From: Natronoarchaeum mannanilyticum
GTDB lineage: Archaea > Halobacteriota > Halobacteria > Halobacteriales > Natronoarchaeaceae
Assembly (NCBI RefSeq): GCF_039522665.1
Contig: NZ_BAAADV010000001.1
Span: 1,381,232-1,437,791, forward strand
Length of the DNA stretch: 56,560 bases
Direction: 5' to 3'
How positions within the stretch are numbered: position 1 is the first letter of the stretch; the number at the start of each line of letters is the position of its first letter. Positions 1 to 56,560 of the stretch are shown here, piece after piece. The notes below the pieces were generated by a model that saw only the letters and a program-made list of their open reading frames with translations, was not told the DNA's origin and made no database searches. Made by a program: the position numbers and the translations under genes.

Positions 1-249
1 TGCGCTATCTCCCTTAATCCACTCATCCGATTACTCGGACGGAAATCCGGGGAAAGGTTTTTGTACGTGATCGGACCGCGGCGTCAGTGGATGATGGCTG
101 CACAGCAATTTGGCGAACAGGCGGCATCGGCGGAGCCCGGAGCAGTGCGCCGCACAATCGCTATCCGCTCCGGGGCGGGTTCTCAGAGCACGTCGGCGCT
201 GGTCGCTCGATCCGATAAAAATCTGTTCGGGCGTCGATCTCCCCCGGTC
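1..249. other. Non-coding left edge downstream of the Orc1/Cdc6 gene
   Basis: The Orc1/Cdc6 gene reads leftwards and stops at 250. A T-rich box near 55-63 (GGTTTTTGTAC) looks like a plus-strand TATA element. The ATG codons about 30 nt later, near 91, open only a frame that runs antisense into the initiator gene and has no recognisable protein content. No origin-type repeats or RNA gene seen. Confidence 0.4.
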
Positions 250-1377
250 TTACTCCAGCCGATCCAGCACGGCTTCGGGGTCGTACTCCAGCGACAGCGC
301 CCGCGAGCGTCCCCGGCCGTCGATCTCGGCGTACTCGGCGTCGATGATGCCGAGCTTCTCTAACTTGTTGACGATCTCGGAGTAGCGGGTGTAGCCCAGT
401 TCGGTGCGCTCGTGGAACACCTCGTAGACGTCGCCGGCCTGATCGCCGTCGTGCTCGGCGATCACCTCGACGAGTTCCGTCTCGCTCTCCGAGAGGTTCT
501 GGAGGTTCCGCGAGAGGTGGATGAACTTCGACTTCTCGAAGGCGTCCTCGACGTCCTGGACCGAGACGGTGCGGCTCGCGCGCATCTCGGCGTTCAGCCC
601 CGCGCGGCGCAGCAGGTCGATGCCGACGCGGAGGTCGCCGCTCTCGGCGGTCAGTTTCGCGACTTCGTCCAGCACGTCGGTCGAGACGACGCCGTCGTGG
701 AACCCGCGTTTCACGCGCTCGCCGAGGATGTCGGCGATCTCGCCCTCGCCGTAGCGGTTGAAGTACACCTCCTCGGGCCGGAACACGCTCTGGACGCGGC
801 TGTCCAGCGAATCGATCACGTCGAGCTCGGGGTCCGAGGAGATGACGATCACGCCGATCTTCGCGCCGCTGTGTTCCTCGTGGGCGCGCAGCAGCGAATA
901 GAGGGTGTCGCTGGCCTCGTTCTCGTAGAACAGGTAGTTCACGTCGTCGAGCGCCACGACGAGCACCTCGTCGTCCTCGACGAGCCGGTCGGTGATCTGG
1001 TTGAACAGCTTCTTGAACGAGATGCCGCTGGTCGGCGGCTCGTAGTCGAACACGCCCTCGAATAGTCGAGAGAACACCGAGTACCGCGTCGCGTTGACCT
1101 GGCAGTTCACCCGGATCGTCGCCACGTCCGTCTGGGCGGCCAGCTCGCCGAACAGTTTCTGGACCGAGGTGGTCTTGCCGGTGCCGGGCGGCCCGCGCAC
1201 CATCGCGTTGAGCGGCCGCGACCCGCGCACCGCCGGGCGCAGCGCGTACTTGAGACTGCGCATCTGGCTCTCGCGGTGCTTGAACGTCTCGGGGACGTAG
1301 TCTATCTCGAAGACGTGCTCGTCCCGGAACACCGACTCGTCCCAGGACAGCATCCCCTCTTCGGGGTCGTCGGCCAT
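250..1377 (-). CDS. cdc6: Orc1/Cdc6-family replication initiator (AAA+ ATPase)
   Basis: Predicted archaeal origin-recognition/helicase-loading ATPase of 375 aa. The AAA+ core shows Walker A GPPGTGKT at residues 62-69, Walker B VVALDD at 140-145, and a sensor-type stretch VISSDPELD followed by the arginine-rich DSRVQSVF typical of Cdc6/Orc1. The last 90 or so residues form a winged-helix domain expected to bind DNA. The ATG at 1377 (MADDPEEGM) is chosen; the frame stays open upstream, but that extension is Ser/Arg/Thr-rich shadow sequence covering the neighbouring microprotein. The length is on the short side for haloarchaeal Orc proteins. No origin-recognition repeats are visible beside it, so it may be one of the several non-origin-linked Orc paralogues common in haloarchaea. 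Confidence 0.93.
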   Translation of the reverse strand: MADDPEEGMLSWDESVFRDEHVFEIDYVPETFKHRESQMRSLKYALRPAVRGSRPLNAMVRGPPGTGKTTSVQKLFGELAAQTDVATIRVNCQVNATRYSVFSRLFEGVFDYEPPTSGISFKKLFNQITDRLVEDDEVLVVALDDVNYLFYENEASDTLYSLLRAHEEHSGAKIGVIVISSDPELDVIDSLDSRVQSVFRPEEVYFNRYGEGEIADILGERVKRGFHDGVVSTDVLDEVAKLTAESGDLRVGIDLLRRAGLNAEMRASRTVSVQDVEDAFEKSKFIHLSRNLQNLSESETELVEVIAEHDGDQAGDVYEVFHERTELGYTRYSEIVNKLEKLGIIDAEYAEIDGRGRSRALSLEYDPEAVLDRLE

Positions 1378-1471
1378 TACTTTCACCACGCTCCCCAGAC
1401 CACTTAGTCTTTCGGCAGCTAGACGTCTGACGACCGGGATGGTCGTCGGTAGGCACTCCCTATCTCCCGTA

Positions 1472-1639
1472 TCACGTGCTCGACACGGACGCGACGTGCT
1501 CCTTGAGGTCCGACTCGTCGACGTCCTCGTCGTGTCGCTGTTCGAGGTGGCGCCGGGCCCGCGCGATCGCCTCGTCGTACTCGTCGGTTCGGGCGACGAA
1601 TCCGCAGCCGTCCTCGGGACACTGGAACTGCTCGGGCAT
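1472..1639 (-). CDS. DUF1059-like zinc-binding microprotein (55 aa)
   Basis: A 55-residue ORF starting MPEQFQCPEDGCGF. It has a C-x4-C pair (C7, C12) and an H-x4-H pair (H31, H36) in a helix, the pattern of a small C2H2-like zinc module and of the DUF1059 family of short haloarchaeal proteins. The tail is acidic. It lies just upstream of the Orc gene on the same strand (95 nt gap). A second protein of the same pattern is at 2128-2289. Function unknown; nucleic-acid or protein binding through the zinc site is only an inference. Confidence 0.75.
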   Translation of the reverse strand: MPEQFQCPEDGCGFVARTDEYDEAIARARRHLEQRHDEDVDESDLKEHVASVSST

Positions 1640-1792
1640 ACAGTTGCAACTACCACGACGTCGAAGATAAGCGGCCGGGGCTACGGAGCGTGTCCCCTCG
1701 GCAGATTCAGGTTCTCCCCTCGTTCGCTTCAGTCCCGCTCGAAAACAATCGAATTCGTGATACTAAATACGAACGCTTGCGATCGCAGGCGT

Positions 1793-2113
1793 ATGGCAAC
1801 GGCGTCTATCGACGTGCTCCCGGCGTTCCTGCGGGAACGGTTCGACGAACTGGATCCGGCGGCGCTCCGCGCGGCCGCCGAGTACGCGGCCGGCGAGCGC
1901 GCGACCGTCCCCGACTCGGTCCCCGACGACGTCGCCGAATCGTTCGCGCTCCAGGACGACGAGACGCTCGCGACCGCTTCGGTGTACGCCCACGGTCTGG
2001 CGCGGGGGAAGGCGATCGCTGCGAGTACCGACGCGACGGGCGACGCGAGCGAGTCGGCCGCGGACGCCTCGGACGAGGAGAGCGACGACTGGTGGGAAGA
2101 CAAGTTCTATTGA
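1793..2113 (+). CDS. Conserved acidic hypothetical protein ending WWEDKFY
   Basis: A 106-residue protein starting MATASIDVLPAFLRERFDEL. The first 70 residues look helical; an Ala/Ser/Asp-rich linker leads to a distinctive aromatic-acidic tail, SDDWWEDKFY. No known domain recognised. The ATG at 1793 is preferred because the longer upstream frame (from 1439) overlaps the 55-aa microprotein on the other strand and has no family-like sequence. An AT-rich stretch near 1741-1785 could hold the promoter. It converges with the second microprotein gene (14 nt gap). Confidence 0.7.
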   Translation: MATASIDVLPAFLRERFDELDPAALRAAAEYAAGERATVPDSVPDDVAESFALQDDETLATASVYAHGLARGKAIAASTDATGDASESAADASDEESDDWWEDKFY

Positions 2114-2127
2114 GCGACGACGCGCGC

Positions 2128-2289
2128 TCACTCGGTCCGGCTGATGTCCTCCTCGATGTCGTACTCGTCGGCGGGTACCTGATGTTCCGTTTCGACGTGC
2201 TCGCGGGCCCTCGTGGTGACCTGCTCCCGATCCTCGCCGCTGTGCAGGAACTCGCAGTCGCCCATGGCGCAGCTAAACTCGATCCCCAT
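2128..2289 (-). CDS. Second DUF1059-like zinc-binding microprotein (53 aa)
   Basis: Starts MGIEFSCAMGDCEF. The C-x4-C pair (C7, C12) is followed by H-x4-H (H31, H36) at exactly the same residue numbers as in the 55-aa protein at 1472-1639, so the two are paralogues. The C-terminus is acidic (DEYDIEEDISRTE). It is 46 nt downstream of the MutS-like gene on the same strand and may be cotranscribed with it. Function unknown. Confidence 0.75.
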   Translation of the reverse strand: MGIEFSCAMGDCEFLHSGEDREQVTTRAREHVETEHQVPADEYDIEEDISRTE

Positions 2290-2335
2290 AGCGCTTCCTT
2301 CGTACGGTTTCCGGCGGGAAAAGCGTCAGTCTCGG

Positions 2336-4363
2336 CTACTCGAACTTTTCGAGCAACTCCTCGTAGAACTCGCTGTCGCGCTCTCCGGCGAGTTTCTCGA
2401 CGATCAGCTCCGGCGTCGAGCGCGCGAGGTGATCCTTGACCGGCGAGCGGTTCACCTGCAGCTCGCCGTCGACCAGCCCCTCGGCCTCGATGCCGTCGAC
2501 GGTCACCGCGAAGTCGGCGGTCTCGCGGATCTCGCCCGCGAGGTGGGAGACGAACACCGCCGTCGCGCCGTTCTCGTGGAGCGCTTCCAGAATACCTGCG
2601 ATGATCTTCGCGCTCGCGCCGGGCTCGGTGATGCTCTCGAGTTCGTCCACGAGCACGAGGCTGCCAGCCCCGCCCGTCGCGAGGTCGGCGAACTCCCGGA
2701 CCGTGCTCTCGAACGCGCCGGCATCTAAGGTTCCCTGGGTCTTGGCGTGGTAGTGCAGATCCTCGAACAGCGCGATTTCGGCGTCCTCGGCGGGCACGGG
2801 CAGCCCCATCTGCGCGAGGATCACCACGGTCGCGACCAGATCCAGCGTCGACGTCTTCCCGCCGCTGTTCACGCCCGACAGCAGCGCGACGCCGCCGACC
2901 TCGTAGTCGACGGGGTCGACCTCCTCGATCGGGACGTCGAGCAGCGGCGAGCGCCCGGCCTCGATGGCGACGCCGCCGGCGCGCTCGCGTGCTCGCTGAG
3001 TTGCGCTCGCACCACCATCGGTCGCTGCCGGCTCGACAATCTCGGGCATCGCGCAGTCGAAATCGGCGGCGAACCGCGCGACGGCGAGCTCGACGTCCAG
3101 TTCGAGCGCCGCCCGGACCAGTCGCTGGGCGGTCTCGCGCTCGTCGGCGAGATCGCGCGCGAGCTCCTTTTTGAGCCGGGTCGCGCGCCGGTCGCGGGCC
3201 GCCTGGAGCTCCTCGCGCAGCCGCGAGATGACGTCCTCGTCGCGCTCGACCGGAAACGTGGGGTCCTCGCCGAACGCGCGGCGGGCAATCTCGGCTTCGC
3301 CCGAGTCCAGGTCGAGCGCGTCGATCAGGTTCTCGCGGGCCGCTTCGACCGCGGCGGCGTACTCGTCGGCCAGCTCCCGCGAGAGCAGCGAGTCGACGCC
3401 GGCGCCCTGCTCGACGAGCGAGAGCAGGTCCGAGCCCTCGACGGTGACGTCCTGCTCGCGGATCGACTCGCGGAGCCGGTCGTTGGCGACCGACTCGGAG
3501 GTTCCCGCGGCGGCGTCGAGGTCGTCGACCGCCCGCTCCAGCCGTTCGAGCTCCTCGTCGCCGGCCGGCGTGCCGTCGGCGTCCAGCCGCTCCAGCGCAC
3601 TCTCCAGCGCGTCGAGGTCGGCGTCGGGATCGAGATCCGACGCCCGGTGGACGTCGATCGCCGCCCGGATCCGGTCGCGATTCTCGGCGAAGAAGGCCAG
3701 CGCGCGCTCGGGGACGATCTCGGCGGGCTTCTCCAGGGCGTCCGGTTCGACGCGCACGTCGCCCTCGACGTCGACGCCGGCGAACGTCTCGTCGATCGCG
3801 ATCACCGTCGCGTACCCCCGCGCCAGCTCCGCGAGCCCGCGGGCGTCCTCGACGACCTCGACGCTCAGCTCGGGCATCGCGTCGGTCGCCGCTCGATAGC
3901 GTTCGGCGTCGGTCGTCGCGAGACAGCGATCGCGCACCGTGACGTTACTGGGCTCGCTCAGCGGTTCGACGCCGTCCAGCGCGTCGATCGCGGCGTCGTC
4001 GGCCTCGCGCTCGATCGCCTCGCGGGCGAACTCGCGGACCTCCTCGATCCGCGAGCGGGCGCCGGAGGGGTAGAACGTCTCCAGGCGCGCCTCGGCGTAG
4101 CGCGTGACCGTCCGATCCTGCAGCAGCCCGAGCACTTCGCGGTACACCTCGCGCGCCCGGTCGGTCGCGAGGAAGTCGCCGTCGTCGTCGTGCTCGCGCC
4201 GGATCGCGCCGCGCGCGATGCGGGCGGCCCGCCCCTGCGTGACGCCCGGCGCCTCGGCCAGCGCGGCGACGTCGCCCGTCTCGAGGGCCCGCTCCGGGTC
4301 GTCGAGCTCGGCCAGCGCCGCGGCGGTCTTCGCTCCGACGCCCGGGATCGACTCGAACTCCAT
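2336..4363 (-). CDS. MutS-family DNA-binding ATPase with N-terminal helix-hairpin-helix
   Basis: A 675-aa archaeal MutS/MutS2-related protein. An N-terminal helix-hairpin-helix (IPGVGAKTAAAL, residues 6-17) suggests DNA-structure binding. The middle (about 110-430) is long, acidic and helical, like the lever/coiled-coil part of MutS2. The C-terminal MutS-type ABC ATPase has Walker A GVNSGGKT at 497-504 and Walker B SLVLVDEL at 568-575, followed by a conserved SHLAGEI switch. Mismatch-binding domain I and a C-terminal Smr nuclease are not apparent. It probably acts on branched or recombination intermediates rather than in classical mismatch repair. Start codon at 4363 is clear, with the HhH directly after it. 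Confidence 0.88.
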   Translation of the reverse strand: MEFESIPGVGAKTAAALAELDDPERALETGDVAALAEAPGVTQGRAARIARGAIRREHDDDGDFLATDRAREVYREVLGLLQDRTVTRYAEARLETFYPSGARSRIEEVREFAREAIEREADDAAIDALDGVEPLSEPSNVTVRDRCLATTDAERYRAATDAMPELSVEVVEDARGLAELARGYATVIAIDETFAGVDVEGDVRVEPDALEKPAEIVPERALAFFAENRDRIRAAIDVHRASDLDPDADLDALESALERLDADGTPAGDEELERLERAVDDLDAAAGTSESVANDRLRESIREQDVTVEGSDLLSLVEQGAGVDSLLSRELADEYAAAVEAARENLIDALDLDSGEAEIARRAFGEDPTFPVERDEDVISRLREELQAARDRRATRLKKELARDLADERETAQRLVRAALELDVELAVARFAADFDCAMPEIVEPAATDGGASATQRARERAGGVAIEAGRSPLLDVPIEEVDPVDYEVGGVALLSGVNSGGKTSTLDLVATVVILAQMGLPVPAEDAEIALFEDLHYHAKTQGTLDAGAFESTVREFADLATGGAGSLVLVDELESITEPGASAKIIAGILEALHENGATAVFVSHLAGEIRETADFAVTVDGIEAEGLVDGELQVNRSPVKDHLARSTPELIVEKLAGERDSEFYEELLEKFE

Positions 4364-4587
4364 CTACTCGCCCCATTCGATCCGAGCGAGAAAAAGGTCC
4401 CGCCGTCGGGAAGCCCTGCTGCGCCGACGCTCCGAACGTCTCGTCCCGCTGCTTCGATAAATTGCTTCAGAGTTCGAAGCGAATCACTTTGAAATCCAAA
4501 GCATAGTAACTGCGCTCGCAAAAGTGGTACTGGAAACTGTTTCCTGCCGAAGCGTTAAGCCGCTCACGCACAACTACTCTACGAACC

Positions 4588-5964
4588 ATGGATCAGTCCG
4601 TTCGAGACGGCGACTCGGAGTTCCCCGAGACGACTCGGACCGTCGCCGACTTCCGCGCCGATCTCGGGCGGACTGATCTCGCTCGTCACCTCGCGCTGTT
4701 CTACCGCTCGCAGGATACCCAGTTGCAGGTCGCCGCGGCGTTCGTCGACCACGGGCTCCAGACGGGCCACCGCTGTCTGTACCTGGCGGACGTCAACGAC
4801 CTCGATCGGATCGAGACGGCGCTGCGGGCCGCCGGGGTCGATGTCGACGCCCGGGTCGCGGCGGGCGACCTCGTGCTCCGGGACGCCGCCGACGTGTACC
4901 TCGACACCGGGTTCGACCCGGAGGGGATGATCGAAACCCTGACCGAGGGCTGCGAGGGGTGCGTCGAGGACGGGTACGATGGTCTGTGGGTCGCGGGCGA
5001 GAACTCCTGGTGTTTCCACACGAACGTCTCGTTCGATCACATCCTCGACTTCGAGGCGACGTTCGACGCCGTCGCCCCCGAGCTCCCGGTGACGGCGCTG
5101 TGCCAGTACGACCTCTCGCAGTTCGGCGAGCGCTCGACCGCCAAGGCGCTGTGGACCCACCGTCAGATCGTCTATCGGAACGCGATCTGCGAGAACCCCT
5201 TCTACGTCCCGCCCGAGGAGTACCGGACGGAGGACGACCGGCACCGCAACGCCCGGCTCATGCTCGAGCAGGCGTACTCGCTGACCGAGGCGCGCCGAGA
5301 GGTCGATCGCCGCGAACAGCGTCTGAACGTCGTCAATCGCGTGCTGCGCCACAACATCCGCAACGACCTCAACGTCGTTCGGGGCGTCCTCGAAAATCTC
5401 CGCGGGAACGAGGCGATCGACGCCGCCGAGCGGGCGGAGCTCGACGCCGCGCTGGGGAGCGTCGACGCGGTCGTCGCGATGGCCGAGAAGGCCCGGTACG
5501 TCCAGCGGACGATCCGCGACACCGCGGTCGAGCGGACGCCGCTCGCGACGCTGATCGAGCGGGCGGTCGACGACGTCGCCGACGCGTACCCGGACGGCGA
5601 GGTGAGCGTGTCCGAGGTCCCCGACTGCTCGGTGCTGGCCGACCAGCGCCTCGACAGGGCGCTGTTCGAGGCGCTCGCGAACGCGATCGTCTATCAGCAC
5701 GAGGAGCCGCCCGTCGTCGCGCTCGACGTCTCGACGCCTTCGGCCGATGTCGTCCGGATCGACGTTCGCGATCCGGGGCCGTCGATCCCGGTCGCCGAGC
5801 GCGAGGCGGTGCTCGGCGGCGAGGAGACGGCGCTCGAACACGGGAGCGGGCTGGGGCTCTGGCTCGTGAAGTGGTTCGTCGAAAACGCCCACGGGACGCT
5901 GTCGTTCCCCGACACGGGCCAGTCGGAGGGGCACCTCCGCATCGATCTCCAGCGGGTCGGATGA
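4588..5964 (+). CDS. MEDS-domain sensor histidine kinase
   Basis: A soluble 458-aa two-component kinase. Residues about 25-200 match the MEDS (DcmR-like) sensory fold: HLALFYRSQDTQ, then LYLADVND and the Cys-containing stretch GCEGCVEDGYDGLWVAGE. A short coiled coil leads to the DHp helix with the H-box VLRHNIRND (phospho-acceptor H255) and an HATPase domain (DVRDPGPSI; HGSGLGLWLVKWF near 420-434). There are no transmembrane segments, so it should sense a cytoplasmic cue, possibly redox or hydrocarbon-type ligands as proposed for MEDS proteins. No response regulator is adjacent, so it is an orphan kinase. A CTTTG-N5-CAAAG inverted repeat at 4487-4501 lies in the upstream region. Confidence 0.9.
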   Translation: MDQSVRDGDSEFPETTRTVADFRADLGRTDLARHLALFYRSQDTQLQVAAAFVDHGLQTGHRCLYLADVNDLDRIETALRAAGVDVDARVAAGDLVLRDAADVYLDTGFDPEGMIETLTEGCEGCVEDGYDGLWVAGENSWCFHTNVSFDHILDFEATFDAVAPELPVTALCQYDLSQFGERSTAKALWTHRQIVYRNAICENPFYVPPEEYRTEDDRHRNARLMLEQAYSLTEARREVDRREQRLNVVNRVLRHNIRNDLNVVRGVLENLRGNEAIDAAERAELDAALGSVDAVVAMAEKARYVQRTIRDTAVERTPLATLIERAVDDVADAYPDGEVSVSEVPDCSVLADQRLDRALFEALANAIVYQHEEPPVVALDVSTPSADVVRIDVRDPGPSIPVAEREAVLGGEETALEHGSGLGLWLVKWFVENAHGTLSFPDTGQSEGHLRIDLQRVG

Positions 5965-5969
5965 GGTTT

Positions 5970-6179
5970 TTACCCCGCCAGCACCGGGACGACGGTCGCG
6001 GCGAAGGCGACGTCGAACAGCGCGAGCAGCACCACGAGGATCGCCCCGGGAACGCCGACGATCGTACAGATCAGCAGCGTGGCGAGCGATATCTGAACGG
6101 CCAGTCCGGCGACGTTCGCCACGACCAGGATCACGAGGCCGACGATCGCGTTGATAAATAGCGGTTTCAGGGATGCCAT
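5970..6179 (-). CDS. BofA-like small membrane protein
   Basis: A 69-aa protein with two hydrophobic segments (about 8-32 and 34-65) and the pattern NAIVGLVILVVANVAG...IVGVPGAILVVLLALF, which resembles the pro-sigmaK processing inhibitor BofA family found in many haloarchaea. Archaea lack sigma factors, so its role is unknown; bacterial BofA modulates a membrane protease. The ATG at 6179 is chosen because the upstream extension is charged and unlike the family. It converges with the histidine kinase (5 nt between stop codons). Confidence 0.75.
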   Translation of the reverse strand: MASLKPLFINAIVGLVILVVANVAGLAVQISLATLLICTIVGVPGAILVVLLALFDVAFAATVVPVLAG

Positions 6180-6335
6180 GACTACCTTCTCGGGGGCGCC
6201 CCTCTTGTAAGGGGCCGCTTCGCTTCGCACGGACCGTGCTGGCCGTCGACGGTCTCCGGTCCGCGCGTGGCGGGCGGCGACCGCGCGAGGGCGCTCGACC
6301 GCCGCGGCGCGCAAGCCCGTGCCGGCGTCGCCCAG

Positions 6336-6353
6336 TTAATCCGAGTTAACTCG
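6336..6353 (+). promoter_or_regulatory. Shared upstream element, copy 1
   Basis: The 18-mer TTAATCCGAGTTAACTCG lies about 90 nt before the acidic secreted protein gene. Its second part, CGAGTTAACTCG (6342-6353), is a perfect 12-bp palindrome. A 16/18 match precedes another secreted-protein gene on the minus strand at 44513-44530. A TATA-like CTAAAACC follows near 6366-6373. Likely a regulator binding site; the regulator is unknown. Confidence 0.5.
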
Positions 6354-6445
6354 ACGTAATCCGGGCTAAAACCCGCACCAAAACCGCGAATTCGGATTGA
6401 CGGCTTCCCCCCTTCAAGTCCCTCGCCGGGCAACGAGCGACTGCG

Positions 6446-6931
6446 ATGAACGCACGAACGATCGGCACGATCGCCCTCGCGGCGCTCGTGCTCGTCGGTG
6501 GCGTGGCCGCGGTCGGCGCCGCCACGCCAGCAGACGCACAGAGCACGAACGACGACGCCCCCGACAGCGCCGGACCGACCGGCGACGCCGGCCAGCCTGA
6601 CGACGCCGGTCAGTCAGACGACGCCGCCGGCGACGCCGGACCGCCCGGCGAGCTCCCCGAACAGGTGCCCGACCACGTGAGCCAGATCCACGACAAGATC
6701 AACGCGTTCCTCGACGGCGAGATCGACAACCTCGGGGACGCCGTGAGCGACGTCACCCCGGACTCGGGTGACGACGCGGACGCCGACGAGTCGGACGCTG
6801 ACGACGAGGCGGACGGCGACGCGGAAGACGCCGAGGACGACGAGACCGAGGCCGACGCTGACGCCGACGAAGATTCCGATGCGGGCGACGATGAGGAATC
6901 GGACGAGACCGACGGTGAGGACGCCGAATAG
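6446..6931 (+). CDS. Secreted Asp/Ala-rich protein of unknown function
   Basis: A 161-aa protein with a Sec-type signal (MNARTIGTIALAALVLVGGVAAVGA, cleavage probably near ATPADA). The mature part begins with a Gly/Asp/Pro repeat region and has a short helical patch (PDHVSQIHDKINAFLDGEIDNL). It ends in about 60 residues that are almost entirely Asp, Glu and Ala. No lipobox, PGF-CTERM or second membrane segment is seen, so it should be released or held at the surface electrostatically. The tail could bind cations. A palindromic element about 90 nt upstream is shared with the promoter of the secreted coiled-coil gene at 43581-44441. No family recognised. Confidence 0.72.
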   Translation: MNARTIGTIALAALVLVGGVAAVGAATPADAQSTNDDAPDSAGPTGDAGQPDDAGQSDDAAGDAGPPGELPEQVPDHVSQIHDKINAFLDGEIDNLGDAVSDVTPDSGDDADADESDADDEADGDAEDAEDDETEADADADEDSDAGDDEESDETDGEDAE

Positions 6932-7076
6932 ATCCCCGCCGCCTCGACGCTCCGTGAACGCGGCCCTCGACCCGACGCGATTTTCTCGACAGTGCGTACC
7001 CGCCGAGCGGTAGCTCTGCCCCGTCGGCGCGGCGTCGACCCCGGTCGTTCACTACCGTCGCCCGCCTACCGTCCGT

Positions 7077-7724
7077 ATGGCGATCGAAGCGTCGTTTACG
7101 ATCGACCAGTCCGAGTTTCCGTTGAGCGGCATTTTCGAGGAGTTGCCCGACGCGACCGTCGAACTGGACCGGGTCGTTCCGACTGACGAAGCCGTCATCC
7201 CCTACTTCTGGATCCACGCCGAGGGAATCGGCGGATTCGAGACCGATCTGGCCGACGACGCCGGGGTGCGCGACGTCGCGATCATCGACGAGGTCGAGGA
7301 CCAGATCTTCCTCCGCATCGAGTGGGATCTCTCCCGCGAGAGCGTTCTGACCGCGATGGTCGACACGCCCGTCGCGCTCCTCTCGGGGATCGGCGACGAG
7401 CGCCGGTGGACGTTCGAGGTCCGGAGCGCCGACCAGGAGGGCGTCTCCGAGTTCCAGGCGTACTGCCGGAAGCGCGACATCTCGATCGAGCTCACCGAAC
7501 TCCACGCCCTGTCGTCGCTCCGGTCGGACCGCGAGTACGACCTGACCGACGGCCAGCAGCGGGCGCTCGTGCTGGCGTACACTCGGGGCTACTTCGACTC
7601 GCCGCGCGAGGCCACGCAGCGCGACCTCGCGGACGAACTCGGAATCTCCCATCAGGCGGTCTCTTCGCGGTTACAGCGGGGCATCCGGCGGCTCGTGGCG
7701 AGCACGCTCGTCGCGAACGACTGA
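7077..7724 (+). CDS. HTH_10 (Bat-like) transcriptional regulator
   Basis: A 215-aa haloarchaeal regulator. Residues 1-145 match the bacterio-opsin activator-associated sensory domain (MAIEASFTIDQSEFPL... DQIFLRIEW... VSEFQAYCRKRDISIEL). Residues about 155-208 form the HTH_10 DNA-binding domain (LTDGQQRALVLAY... REATQRDLADELGISHQAVSSRLQRG). No PAS or receiver domain is attached. Targets cannot be told from the sequence; the HalOD1 protein that follows on the same strand (79 nt) has its own TATA box and may be regulated separately. Confidence 0.88.
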   Translation: MAIEASFTIDQSEFPLSGIFEELPDATVELDRVVPTDEAVIPYFWIHAEGIGGFETDLADDAGVRDVAIIDEVEDQIFLRIEWDLSRESVLTAMVDTPVALLSGIGDERRWTFEVRSADQEGVSEFQAYCRKRDISIELTELHALSSLRSDREYDLTDGQQRALVLAYTRGYFDSPREATQRDLADELGISHQAVSSRLQRGIRRLVASTLVAND

Positions 7725-7802
7725 GGCGGTCGCGGTTGGTATAAAAGGGAGTTGCCCCGGCAAAAACCAGCGTCAACCGGTCGGCGCCCCTCCTTCGACC
7801 GT

Positions 7803-8192
7803 ATGGCATCTACCGACGAGAACTGTCGGACCGTAAATGTCCGACTGCAGGCCGCCCGCGGCGTACGCCCTGCCGACGGACCGGGAGATTCGATGGGCGC
7901 CAGCCTGGTGGGGTCGATAGAGTCTATCGAGTTCTGCAATGACGAAGGTGTGTTCCGCGCGAGTTACGACGGCTCGCGCGATCGGGCCAGCATGGCCGTG
8001 CTCGCGGTGATCGCCGCCGCGGAGCGCTGCGATCCTCTCGACTTGCCGCCGCTGTACTCCGCGACGGACGTCGACGCTCTCGATCGGCTGTTCAGAGCCT
8101 CGGGCGGCGGCAGCGCGTCCTTCCACTACGACGAATTCGACGTGACTGTCTTCGACGATGGAACGATCGAGGTCGAACGGGACTACTCGTGA
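7803..8192 (+). CDS. HalOD1 output-domain protein
   Basis: A 129-aa protein whose C-terminal 85 residues fit the HalOD1 output domain: a short acidic strand, helix ASMAVLAVIAAAERCDPLDLPPLY, DVDALDRLF, and the final strand pair FHYDEFDVTVFDDGTIEVE. Such domains are found alone or fused to receiver domains and are thought to be signalling outputs in haloarchaea. The ATG at 7803 is used; a strong TATA box (GGTATAAAAGG, about 7738-7748) predicts transcription starting near 7770, which rules out the earlier in-frame start at 7752. The 60-residue N-terminus is family-atypical. Confidence 0.8.
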   Translation: MASTDENCRTVNVRLQAARGVRPADGPGDSMGASLVGSIESIEFCNDEGVFRASYDGSRDRASMAVLAVIAAAERCDPLDLPPLYSATDVDALDRLFRASGGGSASFHYDEFDVTVFDDGTIEVERDYS

Positions 8193-8207
8193 CCGCGATG
8201 CGACGGC

Positions 8208-8567
8208 TCAGCCGCCGTCCTCGTCCGGGTCGGTGAAGTCCGCGTCCGGGAAATTTTCGTTGGCGAGGTCTGTGACGATCTCCTCGGCCTCTTCGGCGGT
8301 GTCGTCGTCGATGCCGTCGATCGCCGGGACGCCGTGGCCGCCGCTCTTTGCGGTCTGGAGCGCGTTACGATTCAGGTTCCCCTCGGGATCGACGACCGGA
8401 ACGTCGAGGTCGGTGAAGTTCTCCGGCGGGAACCCCGACTCCGAGAGCACGAAGTTGTCGGCGATCTCGCCGAGGTCGTCGGTGTCGAAATCCTCCATCT
8501 GCGGGCGATTCCACTCCTCGTCGGTCGTGTCGTCGTACTCCGGTTCGTGGACGTCGTAGTCGGGCAT
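8208..8567 (-). CDS. Acidic hypothetical protein (119 aa)
   Basis: Starts MPDYDVHEPEYDD and is very rich in Asp and Glu, with short motifs such as ESGFPPENFTDLDVPVVDPEGN. No signal peptide, membrane segment or recognised domain. It lies 91 nt downstream of the last gene of the signal-peptidase cluster on the same strand, so it might be the distal cistron, but nothing in the protein links it to secretion. The ATG at 8567 is chosen because upstream sequence is arginine-rich and out of character. Confidence 0.6.
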   Translation of the reverse strand: MPDYDVHEPEYDDTTDEEWNRPQMEDFDTDDLGEIADNFVLSESGFPPENFTDLDVPVVDPEGNLNRNALQTAKSGGHGVPAIDGIDDDTAEEAEEIVTDLANENFPDADFTDPDEDGG

Positions 8568-8658
8568 GGTTCTCCCCCACGAGACCGTGCCACGGCGTCG
8601 CTGTTGAACGTTGGCGTCGAGCGGCGGTCGAAGCGCGTCTGCAGGCGATTTGCGCCCG

Positions 8659-9030
8659 CTACTGCGATCTTTCCGCGGCTTCGTTCCCGCTCTCGACGGT
8701 CCCATTCGGACTTACGCCGTCGTGGCTCGTCGCCGCATCCGAGTTTCCGACGCTCGCGTTCCCTGTGCTTGTGTTCCCTGCGCTCGCGTTTCCGTCCGCC
8801 GCGTCGACGCCGACGCTAGCGTTGCCCGCACTGACATTTCCGGTCGCGTTCTCCGATTCGTCGACCGCCTCGACCGTCGTCGTCCGATCGCCGTCCGCGT
8901 CGGCAGAGATGTTGCCCGTCGCGACGTGGGTGTCGCTAAGCAGTGCGACGGTCCCCGGCCCGCTCGCAACGACGGCGAGGATGATCGCCGAGCACGTAAC
9001 GAGAATGGCGACCCGTCGCGTCGGCGCCAT
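8659..9030 (-). CDS. Small sequon-rich secreted protein, probable SipW-type substrate
   Basis: A 123-aa protein that starts directly after the signal peptidase stop codon. The N-terminal basic/hydrophobic segment (RRVAILVTCSAIILAVVASGPG) is followed by TVALLSDTHVATGNISA, matching the pattern SD-x(4)-TGN/AG-x(3) seen at the mature start of SipW-dependent (TasA/camelysin-type) proteins. The rest is low complexity: repeated GNAS, GNTS and GNVS blocks supply at least seven N-x-S/T glycosylation sequons, along with many Asp and Glu. There is no C-terminal anchor. It is likely exported by the adjacent peptidase and heavily glycosylated. Its function is unknown. Confidence 0.7.
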   Translation of the reverse strand: MAPTRRVAILVTCSAIILAVVASGPGTVALLSDTHVATGNISADADGDRTTTVEAVDESENATGNVSAGNASVGVDAADGNASAGNTSTGNASVGNSDAATSHDGVSPNGTVESGNEAAERSQ

Positions 9031-9930
9031 TCACTCCACCTCGCCGGCGCTGCCGCCGTCGGTTGCGGCGTCCGGCGGAGCGTCACCGACGGTGTCAGGA
9101 ACTGCACCATCCCCTTCGACCGTGTCATCTCCGGCGTCCGCTTCGTCCCGCTCAGTTGGTTCCGAGGATTCCTCTGCCGGATAGCGCTCGACGAGTAGCA
9201 GTCCGCCCGCGGCGAGTCCCGTGAGCAATGATGCGAACGCCACGGCAAACGTCAGCGGCGTCTGCAGCCGAACGGCGACGTACGCCGCGTACGGCGCCAC
9301 GAGCGCGAGCAGGATCGTCGTCGCTTTCAGGTCGGTCGGGTGTATCGTGAGCATCGTCGTATCGTCGGTCGAGTCGCCTTCGTTCGGTTCGGTCTCGGCG
9401 TCGGCGTGCGAGGCGTCGCTCCGCGCGGTCTCGTCCCGGCGTCGTTTGACGAGCAGCCACACCTCCGAGCCCGCGAGCGCGGCCAGCGGGAGTGCGACGA
9501 GCAGCACGAACCCCAGCGCGGTGTTCGCGAACTGGATCACGTACCCGATGTAGGGGATCGTGAACGCCACCGCCCCGATCACGTTCCCCGCGGGCACCTG
9601 CGTCGGATCCGGCTGTTCGTTCGCGTCGCCTTTCGTCTCGAAGGAGAGTTGCCCCCCGCTCTCGTCGACGCCGCTGACGCGGTGGGTCACCGGCGTTCCC
9701 TCGTCCGAGCGGACGAACGTGATAACGTCGCCCTCCTGGATCGACGCCGGATCGGTCTCCTCGACGATGATGGCGTCGCCGGACTCGATCTCCGGCGACA
9801 TACTGTCCGACAGGACGACGAAGCTGTGATCGGCGCCGACCGCGCCCGGGACGGCGTACACCGCGAACGGGACGACGAGCGCCACCAGCACGAGCAGCGC
9901 CGCGATTTTCGCGACGCGACGCTTATCCAT
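9031..9930 (-). CDS. SipW-like archaeal type I signal peptidase with extended C-terminus
   Basis: Membrane serine protease (S26B, ER/archaeal type) that removes signal peptides. The N-terminal anchor spans residues 8-28. Catalytic Ser43 is in SDSMSPEI, His83 in THRVSG replaces the bacterial Lys, and the acidic box is GDANEQPD (D102). A second membrane segment (about 133-160) follows. The protein then continues unusually with a basic loop, an acidic linker, two more hydrophobic segments (about 200-245) and an acidic tail, giving 299 aa where family members often stop after the second segment. The start overlaps the stop of the upstream substrate gene by 8 nt, and the next gene starts at the following base, so the three are translationally coupled. 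Confidence 0.9.
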   Translation of the reverse strand: MDKRRVAKIAALLVLVALVVPFAVYAVPGAVGADHSFVVLSDSMSPEIESGDAIIVEETDPASIQEGDVITFVRSDEGTPVTHRVSGVDESGGQLSFETKGDANEQPDPTQVPAGNVIGAVAFTIPYIGYVIQFANTALGFVLLVALPLAALAGSEVWLLVKRRRDETARSDASHADAETEPNEGDSTDDTTMLTIHPTDLKATTILLALVAPYAAYVAVRLQTPLTFAVAFASLLTGLAAGGLLLVERYPAEESSEPTERDEADAGDDTVEGDGAVPDTVGDAPPDAATDGGSAGEVE

Positions 9931-10978
9931 CGGCGCCCACCTCCTCGGAGCAGACGTAGACGGTCAGGTTGCTGATCGCCGGCCGTTTGCCGGAGGCGTT
10001 GTTGCCCTCGGGATCGGAACACACCTCGCCGCGCGTCCGCGTTGTCGGTGGATCGATGTCGTATGTCTCGGTCACGTCCCCGCCTTTGACGTCGACCTTA
10101 CAGATCGGCGGCGCAGCCGACTCGCTCCCGTCTTTTAATACCCCGACGCTCGCACAGACCGTCTCCTGGTTGTTCCCTTCCTCCTCCTTGTTGGTCACCG
10201 TGAACACCTCGAGCTCGTACGCGTCGTCGCCCTCGAACTCGCCGTACTGCTCGTCGAAGTCGTAGGTTCTGATGCTGAGTTGATCGTCGCTCACCTCGAG
10301 TTTCCCTAGCTTGACGCAGTCGGGGCACTCGGCGGCCGGGCACTCCTCGTCGGGGAACGGGGACTCGACGTCGTTCTCGGAGACGTGTCGACACTGCTGA
10401 GCGTAGAAATCGAGGACCAGCCCCGTTTCGGCGCCGACGACGCCCGTCGCGTCCTCGGGAAGCCGATACTCGACGTCGAGACACAGCTGTTCGCCCGCGC
10501 CCAGGCAGGGGTCGTCCGGATCGTCGAGCCGGATTCCGCCGTGGAACTCCCGTCGCAGCTCCGAGAATGAAATCCACTCGTCGCCGAGCGGGTACCGCCG
10601 CTTCGCGTCGTCGCAGTTCGGACGGACGGCGACCCGCGCTTCGAGGGCTGCACCGAGGGGGTCCGGGACCGGCGGGCAGCCGGTTCGGAACCACAGCCGC
10701 ACCGGGTTCGTCCCCTCGGGGACGGACAACTGGAGTGTCTTCGAGTTCGACTCCCCCGGCGAGATCGATCCGAGCCCCAGCTGCAGGCGACCGTCCTTGA
10801 CATTGCAGCCGTCGCAGGTCACGTCGACGTTGACGCTCCCGGCCTGCAGGTCCCCGGAAACCCCCTCTTCGTCCGAGAGCGAGGCGAGCGTCTTCGCGCC
10901 GGCGGCGCCGAACGCGCCGACGCCTCCGATGCTCGCCAGGAGACTGCGTCGTGTCGGCAGGGAGGACTCGTCAGTCAC
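9923..10978 (-). CDS. SipW-dependent, Cys-rich TasA-like secreted protein B
   Basis: About 351 aa. The N-terminus TRRSLLASIGGVGAFGAAG, then KTLASLSDEEGVSGDLQAGSVNVDV, is the SipW-type signal plus mature start (SDEE...AG-x-[LVI]). The mature part has many cysteines (CDGC, GCPPVPDP, CLGAGEQLCLDVEYRLP, FYAQQCRH, CPAAECPDC), probably disulfides. The segments LCLDVEYRLP and FYAQQCRH recur in protein A at 11393-12550, so the two are paralogues. The GTG at 10978 (VTDESSLPTRRS) is chosen by analogy with protein A (MTDDNHIDLSRRK); an ATG at 11014 would add 12 basic residues. It overlaps the peptidase gene by 8 nt. Confidence 0.82.
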   Translation of the reverse strand: MTDESSLPTRRSLLASIGGVGAFGAAGAKTLASLSDEEGVSGDLQAGSVNVDVTCDGCNVKDGRLQLGLGSISPGESNSKTLQLSVPEGTNPVRLWFRTGCPPVPDPLGAALEARVAVRPNCDDAKRRYPLGDEWISFSELRREFHGGIRLDDPDDPCLGAGEQLCLDVEYRLPEDATGVVGAETGLVLDFYAQQCRHVSENDVESPFPDEECPAAECPDCVKLGKLEVSDDQLSIRTYDFDEQYGEFEGDDAYELEVFTVTNKEEEGNNQETVCASVGVLKDGSESAAPPICKVDVKGGDVTETYDIDPPTTRTRGEVCSDPEGNNASGKRPAISNLTVYVCSEEVGADG

Positions 10979-11392
10979 GGCCGACCGCCTCCGAACTCCG
11001 CGGATCGACGCCATCGCTCCGGCGTCGCTCCGTCGATCGCTACCCCCGGTTCCGCTGTTTGTACAGTCATCTTCGATCGGGCATCTCCGATCGCCCCTGT
11101 CGGACGAGTCGATGCCATCGGTTCCGGACGAGAAACGTCTTGAAAGGAATTAATGTCATACTGAACAGTTTTGCCGACGTATAGGTCGGTAGTGACCGTA
11201 TACCGGCTGTGAGTTGCGTCCCACCGAACTCCGTCTCGCTCACCCGAACGGGAGTCGATCGTCGCGGCGCTGGCGAGGTGCGTCCGTCGATCGAGTGCTG
11301 TGGTGGTTCTTAACATGGTCCCCTCTCCGGGAGACCCACCGGCGGAGTCGAACCGCCGTGCGCCGAGTGGGTCGATGCCGCTGAGTGCGGTG
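10979..11392. other. 414-nt spacer between the two TasA-like genes
   Basis: No convincing gene. An open frame at 10975-11316 on the minus strand lacks family features. The spacer holds a tRNA-minihelix-like structure (11333-11373) just past the stop of protein A. Next to it is the hairpin-prone stretch 11318-11336. An imperfect inverted repeat at 11179-11203 (GTATAGGTC ... GACCGTATAC) overlaps a possible TATA box for the protein B-peptidase transcript. Confidence 0.5.
11333..11373 (-). other. tRNA acceptor/T-arm minihelix-like structure
   Basis: Read on the minus strand: ACCCACT (11372-11366), an 8-nt connector, GGCGG (11357-11353), loop TTCGACT, CCGCC (11345-11341), then directly GGTGGGT (11340-11334). 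The loop fits the T-loop consensus TTCRANY with a perfect 5-bp T-stem. The two 7-mers pair fully (six Watson-Crick pairs plus one T-G) with no gap on the 3' side, as in a tRNA acceptor stem. The D and anticodon arms are absent and no CCA follows. It could be a tRNA remnant or attachment site, or an RNA-processing signal in the mRNA. Confidence 0.5.
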
Positions 11393-12550
11393 CTACTGTA
11401 TACCCGTGCTCACGCACATACTGGTGACTTCGAGCCCGTCGATCACTTCACCGACGTTGACCTCGATGTTCTCAGTCACATCATTGACATCCAGCCCAAG
11501 GTACGAGACGTCCGCGTCATCGACATTCCCGAAGAGAATCTGTGCGGTTCCGTCGTCGTCGAAATCTAACTCGACGTATGCACCGTACCGGTTCTCTGGA
11601 GTCTCGTCGAACTCGCCGAGATGGTCTGTCACCCACACGAACTCATCGTTACCGTGGTCGGCAGCCGTGATCTCTCCCGTGAACGGATCGCCGTTCTCGT
11701 CCTCGACCTCGATCTCGAGCACGTACGGGTCCGGGAGAGTGATGTCTAGCAGCTGGTTGTACTGCTCCTCTAGGTCAAGCGAGAGCTCGGTACAGTAGGG
11801 GTTGTTCTCGCCGTCATTGTGCCGGCACTGCTCGGCGTAGAACTGGAGGTCGAACCCGACCGAGTCGGTCTGTATCTCATTGCCGACGTCCGTGGGAATC
11901 TCCCAGTCGATGCAGAGGCAGGTGTTGTCTCCCGAGGCGTCGAAACACGCTCGCTCGCCGCCTTCATCACCATCGCCGTCGAGCGGAAGTCCCATCTGGT
12001 TCTCGGTCAGGAAGTCGGCGAGCGACCCGGACCAGATTTCTGTCGAACTCTCGATGTCCTTGTTCGGCTTGAATTTATCACCGACCTCGTTGAGTTCGCA
12101 GTAACTGACGGTAACGTCGATACTCTGGGCAAGTTCGCCTTCGCCCGCGCCATCAGCATCGTCGACTTCCGCTTCGGGCTCGGTCAGACCGTTCCCGTGG
12201 TTTTCGGTGAGCTCACCACCGAGCCACAGGTACGCGGGATTGGAGTTGATTCGCGGGCAGAACGCCATGGTTCCGCTGTCGCCCGGCTTCACGTCCCCGA
12301 GTTCGAAACTGACGGCGTCTCCGTCGGCGGTTTCGGAAAGGCTTCCCTTGCCGGCCTTCCCCTGATCCCAGTAGGAGTAGTAGTCAACCATCAGGTTGAG
12401 CTTGCCCGCCGTGATGACGTTGTCGAACGATTCCTCGTCGTTGAAGTACGCGCTCGTGCCGAAGCCGGCGCCCGCGGAGGCGACGCCGATGGCGCCGAGA
12501 CTCCCGAGCACCTTGCGGCGCGAGAGGTCGATGTGGTTGTCGTCGGTCAT
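11393..12550 (-). CDS. SipW-dependent, Cys-containing TasA-like secreted protein A
   Basis: A 385-aa protein. SRRKVLGSLGAIGVASAGAGFGTSAYFNDEE, given here only as its key parts RRKVLGSLG and SAYFNDEESFDN, then ITAGKLNLMVDY, is a classical SipW-dependent signal and mature start. The body is acidic, with GDVKPGDSGTMAF (a TasA/camelysin-type strand), CLCIDWEIP and FYAEQCRH, the last two shared with protein B. The C-terminal third looks like a separate beta-rich domain. TasA-like proteins form extracellular fibres or pili, so a surface-fibre role is plausible. Base composition looks lower in GC than the flanking genes, hinting at transfer. The ATG at 12550 has GGGAG about 8 nt before it. Confidence 0.83.
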   Translation of the reverse strand: MTDDNHIDLSRRKVLGSLGAIGVASAGAGFGTSAYFNDEESFDNVITAGKLNLMVDYYSYWDQGKAGKGSLSETADGDAVSFELGDVKPGDSGTMAFCPRINSNPAYLWLGGELTENHGNGLTEPEAEVDDADGAGEGELAQSIDVTVSYCELNEVGDKFKPNKDIESSTEIWSGSLADFLTENQMGLPLDGDGDEGGERACFDASGDNTCLCIDWEIPTDVGNEIQTDSVGFDLQFYAEQCRHNDGENNPYCTELSLDLEEQYNQLLDITLPDPYVLEIEVEDENGDPFTGEITAADHGNDEFVWVTDHLGEFDETPENRYGAYVELDFDDDGTAQILFGNVDDADVSYLGLDVNDVTENIEVNVGEVIDGLEVTSMCVSTGIQ

Positions 12551-12935
12551 GGATTCTCCCGGACGGGCGCTCAGTGGCCCGACCGGCTGTTTCAGCCGAG
12601 AAGAGAGCTGTATATTGTTATTTGATGACAAGAACGATCGAACGAATCGATAGAGGGCTCGAACGAGTCGTTGCACCGCTTCGAACGGCTCGTTTGACGA
12701 GGGACGAACCCATCCAATCGGCGATTGGAACCCTTTCCACTCGGTGGCAATCCGAGTAAAGGGCCTCTGAACTAGTTCTATCGATTTCGAAACTCTCGGC
12801 GTTTCTAACTCCCATTTCCGTTAGCATCAGGCCGACGGAGACGGGACGTTCCACCTCGATGAAATCTAAGTATCCTTATACGGGATATACTAATATCTCC
12901 CCGGTATCTGATTCGGATTTGAAGATTCAATTGCG
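12551..12935. other. 385-nt divergent promoter region with two inverted repeats
   Basis: Separates the minus-strand TasA-like/SipW genes from the plus-strand DUF7344-like regulator. It contains a perfect inverted repeat TCCAATCG-G-CGATTGGA at 12713-12729 and a second, ACTCGG-N7-CCGAGT, at 12739-12756. A minus-strand TATA-like CAATATACAG lies near 12609-12618 and AT-rich plus-strand boxes (CCTTATACGG, GATATACTAATATC) near 12872-12897. The region is clearly less GC-rich than the coding DNA. No small ORF is convincing. Confidence 0.5.
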
Positions 12936-13466
12936 ATGTTCAGAAAGAATTCGTTATCTGAGGGGGAGATCTACGAGGTGCTCGCCAATCGCCGTCGCCG
13001 CGAAACGATCAGAAATCTGTCCGTCGCGTCCGACGGCGGCTCGGTCTCGCTGCAGGAGCTTTCCGAACGGATCGCCGAGCGCGAGACCGGCGAAACGCCG
13101 CCGCCCCGAACCGTCAGGGAGAGCGTGTACAACTCGTTACACCAGTCCCACCTCCCGAAACTGGAAGCACTCGGCGTCGTCGTCTACGACCGCGACGAGC
13201 GCGAAGTCCGTCTCCACGACCGGGCTCGGGACGTCAACCGCTACATGGAGGTCCGAACCGACTACGGGTTCACGTGGAGCGAGATCTACCGGTCGATCGG
13301 GGTCGCCGGACTGACGGTCGTCGTCGCGGCGCTGGGCGGCGTCCCGCCGTTGGGCTGGGTTGATCCGATCCTGTGGGCTTCGGGATTCCTCCTCGCGTTC
13401 GTCGTCGCCACGTCCTACCAGCTGTGGACGAACCGGTGGTACGTCTGGCGGGCGCTCGGGCGGTGA
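12936..13466 (+). CDS. DUF7344-like winged-helix protein with two membrane segments
   Basis: A 176-aa protein. Residues 1-105 form a winged-helix of the haloarchaeal DUF7344 type (LSEGEIYEVLANRRRRETIRNLS, LQELSERIAERE, then SLHQSHLPKLEALGVVVYDRDEREVRL). Two hydrophobic segments follow (about 120-138 and 143-165). It is probably a membrane-tethered DNA-binding regulator with the DNA-binding part in the cytoplasm. It is divergent from the TasA-like/SipW genes across 385 nt containing two inverted repeats, so it is a reasonable candidate regulator of that locus; this is inferred from position only. Confidence 0.8.
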   Translation: MFRKNSLSEGEIYEVLANRRRRETIRNLSVASDGGSVSLQELSERIAERETGETPPPRTVRESVYNSLHQSHLPKLEALGVVVYDRDEREVRLHDRARDVNRYMEVRTDYGFTWSEIYRSIGVAGLTVVVAALGGVPPLGWVDPILWASGFLLAFVVATSYQLWTNRWYVWRALGR

Positions 13467-13563
13467 TCGCGGCGGGGCGGTTCTCCCGAACATCTTCGTC
13501 CGTCGCTCCCGCCCGCAGCGCCGTGTCAGTGTGCTTTTCCCGGTCGATCCCCAACGTGGGGCC

Positions 13564-14445
13564 ATGGAAACCGTCGAGGAGAAGCTGGCGGCGATGCGCG
13601 AGGACCTGGCCGAGCGGTCGGGCGTGCTCGTCGCCTTCAGCGGCGGCGTCGACTCCGGCGTCGTCGCGGCGGTCGCGCAGGACGCGCTCGGCGAGGACGC
13701 CGTCGCCTGCACCGCCAAGAGCGAGACGCTGCCCGACGCGGAACTGGACGACGCCCGGCGCGTCGCCGAGGAGATCGGCGTCCGCCACGATATCGTGGAG
13801 TTCAGTGAACTGGACAGTCCGGAGTTCGTCGCGAACGACGGCGATCGCTGCTATCACTGCCGGACGATGCGCCTGGGCGAGATGTTCGGCCACGCGAAGG
13901 AGCTGGGCATCGAGACGGTCTGCGACGGGACGAATGCCAGCGACCCGGGCGAGGGCCACCGCCCCGGACTGCAGGCAGTCGAGGAACTGAACGCCTACTC
14001 GCCGCTGCTCGAACACGGCATCACCAAGGAGGAGGTCCGGGAGATCGCCGACCGCTACGATCTCTCGGTCGCCGACAAGCCCTCGATGGCCTGCCTGTCC
14101 TCGCGCATCCCGACGGGGCTGGAGGTCACCGAGGAGAAGCTCACGCGCGTCGAGAAGGCCGAGCGCATCCTGCGAGAGTGGGGGTTCTCGCAGTTCCGCG
14201 TCCGCGACCACGACGGGCTCGCACGGATCGAGGTCAGTCAGGACGAACTGGAGGTCGCGCTCGATCCGGACTTCGTCGAGACCGTCCGCGAGCACCTCTC
14301 GGATCTCGGCTTCGAGCACGTCACGCTCGACCTGCACGGCTACCAGACCGGGAGCGTCAGCCCTGCCGACGAGGCCGAGGAGGACGACGAACCGCTCGTC
14401 GAGAACGTCTTCGAGACCGACTACAGCGCGCTTCGCTCCGAGTGA
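13564..14445 (+). CDS. larE: LarE-type ATP-dependent sacrificial sulfur transferase
   Basis: A 293-aa PP-loop protein. The ATP-binding loop is SGGVDS at 26-31. KSETLPDAELDDA and the C-terminal domain (RVRDHDGLARIEV) match LarE, which donates sulfur to build the nickel-pincer cofactor of lactate racemase-type enzymes. Cys177 in MACLSSRIPTG corresponds to the sulfur-donor position of the well-studied LarE. C96 and C99 form an extra C-x2-C pair (DRCYHCR), so a cluster-bearing, non-sacrificial variant is possible. No larA, larB or larC is nearby. The ATG at 13564 is used; the frame is open further upstream but that part overlaps the preceding gene. Confidence 0.88.
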   Translation: METVEEKLAAMREDLAERSGVLVAFSGGVDSGVVAAVAQDALGEDAVACTAKSETLPDAELDDARRVAEEIGVRHDIVEFSELDSPEFVANDGDRCYHCRTMRLGEMFGHAKELGIETVCDGTNASDPGEGHRPGLQAVEELNAYSPLLEHGITKEEVREIADRYDLSVADKPSMACLSSRIPTGLEVTEEKLTRVEKAERILREWGFSQFRVRDHDGLARIEVSQDELEVALDPDFVETVREHLSDLGFEHVTLDLHGYQTGSVSPADEAEEDDEPLVENVFETDYSALRSE

Positions 14446-14485
14446 AGCGGTCGTCGGCGTCCGTACCTCGGCGTCGACCCAGCTC

Positions 14486-14650
14486 TCAGCTCGCCCGCTC
14501 GACGAGGTAGTTCAGGCCGACCTCGTTGGTTCCTTCCTCGTCGGCCCACCGCTTGGCTTCCGCTCGGGAGTCGAACGGCCCGGCGACCCGGTCGCCGTTC
14601 AGGGTAACGTAGTACTCGCTCACGTCCCCCAGAGTACGTCCGGTCGGCAT
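14486..14650 (-). CDS. Small conserved haloarchaeal protein (54 aa)
   Basis: MPTGRTLGDVSEYYVTLNGDRVAG then PFDSRAEAKRWADEEG and a Leu/Val-rich end. The layout (strand EYYVTLNGD, AGPFDSRAEAKRWADEE helix) resembles short single-domain alpha/beta proteins that are frequent in haloarchaea. A GTG at codon 10 (VSEYYVTL) is an alternative start. A tandem repeat lies immediately upstream. Function unknown. Confidence 0.6.
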   Translation of the reverse strand: MPTGRTLGDVSEYYVTLNGDRVAGPFDSRAEAKRWADEEGTNEVGLNYLVERAS

Positions 14651-14691
14651 AGTTTTTCCGGCTCCCGCGGTCGCGTCGCGGCCTCGCCGCG

Positions 14692-14733
14692 GGCCGTCTC
14701 GGCGTCACCGCAGGCCGTCGCGGCGTCATCGCG
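14692..14733 (+). repeat. Two tandem copies of a 21-nt GC-rich unit
   Basis: GGCCGTCTCGGCGTCACCGC plus one base is followed at once by a copy with three differences. A degenerate third copy precedes them. GGCGTCA (14701-14707) also pairs with TGACGCC (14737-14743). The repeat sits between two divergent small genes. Confidence 0.5.
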
Positions 14734-14798
14734 GGGTGACGCCGCTCCTCGGCGCACGCGCCCCACGTTTTATTTCGATCGGCGTGCAACGAACGCAC

Positions 14799-15056
14799 AT
14801 GATCGGGTGGCTCCGCGACCGACTGCTCGGATCGAGCGAGCGCGGCGACGCCGAGTCCGGCGGACGCACAGGCGGTTCGGCGCCCGACGAGGGATCGTCG
14901 TCCGACGACGGCACGGTCTGGGATCTCACTCCAGACTGGCAGATCGGCGACTACCGTCTGCAGGGCGCCACCGTCCCGCGCGGCGAGCAACAGGACGCCG
15001 TTCGCGAGGTCCACGAGCGGGCCGCCGAGATGGAACGCGAGCTCGAGGACCGCTAA
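14799..15056 (+). CDS. Small hypothetical protein (85 aa)
   Basis: MIGWLRDRLLGS starts an amphipathic helix, followed by a Ser/Gly/Asp-rich linker and the stretch VWDLTPDWQIGDYRLQGATVPRGEQQ, ending in a charged helix (REVHERAAEMERELEDR). No membrane span or known domain. A TATA-like TTTTATTTC near 14768-14776, about 28 nt before the ATG, supports this start and a leaderless transcript. It overlaps the convergent phosphatase gene by 4 nt. Confidence 0.65.
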   Translation: MIGWLRDRLLGSSERGDAESGGRTGGSAPDEGSSSDDGTVWDLTPDWQIGDYRLQGATVPRGEQQDAVREVHERAAEMERELEDR

Positions 15057-15739
15057 GATTCCGCGTCGGCGTCCAGAAACGACGCCGCGCACTCGCGCTG
15101 GAGCGTCGGCACGCCGTCCGCGTCGACGCCGACCTCCGTCAGCGCGCAGTTGCCGAGATCGATCTCGGCGATCGTCTCGACGACGTCGTACCCTTTGAGC
15201 AGCCCGATGACGACGTGGATCGGGCCGCCGTGGCTCACGACCAGCACCGTTTCATCACCCGCCCGACGAGGCGACGTCGAGTCGGGGTCCGAAGCGGTTC
15301 CCGCTTCGGCGACCTCGTCGACCAGCTCCGTCCACGCGTCGCGGACTCGCTCGTACACGTCCCGCCAGCTCTCGCCGCCCTCGGGACGGGCGACCGCGGC
15401 CGGATACCCGGACTTACGCACCGAGAACTCGGGGTACCCCTCGAACAGCTTCCGGTAGGACAGCCCCTGCAGGACGCCGAAGTCGCGCTCGCGCCAGGCC
15501 CGCGAGAACTCCACGTCGGCGTCGGACAGCGACCGCCGGAGCTCGCGGGTCGTCTCGGTCGTCCGCCGCAGGTCCGACGCGACGATCCGGTCGATGTCGT
15601 ACCGCGCCGCGACGTGCTCGCCGAGCGCCCGGGCCTGCTCGCGGCCCGCGTCGTTCAGCGGCGCAGGCGCCCAGCCCTGGATCCGCCGGTCGGCGTTCCA
15701 GTCCGTCTCGCCGTGTCGCACCAGGACGACCGTTCCCAT
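15053..15739 (-). CDS. Histidine phosphatase / phosphoglycerate-mutase-like protein
   Basis: A 228-aa member of the histidine phosphatase superfamily. The phospho-acceptor motif LVRHGETDWN is at residues 6-15, followed by IQGWAPAPLNDAGREQA. The second catalytic His is in VVSHGGPIHVVIG, and the acid/base region is RDFGVLQGL. It may hydrolyse small phospho-metabolites or alpha-ribazole-type phosphates; no cobamide genes are adjacent to settle this. The ATG at 15739 places the RHG motif at its usual position; the frame upstream is open but unrelated. Confidence 0.9.
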   Translation of the reverse strand: MGTVVLVRHGETDWNADRRIQGWAPAPLNDAGREQARALGEHVAARYDIDRIVASDLRRTTETTRELRRSLSDADVEFSRAWRERDFGVLQGLSYRKLFEGYPEFSVRKSGYPAAVARPEGGESWRDVYERVRDAWTELVDEVAEAGTASDPDSTSPRRAGDETVLVVSHGGPIHVVIGLLKGYDVVETIAEIDLGNCALTEVGVDADGVPTLQRECAASFLDADAES

Positions 15740-16028
15740 CGTCGATCTGTTGGGTTCCTGTGGCAAAGTAGCTTGGCGTGCGTCGGCACGTCCGGGTCGC
15801 TGTGATCGACGGCGACGTCGCGCTCGGCGCCGTAAGTTCGCCGAGTGACGCCGGAATCGCGCTCGTCTTGGCAAACGCTGCCGCGGCGCTCTCGACCACT
15901 GGACACTCGACCGGTTTTTGCGGGGTGAGTGGCATCGAATATCGGTGATCGTCGAGAACTGGTGCGATGGTGGGCGAATATTGGGCCATTCTATACGTTC
16001 GTTAGATAGGGAGATCATTCACAGCACG

Positions 16029-16418
16029 ATGGACGACGACGAGCTACCGGCCGACTGGGAGCGCGACGAGCGGTACGACCGGCTGGCCCGCCGGTCCGAT
16101 CGCGACCCGACCTACGAGGGGTACGTTCACGAGACGGGCGACGTGCGCCTCCACGTGGCGATGCCCGACGCCGAGTCCGGCGAGGACGGCGCCTACACGA
16201 TCTTCCTCACGCTGTACCCCTACACGGAACTCTCCGAGCAGACCGAGGTCCGAACGGTCACGACGAAGGCGCGCGCCGACGAGGTGGTGTCGACGTTCGC
16301 CGGCCTGTTCGTCGGCGCCTGCGACGGCCCCGCCGACGTCGAGGACGCGGCCCAGTACGCCTTGGAGCGCACGCGGCCGGCGGACGTGACCGACACGTCG
16401 CTGCTCAACGACGAGTAG
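16029..16418 (+). CDS. Conserved hypothetical protein (129 aa)
   Basis: Acidic alpha/beta protein: MDDDELPADWERDERYDRLARRSDRDPTY is shown in part as PADWERDERYDRLARR, then DVRLHVAMPDAE, YTIFLTLYPYTELSEQTEVRTV and a helix ADEVVSTFAGLFVGACDG. No domain recognised. A TATA box TTCTATACG near 15995-16003, about 29 nt before the ATG, supports a leaderless start. Stop is 4 nt from that of the convergent antiporter. Confidence 0.65.
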   Translation: MDDDELPADWERDERYDRLARRSDRDPTYEGYVHETGDVRLHVAMPDAESGEDGAYTIFLTLYPYTELSEQTEVRTVTTKARADEVVSTFAGLFVGACDGPADVEDAAQYALERTRPADVTDTSLLNDE

Positions 16419-16422
16419 GCGC

Positions 16423-17460
16423 TCAGGCCGTCTTGAGGAGGTTCGTCACGTCGCCGGTCTCGGCGAGCACCCAGACGACGAACACCGCGTAGGCCGCCAG
16501 CAGGACGTACGACTCCGCGTCGGTGACTTCGAGGTCGGTCCGCAGGAACGAGAACAAAAGCACCGTCGCCAGCGTGAGCACGCCCAGCATCGGGACGGCC
16601 ACCGCGAAGTCGACGGTGGCCGAGCCGACGATGAGCACGCCGATCGGGATCGCGACCAGGAGATCGAACGTGTTCGAGCCGAGCACGTTCCCGAGACTGG
16701 TGAGGCCGTTGCCCGCTCTGGCCGTCCGCACGCTCACCAGCGTGTCCGGGAGGCTCGTCGCCGCGGCGATGATCGTCACGCCGGCGAGGAACTCGGGGAC
16801 GCCGAACGTCGTGCTGAGCGACTCGACGCTGCCGACCAGCAGATCCACTGCCAGCAGAATGATCAACAGGCTGAGGGCCAGCTTCCCCCACTCTCGGGCG
16901 GCCGAGATCCCGGGCGGGGCGTCCACGGCGTCGTGGTCGCCGACGTCCTGCCACTGGATGAACAGGTACAGCCCGTACAGAGCCAGCGGGATCATCGCCA
17001 GCGGTCGGGTGAGCTGCCCGGCCAGCTCGGGGCCGTTCGGATCGGGGACGTAGATGACCGCGAGCGCCAGAGTGACCACGAGCGCCGAGACGGCGATCAT
17101 GTAGAACTGCGCCTCCTTGTACACGATGGCGCGGTTCGTCTCGAGCGTCCCGTCGCTCGCGAGCCCGGCCAGCGCCGGGATCACGAGGATGTTGAAGATC
17201 GCCGACCCGACGATCGCGCCGACGCCCATGTCGAACGTCCCGGCCAGCGCCGTGAACACCACGCTCGCCAGCTCCGGGAAGCTCGAGCCGACCGCGACGA
17301 CGATCGATCCCTGCACGACCGCGGGTAGCCCGTAGTACGCGGAAAGGTTCTCCGCGGAGTCTTCGAGCAACCCGCTACCCACCCAGATGAACGCCGTGGT
17401 GACGAAGACGACGAGAACGTTGACGAGCGTCGTGTCGGGAAGAACGCCACCGAGGGCCAT
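16423..17460 (-). CDS. Sodium/calcium exchanger-family (CaCA) antiporter
   Basis: A 345-aa integral membrane protein with about ten hydrophobic segments. The two alpha-repeats that form the ion sites are plain: VAVGSSFPELASVVFTALAG with GAIVGSAIFNILV in the first half, and IAAATSLPDTLVSVRTARAG with NVLGSNTFDLLVA in the second. The first repeat keeps the Glu (PEL), while the second has Asp (PDT), a variation seen in prokaryotic members. It is predicted to export Ca2+ or another cation in exchange for Na+ or H+. No partner genes. Confidence 0.9.
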   Translation of the reverse strand: MALGGVLPDTTLVNVLVVFVTTAFIWVGSGLLEDSAENLSAYYGLPAVVQGSIVVAVGSSFPELASVVFTALAGTFDMGVGAIVGSAIFNILVIPALAGLASDGTLETNRAIVYKEAQFYMIAVSALVVTLALAVIYVPDPNGPELAGQLTRPLAMIPLALYGLYLFIQWQDVGDHDAVDAPPGISAAREWGKLALSLLIILLAVDLLVGSVESLSTTFGVPEFLAGVTIIAAATSLPDTLVSVRTARAGNGLTSLGNVLGSNTFDLLVAIPIGVLIVGSATVDFAVAVPMLGVLTLATVLLFSFLRTDLEVTDAESYVLLAAYAVFVVWVLAETGDVTNLLKTA

Positions 17461-17591
17461 TGCTGATTCGTTCTGTGACGGACCGTTTTAACGGTCTCGT
17501 TCCCGCTCTCGGGCCTCTTTCCGCGCTCGGGGTCCGTCGGGTCGGCGCGCGACCGGGCGTTACCGCCCGACTCGGCGCGATCGCGGCGGCG

Positions 17592-18932
17592 TCACCGCCC
17601 GACCCAGCGCAACAGCAGTAGCGTCCCCTCGTAGAGGGTGACCATCGTCACCGCGACGATCAGCGGCGCCATCCCCGTCGGGTCCGGGCTGAAGAGGAAC
17701 GCGAGCCCCAGGAACGCGCCCCAGAACAGCAGCCGGTTGTCCGCCAGCCACTGACGCGAGGTGATGCCCATCATCGTCGCCAGCATGATGAACAGCGGGA
17801 TCTGGAACACCACGGCGAGCATCCCCATCATCGTCAAGATGAGGTTGAACGTCTCGCGCAGCCCGAACGCGACGTTGGCGGTCACGTCGGAGTAGTAGAG
17901 GAAGTACGTGAACAGCCCCGGGAGCACCAGGAAGTACGCGAAGGAGATGCCGACGACCGCGAGCACGAGGCTGGTCGGCACCGCCGCGAGGTAGTAGCGC
18001 CGCTCGTTGGGGTACAGCCCCGGCCGCATGAACAGGTAGGTCTCGTACACCGCGACGGGCAGGGCAATCGTCAGCCCTGCGAGGCTCGCGAGCTTCAGCT
18101 CGGTGAGCTTGAGCTCCAGCGGGCCGTACACGTGGGGCGACGCGACCTCCTGTGCGGGCAGGACGCCGAACCAGATCGTCGTGATCAGCCGCTCGGCGAT
18201 CGGGAAGGCGACGACGGTGACGACCGACGCCGCGAACAGCACGATCGCCAGCCGGTTGATCATCTCCTCGACGTGGTCGGCCAGCGGCATCTCCTCGTCG
18301 TCGGGCGGCTGGCTGATCCCGATCTCGGAGGACTCGTCGTCGGGCGTCTCGTCGGCCACGCTGCCGGTGCCGGCGACGCCGACGTCCGAGCCGGCGTGGC
18401 TCCCGTCTGTCCGGGCGGTCGGCTCTGGCGGCTCGTCCGCGACGCCGTTCGTGTCGTCGTCGGGCGCGACGCCGTTCGCGGCGGGCGGCGCCTCGTCGAC
18501 GCCGGTTTCGTTCGTGATGTCGTCCACGTCGGGTTTCGAGACGTCGTCGTCGCGCGTCTCCGGAGCGCCGGCGCCCGCGTCGTCGTCCTCGGGAAGCATC
18601 CGGTCGGTCGACGGTTCCACGGCGTCGTCGCTCGGCGCGGCGTCGGGATCAGCGTCGGCGGCGTCCCGACCGTCCGCGGTCGGGCTGTCGGCGTCGCCTC
18701 TCTCGTCGCCGCTGTGGTCGATCTCGGTGGGTTTGTGGTACGGTCGGTAGGAGTCGGGCGGCGACGCCGCCTCGTCGTCGTCGGATTCGGCGCCGGGATC
18801 GGCTTCGTCGTCGTCGGCGTTCAGCTCGGATTCGACCTCCCGCTCGACTTCCGACGATACCGACGGCTCCTCGTCTCGCTCGTCGTCGCGCTCGTCGGGG
18901 ACCCGGTCCCCGTCGCCCGGCTCCTCGGCCAT
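17592..18932 (-). CDS. tatC: Twin-arginine translocase TatC with long acidic N-terminal extension
   Basis: A 446-aa protein; the last 225 residues are a complete six-span TatC (MPLADHVEEMINRLAIVLFAAS, FMRPGLYPNERRYYLAAVP, FAYFLVLPGLFTYFLYYSD, MMGMLAVVFQIPLFIML). It should recognise Tat signals on folded proteins. The first 220 or so residues are almost wholly Asp, Glu, Ala, Ser and Pro, with a patch SYRPYHKPTEIDHSG, and are expected to be disordered and cytoplasmic. The ATG at 18932 is preferred over one 29 codons upstream, which adds an unrelated basic segment. It is divergent from the double TatC gene 107 nt away, the arrangement expected for haloarchaeal TatCo and TatCt. Confidence 0.92.
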   Translation of the reverse strand: MAEEPGDGDRVPDERDDERDEEPSVSSEVEREVESELNADDDEADPGAESDDDEAASPPDSYRPYHKPTEIDHSGDERGDADSPTADGRDAADADPDAAPSDDAVEPSTDRMLPEDDDAGAGAPETRDDDVSKPDVDDITNETGVDEAPPAANGVAPDDDTNGVADEPPEPTARTDGSHAGSDVGVAGTGSVADETPDDESSEIGISQPPDDEEMPLADHVEEMINRLAIVLFAASVVTVVAFPIAERLITTIWFGVLPAQEVASPHVYGPLELKLTELKLASLAGLTIALPVAVYETYLFMRPGLYPNERRYYLAAVPTSLVLAVVGISFAYFLVLPGLFTYFLYYSDVTANVAFGLRETFNLILTMMGMLAVVFQIPLFIMLATMMGITSRQWLADNRLLFWGAFLGLAFLFSPDPTGMAPLIVAVTMVTLYEGTLLLLRWVGR

Positions 18933-19039
18933 CTGATCGAATGTAGGCGCACGGCGCGTTATAGGCCTTTTTACTGCACCGCAGGACCGCGCGGGGAGAA
19001 GAAGATTGATAACGGGCAATCGATTACCCCTCGGTACCT

Positions 19040-21349
19040 ATGAGTTCGGCCGTCGACGAGGACACCGTCCAGACCGTCCAGGCCGGCCGCGAGACGATCG
19101 CGGGCGTGCTCTCGTCGGCCCAGACGCACCTCCAGAAAGCCTTCGTCGCGTTCGTGATCGGGATGATGGGCACGATCTGGGCGATGCGAGCGGTCGTCTG
19201 GGACTTCCTGGAGGCCAACACCAAGTCCCGGATGAACGCGGCGACGGCCGAGGCGACCGACATCGTCGTCCGGACGCCGTTCGACGTCATCCTGCTGCAG
19301 GTGAAGATCGGGCTCGTCGTCGGCGTCCTCTTTGCCGTCCCCGTCTTGCTGTACTACGGGCGCGAGGCGATCCTCGAACGCGCGGACTCGACGATCCCGA
19401 TCAACGCGCGGCGGGTCGCCGGCTTCGCGGTGGTGTCGGTCGCGCTGTTCGTCGGCGGCGTCATCTACGCCTACGGGGTCTTCTTCCCCTACATGTTCGA
19501 GTTCCTGGCGAGCAACGCGAACCAGGCCGGCGTGAAGCCGAGTTACGGCATCGTCGAGTACACCGAGTTCATCCTGCTGTTGACGCTGTCATTTGGATTG
19601 GCCGCCCAGCTCCCGATGGCGATGGCGGTCCTGACGTACACCGAGATCGTCCCCTACGAGACGTTCCGCGACAAGTGGAAGTACGCCGTGCTGGGCATCT
19701 TCGTCTTCGGCGCCGTGTTCTCACCCCCGGACCCGTTCACGCAGGTCATGTGGGCGCTCCCGCTGGTCGCGCTGTACGGCGCCAGCCTCGGCCTCTCGAA
19801 GCTCATCACGAACGTCAAGCGCGCCGGGCGAGCGGCCGACCCGGTCGAGGCCGAGAAGTTCCGCCGCCGCGGCAAGCATCTCGCGCTCGCGGTCGTGCTC
19901 GCGTTCGTCGGGACGATCCTCGTCCTCTCGACCGGCGGGCCGACGGTCGCCAACGAGTACCTCCTGCCGGCGCTGCCCGACCTGATCAGGCCGGACGGCG
20001 AGTTCGTCGCCGGCGATCCGCTGGCCCGCGTCTGGGTCGCGATCCAGGCCACCGCCGTCGTCGCGCTGCTCGGGATCGCCTACAACACCGCTCGGGTGCT
20101 CCGCTCGCCCGTCCAGCCGCGCAACACCGGCCGCTCCTCGACGGCGTCGGCCGCGGCGGACGCCGACGGCGAGCCGGCGCCCGCCAGCACCGGCGGTCCC
20201 GCCGACCTCGATCTCGACGAACTGGACGTCGCGGGCGTCCGCGCGGCGCCGCCCGAGGCGTTCCTCTCGCTGACCGAGGACGAGGCGCTGGCCCACGCCA
20301 AGCGCGCGATGGACGACGACCAGCCCGACAAGGCCCAGCTGATCCTCGACCGGTTCGACGAGTTGGAGGCCGAGCACGACGCCGACGACGGGGATGCTGC
20401 TGACGCGGCCGACGCCGCTGCCGCAGACGCCGCGGACGGCGAGGGTGCCACCGACGCGGACGACTCCGGGAACCCCGTCACCGGCACGGCGGCGGGCATG
20501 ATGGACGCGTTCACGGAAGACGAGACGACCGAGGAGGAGATCGGCGGCTACTTCTACGATCTCCGGTTCATCGTCTCCAGCCTCACCTCGAAGATGTTCC
20601 GCATCGTCGGGCTGATGATCGCGGTGTTCGTCCTCACGTTCTTCTGGCTCTACTCCGGCGGGATCGGCCGCATCCGGAAGCAGTTCCTCGCGCAGGTGCC
20701 CGAGGACCTGCGCCCGGAGGACGGCGGTACGGAGGCGCTCGAAGCCACCGGGGAGATCATCGCGCTCCACCCCGTCGAGGTGCTGATCTTCGAGGTCCAG
20801 GTCAGTACGATCCTCGCGGTGGTGATCGCACTGCCGCTGATACTGTACTACGCCTGGCCGGCCCTCGAAGAGCGCGGGCTCGTCGCCCAGGGTCGAGTCT
20901 CCCGCTCGGTCTTTTTCGTCTGGGGCGGCTGCCTCGTCGCCGGCCTGATCGGCGGCAGCCTGCTGGGCTTTTTCGTCATCGCGCCGGAGCTGATATCCTA
21001 CTTCGTCGCGGACGCGAAGGCCGCCGGGATGATCGTCTCCTACCGGCTGCGCAACTTCTTCTGGCTGATCTTCTCGCTGACGATCGGGATCGGCCTGCTG
21101 GCGAACATCCCCGTCACCATGCTGCTGTTCCACCGCAGCGGCGTCCTCTCGTTCCGGTCGATGATGGACCGCTGGCGCGTGGTCGTGCTCGCGATCTTCG
21201 CGCTCGCCGGCGTGGCGACGCCCAACGGCATCCTCACGATGTTGCTGTTCGCGGCGCCGGTCGCGCTGGCGTACCTGATCGGGCTGGGCATCCTCTGGGC
21301 GGTCACCCTGCCCGGGCGGCTGCGGGGTCGCGGCGGCTCGCCGGCCTGA
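19040..21349 (+). CDS. tatC: Fused double TatC (TatCt-type) translocase subunit
   Basis: A 769-aa haloarchaea-specific TatC fusion. The first TatC-like unit covers about 1-285 (VGVLFAVPVLLYYGREAILE, FGLAAQLPMAMAVLTYTEIVP). Extra membrane segments near 290-345 lead into an acidic, Ala-rich linker (about 350-490). A second TatC unit covers about 505-769 (IALPLILYYAWPALEERGLV, NIPVTMLLFHRSGVLSF). About fourteen spans are expected, as described for TatCt of halophiles, where Tat is the main export route. The start at 19040 follows an AT-rich stretch. A GC hairpin directly after the stop may end the transcript. Confidence 0.92.
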   Translation: MSSAVDEDTVQTVQAGRETIAGVLSSAQTHLQKAFVAFVIGMMGTIWAMRAVVWDFLEANTKSRMNAATAEATDIVVRTPFDVILLQVKIGLVVGVLFAVPVLLYYGREAILERADSTIPINARRVAGFAVVSVALFVGGVIYAYGVFFPYMFEFLASNANQAGVKPSYGIVEYTEFILLLTLSFGLAAQLPMAMAVLTYTEIVPYETFRDKWKYAVLGIFVFGAVFSPPDPFTQVMWALPLVALYGASLGLSKLITNVKRAGRAADPVEAEKFRRRGKHLALAVVLAFVGTILVLSTGGPTVANEYLLPALPDLIRPDGEFVAGDPLARVWVAIQATAVVALLGIAYNTARVLRSPVQPRNTGRSSTASAAADADGEPAPASTGGPADLDLDELDVAGVRAAPPEAFLSLTEDEALAHAKRAMDDDQPDKAQLILDRFDELEAEHDADDGDAADAADAAAADAADGEGATDADDSGNPVTGTAAGMMDAFTEDETTEEEIGGYFYDLRFIVSSLTSKMFRIVGLMIAVFVLTFFWLYSGGIGRIRKQFLAQVPEDLRPEDGGTEALEATGEIIALHPVEVLIFEVQVSTILAVVIALPLILYYAWPALEERGLVAQGRVSRSVFFVWGGCLVAGLIGGSLLGFFVIAPELISYFVADAKAAGMIVSYRLRNFFWLIFSLTIGIGLLANIPVTMLLFHRSGVLSFRSMMDRWRVVVLAIFALAGVATPNGILTMLLFAAPVALAYLIGLGILWAVTLPGRLRGRGGSPA

Positions 21350-21351
21350 CG

Positions 21352-21369
21352 GCGGCGTCGGGACGCCGC
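21352..21369 (+). terminator. Possible terminator hairpin after the double TatC gene
   Basis: GCGGCGT (21352-21358), tetraloop CGGG, ACGCCGC (21363-21369): a 7-bp stem beginning 3 nt after the TGA. A short A-rich run follows. No strong T-tract, so termination is only likely. Confidence 0.4.
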
Positions 21370-21569
21370 TGCTGCCCTGATACTTAGAAAAACAGACGTT
21401 CTCAGCGGCAGATGCCACTCCATCGGTGTAGATACTACATGTAACGATCAGAGGGATCGGGATGAGATTATGAGCCTGTTACACACCGAATCGCGTACCG
21501 CTGGTTTCGAAAGCAAGTGAACGCTCGTACTCGCGCTCGAGAAGTACATTGACCGTCTTATCTAATGCA

Positions 21570-22103
21570 CTACCATTTAGTCAGGGAGTCCTCGGCAAGG
21601 AAGTGCTCGATCTCGTGGGCGTACTCTTCGAGCTCCTCGAGTTGCTCGCGCAGCAGCTCGGAGGTCGCGTAGTCGCCGAGGTTCTCGGCGAGCTCGACGT
21701 GTTCGCGGACCCGCTCGATGATATCGCCGTACATCTCTTCGTCATTTTTCATCATCGTGCGGACCTCGAGGATGTCCTCCTGTTCGGGCTCGACGGGTGA
21801 CCGGTCTTGGAAGTCCGCGGGCCGGTTGATGGGGACGCCGCCGAGCGCTTGGACGCGTTCACCGAGGTGGTCGGCGGCCTCGCTTGCGTCCTCGTAGGCC
21901 TCCTCGTAAAATAGGTGAAGGTCGCGATACTGGGCGCCGTTGACCGTCCAGTGGTGCTTGCGGAGCTGGTGGTACAGCACCTCGGTCGCCGCCAGATCGG
22001 TGTTGAGCGCATCGACGAGTTGTTCTGCCTTGTCCTGGTCGAGTCGCACGGCGTTCTCCTCGACCGTACCGAACTCCTGCGTCACGGGCTTCTGGGAACT
22101 CAT
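21570..22103 (-). CDS. dpsA: DpsA: ferritin-like iron-storage and DNA-protection protein
   Basis: A 177-aa Dps-family protein that oxidises Fe2+ with peroxide, stores ferric iron as a dodecamer and protects DNA. The four-helix core shows the dinuclear-site pattern LYHQLRKHHWTVNG, then RDLHLFYEEAYEDASEAADHLGER. The N-terminal tail is haloarchaeal DpsA-like (KPVTQEFGTVEENAVRLDQ). A TATA box (CTATAAGAG on the minus strand, about 22131-22139) precedes the ATG by about 32 nt, with an imperfect 18-bp palindrome between them. It opens an iron-related patch with the Rieske and binding-protein genes. Confidence 0.93.
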   Translation of the reverse strand: MSSQKPVTQEFGTVEENAVRLDQDKAEQLVDALNTDLAATEVLYHQLRKHHWTVNGAQYRDLHLFYEEAYEDASEAADHLGERVQALGGVPINRPADFQDRSPVEPEQEDILEVRTMMKNDEEMYGDIIERVREHVELAENLGDYATSELLREQLEELEEYAHEIEHFLAEDSLTKW

Positions 22104-22113
22104 CGTAATTCGA

Positions 22114-22131
22114 AGTGGGTGTACACTCCCT
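22114..22131 (-). promoter_or_regulatory. Imperfect palindrome at the dpsA transcription start region
   Basis: Centred on TGTACA (22120-22125); outward pairing holds at 7 of 9 positions over 18 bp. It sits between the dpsA TATA box and ATG, where a repressor would block initiation. It is unlike the TTAGGC boxes of the two neighbouring genes. Confidence 0.35.
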
Positions 22132-22338
22132 CTTATAGATTTCAGACGTATTAGATATAATACCGAGCTGAATTTTTAAAAAGAGGAGGTGGAGCGTCCT
22201 AATGCGGGGAATGTATTCCCGGACTGTCTATTATGCCTCTCGAAAGTCTACCCGGGCGCAAGCGGACTCAGCTCATCTTCTGTAGTAGTCGCCGAACGGG
22301 TTATATTGAGCCACTCACTCCGGACTCCGCAACAATTT

Positions 22339-22352
22339 TTAGGCCTGCCTAA
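22339..22352 (+). promoter_or_regulatory. DtxR-type iron operator, copy 1
   Basis: TTAGGC-CT-GCCTAA, a perfect inverted repeat with 2-nt spacer, 11 nt before the Rieske ATG and overlapping the end of the T-rich TATA region (CAATTTTTAGG). It matches the TTAGG...CCTAA core known for metal-dependent DtxR-family repressors. Confidence 0.7.
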
Positions 22353-22363
22353 TACCCGTCCCT

Positions 22364-22942
22364 ATGCGCGATGTCGTCCGGGCTACCGTCGAGGCGAACG
22401 GCGAAGAGAAAACGGTTCGCGTTCACGATACCGAAGGTGAAGTCGAACTGGACGACGCCACGTTCCGGTTCAGCGTCTCCTCGCCGGAAACAGAGGAGAG
22501 TGAGCACGAAGGCGGAACAACGTCTGCGGCTGAGAGTCGGGAGCGCGATGCTGCGGATAGCGAGGCCCCGCGACGAATCGCCGCGCTGGAAGACGTGCCG
22601 ACTACCAGGACACTCCGCTGTGAAGCGATCGACGGCCAGTACGGGGTGGAGTTTATCCTTCGACGAGAGGGCGACACGGTGTTCGCGTGGCGCAACTCCT
22701 GCCCACACGAACCCGAGGTCCGCCTCGACACCGGAAACGGAGCGATCGTGACCGGCGAGCACGTAGTGTGTCACAAGCACGGCGCGCGGTTCAAGCGCGG
22801 CGATGGGACCTGTACGCACGGGCCGTGTCGCGGTTCGGCCCTGGATGAGATCGAGGTTGCTGTCCGCGACGGCGAGATCTACCTGGTGGACGACCGATTC
22901 GACGAAGGACACCAACTATCGGGCAGGCACGGTGATACGTAG
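22364..22942 (+). CDS. Rieske [2Fe-2S] domain protein in iron-regulated patch
   Basis: A 192-aa soluble protein. The C-terminal Rieske domain carries C113-P-H115 and C136-H-K-H139 as cluster ligands (RNSCPHEPEVRL; VVCHKHGARF) and ends with a ferredoxin-like C-terminal strand (AVRDGEIYLVDD). The first 70 residues are an acidic extra region of unknown fold (VRVHDTEGEVELDDATFRF). No oxygenase catalytic domain is attached, so it is an electron carrier or a redox partner. The TTAGGC box at its promoter predicts induction when iron is scarce, which is odd for an Fe-S protein unless it serves siderophore-iron reduction or release. That role is inferred from the next gene. Confidence 0.82.
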   Translation: MRDVVRATVEANGEEKTVRVHDTEGEVELDDATFRFSVSSPETEESEHEGGTTSAAESRERDAADSEAPRRIAALEDVPTTRTLRCEAIDGQYGVEFILRREGDTVFAWRNSCPHEPEVRLDTGNGAIVTGEHVVCHKHGARFKRGDGTCTHGPCRGSALDEIEVAVRDGEIYLVDDRFDEGHQLSGRHGDT

Positions 22943-23014
22943 TTCATCTGAACTCACCGACGAATGGATTTCTCGTTCGCCTTCGCTAGTCTTACCGAAC
23001 AGTATCGAATTCCG

Positions 23015-23044
23015 AAATACATATGTATTTTTAGGCAAGCCTAA
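23015..23044 (+). promoter_or_regulatory. Stacked palindromes: TATA-region repeat plus DtxR-type operator, copy 2
   Basis: AAATACATATGTATTT (23015-23030) is a perfect 16-bp palindrome spanning the TATA region, and it abuts TTAGGC-AA-GCCTAA (23031-23044), a perfect iron-box inverted repeat ending 4 nt before the ATG. Spacing from the TATA core to the ATG is about 29 nt, so the transcript should be leaderless with the iron box over its start site. Confidence 0.7.
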
Positions 23045-23048
23045 AAAT

Positions 23049-24281
23049 ATGGCGCGTGACACTGACGATGCGGACGCACCAACGCGACGTGACTACCTAG
23101 AGTACGGTGGAGCAGTCGTCGGTAGCGGAGTGTTGGCGGGATGTCTCAGCTCCAACGGCTCCGGCCCCACCGAGAGTACGACGGACACGACTTACACGGC
23201 GACGATGGAGCCGATCGGAACACTCGAACGCGACTCCGTCCCCCAGAACTTCGTCGGCGGTTGGGGAGCCGCGGCCGACGTCATGACCGCCCTCGGACAG
23301 GGGGAGAAGATCGTTGCGGCCGAAGGTCCACAGTTCTGGTTCACCGGGTTCTACGACAAGCTCCCCGGTGTGTCCGTCCCAGATCCGGACTCACTCGACC
23401 GCGTCCTGACCGAAGACTGGGCTGTCCGAAAGGAGCTTCTGTACCAACTCGACCCGGACCTGCTCGCTACAGACCCGAACCGCTACATCGCGTACTACGG
23501 CAGCGACGAGGACGAGGTCGAAGAAATCCACGACACTATCGCGCCGTTCTTCGGGAACGTGAGCCGCCGCAAGAGGGGCGACGGATGGCCGAACTGGCCC
23601 GACGGCGAGTCGTATCCCTACTACACGATTCCGGAGTTCGTCGAGCGCTACGGCGAACTGTTTCGGGCGTCTGAGCGCGCGACGGCGCTCAACGAGTTCT
23701 ATCGAACGGCTCAGGAGGAGATGCGCTCACGGGTCCCGTCGGACTCGGACAAGCCGACCGTCACCGTCTTGAACGCACGGAACAACCCCGAGACTGCGGA
23801 AGGCTTCACCGTATACAACCCCTACACGGGGTTCGAGAAGACGTACGGGAAGAAGCAGTACCGTGACATGGAGATCGTCGACGCGTTCGACGGGAAGTAC
23901 GACGGGCAGTCGGGCATAACCATTGGATACGAAGGGCTTCTGGAGGCCGACCCCGACATTATCATCCTCCACTTCGCCGTAAACTACCGTGACTGGGACG
24001 GGAAGGACGCCACGCAAGCGACTGTCGAGGAGCTACGAAGCAGTTCTCTGGGCCAGAAACTCACGGCCGTTCAAGAAGATAACGTCTTCGTCGGCGGAAC
24101 GCCGTATCAGGGCCCGATTATCAACCTCTTCCAGACGGAGATGCTCGGCAAGCAACTCTATCCCGACGAATTCGGCGAGTGGCCGGGCGATGTGACCGAC
24201 GATCGGCTCCCCGACGTACCAGAGGAAGAGCAGTTGTTCGACCGTGACACGCTCGCGGAGATCATCACGGGGGACAACTGA
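23049..24281 (+). CDS. Iron-siderophore-type ABC substrate-binding lipoprotein (Tat exported)
   Basis: A 410-aa binding protein of the FecB/BtuF-like class. The N-terminus has a Tat motif (TRRDYLEYGG) and lipobox LAGC with Cys32 as lipid anchor. The mature part shows two-lobed binding-protein features: MEPIGTLERDSVPQNFVGGW, DPDLLATDPNRYIAYYG, TIPEFVERYGELF and the second-lobe stretch DPDIIILHFAVNYRDWD. It should capture ferric siderophore or a similar chelate at the cell surface. No permease or ATPase gene follows, so it is an orphan component here. The iron box at its start predicts repression by iron. Composition is less GC-rich than average for the window. Confidence 0.85.
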   Translation: MARDTDDADAPTRRDYLEYGGAVVGSGVLAGCLSSNGSGPTESTTDTTYTATMEPIGTLERDSVPQNFVGGWGAAADVMTALGQGEKIVAAEGPQFWFTGFYDKLPGVSVPDPDSLDRVLTEDWAVRKELLYQLDPDLLATDPNRYIAYYGSDEDEVEEIHDTIAPFFGNVSRRKRGDGWPNWPDGESYPYYTIPEFVERYGELFRASERATALNEFYRTAQEEMRSRVPSDSDKPTVTVLNARNNPETAEGFTVYNPYTGFEKTYGKKQYRDMEIVDAFDGKYDGQSGITIGYEGLLEADPDIIILHFAVNYRDWDGKDATQATVEELRSSSLGQKLTAVQEDNVFVGGTPYQGPIINLFQTEMLGKQLYPDEFGEWPGDVTDDRLPDVPEEEQLFDRDTLAEIITGDN

Positions 24282-24354
24282 TCGGCAGACCGGTACGCGC
24301 CGGGCACTCAGCTCGACTCCTAAACATCTCCGGGAGATGGCGGGAATCTCAGTG

Positions 24355-24489
24355 CTAAGTTCGCAGGTGTAACTGACGGCCGTTTCGGCCTTCTTTGAGT
24401 AGATCGAAGGTACTGACCCGATTCCATCCTCCCACTGTATTCAGCACGTAGTTCTTGACAATAGGCGGGTAGATTCCAACACCGTAGCG
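24355..24489 (-). pseudogene. Possible decayed 3' gene fragment
   Basis: A 44-codon open stretch ending in TAG, with protein-like content (YPPIVKNYVLNTVGGWNRVS, then TFDLLKEGRNGRQLHLRT), lacks a start codon and is preceded by an in-frame TAA. The surrounding 277 nt are AT-richer than the genes. It looks like the tail of a lost gene, perhaps of mobile origin, but no family is recognised. Confidence 0.3.
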
Positions 24490-24558
24490 TTATTTCAGCT
24501 CCGTGTCTCAGTACACGGAATCGTTCCGTATATACAGGAAATACACATACTCGCCTAT

Positions 24559-24732
24559 ATGCCCAAGATAAGCGTCGAAATTCCGCAGGAGCTCCTCGCG
24601 GATCTCGACGATCACGTCGGCGACGACGGCAAGTACGTCAACCGCAGCGAGGCCGTGCGGGCCTCGATCCGGAAGAATCTCGATATTTTAGACGAGATCG
24701 ACGAGCGGCACGGCCGACTGGACGAAGAGTAG
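24559..24732 (+). CDS. CopG-type ribbon-helix-helix protein (57 aa)
   Basis: MPKISVEIPQELLADLDDHV gives the DNA-contacting strand and first helix. KYVNRSEAVRASIRKNLDIL gives the second helix with the NRSEAVR turn typical of CopG/MetJ-type dimeric regulators. The C-terminus is a short charged tail. AT-rich promoter boxes (CCGTATATACAGG, about 24527-24539) precede it by about 25 nt. No toxin gene is adjacent, so it is more likely a stand-alone regulator than an antitoxin. Targets unknown. Confidence 0.8.
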   Translation: MPKISVEIPQELLADLDDHVGDDGKYVNRSEAVRASIRKNLDILDEIDERHGRLDEE

Positions 24733-24768
24733 CGACACTGCGGCGGCCCGGAAACGGACCGGTTCGAC

Positions 24769-25536
24769 TCAGTCGATCCGCTCGGCGAAGCCGAACCGCT
24801 CTTTGATCTCGTCGACGCGGATCCGCACCGTCTCGCCGGTCTCGGCGCCGGGGACGAACAGCCGGAACCCCTCGACGCTGGCGATGCCGTCGCCCTCGCC
24901 GCCGACGTCCTCGATCTCGACTTCCAGTTCGTCGCCGGGACTGACCGGCGCAGTCAGGCGTCCCTTCGCGACGAGGTACACCTCGGAGGATTCCTCGCGG
25001 CTGGCGTCGGGCGCCATCGTCCGGACGTACTTGAACTCCTCGTCGATGTCCTCGCGCAGCGGGTCGACGTCTTGCCCCTGGAAGATCTTCGTCGCGAAGT
25101 CGCCGCCGCTGTCGAGCACTTCCAGCGCCGTCTCGAACGCTTGGCGGGCGAGGTGGGCCGAGCGCGCGGCGTCGAGGTTGTACTCGCCGGTCATGTTCGG
25201 CGCCATGTCCGAGACGACCGCGTCGACTTTGCCCGCAGCTTCGACGACTTCCTCGCGCGTGGACTCCTCGGTCATGTCGCCCCGGACGTACTCGACTTGC
25301 GCATCGGCCTCGACGTCGTCGATCCGCTGGCGGTCGACGCCGATAACGGTCCCCTCGGCGCCGACCTTCTCGGCGGCGACCTCCATCCACCCGCCGGGCG
25401 CCGCGCCGAGGTCGACGACGGTGTCGCCCTCCTCGATGAGATTCTCCGCGGCGTCGAGCTGCTTGAGCTTGTAGGCCGAGCGGGCGCGGTACCCCTCCTG
25501 CTTGGCCTTGTTGTAGTAGTGGTCTTTTCCAGCCAT
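24769..25536 (-). CDS. rlmE: RlmE/FtsJ-type 23S rRNA 2'-O-methyltransferase with TRAM domain
   Basis: A 255-aa protein. Residues 1-200 are the FtsJ methyltransferase: GYRARSAYKLKQLDAA, SAM-binding VVDLGAAPGGWMEV, and catalytic K-D-K-E residues around YRARSAYKL, SDMAPNMTGEY, ATKIFQG and SEVYLVA. Residues about 200-250 form a TRAM RNA-binding domain (PVSPGDELEVEIEDVGGEGDG), a fusion typical of archaea. It should methylate the ribose of the 23S A-loop uridine. The ATG at 25536 gives the usual MAGKDHYYNKAKQEGYR start. Confidence 0.94.
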   Translation of the reverse strand: MAGKDHYYNKAKQEGYRARSAYKLKQLDAAENLIEEGDTVVDLGAAPGGWMEVAAEKVGAEGTVIGVDRQRIDDVEADAQVEYVRGDMTEESTREEVVEAAGKVDAVVSDMAPNMTGEYNLDAARSAHLARQAFETALEVLDSGGDFATKIFQGQDVDPLREDIDEEFKYVRTMAPDASREESSEVYLVAKGRLTAPVSPGDELEVEIEDVGGEGDGIASVEGFRLFVPGAETGETVRIRVDEIKERFGFAERID

Positions 25537-25612
25537 CTGATTGCCTGCAGTTGTCCGTCAGCGGGTTTACGCGCTTCGCTTGGCAGTTCGGCCGACGCGC
25601 CGCTCCCACCGG

Positions 25613-25816
25613 TTACAGCCACCGGCGAACGATCGACGCCGCCGCGGCGACCACAACCGCACCGACGCCGAGCAGCCACGCCGGCGAGCCGGTCGGCGCA
25701 CCCAATGTGCCGCCCTGGCTCCCATAGTACACCGTGTACGCCGCGACGGCGACGCCAGCGAGCAGTACCGTGGCCGCGATCGGCGAGTCGCGCGCGTCCG
25801 AGAGCGTGACTCTCAT
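25613..25816 (-). CDS. Small membrane protein (67 aa)
   Basis: Starts [12 protein letters not shown] with two hydrophobic segments (about 12-32 and 45-63) and ends in a basic VRRWL. No family recognised. The ATG at 25816 is preferred over one 24 nt upstream because a TATA-like CTTTTAATG box lies about 28 nt before it, fitting a leaderless transcript. The promoter region is shared with the divergent PCNA gene. Confidence 0.6.
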
Positions 25817-25908
25817 GCCTATTAGTTGGGATTTTGACATTAAAAGCCTTTGACGGGCAGGCCGCCTCGGCTGCGGACGCCTCGCACGCGCGAGCGCGAA
25901 CGCGGGGG

Positions 25909-25916
25909 TTTTTATG
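25909..25916 (+). promoter_or_regulatory. TATA box of the PCNA gene
   Basis: TTTTTATG centred about 29 nt before the pcn ATG. The spacing predicts a leaderless mRNA. Confidence 0.55.
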
Positions 25917-25941
25917 TCGGGGCGCTAAAAATCCGACCAAT

Positions 25942-26685
25942 ATGTTCAAGGCGATCGTCAGCGCCGAGACGCTGGGGACGGCGCTGGATTCGGTGAGCGT
26001 GCTGGTCGACGAGTGCAAGATCCACCTCGAAGAGGACGGCATCGCCATCCGCGCGGTCGACCCCGCGAACGTCGGCATGGTCGATCTCTCGCTCGACGCC
26101 GCGGCGTTCGAGTCCTACGAGGCCGACGGCGGCCTCATCGGCGTCAACCTCTCTCGACTCGAAGACATCGTGGGGATGGCCGACTCCGGCCAGCTCGTCG
26201 AGCTCGAACTCGACGAGGAGACGCGCAAGCTCCACATCCAGATCGACGGGCTAGAGTACACGCTGGCGCTGATCGATCCCGATTCGATCCGCCAGGAGCC
26301 CGACATCCCGGATCTCGACCTGCCCGCCGAGATCGTCATCGAGGGCGCCGACATCAACCGCGCGGTGACTGCCGCCGACATGGTGTCCGACCACATTGCG
26401 CTGGGCGTCGACGCCGACGCGGAGATGTTCTACGTCGAGGCCGAGGGCGACACCGACGACGTCCGCCTGGAGCTCGACCGCGAGGACCTGATCGACCTGC
26501 AGGCCGGCGCGGCCCGCTCGCTGTTCAGCCTCGACTACCTCAAGGACATGAACAAGGCGATCGCCAAGGACGGCGAGGTCACCACGGAGCTCGGCGAGGA
26601 GTTCCCCGTCAAGATGCACTTCGACATCGCCGAGGGGCAGGGCAACGTCACGTTCATGCTCGCGCCGCGGATCCAGAGCGACTGA
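25942..26685 (+). CDS. pcn: PCNA sliding clamp
   Basis: A 247-aa homotrimeric DNA polymerase sliding clamp. The N-terminal domain begins [20 protein letters not shown] and the centre loop region reads [22 protein letters not shown]. The C-terminal domain has [14 protein letters not shown] and the PCNA signature ending [21 protein letters not shown]. Length and domain order are standard for archaeal PCNA. It anchors polymerases, Fen1, ligase and other repair factors. The primase subunit gene priL is about 2 kb downstream on the same strand, so this is a replication-biased neighbourhood. Confidence 0.97.
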
Positions 26686-26850
26686 GCTGCCGGGTTTCGC
26701 CCGTTTTCACTCGCTGAGTACGGAAGCGTTCTTTATGTCCGTCCCGTCGCAAGGTTCGGGTAGGTAGCCCGGTTCCCCGCCCGCCGCGGAACGACCGCAC
26801 CGCATCCGCCGTAGAACCGGATCGCACCGCATCCACAACTTGACACATCC

Positions 26851-27810
26851 ATGACCACGACCATCGCCGTCAGCGACACGCCGTTCGTCAAACAGGACGT
26901 CGTCAGCGAGGAGCTCGCCCCGATCGACCACGAACTCGTCCCGATTCCCACGGGGGACCGGGAGGCCATCGTCGACGCCGATCCCGAGGCGCTCGTCCTC
27001 GACGTCAACACCGGCGTCGACGCCGAGCTCGTCGAGCGACTCGACGACCTCAAAATCGTCGCCCGCGCCGGCACTGGCTTCGACAACGTCGACGTCGAAG
27101 CCTGCGAGGACGCCGGCGTCACCGTCGTCAACGTCCCCGGCTACTCCACGAACGAGGTGGCGACCCACGCGTTCTCTCTGCTGCTGGCCTGTCGCCGCAC
27201 GCTCGTCGAGTACGACCGCGAGGTGAAGGCCGGCGAGTGGAACTGGATGCCCGACCGTCCGTTCCCCCGCTTCTACGGCTCCACGCTCGGCGTCGTCTCC
27301 TTCGGGACGATCGCCCGGCGGCTCGCCGATCTCACCGCGGGGTTCGACCTCGATCTGGTCGTCTACGACCCCTACGTCGACGAGGAAACGACCGACGAGT
27401 ACGACGCCGACCTCGTCGATTTCGAGGAACTGCTCGATCGGGCCGACGCCGTGACGATCCACGCCCCGCTCACCGAGGAGACTCGCGGGATGTTCGACGC
27501 CGCGGCCTTCGAGCGCCTGGCCGATCACGCGATCGTCGTCAACGTCGGTCGGGGCGGCATCGTCGACGAGGACGCCCTTTACGAGGCGCTCGTCGACCGG
27601 GAGATCTTCGGCGCCGGGATCGACGTCATGGACGACGAGCCCCCGACCGGCTCCCCGCTGCTCGAACGGGACGACGTCGTCCTGACGCCCCACGCGGCGT
27701 GGTACTCCGCGGACTCCCACCAGGAGCTCAACGAGATCGTCGCGGGCGACGTCCGGCGCGTGTTACAGGGCAAAGAGCCCGAGAACCCCGTCGAGCCGAA
27801 AGGCTGGTGA
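26851..27810 (+). CDS. D-isomer-specific 2-hydroxyacid dehydrogenase
   Basis: A 319-aa NAD(P)-dependent oxidoreductase of the C-terminal-binding-protein/phosphoglycerate dehydrogenase class. The catalytic triad is evident: Arg in NVGRGGIVDEDAL, Glu in MDDEPPTGSPL and His in LTPHAAWYS. Substrate-lobe motif is ARAGTGFDNVDVEAC. The Rossmann loop reads LGVVSFGTIARRL, so the middle Gly of GxGxxG is Ser and the last is Ala, an unusual variant that may affect cofactor binding. There is no C-terminal ACT domain, so it is not a regulated SerA. The substrate is unknown. A TATA-like TTCTTTATG near 26728-26736 implies a leader of roughly 90 nt with two copies of CGCACCGCATCC. Confidence 0.88.
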   Translation: MTTTIAVSDTPFVKQDVVSEELAPIDHELVPIPTGDREAIVDADPEALVLDVNTGVDAELVERLDDLKIVARAGTGFDNVDVEACEDAGVTVVNVPGYSTNEVATHAFSLLLACRRTLVEYDREVKAGEWNWMPDRPFPRFYGSTLGVVSFGTIARRLADLTAGFDLDLVVYDPYVDEETTDEYDADLVDFEELLDRADAVTIHAPLTEETRGMFDAAAFERLADHAIVVNVGRGGIVDEDALYEALVDREIFGAGIDVMDDEPPTGSPLLERDDVVLTPHAAWYSADSHQELNEIVAGDVRRVLQGKEPENPVEPKGW

Positions 27811-27864
27811 GATCGGACTCCGTGCGCTCGGCCGACGAGTTCTGACGCCGACGCCGCGCGAGAA

Positions 27865-28452
27865 TTACACGTTCCGGTCGATGATCGACTTCGCCGCGGT
27901 CGCCTTCTCCTTCCAGCCGTACCCCTGCTCGTACACGTGGCGTTTGCTGTCGACGAGCTCCTCGGGGCTGGACTCCTCGAAGCCGCCGCGCGCCCACGTC
28001 CCGGTCTCGTGGAGCCACTCGACGACGTTCTCCCGGGTTTCGTCCCACGAGAGGCCGACCATCTCGTACCACGCGATCAGCGCGAACACGCTGTTGTCGT
28101 GACAGCCCGGGACGCTGCCTTTCTCGTAGATAGTCTTGATCGGGTCGTGGGTCGGCGTGCTGACTCGCTCCTTGCGCTCTTCGGGCGTGAGCAGTTCGAG
28201 CACGTCGTCGTTCTCGCGCACCCGGTGCTCGCGGCGCAACTGGTCGAGCGCGGCGGCGTGGAGGCCGCTCCAGCGCCCGTCGACGGCCTCCCGGAGCGCC
28301 GGCTCCGGCCGGGGCTCGGCGGAGAGCACGGCGAGCACGTCGATGTAGGCTTTCTCGACGGACTCCCAGTCGGCTCCCGAGAACCGGCAACCCGGCTCGT
28401 GGAGGTCGTTAGTCGTCCGACAGCCTGGACAGGGGTACCCGAAGTACGGCAC
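27865..28452 (-). CDS. Zinc-ribbon haloarchaeal protein with a primase-C-like helical domain
   Basis: About 195 aa from the GTG at 28452 (VPYFGYPCPGCRTTNDLHEPGC); an ATG at 28521 would add 23 residues containing another CEPC pair. The N-terminus has a C-x2-C...C zinc site. The C-terminal half (PGCHDNSVFALIAWYEMVGLSWDETRENVVEWLHETG and the end YEQGYGWKEKATAAKSII, key parts only) resembles the helical PriCT domain that follows primase/polymerase cores in plasmid and viral replication proteins. No catalytic primase core is present. It is divergent from priL, 136 nt away. The function is unknown; a link to replication is inferred. Confidence 0.72.
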   Translation of the reverse strand: MPYFGYPCPGCRTTNDLHEPGCRFSGADWESVEKAYIDVLAVLSAEPRPEPALREAVDGRWSGLHAAALDQLRREHRVRENDDVLELLTPEERKERVSTPTHDPIKTIYEKGSVPGCHDNSVFALIAWYEMVGLSWDETRENVVEWLHETGTWARGGFEESSPEELVDSKRHVYEQGYGWKEKATAAKSIIDRNV

Positions 28453-28588
28453 AACACGCGTTGCTACGCACGGTTCGCAAAAAGGATGCCGATTGTTTAC
28501 TGCGGGCCCGAACGCGGCCATCAGCTAACTGGTACGTACTCCGAACCAACCGGGCGTTTTATCGGGGACCGACCGAAACGGCAGGGCG

Positions 28589-29641
28589 ATGAAGCGGCTC
28601 CACGCGCGGTACCCCTTCCTCGATTCGGCCCGGGAGGCCGTCGAGACCGCCGAGGTCGACCTCGCCGAGCTGGTGCTCCGCGAGGATTCCGCGGCGGTCG
28701 ACCGGGCGGTCGAGCGCGTCGACGCCGCGCTCGCCGAGGACTCGGTCGGCCAGCCCCACCGGCGAACGCGGGTCGAACTGCTGTCGTACCCGATCGCGCG
28801 GGTGCTGGTCTCGCTGGTCGACGAGCCGATGCTCCAGCGCAAGTACGCCCACGCCGAGGCGGCGACCGCCCGCGAGCGCTTCGAGGCCGACGTCGACGAC
28901 GACGCCGAACTCAAGAGCGCGAGCGGCGGCCGGATGACGACCGAGCGGCTGCTCGCGGAGTTCGACCTCGCGGACGACGTCCGATCGATCGACGACGACC
29001 GCTATCTCGTGGCGGTGGGACCGTACCTCCGGCTTTCGGGCGGACTCGACGGCGAGGAGTGGCGCCTGGCGACGCGCGCGCTCCGGGACGGCGAGGTGCC
29101 GGTCGACGAGGCCGAACTCCGGGAGCTGCTGGAGGCGGCGATCCGCGAGCGGGTCGCCGACGGCCTCCCGCTGTCGGTGCCCGAGCCGATCGCCGAGGGG
29201 CTCGCCGACGCCGTCGAGCGCATCGAGGACTCGCTGGCCGACCGCGAGCTGCGCCACGACTTCGACGCCGTCGTTCCCTCGCTGTTCCCGCCCTGCGTGC
29301 GCGCGCTGCTCGAACGGATCGACGACGGCGAGTCGCTCGACGAACCGGGCCGGTTCGCGCTGACGGCGTTCCTGACCAGCCTCGGGATGGCGCCCGACGC
29401 CGCGGCGGACCTGGCGGCCGGCGCGGCCGACGCCGGCGAGTCGGTCCGCTATCAGGCCGCCCACCTCGGCGACGAGGAGGATCCCGGCTACGCGCCGCCC
29501 AGCTGCGCATCGATGGCGGAGTACGGACTCTGCGTCGACAAAGACGAACTCTGCGAGGAGATCGACCACCCGATCACGTACTACGACCGGCGGCTCGACG
29601 ACGCCGACGGGGCCGACGCGGCCGCGGCGGCGAACGAGTAG
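28589..29641 (+). CDS. priL: DNA primase large subunit PriL
   Basis: A 350-aa non-catalytic primase subunit that carries a [4Fe-4S] cluster and helps PriS start and hand over primers. The N-terminal helical domain reads MKRLHARYPFLDSAREAVE and LLSYPIARVLVSLVDEPML. The C-terminal Fe-S domain supplies four spaced cysteines: LFPPCVRALL, PPSCASMAEYGLCVDKDELC (key Cys in PPSC, GLC, ELC). HPITYYDRRL at the end is family-typical. The Ala/Asp-rich C-terminal tail is a halophilic addition. PriS is not in the window. Confidence 0.93.
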   Translation: MKRLHARYPFLDSAREAVETAEVDLAELVLREDSAAVDRAVERVDAALAEDSVGQPHRRTRVELLSYPIARVLVSLVDEPMLQRKYAHAEAATARERFEADVDDDAELKSASGGRMTTERLLAEFDLADDVRSIDDDRYLVAVGPYLRLSGGLDGEEWRLATRALRDGEVPVDEAELRELLEAAIRERVADGLPLSVPEPIAEGLADAVERIEDSLADRELRHDFDAVVPSLFPPCVRALLERIDDGESLDEPGRFALTAFLTSLGMAPDAAADLAAGAADAGESVRYQAAHLGDEEDPGYAPPSCASMAEYGLCVDKDELCEEIDHPITYYDRRLDDADGADAAAAANE

Positions 29642-29643
29642 TA

Positions 29644-29895
29644 TCAGGCCAGTTCCGGCGTTTCTTCGTCGTCGTTCCCGCCGGCTCCCGTCACCTTCGT
29701 CGCGAGCACGTAGCCGACGACGGCCATCGAGAAGATGAATGCGATGATCGTGCCGACCAGCATCTGTCCGCCCTGCGTCGAGAGACCGTCGTTCGTCGAG
29801 TAGGTCGCGCCGATCGCCATCATCGCGCCGATCATCACCGCGAGCGCCCCGATGGAGACGACGATGTTGATTTTCTGCTCGCGATCTAGGTCCAT
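29644..29895 (-). CDS. Small two-span membrane protein (83 aa)
   Basis: MDLDREQKINIVVSIGALAV starts the first hydrophobic segment (about 10-30), a polar loop (YSTNDGLSTQGGQ) follows, and the second segment spans about 45-67 before an acidic tail. It resembles short uncharacterised haloarchaeal membrane proteins found beside priL. Stop codons of the two convergent genes are 2 nt apart. Confidence 0.7.
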   Translation of the reverse strand: MDLDREQKINIVVSIGALAVMIGAMMAIGATYSTNDGLSTQGGQMLVGTIIAFIFSMAVVGYVLATKVTGAGGNDDEETPELA

Positions 29896-29975
29896 AGTCG
29901 GAGGAACCGCCGGACCGGCAAAAAGCGCTTCGATGAGGGCGGCGATCTCGGTCGGAGAGCGGTCGCGACTGCACT

Positions 29976-30049
29976 CGAAACGAAGGGGGTGACGGAGCGG
30001 TGTATTTGGAGTTTCAGACGCTCTGTCTGCCGTTCACCCCATCGTTTCG
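29976..30049 (+). repeat. Large nested inverted repeat upstream of the SWIM gene
   Basis: The left arm CGAAACGAAGGGGGTGACGG (29976-29995) pairs with CCGTTCACCCCATCGTTTCG (30030-30049) apart from about three positions when one offset base is allowed. The 34-nt centre contains a second hairpin, CAGAC (30015-30019) with GTCTG (30025-30029). A T-rich TATA-like GTGTATTTGG lies between the arms at 30000-30009. Confidence 0.6.
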
Positions 30050-30088
30050 ACTGGAAGACTTACCCGTCCGGAGCCCCTACGAGTACGC

Positions 30089-30844
30089 ATGACGCAAACC
30101 GAACACACAGGCGCGTCAGACCGGCGACGCGGGCGGACGGCGGGCGGCGCGAGCGGGGAGTTCGATCAGCGAACGCGGCGGGCGCTCTCCGAGCGGATGG
30201 CCGTGACGCCTCTCGGCGGGGGCACCTACGAGGTCGCCACGGAGAGCGACCACAGCTACGTGGTCGACCTCGAAGGCGGGCGGTGTACCTGTCCCGATCA
30301 CACCTACCGCGGCGCGCGGTGCAAGCATCTCCGGCGCGTGGCGATCGACGTCTCGGAGGGGCTGCTCCCGCCGCCGGGACGGGCGGCCGCCGAGTGTGAG
30401 GTCTGCGGCGCCGAACTGTTCGTCGACGAGAACGCTCCGGGACCGCATCTCTGTGCAGATCACGAGTTCGACGTCGGCGACGAGGCGTACGACCGCAACA
30501 CCGGCGACCGCGTGCTCATCGTAGCGCCGCCCGCGGGTCGGGCCGACGAGGTGGCGATCCGGCACGGGCGAACCGTCGCAGATCACTACTCGAACGCAGA
30601 GTATCCGGACGACGACGCCGTCGTCGCCGCGGTGTACGCCCAGTCGGTCCGGATCACCGAGGATGGCGCCGTCCCCTCGGAACTGACAGTCTACTCGTTC
30701 CCGCGCTCGCGGCTCTCGCAGGAGCCGGTCGAGCGGGCGTCGAACGCGGAGCGGCGTCCGGACGACGCCGACGGACGGCGCCGGAACGGCGCCGAGTCGC
30801 AGTCGCGCGACGCGGAGCAGCGCAGCCTCGGCGCGTCGCGCTAA
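30089..30844 (+). CDS. SWIM zinc-finger protein
   Basis: A 251-aa protein. The SWIM motif C-x-C-x9-C-x-H is complete: C66-T-C68 in GGRCTCPDHTY and C78-K-H80 in RCKHLRRVAI. A second zinc pair follows (CEVCGAELF with LCADH). The middle section (FDVGDEAYDRNTGDRVLIVAPP) looks like a small beta domain, and the last 60 residues are disordered and Arg/Asp/Glu-rich. SWIM fingers bind DNA or proteins and in archaea often accompany helicases or recombination mediators. No partner is fused here. A large nested inverted repeat lies in its upstream region. Confidence 0.85.
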   Translation: MTQTEHTGASDRRRGRTAGGASGEFDQRTRRALSERMAVTPLGGGTYEVATESDHSYVVDLEGGRCTCPDHTYRGARCKHLRRVAIDVSEGLLPPPGRAAAECEVCGAELFVDENAPGPHLCADHEFDVGDEAYDRNTGDRVLIVAPPAGRADEVAIRHGRTVADHYSNAEYPDDDAVVAAVYAQSVRITEDGAVPSELTVYSFPRSRLSQEPVERASNAERRPDDADGRRRNGAESQSRDAEQRSLGASR

Positions 30845-30853
30845 CGTTCTTCT

Positions 30854-32176
30854 CTAGTCGTTTTCCCGCTGCTCGATCTCCACGTCGACGCCGTCTGCGG
30901 GGTGCATCGTCAGCGAGCCGCGCAGCTCCAGCTCTCCGTCGTCGACCCGGTTCAGTCGGTACTCGCTCGCGATGGTCGCCAGCACGATCGTCGCCTCGGT
31001 CAGCGAGAACTGCTTGCCGATGCAGGAGCGAGGGCCGGCGCCGAACGGGAAGTACGCGTACGTGGGATGGTCAGAGTCGTCCCAGCGCTCCGGTTTGAAC
31101 GTCTCGGGGTCCTCGAAGTACCGCGGATCGCGGTGGGTCGCCCACTGGGATAGCATCACGAGCGACTCCGCGGGCACCTCGTACCCCTCGATCTCGATGT
31201 CCTGGTCGGGCTGACGGAACATCGCGTACACCGGCGGGTACAGCCGCATCGCCTCGTCGAGCATCTTTCGGACGTAGGTGAGCTCCCGGACGTCCGCGAA
31301 CGTCGGCCGGCCGTCGACGACGGCGTCGACCTCCTCGTGGACCTTCCGCTCGGCCTCGGGATGTTCCGAGAGCAGGTACCAGCCGTAGGTCAGCGCCAGC
31401 GCGGTCGTGTCGTGGCCCGCCAGCAGCATCGTCATCAGCTCGTCGCGGATCTGTCGGTCGCCGATCTCGCCGTCCCGTCGCGCCCGGAGCAGGATCGACA
31501 GCAGATCGTCGCGCTCCTCGATCGAGTCCCGGCGTTCGGCGACGATCTCGTCGATCACGTCCTCCAGATTCTCGATGGCGGCGTGGTACTCTCTGTTTTC
31601 CGGCGTGGGCAGCCAGTCGGGGACGACGGCGCGACGCGGATCCGGTTCGAAGCGCCGCCCCAGCGGCTCCAGGTTTTTCTGGACGACCCGGGTGCGCGCC
31701 GGCCCGAGGTCGGCGCCGAACATCGCGTCGACGATGATGCCGACGGTGAGCCGCGCCATCTCGGCCTCGACGTCGCGCACCTCGCCGGGCGCCCAGCGCT
31801 CGATCAACGATTCGGTGCGCTCGGCCATCATGTCCGCCAGATCGGCGACTCGGTCGGGCGCGAACGCGGGCTGGGCGAGCTGGCGCATCTCGCGCCAGAA
31901 CGGCCCCTCGCTCAGGAGCAACCCCTGGCCCAGCAGCTCCTCCATCGCGTCGGTCTGGAAGTCGGGCTTGCGGAACCGGTCGGCGTCGTTCACCAGCACC
32001 TGCTCGACGGCGGTCGGCGTCGTGAACAGGTACGTCTGCTGGCGGCCCAGCCGGAACGTCGCGACGTCGCCGTAGGCGTCGCGCATGTCGGTCGCGAACC
32101 GGAACGGGTCGCGGGCGTAGTACGGCGTCGCGCCCACCAGCGGGAGGTCCTGGGGTCCGGGCGGCTGTGGGTGCAT
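30854..32176 (-). CDS. Cytochrome P450 monooxygenase
   Basis: A 440-aa soluble P450. The I-helix oxygen-binding motif AGHDTT is at about 253-258, the ExxR motif (DEAMRLYPPVY) near 308-311, PERW in the meander, and the heme loop FPFGAGPRSCIGKQFSL places the Cys ligand at about 385. No membrane anchor is present. The overall sequence resembles the bacterial/archaeal CYP class that oxidises fatty acids or terpenoids; no redox partner or pathway gene is adjacent. The ATG at 32176 (MHPQPPGPQDLPLVG) is chosen: a T-rich box GTTCTTTGC about 29 nt upstream fits a leaderless transcript, while the earlier ATG at 32203 lies inside that box. Confidence 0.93.
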   Translation of the reverse strand: MHPQPPGPQDLPLVGATPYYARDPFRFATDMRDAYGDVATFRLGRQQTYLFTTPTAVEQVLVNDADRFRKPDFQTDAMEELLGQGLLLSEGPFWREMRQLAQPAFAPDRVADLADMMAERTESLIERWAPGEVRDVEAEMARLTVGIIVDAMFGADLGPARTRVVQKNLEPLGRRFEPDPRRAVVPDWLPTPENREYHAAIENLEDVIDEIVAERRDSIEERDDLLSILLRARRDGEIGDRQIRDELMTMLLAGHDTTALALTYGWYLLSEHPEAERKVHEEVDAVVDGRPTFADVRELTYVRKMLDEAMRLYPPVYAMFRQPDQDIEIEGYEVPAESLVMLSQWATHRDPRYFEDPETFKPERWDDSDHPTYAYFPFGAGPRSCIGKQFSLTEATIVLATIASEYRLNRVDDGELELRGSLTMHPADGVDVEIEQREND

Positions 32177-32262
32177 CTCACCGGAGCTTTGACTGGAGAG
32201 CAAAGAACCGCACGCAGGTTAGATCACTTACACGACCGGTCGTCCGGCCGCACCGCGACGCG

Positions 32263-32688
32263 CTACTCCCCGACGTCGTCCAGCCGCGCCTGGCTGGAGT
32301 GGCCGGTCAGCTCGTCGAAATCGGTCCCCTCCGAGAGCGCAGTCTCTTTCTTGACGCGGTAGTTGCCGCCGTCGGTCGTATAGAGGTCCGCCGGGTGGAA
32401 GAAGTACCAGTCCTCGCGGTCGAACCGGACGCCGATGCGGGGCTTGGCGCCGAAGTTCTGGGAGAAATAGACCAGCGCCTCGACCTCCTCGCCGGTGAGG
32501 TAGATCGGATCTCCCGAACTGGATTTGGCTTCGATCGCGTAGAAGTCCTCGCCGTTGCCCGCCAGCGCGTCGGGCAGCTCGCGCTCGGTCGCGCTCCCGC
32601 TGGCCGGCGCGCGCATCACCGCGAAGCCGGCCTCGTCGAGCCTGTTGACGAGCTCGCGCTCGCGCCGGTCGCCTTTCGCGTTCGACAT
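32263..32688 (-). CDS. hjc: Holliday junction resolvase Hjc
   Basis: A 141-aa archaeal junction resolvase. [40 protein letters not shown] is present; its key points are the [12 protein letters not shown] start, the catalytic Asp in [13 protein letters not shown] and the E-x-K pair of the nuclease core. It cuts four-way junctions as a dimer. The C-terminus has an acidic halophilic tail. It follows a 48-aa acidic protein gene on the same strand, 144 nt upstream. Confidence 0.93.
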
Positions 32689-32832
32689 TAGCGGTAGGTG
32701 GGTGCGGTCGCTCTTGAACCCAGTGGTCCGATCGGGCGACGGGGCGGCGGTCCCCGCGGATCGTCGGCGCGTTCCGACGCCGCGGTCGACTGCTCGACGC
32801 CGCCGATCGCCCGCCCGACGCCGACGTCCCGC

Positions 32833-32979
32833 TCAGTCGTCGTCCGGCCCCAGCGAGATGCCGCACCGTAACTCCGCGCGGTCCGAGACCTCCGCGTCGA
32901 CGGCCGCCGATTCCGCGTCGGCGTCGTCCGCGGTCGTTTCCTCGCCCGATTCGGCGTCCTCGCCCTGCTCAACGGACAT
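32833..32979 (-). CDS. Small acidic protein (48 aa)
   Basis: MSVEQGEDAESGEETTADDA begins an acidic, disordered stretch ending in AELRCGISLGPDDD, whose single Cys in RCGISLG looks like a conserved tail. A TATA box (GGTATAACA on the minus strand near 33004-33012) sits about 29 nt before the ATG, which supports real expression as a leaderless mRNA. Function unknown. Confidence 0.5.
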   Translation of the reverse strand: MSVEQGEDAESGEETTADDADAESAAVDAEVSDRAELRCGISLGPDDD

Positions 32980-33105
32980 ACGTTTCTCCTTCGAGTAGCT
33001 ACCCATTGTTATACCGCAATTAACTGGGACGTAACTGGCACGTTTCTGGAGGTAGGCGGTAGGTACTCGGCTCGGAAAGAACGGGTCCGAAAGCGTCCGC
33101 GGTTC

Positions 33106-34068
33106 CTACACCTGATCCAGCAACCAGACCAGCAACCCTTTCTGGGCGTGCAGGCGGTTCTCGGCCTGGTCCCAGACGACCGCGCTGTCGGACTCGATGA
33201 CGTCGTCGGTGATCTCCTCGCCGCGGTGGGCGGGCAGGCAGTGCATCACCGAGGCGTCGTCGGCGTGCTCTAAGAGCTCCTCGCAGACCTGGAACCCGTC
33301 GAAGGCGTCCATCCGCACGTCGCGCTCGTCCTCCTGACCCATGCTGATCCAGACGTCGGTGTAGATCACGTCGGCGTCGGTCGCGGCCTCGACGGGGTCG
33401 TCCGTGAGCGTCGGGTCGCCGCCCAGCTCGCGGGCGCGCTCGACGACCTCGTCGTCGATGCCGTACCCCTCCGGCGTCGCGACGGTGAGATCGACGTCGG
33501 TCAGCGCGCAGCCGAGCGCAAAGGACTGGGCGACGTTGTTGCCGTCGCCGATCCACGCCGCCGAGACGTCCTCGAACCCGTCCTCGTGCTCGCGGATCGT
33601 CAGCAGGTCAGCGAGCGTCTGGCAGGGGTGGGCGTCGTCGGTCAGCCCGTTGACGACCGGCACGTCGGCGTAGCGGGCCAGCTCGACGGCGTTGGCGTGC
33701 TTGAACACGCGACCCATCAGCACGTCGACGTACCGCGAGAGCGCTCGCGAGGTGTCTTTCAGGGGCTCCCCGCGGCCGAGCTGGATGTCGTCCTCGCCGA
33801 GGAAGATGGCGTGGCCGCCCAGCTGGGTCATCCCCGTCTCGAAGGAGACGCGGGTGCGGGTCGAGGGCTTCTGGAACAGCATTCCCAGGGTCTTGCGGTC
33901 GAAATCGTCGTGGGGGACGCCGGACTCGAACTCCGATTTGTACTCGGCGGCGACGCCGAGCACGGCTTCTAACTCCTCGGCGGTCAGGTCGTCGACGTCG
34001 AGGAAGTGCCGGGCCTCCGAGTCGCCGTACTTGCCCGGCGCGCGGCGGCTGTCGCGGTAGTCGCTCAT
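33106..34068 (-). CDS. argF: Ornithine carbamoyltransferase
   Basis: A 320-aa enzyme that makes citrulline from ornithine and carbamoyl phosphate. Carbamoyl-phosphate site STRTRVSFE, HPCQTLADLL, and the ornithine-site motif MHCLPAHRGEEI are all present. Last gene of the lysW-argXCBDEF unit; it overlaps argE by 4 nt, so translation is probably coupled. Confidence 0.96.
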   Translation of the reverse strand: MSDYRDSRRAPGKYGDSEARHFLDVDDLTAEELEAVLGVAAEYKSEFESGVPHDDFDRKTLGMLFQKPSTRTRVSFETGMTQLGGHAIFLGEDDIQLGRGEPLKDTSRALSRYVDVLMGRVFKHANAVELARYADVPVVNGLTDDAHPCQTLADLLTIREHEDGFEDVSAAWIGDGNNVAQSFALGCALTDVDLTVATPEGYGIDDEVVERARELGGDPTLTDDPVEAATDADVIYTDVWISMGQEDERDVRMDAFDGFQVCEELLEHADDASVMHCLPAHRGEEITDDVIESDSAVVWDQAENRLHAQKGLLVWLLDQV

Positions 34069-35153
34069 TCGTCGTCACCTCGCAGGCGCTCGGCGACGTC
34101 GACGAGCACGTCGACTGACTTGTCGTACTCGGCGAGCGCGAGGTGCTCGTTGGGTGCGTGGTCAAGGTTCGAGTCGCCGGGGCCGTAGGTGACCATCGGA
34201 CAGTCCCAGTGCTGACCGAACACGTTCATGTCGCTGGTGCCGGTCTTGCGCAGCAGGCGCGGGTCGCCGTCGGCCTGCCGGATCGCGACGCGGAACGCCC
34301 GGGCGACGTTCGTCCGGGGGCTCTCCATCGCGGGCTCGACCTTGTCCTTCCAGTGGACGCTGCCGACGCCCTCGAGGTAGCCGTCGGCGATCTCGCGGAC
34401 CTCCTCGACCGAGAGTCGGGGCGGCACGCGCAGCTGGACGTCCATCGTCGCCTCGACGGAGAGGCCGTCGTCTGTCAGGCCGCCCTTCACGTCGATGGGC
34501 TTGGGCGTCACCTGCTCGAAGACCGGGCCCCAGTCGTCCTCGTCGAACTCGTCTTCGACCTTCGACCACCAGGCGATGGCGTCCTGGATCGCGTTGTTCT
34601 CCGGCCGGGAGCTGTGGCCGGACTCGCTGGTCGCGACGTACGTGCCCGCGAGCAGCCCGCGGTACCCCAGCGTGATGCCGTCCCAGCCGCTGGGCTCGCC
34701 GTTGACGACGGCGTCGGGTCCCGACTCGCGATCCTCGACGACGTGGCGGGCGCCCCGGGAGTCGACCTCCTCGCCGGTGACGCCGATGAAGCTCACGCCG
34801 GTGCGGACGGCGGCCACGGCCATCGCGGCCAGCGGCCCGGTGGCGTCGACGCTGCCGCGGCCCCACAGCGCCTCGCCGGCGCGGACGCCCTCGTCGTACT
34901 CGCTGTCGTCGATCCGGACGGGGATGTCGCCCGGGACGGTGTCGATGTGCGACGTCAGCAGGACGGCGTCGTCGGCCGGCGCGCGCACGTTGCCGATGTC
35001 GTCGATCCACGCCTCGCGGTCGTGGGCCTCGAAAAAGTCGACCAGCCGCTCGGCGACCTTCTCCTCCTCGCCGGTCGGCGAGGGGATCTCCACGAGATCG
35101 ACCAGTAGATCGCGAGCCTCCTCGTCGGAGACTCCGGCGAGCGCGGCGCTCAC
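34065..35153 (-). CDS. argE: [LysW]-ornithine/lysine hydrolase (ArgE/LysK type)
   Basis: A 362-aa M20-family metallopeptidase that frees ornithine (or lysine) from the LysW carrier protein. Metal ligands show in LTSHIDTVPG, WGRGSVDATGPLAAM and GVTGEEVDSRGARH. The dimerisation domain follows (GYRGLLAGTYVATSESGHSSRP), and the C-terminal motif is RKTGTSDMNVFG. It overlaps both neighbours by 4 nt. Grouping with lysW and a LysX-type ligase, rather than an acetyltransferase, identifies it as the carrier-linked type. Confidence 0.93.
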   Translation of the reverse strand: MSAALAGVSDEEARDLLVDLVEIPSPTGEEEKVAERLVDFFEAHDREAWIDDIGNVRAPADDAVLLTSHIDTVPGDIPVRIDDSEYDEGVRAGEALWGRGSVDATGPLAAMAVAAVRTGVSFIGVTGEEVDSRGARHVVEDRESGPDAVVNGEPSGWDGITLGYRGLLAGTYVATSESGHSSRPENNAIQDAIAWWSKVEDEFDEDDWGPVFEQVTPKPIDVKGGLTDDGLSVEATMDVQLRVPPRLSVEEVREIADGYLEGVGSVHWKDKVEPAMESPRTNVARAFRVAIRQADGDPRLLRKTGTSDMNVFGQHWDCPMVTYGPGDSNLDHAPNEHLALAEYDKSVDVLVDVAERLRGDDE

Positions 35154-36286
35154 GATCCATCACCCAGTTCCTCGGCGAGGGCGTCGACGACCCGATCGGC
35201 GTGCTCGCGCTCGATCGTCAGCGGCGGCAGCAGTCGGAGCACCGACCGGCCCGCCGGCAGCGCGAGGATGCCGTGGTTCAACGCGAGCTGCTTGAGCAGG
35301 CGGTTCGAGCCCCGCTTGACCTCGATGCCGACCATCAGCCCCTCGCCGCGGACGTCCCGCACCGAGTCGCCGAGTTCGGCCTCGATCTCCTCGCGCAGGT
35401 ACGAGCCGACCTCGGCGGCGTGCTCGGGGACGTCCTCGTCGACGATCGTCGAGACGGTCGCCTTGGCGGCGGCGCTGATGACGGGCCCGCCCGAGAACGT
35501 CGAGGCGTGCGACCCGTAGTTCTCGGCGATCCAGTCGCGACACAGCGTCGCGCCGATCGGGAACCCGTTGCCCAGCCCCTTCGCGCTGGTGAGGATGTCC
35601 GGGACGACGCCGCTCTGCTCGGCGGCCCACAGCGTCCCCGTGCGGCCGAGGCCGGTCTGGACCTCGTCGAAGATCAGCGCCGCGCCGTTGGCCTCGGTCT
35701 CCTCGCGAGCGGCTTCGAGGAACCCTTTTTCGGCGGGGTTGATCCCGCCCTCGCCCTGGATCGGCTCGACGATCACCGCGGCGGTGTCGGCGTCGACGGC
35801 GTCGGCCAGCGCGTCGGGATCGTTGTAGGGGACGAACTCCACGTCGCCGATCAGCGGCTCGTAGGGCTTCTTGTACTTGTCCTTCCAGGTGGTCGCCAGC
35901 GCGCCCATCGTGCGCCCGTGGAACCCCTGCATCGTCGCGACGATCTTCGAGTCGCCCGTCGCCGACCGGGCGAACTTCAGCGCGGCCTCGTTGGCCTCGG
36001 TGCCGGAGTTACAGAGCCACGTCTTGTCGATCGGATCGGGCGCGGTCTCGGCCAGCAGCTCGTAGACCGCGGTTCGCGACTCGACGGGATACGACGCCTG
36101 CACGTACGTCAGGTCGTCCAGTTGGTCGCGCACCGCGGCGTCGACGGCGTCGTGGCCGTGGCCCAGCGGGACGCAGGCGTAACTGGCGCCCATGTCGAGG
36201 AACTCGTTGCCGCCGTCGTCGTACAGGTACGGTCCGTCGCCCGATTCAATCTGGATCGGCTTCTCGTTGAATACGAATCCGCTCAT
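35150..36286 (-). CDS. argD: [LysW]-aminoadipate/glutamate semialdehyde aminotransferase
   Basis: A 378-aa class III PLP aminotransferase (ArgD/LysJ). The PLP lysine is in LTSAKGLGNGFPIGA, the aspartate motif is ALIFDEVQTGLGRTG, and the N-terminal half carries CNSGTEANEAALKFAR. It transaminates the carrier-bound semialdehyde with glutamate. ATGA overlaps (4 nt) couple it to argB upstream and argE downstream. Confidence 0.95.
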   Translation of the reverse strand: MSGFVFNEKPIQIESGDGPYLYDDGGNEFLDMGASYACVPLGHGHDAVDAAVRDQLDDLTYVQASYPVESRTAVYELLAETAPDPIDKTWLCNSGTEANEAALKFARSATGDSKIVATMQGFHGRTMGALATTWKDKYKKPYEPLIGDVEFVPYNDPDALADAVDADTAAVIVEPIQGEGGINPAEKGFLEAAREETEANGAALIFDEVQTGLGRTGTLWAAEQSGVVPDILTSAKGLGNGFPIGATLCRDWIAENYGSHASTFSGGPVISAAAKATVSTIVDEDVPEHAAEVGSYLREEIEAELGDSVRDVRGEGLMVGIEVKRGSNRLLKQLALNHGILALPAGRSVLRLLPPLTIEREHADRVVDALAEELGDGS

Positions 36287-37143
36287 GCTTCTGCTTCCTC
36301 CTTTTCTTCATCGGGGAGAGCGCTCGCCGCGATGTGCGTGCCGCCGCCGTCGACGGCCGACAGCACCGGCTCGTCGGCGTTGGCGTCCGCGACGACGACT
36401 TCCTCCGCGCCGCCCGAGAGCGCTTCCTTGGCGGCCATGATCTTCTTGGTCATGAACCCTTCAGCGGCGTCCTCGATCAGTTCGAGGCCCACGGGGTCGT
36501 CGGCCGTCTCGATCAGCGTCGACTCGTCCTCGGGGTCTTCGAGCACGCCGGGCACGTCGGTCAGCACGACGAGCGTGGCGTCGAGCGCCCCTGCGACGGC
36601 CGCCGCGGCGCGGTCGGCGTCGGCGTTCACGGCAGTATAGCCGCCCGACTTCTCCTCGCCGAGCATCGGCACCGTGACGACGGGCGTGTACTCGCCGTCC
36701 AGCAGCGTCTCCAGCAGGTCGGCGTTGACGTCGGTGATCTTCCCCGAGTGGTCGCCGCGCTTGATCTTCTTCTTGCCGTCCTCGACGACGCGCACGGCCG
36801 ACTTCCGGCGCCCCGAGAGCACCTGCCCGTCGACGCCCGAGAGGCCGACCGCGTTGACGCCCTGGTTCTGCAGGGCCTCGGTGAGGTCGGTGTTGAGCTT
36901 GCCGGGGAGAACCATCTCGAACACGTCCATCGTGCGCTCGTCGGTGAACCGCCCGACGACGCCGTCCGGCGTCTCGACGTACGTCGGCTCCTCGCCGAGT
37001 TCCTCGAGCGTGTCGTCGACGGCGGTCGACCCGCCGTGGACTACCACCACGTCTTCGCCCTGCGATACGAGTGCCGCGACGTCGGCCAGCGCTCCCGCGG
37101 GGTCGACCGCGCGCGCGCCGCCGATCTTGAGTACTGTCGTCAT
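36283..37143 (-). CDS. argB: [LysW]-glutamate/aminoadipate kinase
   Basis: A 286-aa amino-acid kinase. Phosphate-binding motifs are LKIGGARAVDP and VVVHGGSTAVDD near the start, and TDVPGVLEDPEDES and FMTKKIMAAKEAL in the C-terminal half. It phosphorylates the gamma-carboxyl of the glutamate held on LysW. Unlike classical N-acetylglutamate kinases the substrate loop reads GGHSTAVD-like with Ser rather than Asn, as expected for the LysZ type. A 109-nt gap with a small hairpin (37211-37225) separates it from argC. Confidence 0.94.
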   Translation of the reverse strand: MTTVLKIGGARAVDPAGALADVAALVSQGEDVVVVHGGSTAVDDTLEELGEEPTYVETPDGVVGRFTDERTMDVFEMVLPGKLNTDLTEALQNQGVNAVGLSGVDGQVLSGRRKSAVRVVEDGKKKIKRGDHSGKITDVNADLLETLLDGEYTPVVTVPMLGEEKSGGYTAVNADADRAAAAVAGALDATLVVLTDVPGVLEDPEDESTLIETADDPVGLELIEDAAEGFMTKKIMAAKEALSGGAEEVVVADANADEPVLSAVDGGGTHIAASALPDEEKEEAEA

Positions 37144-37252
37144 GAGAATCTCCTTGTTGAGTATGAAATTCGGGCCGTCGGATTCAAAACTGACGGTTCG
37201 CGCCCGCCGTCCGGCGTCGCGCCGGATCGGTCGGGCCCGCGATCGTCGCCTC

Positions 37253-38323
37253 CTACGGCGCGCCGACCGGATGGAGCCCCTGAAACTCCAGGCCAGCGGT
37301 CTCCTCCAGGCCGAGCGCGACGTTGGCGGCGTGGACGGCCTGACCGGCCGATCCCTTCATCATGTTGTCGATGGCCGAGAACACGACCACCCGCTTGTTC
37401 GAGGGATCGAGCTCGAAGCCGACCTCGCCGTAGTTCGTGCCCGCGACGGCCTTGGGCTCGGGGTAGCGGTAGACGCCGCTCCCGCCCGCGGCCATGCGCA
37501 TGAACGGCTCGTCCTCGTAGGCGTCCCGGTAGGCGCCCCAGAGGTCGCCCTTCGAGACGGGACCGTTCGGGAACACGTGGGCCGTCGCCGAGGCGCCGCG
37601 GATCATGTCCACCGCGTGGCAGGTAAACGAGACGTCGAGACCGAGGAACTGCTCGATCTCGGCCTCGTGGCGGTGGCCCGTCGGCGCGTAGGGACGGACG
37701 ACGCCCGAGCGCTCGGGGTGGCTGGAGGCGTCGCCGCCGCCGGCGCCGCCCTCCGAGGAGCCGACCTTCACGTCGACGACGATCTGCTCGTCGCCCGCGA
37801 GGACGCCGTCCTCGATGAGCGGGTGGAGTCCGAGGATCGTCGCGGTGGCGTTACAGCCGCCGGAGGCGATCAGCTCCGCGCCCCGCAGGTTCTCGCGGTT
37901 GATCTCGGGGAGCGCGTACTCCGATTTCTCCAGCAGTTCGGGCCGGTCGTGCCCGTCGTACCACTCTTCGTACTGCTCCTCGGCGTCGAGCCGGAAGTCC
38001 GCCGAGAGATCGACGACCGTGTCCGCGGCCTCCTGAAACCGGTCGATCTGCTCCATCGAGACGCCGTGGGGCGTCGCCGTGAACAGGACGTCGACGCTCT
38101 CCAGGTCCTCGGGGTCCGAGAAGCGCAGGTCCGAGTGGGTACCCCGCAGGTTCGGGTGGACCGAGCCGACGGACTTGCCGGTGTACGACCGGCTGGTCGC
38201 CTGCGCGATCTCGAAGTCGGGGTGGGCCGCCAGCAGGCGCAGCAGCTCGCCGCCGGTGAAGCCGCTGCCGCCGACGACGCCAGCGGCGAGTTCGGCGTCG
38301 CCGTCCTCGCCTCCCGCGCTCAT
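37253..38323 (-). CDS. argC: [LysW]-glutamyl/aminoadipyl phosphate reductase
   Basis: A 356-aa NADPH-dependent reductase (ArgC/LysY). Nucleotide-binding GVVGGSGFTGGELLRLL starts at residue 14, the catalytic Cys is in IASGGCNATATIL, and the catalytic His region is PTGHRHEAEI. The first 13 residues are an acidic addition. It makes the semialdehyde that argD aminates. It starts one base after the argX stop. Confidence 0.95.
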   Translation of the reverse strand: MSAGGEDGDAELAAGVVGGSGFTGGELLRLLAAHPDFEIAQATSRSYTGKSVGSVHPNLRGTHSDLRFSDPEDLESVDVLFTATPHGVSMEQIDRFQEAADTVVDLSADFRLDAEEQYEEWYDGHDRPELLEKSEYALPEINRENLRGAELIASGGCNATATILGLHPLIEDGVLAGDEQIVVDVKVGSSEGGAGGGDASSHPERSGVVRPYAPTGHRHEAEIEQFLGLDVSFTCHAVDMIRGASATAHVFPNGPVSKGDLWGAYRDAYEDEPFMRMAAGGSGVYRYPEPKAVAGTNYGEVGFELDPSNKRVVVFSAIDNMMKGSAGQAVHAANVALGLEETAGLEFQGLHPVGAP

Positions 38324-39226
38324 CTACGCGGTCACCTCGGTTTCGCTCTCCTCGGCGGCTTTCGCTTCGAGCCAGTCGACGACCTCCGCGGCGACGTCGA
38401 CGTCGGTGGCGTCGGCGAGCGCTTTGAACTCGACGGTGTGGTTGACCTCGTGGACCGTGTAGCCTGTCGGTTCTCCCTCTTCATCGACGCCGACCTCCAT
38501 CAGGTCGACGCCGAGCAGGCCGTCGCCGACCGCGGCGCTGGCCTCCTCGACGAGGCGTTCGGCCTCCTCGTCGAGCTCGAAGGCTTCCGTCTCGGCGCCC
38601 TGCGCGGCGTTGGTGAGCCAGTGGTCCGACGAGCGGACCATCGCGGCGACCGGCTCGCCGTCGGTCGCGAGCACGCGGATGTCCCGTCCGGGCTTCTCGA
38701 CGAACTCCTGGACGTAGAACACCTTGTGCTCGTAGTGCCCCAGCGTCGCCTTGTGTTCCAGCACCGCTTCGGCGGCGCTGCGGGAGTCGATCTTGGCCAT
38801 CAGGCGGCCCCACGACCCGACCACGGGCTTGAGGACGCAGGGGTAGCCGAACTTCTCGATCGACTCCATCGCCGACTCCTTAGTAAAGGAGACCTCGGTG
38901 TCGGGCGTCGGGACGCCCGCCTCCTCGAGCGCGAGGCTGTTTTTCACCTTGTCGGCGCAGATCTCCGCGGTCTCGGGCGCGTTGACGACCGGAACGTCGT
39001 AGGCCTCGCAGAACCGCGTGGCGTAGAGGCTGCGACTGGTCGCCAGACAGCGGTCCAGCACCACGTCCAGGTCCGCGAACGACTCGGGCGCCTCGCTGAT
39101 CGAGAACTGCTGGTCGCGGACGTCGATCTTCGTGACCTCGTGGCCGCGGTCGCGCAGCTCCGAGAGCAGCAGTTTCTCGTCCTTGCGGATCCGGGAGTAC
39201 AGCAGTCCGACGTTCACGCGAACCAC
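38324..39226 (-). CDS. argX: Glutamate-LysW ligase (ArgX/LysX type)
   Basis: A 300-aa RimK/ATP-grasp enzyme that joins the alpha-amino group of glutamate (and perhaps aminoadipate) to the C-terminal Glu of LysW. N-terminal VGLLYSRIRKDEKLL, the ATP-grasp loop KPVVGSWGRLMAKI, and the metal-binding end GYTVHEVNHTVEFK with the N-x-T substrate signature are typical. The NHTVEFK form is the one linked to glutamate as well as aminoadipate, so arginine synthesis is expected. Start is uncertain: GTG at 39226 or GTG at 39217, which would give MNVGLLYSR. Confidence 0.93.
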   Translation of the reverse strand: MVRVNVGLLYSRIRKDEKLLLSELRDRGHEVTKIDVRDQQFSISEAPESFADLDVVLDRCLATSRSLYATRFCEAYDVPVVNAPETAEICADKVKNSLALEEAGVPTPDTEVSFTKESAMESIEKFGYPCVLKPVVGSWGRLMAKIDSRSAAEAVLEHKATLGHYEHKVFYVQEFVEKPGRDIRVLATDGEPVAAMVRSSDHWLTNAAQGAETEAFELDEEAERLVEEASAAVGDGLLGVDLMEVGVDEEGEPTGYTVHEVNHTVEFKALADATDVDVAAEVVDWLEAKAAEESETEVTA

Positions 39227-39242
39227 CCGGCGAGCGCGAGCT

Positions 39243-39262
39243 CGGAACTGCTTGCAGTTCCG
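39243..39262 (-). terminator. Strong intercistronic hairpin between lysW and argX
   Basis: CGGAACTGC (39243-39251), TT, GCAGTTCCG (39254-39262): a perfect 9-bp stem in a 45-nt gap. No T-run follows, so it may act as a partial terminator or an mRNA-stabilising end for lysW rather than a full stop. Confidence 0.5.
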
Positions 39263-39271
39263 GCGTTCACG

Positions 39272-39436
39272 TTACTCCCCCCAGTCCTCTTCCAGCTCGG
39301 GGGCCTTCTCGAGGACTGGTGGGTTGGTGTCGGTGACCTCCAGCTCGGCGCCGCAGGTCGTGCAGTCGACGATCTCTCCGACTTCCAGGTTGTCGTGCAG
39401 GGACACCTCGGCCCCGCATTCGACGCATTCCGCCAT
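39272..39436 (-). CDS. lysW: LysW/ArgW amino-group carrier protein (54 aa)
   Basis: A tiny acidic carrier on which arginine (and possibly lysine) intermediates are built. Two zinc pairs, MAECVECGAE and VDCTTCGAELE, and the hallmark C-terminus EDWGE, whose final Glu is the attachment point, are complete. It is first in the lysW-argXCBDEF unit. A TATA box (GGATTTAAG on the minus strand near 39463-39471) lies about 30 nt before the ATG. Confidence 0.95.
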   Translation of the reverse strand: MAECVECGAEVSLHDNLEVGEIVDCTTCGAELEVTDTNPPVLEKAPELEEDWGE

Positions 39437-39581
39437 TGTACTCTCCCCTCGTACCCCTATCTACTTAAATCCTCCGAAAGTGTCGGCGAAAACAAAGAAA
39501 CGGACTACCGTCTAAGGGGTCGAGAAAGCGCCAACGGCGAAGTTCGCGTATCCAGTATCAGTTCTGGAATATATTATCACT

Positions 39582-39593
39582 CCCCTCGCGGGG
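39582..39593 (-). terminator. Possible terminator after argH
   Basis: CCCC-GCGA-GGGG on the minus strand, followed by the AT-rich run AGTGATAATATATTCC and a second stem TCCAG...CTGGA (39551-39568). It lies about 70 nt past the argH stop and before the lysW promoter. Confidence 0.4.
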
Positions 39594-39661
39594 ATCGCGG
39601 CAGCGGTCGCGGACGCCGGCCTCGTCGCGGCGGCGCTCCTCGCACAACGCCGGTCCGGCGC

Positions 39662-41125
39662 TCAGACATACTCGGCCACCTCGCCGTCGAGCGCTTCCGC
39701 GGCCGCCTCGATCGCGGCCCGGCGCTCGCCGACCGACTCCTCGTCTTCTGCCAGCCGAGCGTCGGCGTCGTCGAGGTACGACTCGACGGCGACCGCGGCG
39801 GGGCCGCCGACCGAGTCGCGCGACTCGGCGCTCGCGGCGGGGTCCAGCGCCGCCTCGACGTCCTCGGGGTCGACGTACGCGTCCAGCGACTCGCCGAGCA
39901 CCTCCTCGGCGGCGTCCTCGACGGCCTGCAGGTCTGCACCCTTTTCGGAGGCCACCGCGACGACCTCGTGGGCCGTCCGGAACGGCAGCCCGTGGGCCGC
40001 GAGCAGGTCCGCGACGCCGGTCGCCGTCGAGAACCCCTCGCCGGCGGCCTCAGCGAGCGTCTCCTCGGGCCAGTCGGCCGTCGCGATCGCCCCGCCGACC
40101 ACGTCCGTCGCCTCGACGACGGCGTCGACCGTCTCCCAGGCGTGGGGCGTCGCGTTCTGCAGGTCGCGGTTGTACGCGCGGGGCAGCCCCTTGAGGGTGG
40201 TCAGCAGTCCCTGGAGCCCCGCCGCGGCGTCGCCCGCGGTCGAGCGCACCAGTTCGAGGGTGTCGGGATTTTTCTTCTGGGGCATGATCGAGGACGTCGA
40301 CGCGTAGTCGTCCGATAGCTCGACGAACCCGCGGTTCGCGAACACGATCACGTCCTCGGCGATCCCCGACAGCGTGGTGGCGTGGATCGCCAGCGCCGAC
40401 ACCGACTCCAGCAGGAAGTCGCGGGCCGACGAGGCGTCCATCGAGTTCTCGACGATCGAGTCGAATCCGAGCAGCTCGGCCGTGCGATCGCGGTCGATAT
40501 CGAACGTCGTGCCCGCGAACGCGGCGGCGCCCAGCGGCGAGCGGTTCGTCCGGTCGTAGGCGTCCAGCAGGCGCTCGGTGTCGCGGGCGATCGCTTGCTC
40601 GTAGGAACAGAGCCAGTGGGCGACCGTCGTCGGCTGGGCGGGCTGGAGGTGCGTGTAGCCGGGCATCACCGTGTCGGTGTGCTCCGACGCGACCTCCAGC
40701 AGCGCCTCGCGCAGCGCGACGGTCGTCGCGGCGGCGTCGAGCAGGTCCCCGCGGAGCCGGTGGCGGATGCAGGTCGCCACCTCGTCGTTGCGCGAGCGCG
40801 CGGTGTGCATCTTCCCGCCCTCCTCGCCGACGCGCTCGATCACCGCGGTCTCGATGGCCGCGTGGACGTCCTCGCCCTCCGGCAGGTTCTCGTGGCCCGC
40901 CGATTCGACGTCGTCGAGCGCCGCCAGAACGTCGGCGGCCACGTCGTCTTCGACGATGCCCTGTTCGGCGAGCATTACCACGTGCGCGCGATCGACCGCG
41001 AGGTCGGCCGCGAAGATCCGCCGGTCGGCGTCCATCGAGGAGAGGAACTCCCGCGCGGGGCCGCCGCTGAAGCGGTCGCGGCGGACTACGTCGCCTGCGT
41101 TGTCGTCCGAGTTCCCCTCTGGCAT
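39662..41125 (-). CDS. argH: Argininosuccinate lyase
   Basis: A 487-aa fumarase/aspartase-superfamily enzyme that splits argininosuccinate into arginine and fumarate. Signature loop TSSIMPQKKNPDTLE, the substrate motif TARSRNDEVAT and TVMPGYTHLQPAQP with the catalytic His are all intact. It follows argG after 4 nt, so the two form an operon separate from the lysW unit. Confidence 0.96.
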   Translation of the reverse strand: MPEGNSDDNAGDVVRRDRFSGGPAREFLSSMDADRRIFAADLAVDRAHVVMLAEQGIVEDDVAADVLAALDDVESAGHENLPEGEDVHAAIETAVIERVGEEGGKMHTARSRNDEVATCIRHRLRGDLLDAAATTVALREALLEVASEHTDTVMPGYTHLQPAQPTTVAHWLCSYEQAIARDTERLLDAYDRTNRSPLGAAAFAGTTFDIDRDRTAELLGFDSIVENSMDASSARDFLLESVSALAIHATTLSGIAEDVIVFANRGFVELSDDYASTSSIMPQKKNPDTLELVRSTAGDAAAGLQGLLTTLKGLPRAYNRDLQNATPHAWETVDAVVEATDVVGGAIATADWPEETLAEAAGEGFSTATGVADLLAAHGLPFRTAHEVVAVASEKGADLQAVEDAAEEVLGESLDAYVDPEDVEAALDPAASAESRDSVGGPAAVAVESYLDDADARLAEDEESVGERRAAIEAAAEALDGEVAEYV

Positions 41126-41129
41126 GGTC

Positions 41130-42335
41130 TTATTTGCCCTCGTTCACCGAATCGATCACGGAGTTGGCCAGGCGACCCTGGAACCCGTGGTACTTCGCGA
41201 CGCCGGTGGCGTCCTTCTGGGTGATACCCTGGCCTTCGACGGTCTCGGTGTTGAAGGAGGCGGCGTCCTCGGAGTACGCGGCGTACTCGCTCTCGCGGCC
41301 GACCGCGCGGGCGCTGCCGCCTTCGAGCTTGATCGTCACCGTGCCGGTGACGCGCTCCTGGGTCTCCTCGATGAAGCCTTCGAGCGCGCCGACGAGCGGT
41401 GCGTCGATCAGGCCCTGATAGGCCTTCTTCGACCACTGCTGGTCGACCTGGGCCTTGAACTCGCGCTCCTCCTGGGTGAGCACGAGCCCTTCGAGCGCCT
41501 CGTGGGCGTTGAGCAGGACGGTCGCGGCGGGGTGCTCGTAGTTCTCGCGGACCTTGAGCCCGAGCATGCGGTCTTCCATCATGTCCGTGCGGCCGACGCC
41601 GTAGGCGCCCGCGCGCTCGTTGAGATGTTCGATCAGCTCGACCGCGCCGTACTCCTCGCCGTCGACCGCGACTGGCTCGCCGTCCTCGAACTCGATCTCG
41701 ACGAGCTCGGTGCCGTCGGCCTCGCCGGGGGCGGAGGTCCACTCGTAGATCTCCTCCGGCGGAACGTAGTCGGGCTTCTCCAGGTCGGCGCCTTCGACCG
41801 AGCGGCTCCAGAGGTTCGTGTCGATCGACCAGTCGCCCTCGTTGCCGCTCTGGACGGGAAGACCGCGGTCCTCGGCGTACTCCATCTCCCACTCGCGGGT
41901 GAGTTCGAGCTCGCGCACGGGCGCGATGACGTCGAGGTCGGAGTCGCGCCAGACGGCCTCGAACCGGAGCTGGTCGTTGCCCTTGCCCGTACAGCCGTGG
42001 GCGACGGCGTCGCAGTCGTTCTCGATCGCGGTCTCGAGGATCGCGTTGGCGATCACGGGGCGGGCCATCGCGGTGCCCAGCGGGTAGCCCTGGTAGGTCG
42101 CGTTCGCTTTCAGCGAGTCGAGACACAGCGTGGCGAACTCCTCTCGGGCGTCGACGACGTGGGTCTCCACGCCGAGCGCCTCGGCGGTCTCCTCTGCCTC
42201 TTCGAATTCTTCCTCGGGCTGGCCGACGTCGACCGTGACGCCGATCACTTCGTCGTATCCGTACTCCTCTTCGAGCAGCCCGACGCAGACCGTCGTGTCG
42301 AGACCGCCCGAAAATGCGAGTGCCACGCGTTCCAT
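41130..42335 (-). CDS. argG: Argininosuccinate synthase
   Basis: A 401-aa ATP-dependent ligase joining citrulline and aspartate. The PP-loop AFSGGLDTTVCVGLL is at residues 7-21, with AHGCTGKGNDQLRFE and the C-terminal oligomerisation region SEDAASFNTE. It opens the argG-argH unit; the TATA box GAATTTAATACC (minus strand, about 42360-42371) is about 31 nt before the ATG. Confidence 0.97.
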   Translation of the reverse strand: MERVALAFSGGLDTTVCVGLLEEEYGYDEVIGVTVDVGQPEEEFEEAEETAEALGVETHVVDAREEFATLCLDSLKANATYQGYPLGTAMARPVIANAILETAIENDCDAVAHGCTGKGNDQLRFEAVWRDSDLDVIAPVRELELTREWEMEYAEDRGLPVQSGNEGDWSIDTNLWSRSVEGADLEKPDYVPPEEIYEWTSAPGEADGTELVEIEFEDGEPVAVDGEEYGAVELIEHLNERAGAYGVGRTDMMEDRMLGLKVRENYEHPAATVLLNAHEALEGLVLTQEEREFKAQVDQQWSKKAYQGLIDAPLVGALEGFIEETQERVTGTVTIKLEGGSARAVGRESEYAAYSEDAASFNTETVEGQGITQKDATGVAKYHGFQGRLANSVIDSVNEGK

Positions 42336-42833
42336 TTGTACTCGAAGCCAGCGTTCGGACGGTATTAAATTCTTCCTTTTAGATCATGCAAGAATTGCGC
42401 AGAGACGCCTATAGGCAAAGAAAAGCGTTCTTAGTTGTTCGCTGAGACAACCGGGTCGTGGTGTTGAGTAATAGTGGGCCTAAAAGAGGCCCCGTCGCGG
42501 TCGTCGTCGGGAGAAAGCGGCGGCGGACCCGCGGCTCTCGACGGGGGCGGGTGTCGAGACGCAGGGAGTCGTCGCCATGTTGAACGGATCTACTCTCTTT
42601 GAGCTATTAAAGGCTTCCGAGTTCGACGCGGAATACGCCGCCGAGAGCGGCTCTCAGGTGTGTACGGTATGTGAACATGCCGTTCGAACGTCGAAAATCA
42701 GCCACGTTCGATCGGCGGAGGGCCGAACGTCAGGGGACCGCAATCGTTTCGGAGGGTCGAACGTCAGCGGGGCGTCGATCGTCGAGACGAATCGCGCGGA
42801 AGGCGGGACGAGTCGCGTGAAGGCGGGACGGCG
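42336..42833. other. 498-nt non-coding region between the PGF-CTERM gene and argG
   Basis: No supported gene. It contains the argG promoter, a GGGCCT-N5-AGGCCC hairpin (42476-42492) and a near-palindrome ACGGTATGT-GA-ACATGCCGT (42664-42683). It also holds a pair of 21-nt direct repeats with core CGAACGTCAG (42716-42736 and 42750-42770, two differences). Towards 42800-42840 AAGGCGGGACG occurs twice. Confidence 0.45.
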
Positions 42834-43553
42834 TCACGCCGATCGGCGCCGTCGGAGGGCGAACGCGGCCGCTCCCGCGACGGACGCGACGGCGGCACCG
42901 ACGCCGAAGCCGGGCAGGCTATCGGCCGGGCCGCCGGCGCCGGCATCGCCGTCACTGCGTTCCATCGTCGCCTCGAACCCGTCGAGCGACGTTCCGGCGT
43001 CCCAGGTGGCGCTCGCCTCGCCGTCGGCGTCGACCGACGGCGTCGCGCCCGCGAGCTCGTACCCGTCCGGGGCGACCAGCACGAACGGCCGGTCGGTGCC
43101 GTAGTTGCTCGCGAACGGCTCGGTCACGACCAGCCGGTCACCCTCGACGGCGGCGAGGTTCTCCCAGGTCGCGCTGTACCGGACGACGCCGACGTCGCCG
43201 CGCTCTTCGAGTGAGACGTCGGCCTCGTCGACCGGGACGCGCATCTCACGGTCGACCCGGTCGCTCGCGTTCCGTGCGACCGAGTCGAGCCGCGCGGCGT
43301 ACCGGCGCGTCGCGTTCTCCCGGGCCGATTCGTCGTTCCGCAGGGACGCGAACGCGTCCCGCTCGGCCTCGCTCGTCAGGTCGTACGTCGCGGTCAGGGT
43401 GACGACGGCGTCGCCGTCCGCCTGAACCTCGACCACGAGCGAGGGTTCGTCGTTCTCGTTCTGTTCGGGCTGTGCGACCGCGGGGCCGGCGACCGCACCG
43501 ATCGCCAGCGCCGTCGCGAGCGCGAGTGCTACGGCTCTGTGTGTTGATGGCAT
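42834..43553 (-). CDS. Secreted PGF-CTERM surface protein with DUF7345-like ectodomain
   Basis: A 239-aa protein with a Sec signal (HRAVALALATALAIGAVAGP) and a C-terminal PGF-CTERM tail (SLPGFGVGAAVASVAGAAAFALRRRRSA, key elements PGFG, hydrophobic span, RRRR). It should be cut and lipid-anchored by archaeosortase A. The ectodomain (DEPSLVVEVQADGDAVVTLTATYDL; GVVRYSATWENLAAVEGDRL; RPFVLVAPDGYELAGATPS, partial quotes) lines up with the ectodomain of the membrane regulator at 44596-45918. It is the second cistron after the coiled-coil gene (27 nt gap). Perhaps a surface ligand or decoy for the regulator. Confidence 0.8.
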   Translation of the reverse strand: MPSTHRAVALALATALAIGAVAGPAVAQPEQNENDEPSLVVEVQADGDAVVTLTATYDLTSEAERDAFASLRNDESARENATRRYAARLDSVARNASDRVDREMRVPVDEADVSLEERGDVGVVRYSATWENLAAVEGDRLVVTEPFASNYGTDRPFVLVAPDGYELAGATPSVDADGEASATWDAGTSLDGFEATMERSDGDAGAGGPADSLPGFGVGAAVASVAGAAAFALRRRRSA

Positions 43554-43580
43554 CGTTCTCGTCTGAAGTGGAGGGTAGTG

Positions 43581-44441
43581 TTACAGCTCGGTCGACGCGT
43601 TCGTCTCCGAGTCGGCGTCGACGCTGGTGACGTCGTCGTCGCTCTCGGCGCTGACGGTCGTCTCCGAGTCGGCCTCGGCGGTCGAGCCGTCGTCGGACTC
43701 GTTGTCGCCGCTCGTTTCGTTGTCCGTGCCCGCGTCGGCGTCGCCGCTCGCGTCGGCGTCCGCGCCGATGTTGATGCCGGGCACGTCGACGCTCACGTCG
43801 CCCTCGGCGTCGACGTCGACCTGCGCGGTCGGGCCGATCCCGACGCCGGCCTCGGCGCCGACGATCGAGCGGGCGTACGCGGAGACGTTCTCGCCGCCGA
43901 CGGCGGCGGCGCGCTGGCGCAGCGTCGCGATGGCGTCGAGGTCGACGCCGCTACGGTCGAGCGCGGTCTGGGGGAGCCCGCGGGCGACCGTCTCGCTGCT
44001 GGCGGCCAGCCGCGTCGCGGTCTTCTTCTCGGCCGCGACGACGGCCATCTCCGCGCGGAACTCGCCTTCGGTCATCGAGCCGTTCTCGTGGGCCTGCTCG
44101 AGCCGTTCCTCGCGCTGTTCGAGCTCCTCGATCCGCTGCTCGACGTCGGCGAGCTGGCCGGCGACCACGTCGCTCCGGGCGTTCGCGCTCGCGTTCTGGG
44201 CGATGCGCACGCCGAACGCGCGCTCTTCGATCTCGCCCTCGAACTCGGCCTCGGTGACGCCGACGACGCCGGCCATCTGCTCGCCGGGAGCCACACTACT
44301 GTTCGCGCTCGCGTTCGCGTTTGCCTGTGCGCCTGCGGTCGCGTCTGCCTGAGCGGGGGCCTGCCCTGCCGCGCCCACGGGAACCGCGACCGTGGCCGTG
44401 ATCAGGGCGACCAGCACCATCAGGGTCGTTGTGCGTCTCAT
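43581..44441 (-). CDS. Secreted Ala/Asp-rich coiled-coil protein (DUF7096-like)
   Basis: A 286-aa exported protein: signal MRRTTTLMVLVALITATVA, then an Asn/Ala/Gln-rich segment and SVAPGEQMAGVVGVTEAEFE. A clear coiled coil follows (about 85-135: QLADVEQRIEELEQREERLEQ), then AEMAVVAAEKKTATRLAA, and a 70-residue acidic Ser/Thr/Asp tail. It resembles the haloarchaeal DUF7096 layout. It has an unusually good Shine-Dalgarno (AGGAGGGG about 7 nt before the ATG) and a TATA box (CTTTATATTATC) about 32 nt upstream. The 18-bp shared element lies further upstream. Likely a surface protein in the same system as its two neighbours. Confidence 0.75.
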   Translation of the reverse strand: MRRTTTLMVLVALITATVAVPVGAAGQAPAQADATAGAQANANASANSSVAPGEQMAGVVGVTEAEFEGEIEERAFGVRIAQNASANARSDVVAGQLADVEQRIEELEQREERLEQAHENGSMTEGEFRAEMAVVAAEKKTATRLAASSETVARGLPQTALDRSGVDLDAIATLRQRAAAVGGENVSAYARSIVGAEAGVGIGPTAQVDVDAEGDVSVDVPGINIGADADASGDADAGTDNETSGDNESDDGSTAEADSETTVSAESDDDVTSVDADSETNASTEL

Positions 44442-44512
44442 CGCATCCCCTCCTTGTTGCCGGTTGATAATATAAAGGGCAGTCGCTGGCCCCGAATCAA
44501 CGTCCGTCTCGC

Positions 44513-44530
44513 CGAATTAACGCGGATTAA
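44513..44530 (-). promoter_or_regulatory. Shared upstream element, copy 2
   Basis: On the minus strand TTAATCCGCGTTAATTCG, identical at 16 of 18 positions to the element at 6336-6353. It lies about 40 nt upstream of the TATA box of the secreted coiled-coil gene, which suits an activator site. Confidence 0.5.
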
Positions 44531-44595
44531 AAACCGCTCACGTCGTGCGATTCGGTCGAATCTACTCGGATGTCTTCGCTGAACCGTCGAAGGAT

Positions 44596-45918
44596 TCATA
44601 TATGGTCTTCCTCCTCGTCGTCGTCCGGGAGCTTCAGCACGTTCTCGCGACCGAGGCGGAACGTCTCGAGCGCGCCCGACTCGCGCATCTCGCCGACGAC
44701 CTGGCTGGTCTTGGCCTCCGTCCAGCCCGTCTCCTCGACGAGTTCCTGCTGGCGCATCCGGCCGCCGTTGTCCGCCAGCACCTGCTGGACGCGCTCCTCG
44801 TTGCTCAGCAGTTCCGACGGCGGCCCGTCGCCCGCGGCGTCTTCGGCGTCGTCGTCCGTATCGTCCTCCTCGTCGTCCGCGCCGGCGGCGTCATCGACGT
44901 CCGAACCGGCGTCATCGTCGACCGTCCTGTCGTCCTCGACGTTGGCGGAGTTCGGATCGCGCGACGCCGCTACACCGCCCGCCCCAGCGGCTTCGTCGGC
45001 GTCGTCCCCGTTTCGCCGCAGGAACGCCAGGCCGCCGCCGGCCAGCGCGAGGAGCGCGAGCGCGGCGCCGATCCACAGCAGCGGCGATCCGCCGTCGTCG
45101 GTCCCGCCGGATGGGCCGTCGCCGCCGTCGTCGCTACCGCCGTCGTTGTCGCCACCACTGCCACTGGTTCCGTCGCCCGCCTCGACGACGACGCGGGGCT
45201 CGCCGGTGACGAAGTCGGTCTGGCTGCCGCGCCAGAGCACCGCGTCGTCCCGCTGCTCGTCGGCGTCGGGGGTCGCCGAGACGAGCCGGTACTCGCCGGG
45301 CCATCCGACGACGAGGCGCGTCTGGTCGTTCAGGTAGAATCCTTCGATCGCGTCGCCGATCCGCAGCCGATCGCCGTCGACGGCCGCGAAGCCGCGCCAC
45401 TCGAACGTGTACGTCAGGACGCCGTACTCCTGGGGAATCGTCTCCTTGGTCGCGCTGACGCCGAACTCGCCGGCGCTCATCTCGCGGCCGGTGGCGTTCT
45501 CGGCGCTCGCGACGGTTCGGTTCGTCCGGTTGGCGAATCTGGCGGTGTACTCGTCGGGGTTGGCCGCGACGTCGGCCTGGAGCTGTTCGAACGCCTCGGT
45601 CTCGTTGTCGTCGTTCAGCTCCGTCCAGTACTCGATCCGCCAGCGCGCCGATCCGTCGGCGTCGACCGAGATGGTCAGGCGCACGCTGTCGGGATCGATC
45701 TCCTGCTGGTACGCCGCTCCGATCGGCGGTCCGTCGGCCTGCGCCGCCGCGGACGCGGCGTCGAGTTCCGTCGTCGCCGCTCCGCCGTCCGCGACGCCGT
45801 CGGCCGTCGCGATCCCCACTCCGGCGACCGCGAGCAGGAGCGCCAGCGCGACGGTGGTCCCGGTCGCGACGCCGCGCAGACGCTCGGCCGTGCGGTCGCC
45901 CTCCGCTGTCGACTCCAT
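44596..45918 (-). CDS. Membrane-anchored winged-helix regulator with DUF7345-like ectodomain
   Basis: A 440-aa protein. An N-terminal membrane segment (about 20-40) leads to an extracellular domain (about 50-255) with strand motifs VRLTISVDADGSARWRIEYW and TYTFEWRGFAAVDGDRL. A Gly/Asp linker, a second membrane segment (LLWIGAALALLALAGGGLAFL) and a long acidic stretch follow. The C-terminal winged helix (SNEERVQQVLADNGGRMRQQELVEETGWTEAKTSQVV, key part RMRQQELVEETGWTEAKT) should lie in the cytoplasm. This is a one-protein sensor-regulator. The minus-strand TATA (GTTTTATGG near 45948-45956) is about 33 nt before the ATG. The next genes encode secreted partners, one with a related ectodomain. Confidence 0.82.
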   Translation of the reverse strand: MESTAEGDRTAERLRGVATGTTVALALLLAVAGVGIATADGVADGGAATTELDAASAAAQADGPPIGAAYQQEIDPDSVRLTISVDADGSARWRIEYWTELNDDNETEAFEQLQADVAANPDEYTARFANRTNRTVASAENATGREMSAGEFGVSATKETIPQEYGVLTYTFEWRGFAAVDGDRLRIGDAIEGFYLNDQTRLVVGWPGEYRLVSATPDADEQRDDAVLWRGSQTDFVTGEPRVVVEAGDGTSGSGGDNDGGSDDGGDGPSGGTDDGGSPLLWIGAALALLALAGGGLAFLRRNGDDADEAAGAGGVAASRDPNSANVEDDRTVDDDAGSDVDDAAGADDEEDDTDDDAEDAAGDGPPSELLSNEERVQQVLADNGGRMRQQELVEETGWTEAKTSQVVGEMRESGALETFRLGRENVLKLPDDDEEEDHI

Positions 45919-46074
45919 GTTCGACGGTCACTGCTCACCGGGCCCCATAAAACGTTCCGAGACGGGACCGGACACTACGGAAGCCGACAGGTTCGCTGGC
46001 GAAGGTGTTGCGGCGTGATCCGCTGCTGGACGTCTGTCGTCGCGAAAACGAGGTCAGAGGGAGGCGTTTGTCGA

Positions 46075-47151
46075 CTACTGGGGTTCGGGGTCGAACAGCT
46101 CGGGTCGCTCTTCGCCCGTGGCGTTGACCGTCGCCATGCAGCCCTTCCGGGCGACCCGGCTGAGCGCGTGGTCGACCAGCTTCACCGCGCCGGGGACCGG
46201 GAAGTCCATCGTCGCGACCGCACAGCTACCGGGCGCGACCGGCTTGGTCTGGACGTTGCGCTCCGGATCGGAGCTGAGCGCGCCCTCCGCCCAGATGTCG
46301 CTCCACACGTTCCCGATCGGGTGGAAGCTGCTGGTGAGGTTCGGCCCGCCGGTGACCATGAACACCCTGGCGGTCTGGCCCGTCTCGACCTCGGCGGCGT
46401 GGCCGTACCCGTCGGGGGTCATCGCGTACGCCTCGCCGTTCATCACGACGTAGGTCGGCTCCTCGGCCGCCATGGACTCCATGTCGAACTTGTGGTGGCC
46501 CTCGGCGCCCGTTTCTTTGTTGGTGTACAGCTCGTGCTGGCCGATGTACAGCTCCTGGTCGACCTCGGGGAGCCCCTCCTTCGGTTCGACGAGGATCATG
46601 CCGAACATACCCGCGCTGATGTGCATGTCCATGTTCGGCACGGCGCAGTGGTAGATGAACGCGCCGGGGTACTGGGCCTCGAACTTCAGGTGGGCCGTCT
46701 CGCCCGGGGAGGTCATCGTCGCCTCGGCGCCGCCGCCCGGCCCGTAGCACGCGTGGAAGTCGACGTTGTGGGGCAGGTCGTTCCCCTCGGGGTTCTCGAA
46801 GGTCACGTTGAGCGTATCGCCCTGGCGGACCCGGATGAACGGCCCCGGAACCTGCCCGTTGTAGGTCATGTACGTGAACGTGACGCCGTCCTCGACCTCG
46901 GCGGTCACCTCCTCGGGACGGAGCGTCACGTCGACCTCGGCGGGCTCGTCCCGGTCGATCGGATCCGGGATGTCGGTCGGCTCCGCCGCGACGCGGTCGA
47001 CGTCCAGCGTCGGCTCGGTCTGCTGGGGCTGGGGCTCCGTTTCGTTGGTCGGTTCCTCTGCGCTCGGCGCCTCGCCCGTACAGCCCGCCAGCGCGAGACC
47101 GGACATCGCGCCGGCGCCCTGGAGCACGCGTCGTCGGTTGGTGTCGAACAT
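46075..47151 (-). CDS. nirK: Copper-containing nitrite reductase NirK
   Basis: A 358-aa two-cupredoxin enzyme reducing nitrite to NO outside the cytoplasmic membrane. The N-terminus has a Tat motif (NRRRVLQGAG) and lipobox LAGC (Cys24). Copper ligands: HNVDFHAC, YHCAVPNMDMHISAGM (type 1 Cys, His and Met; type 2 His) and the second-domain His in SSFHPIGNVW. AGGAGG lies about 9 nt before the ATG, an uncommon strong Shine-Dalgarno. A NarO-like site is about 85 nt upstream. norB is on the same strand 233 nt upstream, so denitrification genes are paired. Confidence 0.95.
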   Translation of the reverse strand: MFDTNRRRVLQGAGAMSGLALAGCTGEAPSAEEPTNETEPQPQQTEPTLDVDRVAAEPTDIPDPIDRDEPAEVDVTLRPEEVTAEVEDGVTFTYMTYNGQVPGPFIRVRQGDTLNVTFENPEGNDLPHNVDFHACYGPGGGAEATMTSPGETAHLKFEAQYPGAFIYHCAVPNMDMHISAGMFGMILVEPKEGLPEVDQELYIGQHELYTNKETGAEGHHKFDMESMAAEEPTYVVMNGEAYAMTPDGYGHAAEVETGQTARVFMVTGGPNLTSSFHPIGNVWSDIWAEGALSSDPERNVQTKPVAPGSCAVATMDFPVPGAVKLVDHALSRVARKGCMATVNATGEERPELFDPEPQ

Positions 47152-47232
47152 TGGTGGGTCCTCCTACATGCACAGATTGGCGGTAGACCACCTTCAAGCG
47201 GGCAAATGATTCCCATTCGGCTGGCACGCCCG

Positions 47233-47244
47233 CGAATATGTTCA
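47233..47244 (-). promoter_or_regulatory. NarO-like site upstream of nirK
   Basis: CGAA-TATG-TTCA matches 7 of 8 fixed bases of the CGAA-N4-TTCG motif reported for the haloarchaeal anaerobic regulator NarO. It lies about 20 nt upstream of a weak TATA-like AATCATTTG. A CCCGTT...AACGGG stem at 47247-47271 adjoins it. Confidence 0.5.
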
Positions 47245-47384
47245 CACCCGTTTCCAGATCGTGAGAACGGGCTGACGGCCGTCAAAATAGTCCCGTCGAA
47301 TGGTGGGTCGGAGACCAAAGTGGCGGCAAAATCGGATGAAAACAGGACGACGGCGACCGACGGCGTCCGGCGGCGACCGACCGG

Positions 47385-49676
47385 TCAGTCGTCGCTCTCG
47401 ACCATCACGCGGTCGGAGACCGCCTGCTCGCTGGGATCGGTGCTACTGCCCCGCACCGCCCGGAGCTTCCCGACGACGTCCCAGCAGAAGATCGCCGTCC
47501 CGACGATGATCAGGGTGTCGCCGGGCATCCGCGCCCAGAACAGCGCCTGGACGAGCGGGCGCTCGTAGAACGCCAGGCTGCGGGCGACGGCGTAGCTCTC
47601 GGTGAACGCGGCCTCCAGCTGGAGGAAACCGACCGGCAGCACCGAGACGAACACCATCAGCGCCAGCCCGACGTTCCAGCACCAGAACGCCGCCCGGAGC
47701 TTGCGCTCGGACCACGTCGCGCTCTCGGTGGTGATCCGGAGCATGTACGTCGCCATGCCCAGCGCCAGGAAGCCGAAGGCGCCGAACATCGCGGCGTGGG
47801 CGTGGCCCACCGTGAGGTAGGTGCCGTGCTCGTAGTAGTTGATCAGCGGGAGATTGATGAAAAAGCCGAGCACGCCGGCGCCCACGAAGTTCCAGAACCC
47901 GCTGGCGATGATGAACATGAACGGCAGCTTGTAGGGGAACGTCTCGCCGGAGTCCGCCAGCGCGCGGTACTCGCCGATCGCCTCGAACAGGATGAAGATC
48001 AGCGGGATCAGCTCCAGCGTGGAGAACACCGACCCGAGCGGGATCCACACGTCGGGCTGGCCGATCCACCAGTAGTGGTGCGAGACGCCGATGACGCCGC
48101 TACCCATCACCAAAAGCGCCTCGAGGCCGACGGCCTTCTCCGCGGAGGCCTTCGAGAGCAGGTTCATCGACACCAGCGTCAGCCCGACGATGGCGACGAT
48201 GAAGAACTCGAAGGCGCCCTCGACCCACATGTGGACGACCCACCAGCGCCAGAACTCGGTGGTGACGATGTTGGTGTCGGGGGTGTAGAACATCCCCGCC
48301 ATGAACAGCAGGCCGATCGAGCCGCCCGCGTACAGGATCATGTGCGCGAGGCCGAAGCGGGGCTCGCGGTCCAGCAGCGGCTTGAACGCGCGGGCGACCA
48401 GCACCGCCCAGAGGGCGAAGCCGACCAGCAGGCCGATCTGCCAGACGCGGCCGACTTCGAGGTACTCCAGCCCCTCGTTGCCGAGCAGCCACCACAGCTC
48501 GCCCGGCAGGTAGCCGTTGGCGCCCAGCCAGATGCCGCTCATGCCGCCGACGGTGACGACGACGACCGCGGTGAGCAGCCCGTACACGTACTTCTTCTGG
48601 TTCTTGGGCTCGCGGCCGGTCAGCAGCGGTCCGAGGAACAGCCCGGCCCCGAGCCACAGCGCCGCGATCCACAGCACGCCCAGGTCGATGTGCCAGGTCT
48701 TCGCGATGGCGAACGGCAGCCACTGCAGGATGTCGAACCCGAGCAGCTCGCCGAGCCCGAAGAAGGCGTCGCGCTCGATGTAGAAGTGCGCCAGCAGCCC
48801 GCCCAGCAGCACCTGCGCTAAGAATAGCAGGGCCGAGACCGCGACGAACCCGAGCGCCGCGATCTGGCTCGGCGTCAGGTCGATCTCGTCGGGGTGGGGA
48901 ACGTCGATCCCCTCGGTGCTGGGTTCCGGCAGCTCGACCGCACGGTAGAGGTACACGCCCGCGCCCGCGCCCGCCACGAGCAACACCATGCTGATGACGC
49001 TCCAGGTCATCGCCGCGCCGCCCGGCGTGTTACCGGCGCCGGGTACGTAGGGCCACTCGTTGGTGTAGCTGTGGTCGGTGCCCGGCCGGTCGGCGTGAGA
49101 GATCCAGGCCGTCCACATCGCGAAGTCCGCGAACTCGCTGGCCTCCTCCTCGGACTCGATCATGCCCTCGGGGATCCCGCGCTCGGCCTCGCCGTCGTGG
49201 TAGCGTTCGACGTACTCCTCGCGGACCTGCTCGTGGGCGTACAGCTCGGCCTCGGAGTACTGGATCGGCCCTTCTGATCCCTCGACGTCGAGTTCTTCCT
49301 TCACAGTGGCGTCGATCGACGCCCGCTCGCCCGTGTCGAGCGCCTCGTACTCGGCGCCGTGGCGCTCCTGGGCGTAGTACTCCTTCATGTACTGGGTCTT
49401 GAGCTCCAGGGCGTCGGCGGTGTAGTCCTCGCCGTAGTACGCGCCGTTGCCCAGGATCGACCCGTGGTTCATCAGCCCGTTCGACTGGAACGATTTCTTG
49501 CCGTCCTGTACTTGCTGGTCCGTGACGATCGTCTGGCCGTCCGGTCCCACGACGGTGTCGGGGATCGGCGGCTCCTGCTGGTAGGCCAGCGCCGCGCCGG
49601 CCCCCATCACGACCAGGTTGAACACGAAGACGACGACCAGCGCCTTCGCGAGAGTCTGTCTGGTGACTCGCATCAC
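47385..49676 (-). CDS. norB: Quinol-type nitric oxide reductase (qNor, NorB/NorZ)
   Basis: A 763-aa haem-copper-superfamily enzyme that reduces NO to N2O using quinol. The N-terminal extension (about 1-230) with a first membrane span and a periplasmic domain (GSILGNGAYYGEDYTADAL) replaces the separate cytochrome c subunit. The catalytic part has haem and FeB ligands in WRWWVVHMWVEGAFEFF, GVSHHYWWIG and TYLTVGHAHAAMFGAFGF. It detoxifies or respires the NO made by NirK. A TATA-like GTAAAAAAACG lies about 30 nt before the ATG, with an exact NarO-type box 33 nt further upstream. Confidence 0.95.
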   Translation of the reverse strand: MMRVTRQTLAKALVVVFVFNLVVMGAGAALAYQQEPPIPDTVVGPDGQTIVTDQQVQDGKKSFQSNGLMNHGSILGNGAYYGEDYTADALELKTQYMKEYYAQERHGAEYEALDTGERASIDATVKEELDVEGSEGPIQYSEAELYAHEQVREEYVERYHDGEAERGIPEGMIESEEEASEFADFAMWTAWISHADRPGTDHSYTNEWPYVPGAGNTPGGAAMTWSVISMVLLVAGAGAGVYLYRAVELPEPSTEGIDVPHPDEIDLTPSQIAALGFVAVSALLFLAQVLLGGLLAHFYIERDAFFGLGELLGFDILQWLPFAIAKTWHIDLGVLWIAALWLGAGLFLGPLLTGREPKNQKKYVYGLLTAVVVVTVGGMSGIWLGANGYLPGELWWLLGNEGLEYLEVGRVWQIGLLVGFALWAVLVARAFKPLLDREPRFGLAHMILYAGGSIGLLFMAGMFYTPDTNIVTTEFWRWWVVHMWVEGAFEFFIVAIVGLTLVSMNLLSKASAEKAVGLEALLVMGSGVIGVSHHYWWIGQPDVWIPLGSVFSTLELIPLIFILFEAIGEYRALADSGETFPYKLPFMFIIASGFWNFVGAGVLGFFINLPLINYYEHGTYLTVGHAHAAMFGAFGFLALGMATYMLRITTESATWSERKLRAAFWCWNVGLALMVFVSVLPVGFLQLEAAFTESYAVARSLAFYERPLVQALFWARMPGDTLIIVGTAIFCWDVVGKLRAVRGSSTDPSEQAVSDRVMVESDD

Positions 49677-49738
49677 CAGATGGTTCGCCCCCCTCGTTTT
49701 TTTACGGCGCTCCGGTTCCCGACCGCCGACAACCCCGC

Positions 49739-49750
49739 CGAACGTGTTCG
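49739..49750 (-). promoter_or_regulatory. NarO-type box upstream of norB
   Basis: CGAA-CGTG-TTCG is an exact match to CGAA-N4-TTCG, extended by GC on each side (49737-49752). It lies about 33 nt upstream of the norB TATA box, an activator position. It is also 106 nt before the divergent small membrane protein gene. Confidence 0.6.
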
Positions 49751-49855
49751 GCGCAGTTCAGGGGCCACAAAATGAGGGGTGGCGCTTCCGGCGCCGTCGA
49801 GCGAGCGATTCGGTCACCGGTGTCTTTTTGTCGTCAGCGCGGAAACGAAACGAGT

Positions 49856-50050
49856 ATGATAGATTCGCGCGGCGACATGGACGTCGAGGGGCTGCTCCGG
49901 ATCGTCCTCGTGCTCGTGATCCTGCTGCTCGTCCTGGAAGTCCTCGGGGAAGTGTTCGGCCTGCTGTTCGGTATCCTCGAGTTCCTGCAGCCGCTGATAC
50001 TGCTGGCGGTCGCCGCCTTGCTGGTGCTGTGGCTCGCCGACCGGCTGTAG
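49856..50050 (+). CDS. Small hydrophobic membrane protein (64 aa)
   Basis: MIDSRGDMDVEGLLRIVLVL is followed by an almost continuous Leu/Val/Ile stretch with a short break (GEVFGLLFGILEFLQ), giving two membrane helices. It resembles short uncharacterised haloarchaeal membrane proteins. The T-rich TATA-like GTGTCTTTTTG near 49820-49830, about 30 nt upstream, supports the ATG at 49856. Function unknown. Confidence 0.65.
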   Translation: MIDSRGDMDVEGLLRIVLVLVILLLVLEVLGEVFGLLFGILEFLQPLILLAVAALLVLWLADRL

Positions 50051-50161
50051 CCATCTGGCCGTCGGCGTCGAACGCCGCCGATCACCAACCGTCCCGCCAC
50101 CGACCGAACGCCGCCCGCCGTCGATCGCTACGCTCTTTTCCTCCCGTCCGTTACCTCGACC

Positions 50162-50671
50162 GTGTTCAGCCTGAACGCGCCCGTTCCCGGACGAGTGTCC
50201 GCCCTGGCCTCGCGGCTCCACCCGGAGCTGACGGGCTTCGACTCGATCCGGGAGCGCCACTCGATCCTCGTCAAGCGCCTGGGCGACGGCGCCGGCGTCG
50301 GCGGGTTCCACCGTCTCGCCGAGCAGGCCCGCACCGCGCTCGCCGGCGCACCCGCCGCGGAGGCCCGCATCTCGGAGGTCGACGTCTTCGAGAACCCGCC
50401 CAACGGCGCCGCGCCGGTCGTCTACCTCGCCGTCGAGAGCCCCGGCCTCGATCGCATCCACCGCACGCTCGTCGACGAGCTCGGCGCGATCAAGGGGCTG
50501 GAGGGCCCCGACTACACGATGCACGTCACGCTGGCCCGCGGCGGCGATCCGGAGGCGGCGCGGCGACTCGCCGAGCGGGAGATCGAGCCGATCGAGTGGA
50601 CAGTGTCCGAGTTAGAGTTCTGGGATGCGAGCCGGGCGGAAGTGGTGCGGAGCGTTTCGCTGCCGGCGTGA
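50162..50671 (+). CDS. 2'-5' RNA ligase / cyclic phosphodiesterase-like protein
   Basis: A 169-aa 2H-phosphoesterase-fold protein. Two His motifs are expected: the first reads RERHSILVKRL, the second YTMHVTLARGG (H-x-T). The latter is canonical and the former is HSI rather than H-x-T, so the first motif is weak. These enzymes act on 2'-5' or 2',3'-cyclic phosphate ends of RNA. The start is GTG at 50162 (MFSLNAPVPGRVSALASRL). Confidence 0.78.
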   Translation: MFSLNAPVPGRVSALASRLHPELTGFDSIRERHSILVKRLGDGAGVGGFHRLAEQARTALAGAPAAEARISEVDVFENPPNGAAPVVYLAVESPGLDRIHRTLVDELGAIKGLEGPDYTMHVTLARGGDPEAARRLAEREIEPIEWTVSELEFWDASRAEVVRSVSLPA

Positions 50672-50725
50672 TGCTCGCCGAGACTGGCATCCCGGACAAC
50701 GGGTCGCAGTGCTCGTCCCAGACGA

Positions 50726-51262
50726 TTAGTTGACGGTGTTGTCGTCCGCTGCGCTGAGCCGCTCGACTCTGCGTATCTCCCTTCGAAGCTGCTGCATCAC
50801 GCCCCGAGTTCGGAGGTCGGGATTCATCTCAAGGATCGTCCCGTGAAACTCGCGAGCCGTATCGACGACTTCCTCGATCCAGGCCCGTTTCGTAACGGAG
50901 CGATACGTATCGACTTCGAGCCGCTCGTCCGGATTTCGCGCTCCCTTCAGCGTCGAAGCCTTGGACACGGTGACCGACGCGTCGTTCCGCGGTTCGACTA
51001 CCATCCAGGACGGTCCCCACTCGAACTCGACGACGTAGCGTTCGTTCAAGAGGGCGGCATCGACCGTCTCGAGCAAGTTCAGCACGATGCCACACGCGAA
51101 TCCGGTCACTCCGCTGTTCGGTCCGCCCCAGATGTACGTATCGCCGATTGCGATAGCGACGGCAATCCAGCTGTCTGGATCTCCGTCTTCGACGCTCACT
51201 CGATAGCTCCGCTCGTACTGGAAGTCGATTGTCGCGGTTTGTGCCGGTGGACCGTCCGTCAT
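50726..51262 (-). CDS. Hypothetical protein (178 aa)
   Basis: MTDGPPAQTATIDFQYERSY starts a beta-rich N-terminus; GDTYIWGGPNSGVTGFACGIVLNLLE and VVEFEWGPSWMVVEP are its most distinctive stretches. The C-terminus is helical and basic (LRRGVMQQLRREIRRVERL-like). No signal peptide or family recognised. Composition is a little less GC-rich and the protein less acidic than its neighbours, which may indicate transfer. It starts 26 nt after the helicase stop on the same strand. Confidence 0.65.
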   Translation of the reverse strand: MTDGPPAQTATIDFQYERSYRVSVEDGDPDSWIAVAIAIGDTYIWGGPNSGVTGFACGIVLNLLETVDAALLNERYVVEFEWGPSWMVVEPRNDASVTVSKASTLKGARNPDERLEVDTYRSVTKRAWIEEVVDTAREFHGTILEMNPDLRTRGVMQQLRREIRRVERLSAADDNTVN

Positions 51263-51288
51263 CGTTCTACTTTCTCTGTCGAGCGTTG

Positions 51289-53469
51289 CTACGGCCGCGG
51301 CGGCTCGCCGTCGTACTTTTGATGGTCGTTGTAGAAGTTCAGCATCGCGAACTTCAGCTTCTCGGGGTCGACGTCGATCATCTCCTCGCGCTCCTCGGCC
51401 GGGAACGCGTCGCGGACGCTGTACTTCCCGAGTTCCTGCTCTTTCTCCTCGGTGTAGCGCGCGTCCAGCAGCGCGCGGACGCCGACGTCCTCGGGCGAGC
51501 GCAGCACCCGTCCGAGCGCCTGTCGCGTCTTGCGGATCGTCGGGATCTCGACGGCGTAGCGCCACCCGGCGTCCCGGACGCCCGCGCGGTCGCCGAACGA
51601 GGCGTCGTAGGCGTCCTGCACGGCGTCGGCCCGGTCGTCCAGATGCGGATAGGGGACGCCGACGACCAGTACGGTTGTCGCGTCGTCGCCGTCGAAACTG
51701 ACGCCCTCGGCGAGGGTTCCCCACAGCGAGGTCAGCAGGACGCCGTCGTCGCCCTGTGTGAACGTTTCGCGCATCTCTTCGGCGCTCTCGCCCGGCTTGT
51801 CAAGGTACAGCGTCGCGTCCGATCCCTGGAGGTGGCCGTGGTACCGCTCGGCCTCGCTGTAGCTCGGGAAGAACGCGAGCACGTTCCCCGGTGTGAATCT
51901 GACGGCGTCTTTGAGCACGTCGGCGACCGCGGCCTGCACCTCGGGATCGCCCCGGTCGCTCGCAAAGAGAGGCGGCGTCCCGACGGCGTACGTCCGGCGG
52001 TTCTCCGGGGGGAACTGCAGCCCGTAGGCCAGCGTCACCGGGTTCGAGAGCCCGAGCACGTCCGCGAACACGTCGAACGGCCGGAGCGTCGCGCTCATCA
52101 GGACGCTGGCGCCGACCTGCCCGAACAGCTCCTCGGTCACCTCGCGCGGGATGCAGTTGTACAGCTCGGCGCGGCCGTACACCTCGCCGGTGCCGGCGTC
52201 CCGGCGCACCGAGACGACCGGATACTGGCCGAGCTTCGTGCCGTCGGCCATCCACGAGTCGAGGAAGCGCGCGGCCTGGAGCGTCCGGCACTCCTGGCGC
52301 GTGCTCGCCTCGCCGTTCTTGTACGCCTCCTCGTACTCCTCGTCGAGCGCGCGGCCCAGCTTCTGGGCGGCGTCGACGTCGCCGTCGATCCCCTGCCCGC
52401 TGTAGTTCTGCAGGAACTTCCTGGTGAGGTCGTCCCGGCCCTCCTCGTTGGCGATCGAGACGTCGTCCCAGTTCTCGTCGACCTGCTCGCGCCCGCCGAA
52501 CTCGAAGGAATCCTCGTAGGTCTTCACGAGCGCGTCGCGGAACGCGCCGATCACGTTCTGGGCTCGCTCGGCGCGCGGTTCGTCCGAGTCGCGCAGCTCG
52601 TCTAACGCGGCGTCGAGCGTGTTCTCGGTGAGCGTGCGCGTCGCGTGATCGCGGGCCGCCCCCTCGACGTTGTGGGCCTCGTCGAAGACGGTGATCACGT
52701 CCTCCGGCTCGCAGCCGAGCCAGCGGAAGAACTGCTCGCGGATCATCGGATCGAGCAGGTGGTGGTAGTTACAGACGACCAGATCGACGCCCTCGATGCC
52801 GTCCTTGAGCAGCTCGTACCCGCAAAAGCCCTGTTCGTGGGCGTGCTCGTAGATCTCGTCGGGCGTCCGGACGTCTTCGAACAGCCAGTCGTAGAACGCG
52901 TCGGTCTCGCCGGTGAGATTCTGGTAGTAGTAGTCGCAGGTGTTGTTCTCCTCTAAGGTCTCGACCTGCTCCTCGACGGCGTCGAGTTCGTCCATCACCG
53001 CGCTGCGGGCTTCGGTCGCCTGCTCGTCGCCCTCCTGACTGGCTTCCAGCAGTTCCTGCTGGCGCCGTTCGAGCTGTTGCTGGTCGCGCTCGGCGTCGAC
53101 CAGATCGTAGGTGTTGTCTCGCAGTACCTGGCACTCCTCGTAGTCGACGTCGATGTGGCACATCGACCCCTTCCCCTTGAACACGACCGCCCGGATCGGC
53201 TCCTGGCGGGTGATCGCGCGGGCTTCCCGGACGAACTGGCGCATCTGCTGGTGGACGTTGGTCGTGATGACGACCGTCTTGTCCTCCTCGCGGGCGTACT
53301 CCAGGGCCGGCACCAGCGCCGACAGCGTCTTGCCCGTCCCGCAGGCGCCCTCGAACAGGACGTCCTGATCGCGGGTCAGGGCGTTGTAGATGCGGTCCAT
53401 CGCCTCCCGCTGGTTCTCGTAGGGCTCGTCGTACGGGAAGAACCGCATGTACCCGTTGGTTTCGGCCAC
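51289..53469 (-). CDS. XPD/Rad3-family Fe-S DNA helicase
   Basis: A 726-aa superfamily 2 helicase. Walker A GACGTGKT is at 41-48 and DEAH at 263-266. Four cysteines, C104 (SMCHID), C113 (YEECQV), C178 (NTCDYY) and C216 (GFCGYE), frame the [4Fe-4S] domain as in XPD/DinG. A coiled-coil insert (about 125-175) separates the first two from the last two. Motifs V and VI are SLWGTLAEGVSFDG and RKTRQALGRVLRSPED. Expected to unwind DNA 5'-3' in repair or transcription-linked processes. Start at 53469 gives the family-like MAETNGYMRFFPYDEPYENQ. Confidence 0.93.
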   Translation of the reverse strand: MAETNGYMRFFPYDEPYENQREAMDRIYNALTRDQDVLFEGACGTGKTLSALVPALEYAREEDKTVVITTNVHQQMRQFVREARAITRQEPIRAVVFKGKGSMCHIDVDYEECQVLRDNTYDLVDAERDQQQLERRQQELLEASQEGDEQATEARSAVMDELDAVEEQVETLEENNTCDYYYQNLTGETDAFYDWLFEDVRTPDEIYEHAHEQGFCGYELLKDGIEGVDLVVCNYHHLLDPMIREQFFRWLGCEPEDVITVFDEAHNVEGAARDHATRTLTENTLDAALDELRDSDEPRAERAQNVIGAFRDALVKTYEDSFEFGGREQVDENWDDVSIANEEGRDDLTRKFLQNYSGQGIDGDVDAAQKLGRALDEEYEEAYKNGEASTRQECRTLQAARFLDSWMADGTKLGQYPVVSVRRDAGTGEVYGRAELYNCIPREVTEELFGQVGASVLMSATLRPFDVFADVLGLSNPVTLAYGLQFPPENRRTYAVGTPPLFASDRGDPEVQAAVADVLKDAVRFTPGNVLAFFPSYSEAERYHGHLQGSDATLYLDKPGESAEEMRETFTQGDDGVLLTSLWGTLAEGVSFDGDDATTVLVVGVPYPHLDDRADAVQDAYDASFGDRAGVRDAGWRYAVEIPTIRKTRQALGRVLRSPEDVGVRALLDARYTEEKEQELGKYSVRDAFPAEEREEMIDVDPEKLKFAMLNFYNDHQKYDGEPPRP

Positions 53470-53599
53470 GACAGGTTCGTGGGTCCCGATCTACCAAAAG
53501 GGTTCGGCTGGACGCCGTCGCGGAGCCGGCGTGACTCGGCACGACAGCCGCCTCTGGCCAGCCCGCGCCTATTAGACCGCCGCGAACGTACGACGTCCT

Positions 53600-53872
53600 G
53601 TGTCCGAACGCATCCGGCTGGACGACTGGAACGCGGTACGCGATGCGTTGCGCCGGTTCGGCGAGTCCGGCGACGTGACCGTCGACGACGATAGACTCCG
53701 GATCGATTTCGGATCCGCACGCGTCGAGGTATCGCGGGATGGCGGCGTGAAGACGGGGATGCCGCTCCACGACTTCGAGCGCGAGGGCGCGGCGGAACTC
53801 GTCGTAGACCACGGCGCCGGAACGCTCACGATCGACGCCGACGACGTGAGCTACACGTTCAGGCGCCCGTAG
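53600..53872 (+). CDS. Small acidic hypothetical protein (90 aa)
   Basis: MSERIRLDDWNAVRDALRRF is a helix followed by repeated beta strands (VTVDDDRLRIDFGSARVEVS, ELVVDHGAGTLTIDADDVSY). The alternation suggests a compact alpha/beta domain. No family recognised. The start is GTG at 53600. Divergent from the helicase gene and 30 nt before the HPP-UspA gene. Confidence 0.65.
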   Translation: MSERIRLDDWNAVRDALRRFGESGDVTVDDDRLRIDFGSARVEVSRDGGVKTGMPLHDFEREGAAELVVDHGAGTLTIDADDVSYTFRRP

Positions 53873-53902
53873 CTTTACCCTGCCCCTCGCGCTACAGAAC
53901 GT

Positions 53903-55456
53903 ATGCGCGACAGGCTGGTCGCACGATCCGGGGCGGCCGTTCGATGGCTTCGTCGGCGCCTTCGGCGCGCGGTTCGCGAGGGGCGCCACCGCCTGGAGGA
54001 GACGACCACCCTCGTGCACGTCTCGATCCTGCTGTTCGTCCCGGTGCTGGTCGGACTGCTCACCTACCTCTCCGGCGTGCTCGAGTACCTCTCGTTTTTC
54101 CTGTTTCCGCCGCTCGCCGCAGGGACGTACGCGCTGTTCGCACATCCCGAGCACGAGGCCGCGTCGCCGATTCGATTCGTCGCGGGACTGACCGCGGGGG
54201 CGGTCTGCGCGTGGGTCGCGGTCCTCGTGGCCGTGTGGTTCGTCTACCCGGATCGGCCGCCGTCGGCGATCGAGGCCGACGCTCCGGGCGCCGCCTTCGC
54301 GGTGTTTCTCACGGGCGTCGTGACGTGGGCATTTGATATCGAGGAGGCCGCGGCGTTCTCGACGGCCCTGCTCGGATTGTTAGTCGACCCCGCCAGACAG
54401 GCTTCCTTCGTCGCGAGCGTCGTCGTGAGTTCCAGTCTCGTCGCCGGCGTCTTCGCCGTCTGGCGCGACCGGTTCTACGAACGGCGCGCCCGGTACCTCT
54501 ACCAGTCCACCCGCGGCGCCGATCAGGTGCTCGTGCCGTTCCGCGACGACCCCGCGGAGGCGACGACCATGCTCGCGGGGCGGCTCGCCGCCGCCCACGA
54601 CGCCGGAAACGTCGTCCTGCTGGATGTCGTCGAGGAGGACCGGGTCGCGACTGCCGAGCGGACGCTCCTCGAAAACGGCGCCGACCGCCTCGATCCGGGC
54701 GACGCGTCCCGCAACGCGACGACCGGCGATCCGTCGGCCGGTGGGGCGGTCGCCAGTACTGACGCCGAAGTCGACGCTACCGAAGCCGACACCGTCGACG
54801 CCGATCGGTCCGCGTCGGAGGCGGCGTCGGCGCTCGAAGCGACGGTCGCGGACCTCGAACGGTTGGCCGATCGGCTCGAGACCGTCCTCGACGTCCCCTG
54901 CGAGGTGATCGTCGCCGCGAGCGACGGCGCCCCCGCGACGACGGTGCGGCAGGTCGCCCGCGACACCAACTGCGACCTGATCGCCGCCCCCTACGAGACC
55001 GAGGACGGCGAGGTGACGCCGTTCGTCAAGCGTCTGCTCGCGGCCCGGATGGACGTGCTCGTCCACCGTTCCTGCGACGGACGCACGAACTGGCGGCGGA
55101 TCACGGTCCCCGTCAGGCGGGCGGGCGACACTGCCCACGCCATGATCGACTTCGCCTGCCGACTCGCCGGGGAGGCCGGTACCGTGAGCGTCGCCCACTG
55201 CATCGACTCCGAGGCCCGTCGTCGCAAGGCCGACGAGATGCTGGCGAACCTCGCCGAGACGCCCGACTACGACATCGAGACGCGCGTCCCGCGGGCGTCG
55301 ATCGAGCGCTTCCTCCGCCAGATCGCGCCGGCGACCGATCTCGTCGTCGTCGGCGCGAGCCGCGATCGCAGCACCGCCTCCCGACTGGTGTCGCCGCCGA
55401 CCTTCGAGCGGATCGACGACCTCGACACCGACCTCGCGATCGTGGCCCACCGGTGA
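53903..55456 (+). CDS. HPP-family membrane protein fused to tandem UspA domains
   Basis: A 517-aa protein. Residues about 35-195 hold five or six membrane segments of the HPP type (ILLFVPVLVGLLTYLSGVLEYLSFFLFPP). The first UspA-like domain runs about 210-385 and is split by an Ala/Asp/Thr-rich insert (about 265-310). The second runs about 390-517 (RRITVPVRRAGDTAHAMIDFA; DLVVVGASRDRSTASRLV). The G-x2-G-x9-GS nucleotide motif is not clear, so ATP binding is doubtful. HPP proteins have been linked to nitrite or anion transport, which would fit nirK/norB 4-8 kb away, but this is only suggestive. It overlaps the possible upstream start of tspO. Confidence 0.85.
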   Translation: MRDRLVARSGAAVRWLRRRLRRAVREGRHRLEETTTLVHVSILLFVPVLVGLLTYLSGVLEYLSFFLFPPLAAGTYALFAHPEHEAASPIRFVAGLTAGAVCAWVAVLVAVWFVYPDRPPSAIEADAPGAAFAVFLTGVVTWAFDIEEAAAFSTALLGLLVDPARQASFVASVVVSSSLVAGVFAVWRDRFYERRARYLYQSTRGADQVLVPFRDDPAEATTMLAGRLAAAHDAGNVVLLDVVEEDRVATAERTLLENGADRLDPGDASRNATTGDPSAGGAVASTDAEVDATEADTVDADRSASEAASALEATVADLERLADRLETVLDVPCEVIVAASDGAPATTVRQVARDTNCDLIAAPYETEDGEVTPFVKRLLAARMDVLVHRSCDGRTNWRRITVPVRRAGDTAHAMIDFACRLAGEAGTVSVAHCIDSEARRRKADEMLANLAETPDYDIETRVPRASIERFLRQIAPATDLVVVGASRDRSTASRLVSPPTFERIDDLDTDLAIVAHR

Positions 55457-55536
55457 GCGCGTCTATCGTTCGTCGCGGGGCGCACGACAGTCACCGGACC
55501 CAAACGGCTACGACCGCGGCGACCGATACCGTATCC

Positions 55537-56046
55537 GTGAGCCACACCGAACGGACTGAACGCTCGGGCATCGCAGGCCTCGACGCCCGCGACCTGCTCG
55601 TCCTCGCGGGGTTCGTCGTCGGCGTCAACGCGGTCGGCGCGGCGCCGTCGCTCGTCGCCGGCGCCGACACCTCGTGGATCGAGGAGCCGTGGTTCTTCCC
55701 GCCGACGATCGCGTTCCCGGTCGTCTGGACGCTGCTGTTCACCCTCATGGGCGTCGCGCTCTTTCTGATCTGGCGTCGCGGAGCGGGTCGACGCGACGTC
55801 AAGATCGCGCTGGGCGCCTTCGCCGTCCAGATGGCGCTGAACGTCGCCTGGACGCCGGTGTTCTTCGGATTGCAGGCGCCGGGGCCGGGGCTGGCGATCA
55901 TCCTCGCGCTCTGGGTCGCGATCGTCGCGACGATCGCCGCGTTCGATCGGGTTGATCGACGCGCGGCGGCGCTGCTGGCGCCCTATCTCGCGTGGGTGAC
56001 GTTCGCGGCGGTGTTGAACTACGCTATCTGGCGGTTGAGCGGCTGA
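55537..56046 (+). CDS. TspO/MBR-family tryptophan-rich sensory protein
   Basis: A 169-aa five-helix membrane protein. Family motifs are WIEEPWFFPPTIAFPVVWTLLF, then ALNVAWTPVFFGLQAPG and FAAVLNYAIWRL. TspO binds porphyrins and relates to tetrapyrrole or light/oxygen signalling. GTG at 55537 (MSHTERTERSG) is chosen because it gives the usual short N-terminus; an earlier GTG at 55453 overlaps the stop of the HPP-UspA gene (GTGA), which would couple translation and add 28 residues. Confidence 0.87.
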   Translation: MSHTERTERSGIAGLDARDLLVLAGFVVGVNAVGAAPSLVAGADTSWIEEPWFFPPTIAFPVVWTLLFTLMGVALFLIWRRGAGRRDVKIALGAFAVQMALNVAWTPVFFGLQAPGPGLAIILALWVAIVATIAAFDRVDRRAAALLAPYLAWVTFAAVLNYAIWRLSG

Positions 56047-56096
56047 GAAGGATTGCTCCGACGGATCGGCCTCGGCGTCAGCGCCGCCGCCGCGGT

Positions 56097-56477
56097 TCAC
56101 CGGCGGATCGGGACCGGGGCACCGCTCAGACGCCGCTCGCCCGGCCGTCCGTCGACGACCTCGAGCAGGGGGCGCAGGTCGTCGAACGCCGGGCCTCTCG
56201 TCACGAGGTGGGCGTCGCGATCCCACTCGACGTAGCCGTACTCGACCAGCATCGGGAGGTGAACGTGGTAGGTGCGGACGTCGGTCTTGTCGGCCCCGTC
56301 GACCTCCCGCGGGCCGGCCAGATACTCCCCGAGCAGCGATTCGTGGGCCGCCAGTAGGTCCCTCGACGCTCCCGACAGCTGTGGAACGAGCAGCGAGTCG
56401 TCGTGGAGTAAGTCGACCAGCAACTGGCGACGTCGTCGGTCCGCCAGCGCCTCGAACGCCTCGTCGTTGCCGATCAT
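56097..56477 (-). CDS. DUF7344-like winged-helix protein
   Basis: A 126-aa soluble relative of the regulator at 12936. MIGNDEAFEALADRRRRQLLVDLLHDD gives the first helices (FEALADRRRRQLLVDLL), and KTDVRTYHVHLPMLVEYGYVEWDRDAHLV the recognition helix and wing (HVHLPMLVEYGYVEWD). There is no membrane segment. An AT-rich promoter region (CCTTATACGG, GATTTAACAT) lies upstream at 56490-56520. Targets unknown. Confidence 0.82.
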   Translation of the reverse strand: MIGNDEAFEALADRRRRQLLVDLLHDDSLLVPQLSGASRDLLAAHESLLGEYLAGPREVDGADKTDVRTYHVHLPMLVEYGYVEWDRDAHLVTRGPAFDDLRPLLEVVDGRPGERRLSGAPVPIRR

Positions 56478-56560
56478 TCCCTCTGCTCCGTATAAGGATA
56501 AGCTAGATGTTAAATCGGCCAGAATTTCACCGCCGCCCGTTGTTTGACGAAGTGAGTGAC

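Follow-up and report, generated by a model that had tools for sequence, protein, structure and literature searches.

The locus examined here raises the question of whether a haloarchaeon assembles a surface fibre of the TasA type. Bacterial biofilms are held together by TasA fibres, and archaeal relatives of these fibres are known from hyperthermophiles. In a 56,560-nucleotide stretch of DNA from Natronoarchaeum mannanilyticum (hereafter the window), a sequence-only reading had singled out a signal peptidase gene with three candidate substrate genes as a surface-fibre system. That interpretation is supported here, because the predicted folds of two of the substrates, SUB1 and SUB2, match TasA and because the substrate-peptidase linkage is conserved. 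The locus is therefore likely to encode a TasA-type extracellular fibre or a fibre-like surface layer, where fibre formation itself is what we infer from the fold and the linkage.

Gene content and layout of the locus

The five genes that had been read from the window were all confirmed against the sequence at positions 8659-13466: a SipW-group signal peptidase, SUB1, SUB2, SUB3 and a divergent gene for a DUF7344 membrane winged-helix protein. SUB1 (11393-12550, minus strand) has an RR signal peptide, a SipW-type cleavage region, a TasA-like beta-sandwich at approximately residues 34-250 and a lineage-specific C-terminal region; its start was set at the ATG at 12550 (385 amino acids) and that of the longest ORF was discarded. 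SUB2 (9923-10978, minus strand) combines an RR signal peptide with a TasA-like domain carrying extra cysteines and a second C-terminal domain. Its longest ORF begins at 11014, and the GTG at 10978 is probably the start, since BLASTP pairs its VTDESSLPTRR with the MTDDNHIDLSRR start of SUB1. The small SUB3 (8659-9030, minus strand) has one N-terminal hydrophobic segment, the SipW-like motif VALLSDTHV and an Asn/Ser/Gly-rich tail with 8 N-X-S/T sequons.

The tight coupling proposed for the peptidase and all three substrates holds for SUB2, SipW and SUB3, which are packed with an 8-bp overlap and then a 0-bp gap, but not for SUB1, which lies upstream of SUB2 at a distance of ~414 bp. Two divergent TatC genes are present elsewhere in the same window (17592-21349), which may be a coincidence.

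Signal peptidase and SipW-type signals

The peptidase (9031-9930, minus strand) scored 127.4 bits against TIGR02228 (cut-off 51.85) and is thus a SipW-group signal peptidase I of the archaeal type; it stayed below the cut-off of the Bacillus SipW equivalog NF046067 (110 versus 190 bits). The catalytic residues previously assigned to it are invariant in the aligned relatives having the column (Ser43 in 76/76, His83 in 75/75 and Asp102 in 76/76). A second TIGR02228 match in the genome was considered as a general peptidase and rejected, as it sits in the Taf-like locus described below.

A SipW-type start had been ascribed to all three substrates. The signal model TIGR04088 (cut-off 19) recognises that of SUB1 (32.6 bits), the mature form of which is predicted to begin with AYFNDEES, whereas SUB2 (13.9 bits) and SUB3 (14.6 bits, a weak match in the whole-genome search) score below the cut-off. 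Nevertheless, a SUB3-type gene with the same signal pattern directly follows SipW in ~50 relatives, usually by an ATGA overlap. Because SUB1 passes the model and the SUB3-type signal recurs in this way, the signal pattern at the locus is, as judged from the sequences, far beyond chance.

Fold and homology of SUB1 and SUB2

Mature SUB1 was modelled with AlphaFold from an alignment that included 57 sequences of named loci in haloarchaea. The model has a pLDDT above 90 over 137 residues, most of them in the conserved beta-sandwich; the last ~40 residues at the C-terminus are unreliable and not confidently folded, and no strand is predicted in mature residues 1-18, residues 1-7 being of low confidence. 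In a Foldseek search of 350,542 PDB chains, the TasA fibre 8aur was the sole match below 0.001 (E 5.7e-6, probability 1.00), followed by a runner-up at E 0.02 and probability 0.08; the TM-scores of the SUB1-TasA pair are modest (0.34 by query length and 0.49 by target length). The SUB2 model (mean pLDDT 89.7), searched with Foldseek, matched TasA 8aur (E 3.8e-4) and the Pyrodictium CanA protein 9hdi (E 6.9e-4), both with probability 1.00, and its remaining matches, many of them beta-sandwiches, had low probability and were taken as noise. SUB1 and SUB2 are homologous, as they align across the whole domain by BLASTP (E 3e-10) and their profiles match in hhalign (99.8%, E 4e-30). Of the three substrates, only these two are TasA-like; SUB3, which is short and of low sequence complexity, bears a SipW motif but no TasA-like domain.

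Homology between TasA and SUB1 is argued via intermediates, because hhalign with the single TasA sequence is too weak (probability 5%, P 0.008). The TasA query, whose mature part was verified as identical to the 8aur chain, found archaeal proteins outside haloarchaea by phmmer (E 1.2e-11 with the signal, best 7.8e-7 with the mature part alone), and the SUB1 profile found proteins of this set, matching the protein of locus L152 with 98.5 bits (E 5.6e-30) and others better. Against PDB sequences, the SUB1 profile found no real relative, yielding chance matches and the signal region of the 9p0a pilin.

A secreted camelysin-like protease system instead of a structural one was also considered. SUB1 resembles Peptidase_M73 (PF12389), the cut-off of which is exceeded by SUB1-like proteins from outside haloarchaea (44.0 and 32.5 bits), but the match covers mainly the signal and the first strand. 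SUB1 itself reaches 18.1 bits, below the gathering score of 22.5, and was therefore filed as TasA-like and not as a camelysin family member; a search of the host genome with the camelysin model gave no match. Among 20 relatives, 30 SUB1 columns are invariant, including R11 and R12, and the invariant motifs KPGD, VGNEIQ and AEQ..RHN contain no HExxH-type metal site. As the fold match is moreover to a structural fibre, a protease function is highly improbable.

Distribution and conserved gene order

Related loci were retrieved with the SUB1 alignment as query, the single SUB1 sequence having retrieved none. SUB1 relatives occur, often in multiple copies, in 148 of 392 sampled genomes of the same order, and a SipW-group peptidase (E<=1e-20) in 160 genomes of this sample. 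Counted without regard to relatedness, 146 of the 148 SUB1 genomes have both, 2 have SUB1 only, 14 have the peptidase but no detected SUB1 and 230 have neither. The system is therefore widespread and not peculiar to the N. mannanilyticum genome.

The same order, namely a divergent DUF7344 gene, a run of SUB1 genes, SUB2, SipW and SUB3, is kept in most of the ~97 loci surveyed (L043-L062 and L063-L139). The SUB1 run has a divergent DUF7344 gene within two genes on its upstream side in 60/70 testable loci and never one in the same direction, and SipW follows in 37/43 loci. The gene preceding SipW is of the SUB2 type in 62 of ~71 loci; in 58 of 71, this gene and SipW overlap. SUB2 is usually single-copy and beside the peptidase, whereas several different SUB1 paralogs may be present per locus; the window locus, with one SUB1, is a reduced form. 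Outside the order, 19 genomes sampled from the phylum encode shorter SUB1-like proteins. At the majority of the loci examined, their genes again adjoin SipW-type peptidases, in one case also with DUF7344. The linkage of substrate and peptidase is thus conserved both in genome co-occurrence and in gene order. With the cluster conserved in more than a third of the haloarchaeal genomes sampled, this appears to be a widespread and unnamed surface-fibre system; in the literature searched, which left out Wang et al. 2022, no paper paired SipW with haloarchaea or mentioned DUF7344.

Variable C-terminal regions of SUB1

SUB1 consists of a conserved TasA-like domain followed by variable C-terminal domains, a newly described point. 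About a quarter of the SUB1 relatives extend more than 100 residues past the profile match, and these extensions fall into at least 19 sequence clusters, including NosD-like parts and, in one relative, a VWA domain. The C-terminal region of the window SUB1 is shared with one genome of the same family. Such diversity, together with the several different paralogs per locus, is as expected of adhesins, so that SUB1 and SUB2 might be adhesins or binding proteins of the cell surface, monomeric or cell-attached, in which the TasA-like domain and the SipW signal serve export and anchoring alone, without polymerisation. We regard this as unlikely, since the PDB entry matched by the fold is that of an assembled TasA fibre, and the dedicated SipW with multiple homologous subunits resembles the sipW-calY and tapA-sipW-tasA operons (PMC10151520).

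Twin-arginine signals

The sequence-only reading had overlooked that the signals are of the twin-arginine type. An RR pair precedes the SipW motif in 309/337 haloarchaeal SUB1 and 63/66 SUB2 proteins, compared to 1/23 non-haloarchaeal relatives. A stricter Tat rule (RR and a hydrophobic region) selects 204/337 SUB1 and 54/66 SUB2 proteins, while SUB3-type genes mostly fall outside it (4/45 pass); in the window, SUB1, SUB2 and SUB3 all have the RR pair and pass the stricter rule. At E<=1, the general Tat profiles had no match to SUB1 or SUB2; formate_TAT alone matched SUB1 (E 0.23). Haloarchaea use the Tat pathway for most of their secretome (PMC9263693), and we therefore read the RR signals as those of a re-routed TasA-type system. 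SUB1 and SUB2 are probably exported via Tat, and given the RR counts within and outside haloarchaea, haloarchaeal TasA-type export appears to have been re-routed to this pathway.

The divergent promoter region

The presence of a DUF7344-like membrane gene divergent from SUB1 was also corroborated: the product of this gene (12936-13466, plus strand), a candidate regulator with C-terminal hydrophobic membrane segments, scored 93.9 bits against PF24035 (cut-off 27.8). Between the two genes, the plus strand contains TCGAACG at 12638-12644, 12659-12665 and 12681-12687, spaced by 21 and 22 bp; on the minus strand these are three CGTTCGA copies forming a candidate operator (12638-12687) upstream of SUB1. 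The exact repeat pair at 12638-12665 is unique in the window, with 0.22 expected even when one mismatch is allowed.

Across 63 non-redundant relatives, repeated 5-mers show peaks at lags of 21, 22, 31, 32 and 43, but control regions also show some excess at lag 21. Repeat autocorrelation as the sole proof of phased repeats was therefore set aside as not decisive, and we relied on a fixed offset instead: in 14/15 regions of relatives, CGTT pairs spaced by 21 or 22 bp terminate exactly 25 bp ahead of a TAACTA/TAGCTA box. The TATA-like box candidate of the window, TAACAA (12615-12620, minus strand), follows the start of the last repeat by 24 bp, within 1 bp of the box position in relatives. The DUF7344 protein probably acts on the phased repeats to control the SUB1 promoter. 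The host genome contains 32 DUF7344 copies, and the locus suggests a possible role for a branch of this large, unstudied family of regulator-like proteins.

A Taf-like locus in the same genome

A second locus of the host genome contains a divergent DUF7344 gene, a TafE-family fimbrial adapter (E 9e-55) with an RR signal, a TafF-like protein, a TIGR02228 peptidase and a DUF5305 protein. The TafE-like protein resembles the PDB 'Pilin' 9p0a (E 9e-11). This indicates that a layout similar to that of the window locus serves fimbriae in haloarchaea, and the shared layout strengthens the fibre reading of the latter.

The common features (divergent DUF7344, RR-signal protein, peptidase) would also suit a variant of the Taf fimbria system rather than a TasA-type one, and SUB1 does match TafA weakly (E 0.077). 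That match, however, spans ~25 residues of the signal region at 13 bits, versus a cut-off of 190, and is the only score obtained when the TafA, TafC, TafE and TafF models were run on the window proteins, none of which exceeded its cut-off. By these models SUB1 is not a Taf protein; its mature domain matches TasA instead, and a Taf variant is accordingly very unlikely.

Proposed assembly

For the favoured TasA-type fibre, SUB1 would be the main subunit, SUB2 a second TasA-like subunit, e.g. the base, cap or nucleator, and SUB3 a small and perhaps membrane-held partner. After export, presumably by Tat, the dedicated SipW peptidase would cut ahead of the AYFND-type start and free an N-terminal strand, which would insert into the next subunit by donor-strand assembly, as in TasA, and the C-terminal regions of SUB1 would be shown on the fibre. 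More specifically, and tentatively, Tat-prefolded subunits might keep this strand next to the signal peptide until SipW cleavage triggers assembly, and interchangeable C-terminal domains would turn the fibre into a scaffold for display. With the change to twin-arginine signals comes the question of whether fibre subunits can leave the cell folded and be armed by signal cleavage.

Comparison with known systems

The closest parallels are two biofilm-fibre operons, tapA-sipW-tasA of Bacillus subtilis and sipW-calY of B. cereus (8aur; PMC9674648, PMC10151520). These also have a dedicated SipW beside more than one substrate, an A.FND SipW-type start and the TasA beta-sandwich, and the KPGD and GN..Q.S...F.F.A.Q motifs are common to both. 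They differ in their Sec-type signals, as opposed to the RR signals of the haloarchaeal locus, which has no TapA-type match, a SUB1 with variable C-terminal domains, and SUB2, SUB3 and DUF7344 partners. The RR signals, the putative display domains and the partner families without names are new with respect to the bacterial TasA/SipW systems.

Among archaea, the bundling pili (AbpA) of Pyrobaculum calidifontis, the subject of the 2022 work of Wang, are reportedly a TasA-like fibre. They resemble the putative fibre of the window in being TasA-like and archaeal, but belong to another archaeal lineage, and AbpA is absent among the SUB1 fold matches listed. Haloarchaeal Taf fimbriae (NCBIfam NF052520-NF052523, with the TafE-like protein similar to 9p0a) share the RR signals, the dedicated signal peptidase and the divergent DUF7344 gene, whereas their mature subunits belong to other families. 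Finally, the CanA cannulae of Pyrodictium (9hdi, 7uii and 9h8b) match the TasA-like domain of SUB2 with probabilities of up to 1.00; they are tubes, and their likeness to SUB2 is one of fold.

Genes flanking the cluster

Downstream of SUB3, the small protein with a SipW-type motif, the window encodes an acidic protein of ~119 aa (8211-8567, minus strand) that has no Pfam match and, as far as seen, lies outside the conserved cluster. On the other side, ~4 kb away from the DUF7344 gene, are two divergent TatC genes (17592-21349; PF00902, E-values of 1.7e-41 and 1.2e-78). In the haloarchaeal relatives, the cluster is often adjoined by a gene for a ~270-aa protein with a YTGxNRCxPCT motif (L044, L047, L048, L052, L056 and L058, as well as many of the loci L063-L139). 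This protein matched no Pfam or NCBIfam model and was not found beside the window's own locus.

Copy number and related loci

Some genomes carry two copies of the cluster side by side (L057, L101), arranged as two runs of the TasA-like SUB1 genes with two DUF7344 genes, or as convergent SipW pairs. Outside the haloarchaea, the loci L148, L149, L152 and L156 combine several genes for TasA-like proteins, whose signals are of the Sec type, with two peptidases of the SipW type.

DUF7344 is a large, regulator-like and uncharacterised family, with 32 domain matches in the host genome, G000. One divergent DUF7344 gene belongs to a second locus of this genome (G000:C1:1026071-1031566, corresponding to L160 3072-8566), the layout of which resembles that of the window's locus. 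This Taf-like locus also encodes a TafF-like CARDB protein, a TIGR02228 peptidase, a DUF5305 protein and a TafE-family fimbrial adapter, which scored above the NF052522 cut-off (NCBIfam) and is similar to the pilin 9p0a (PDB).
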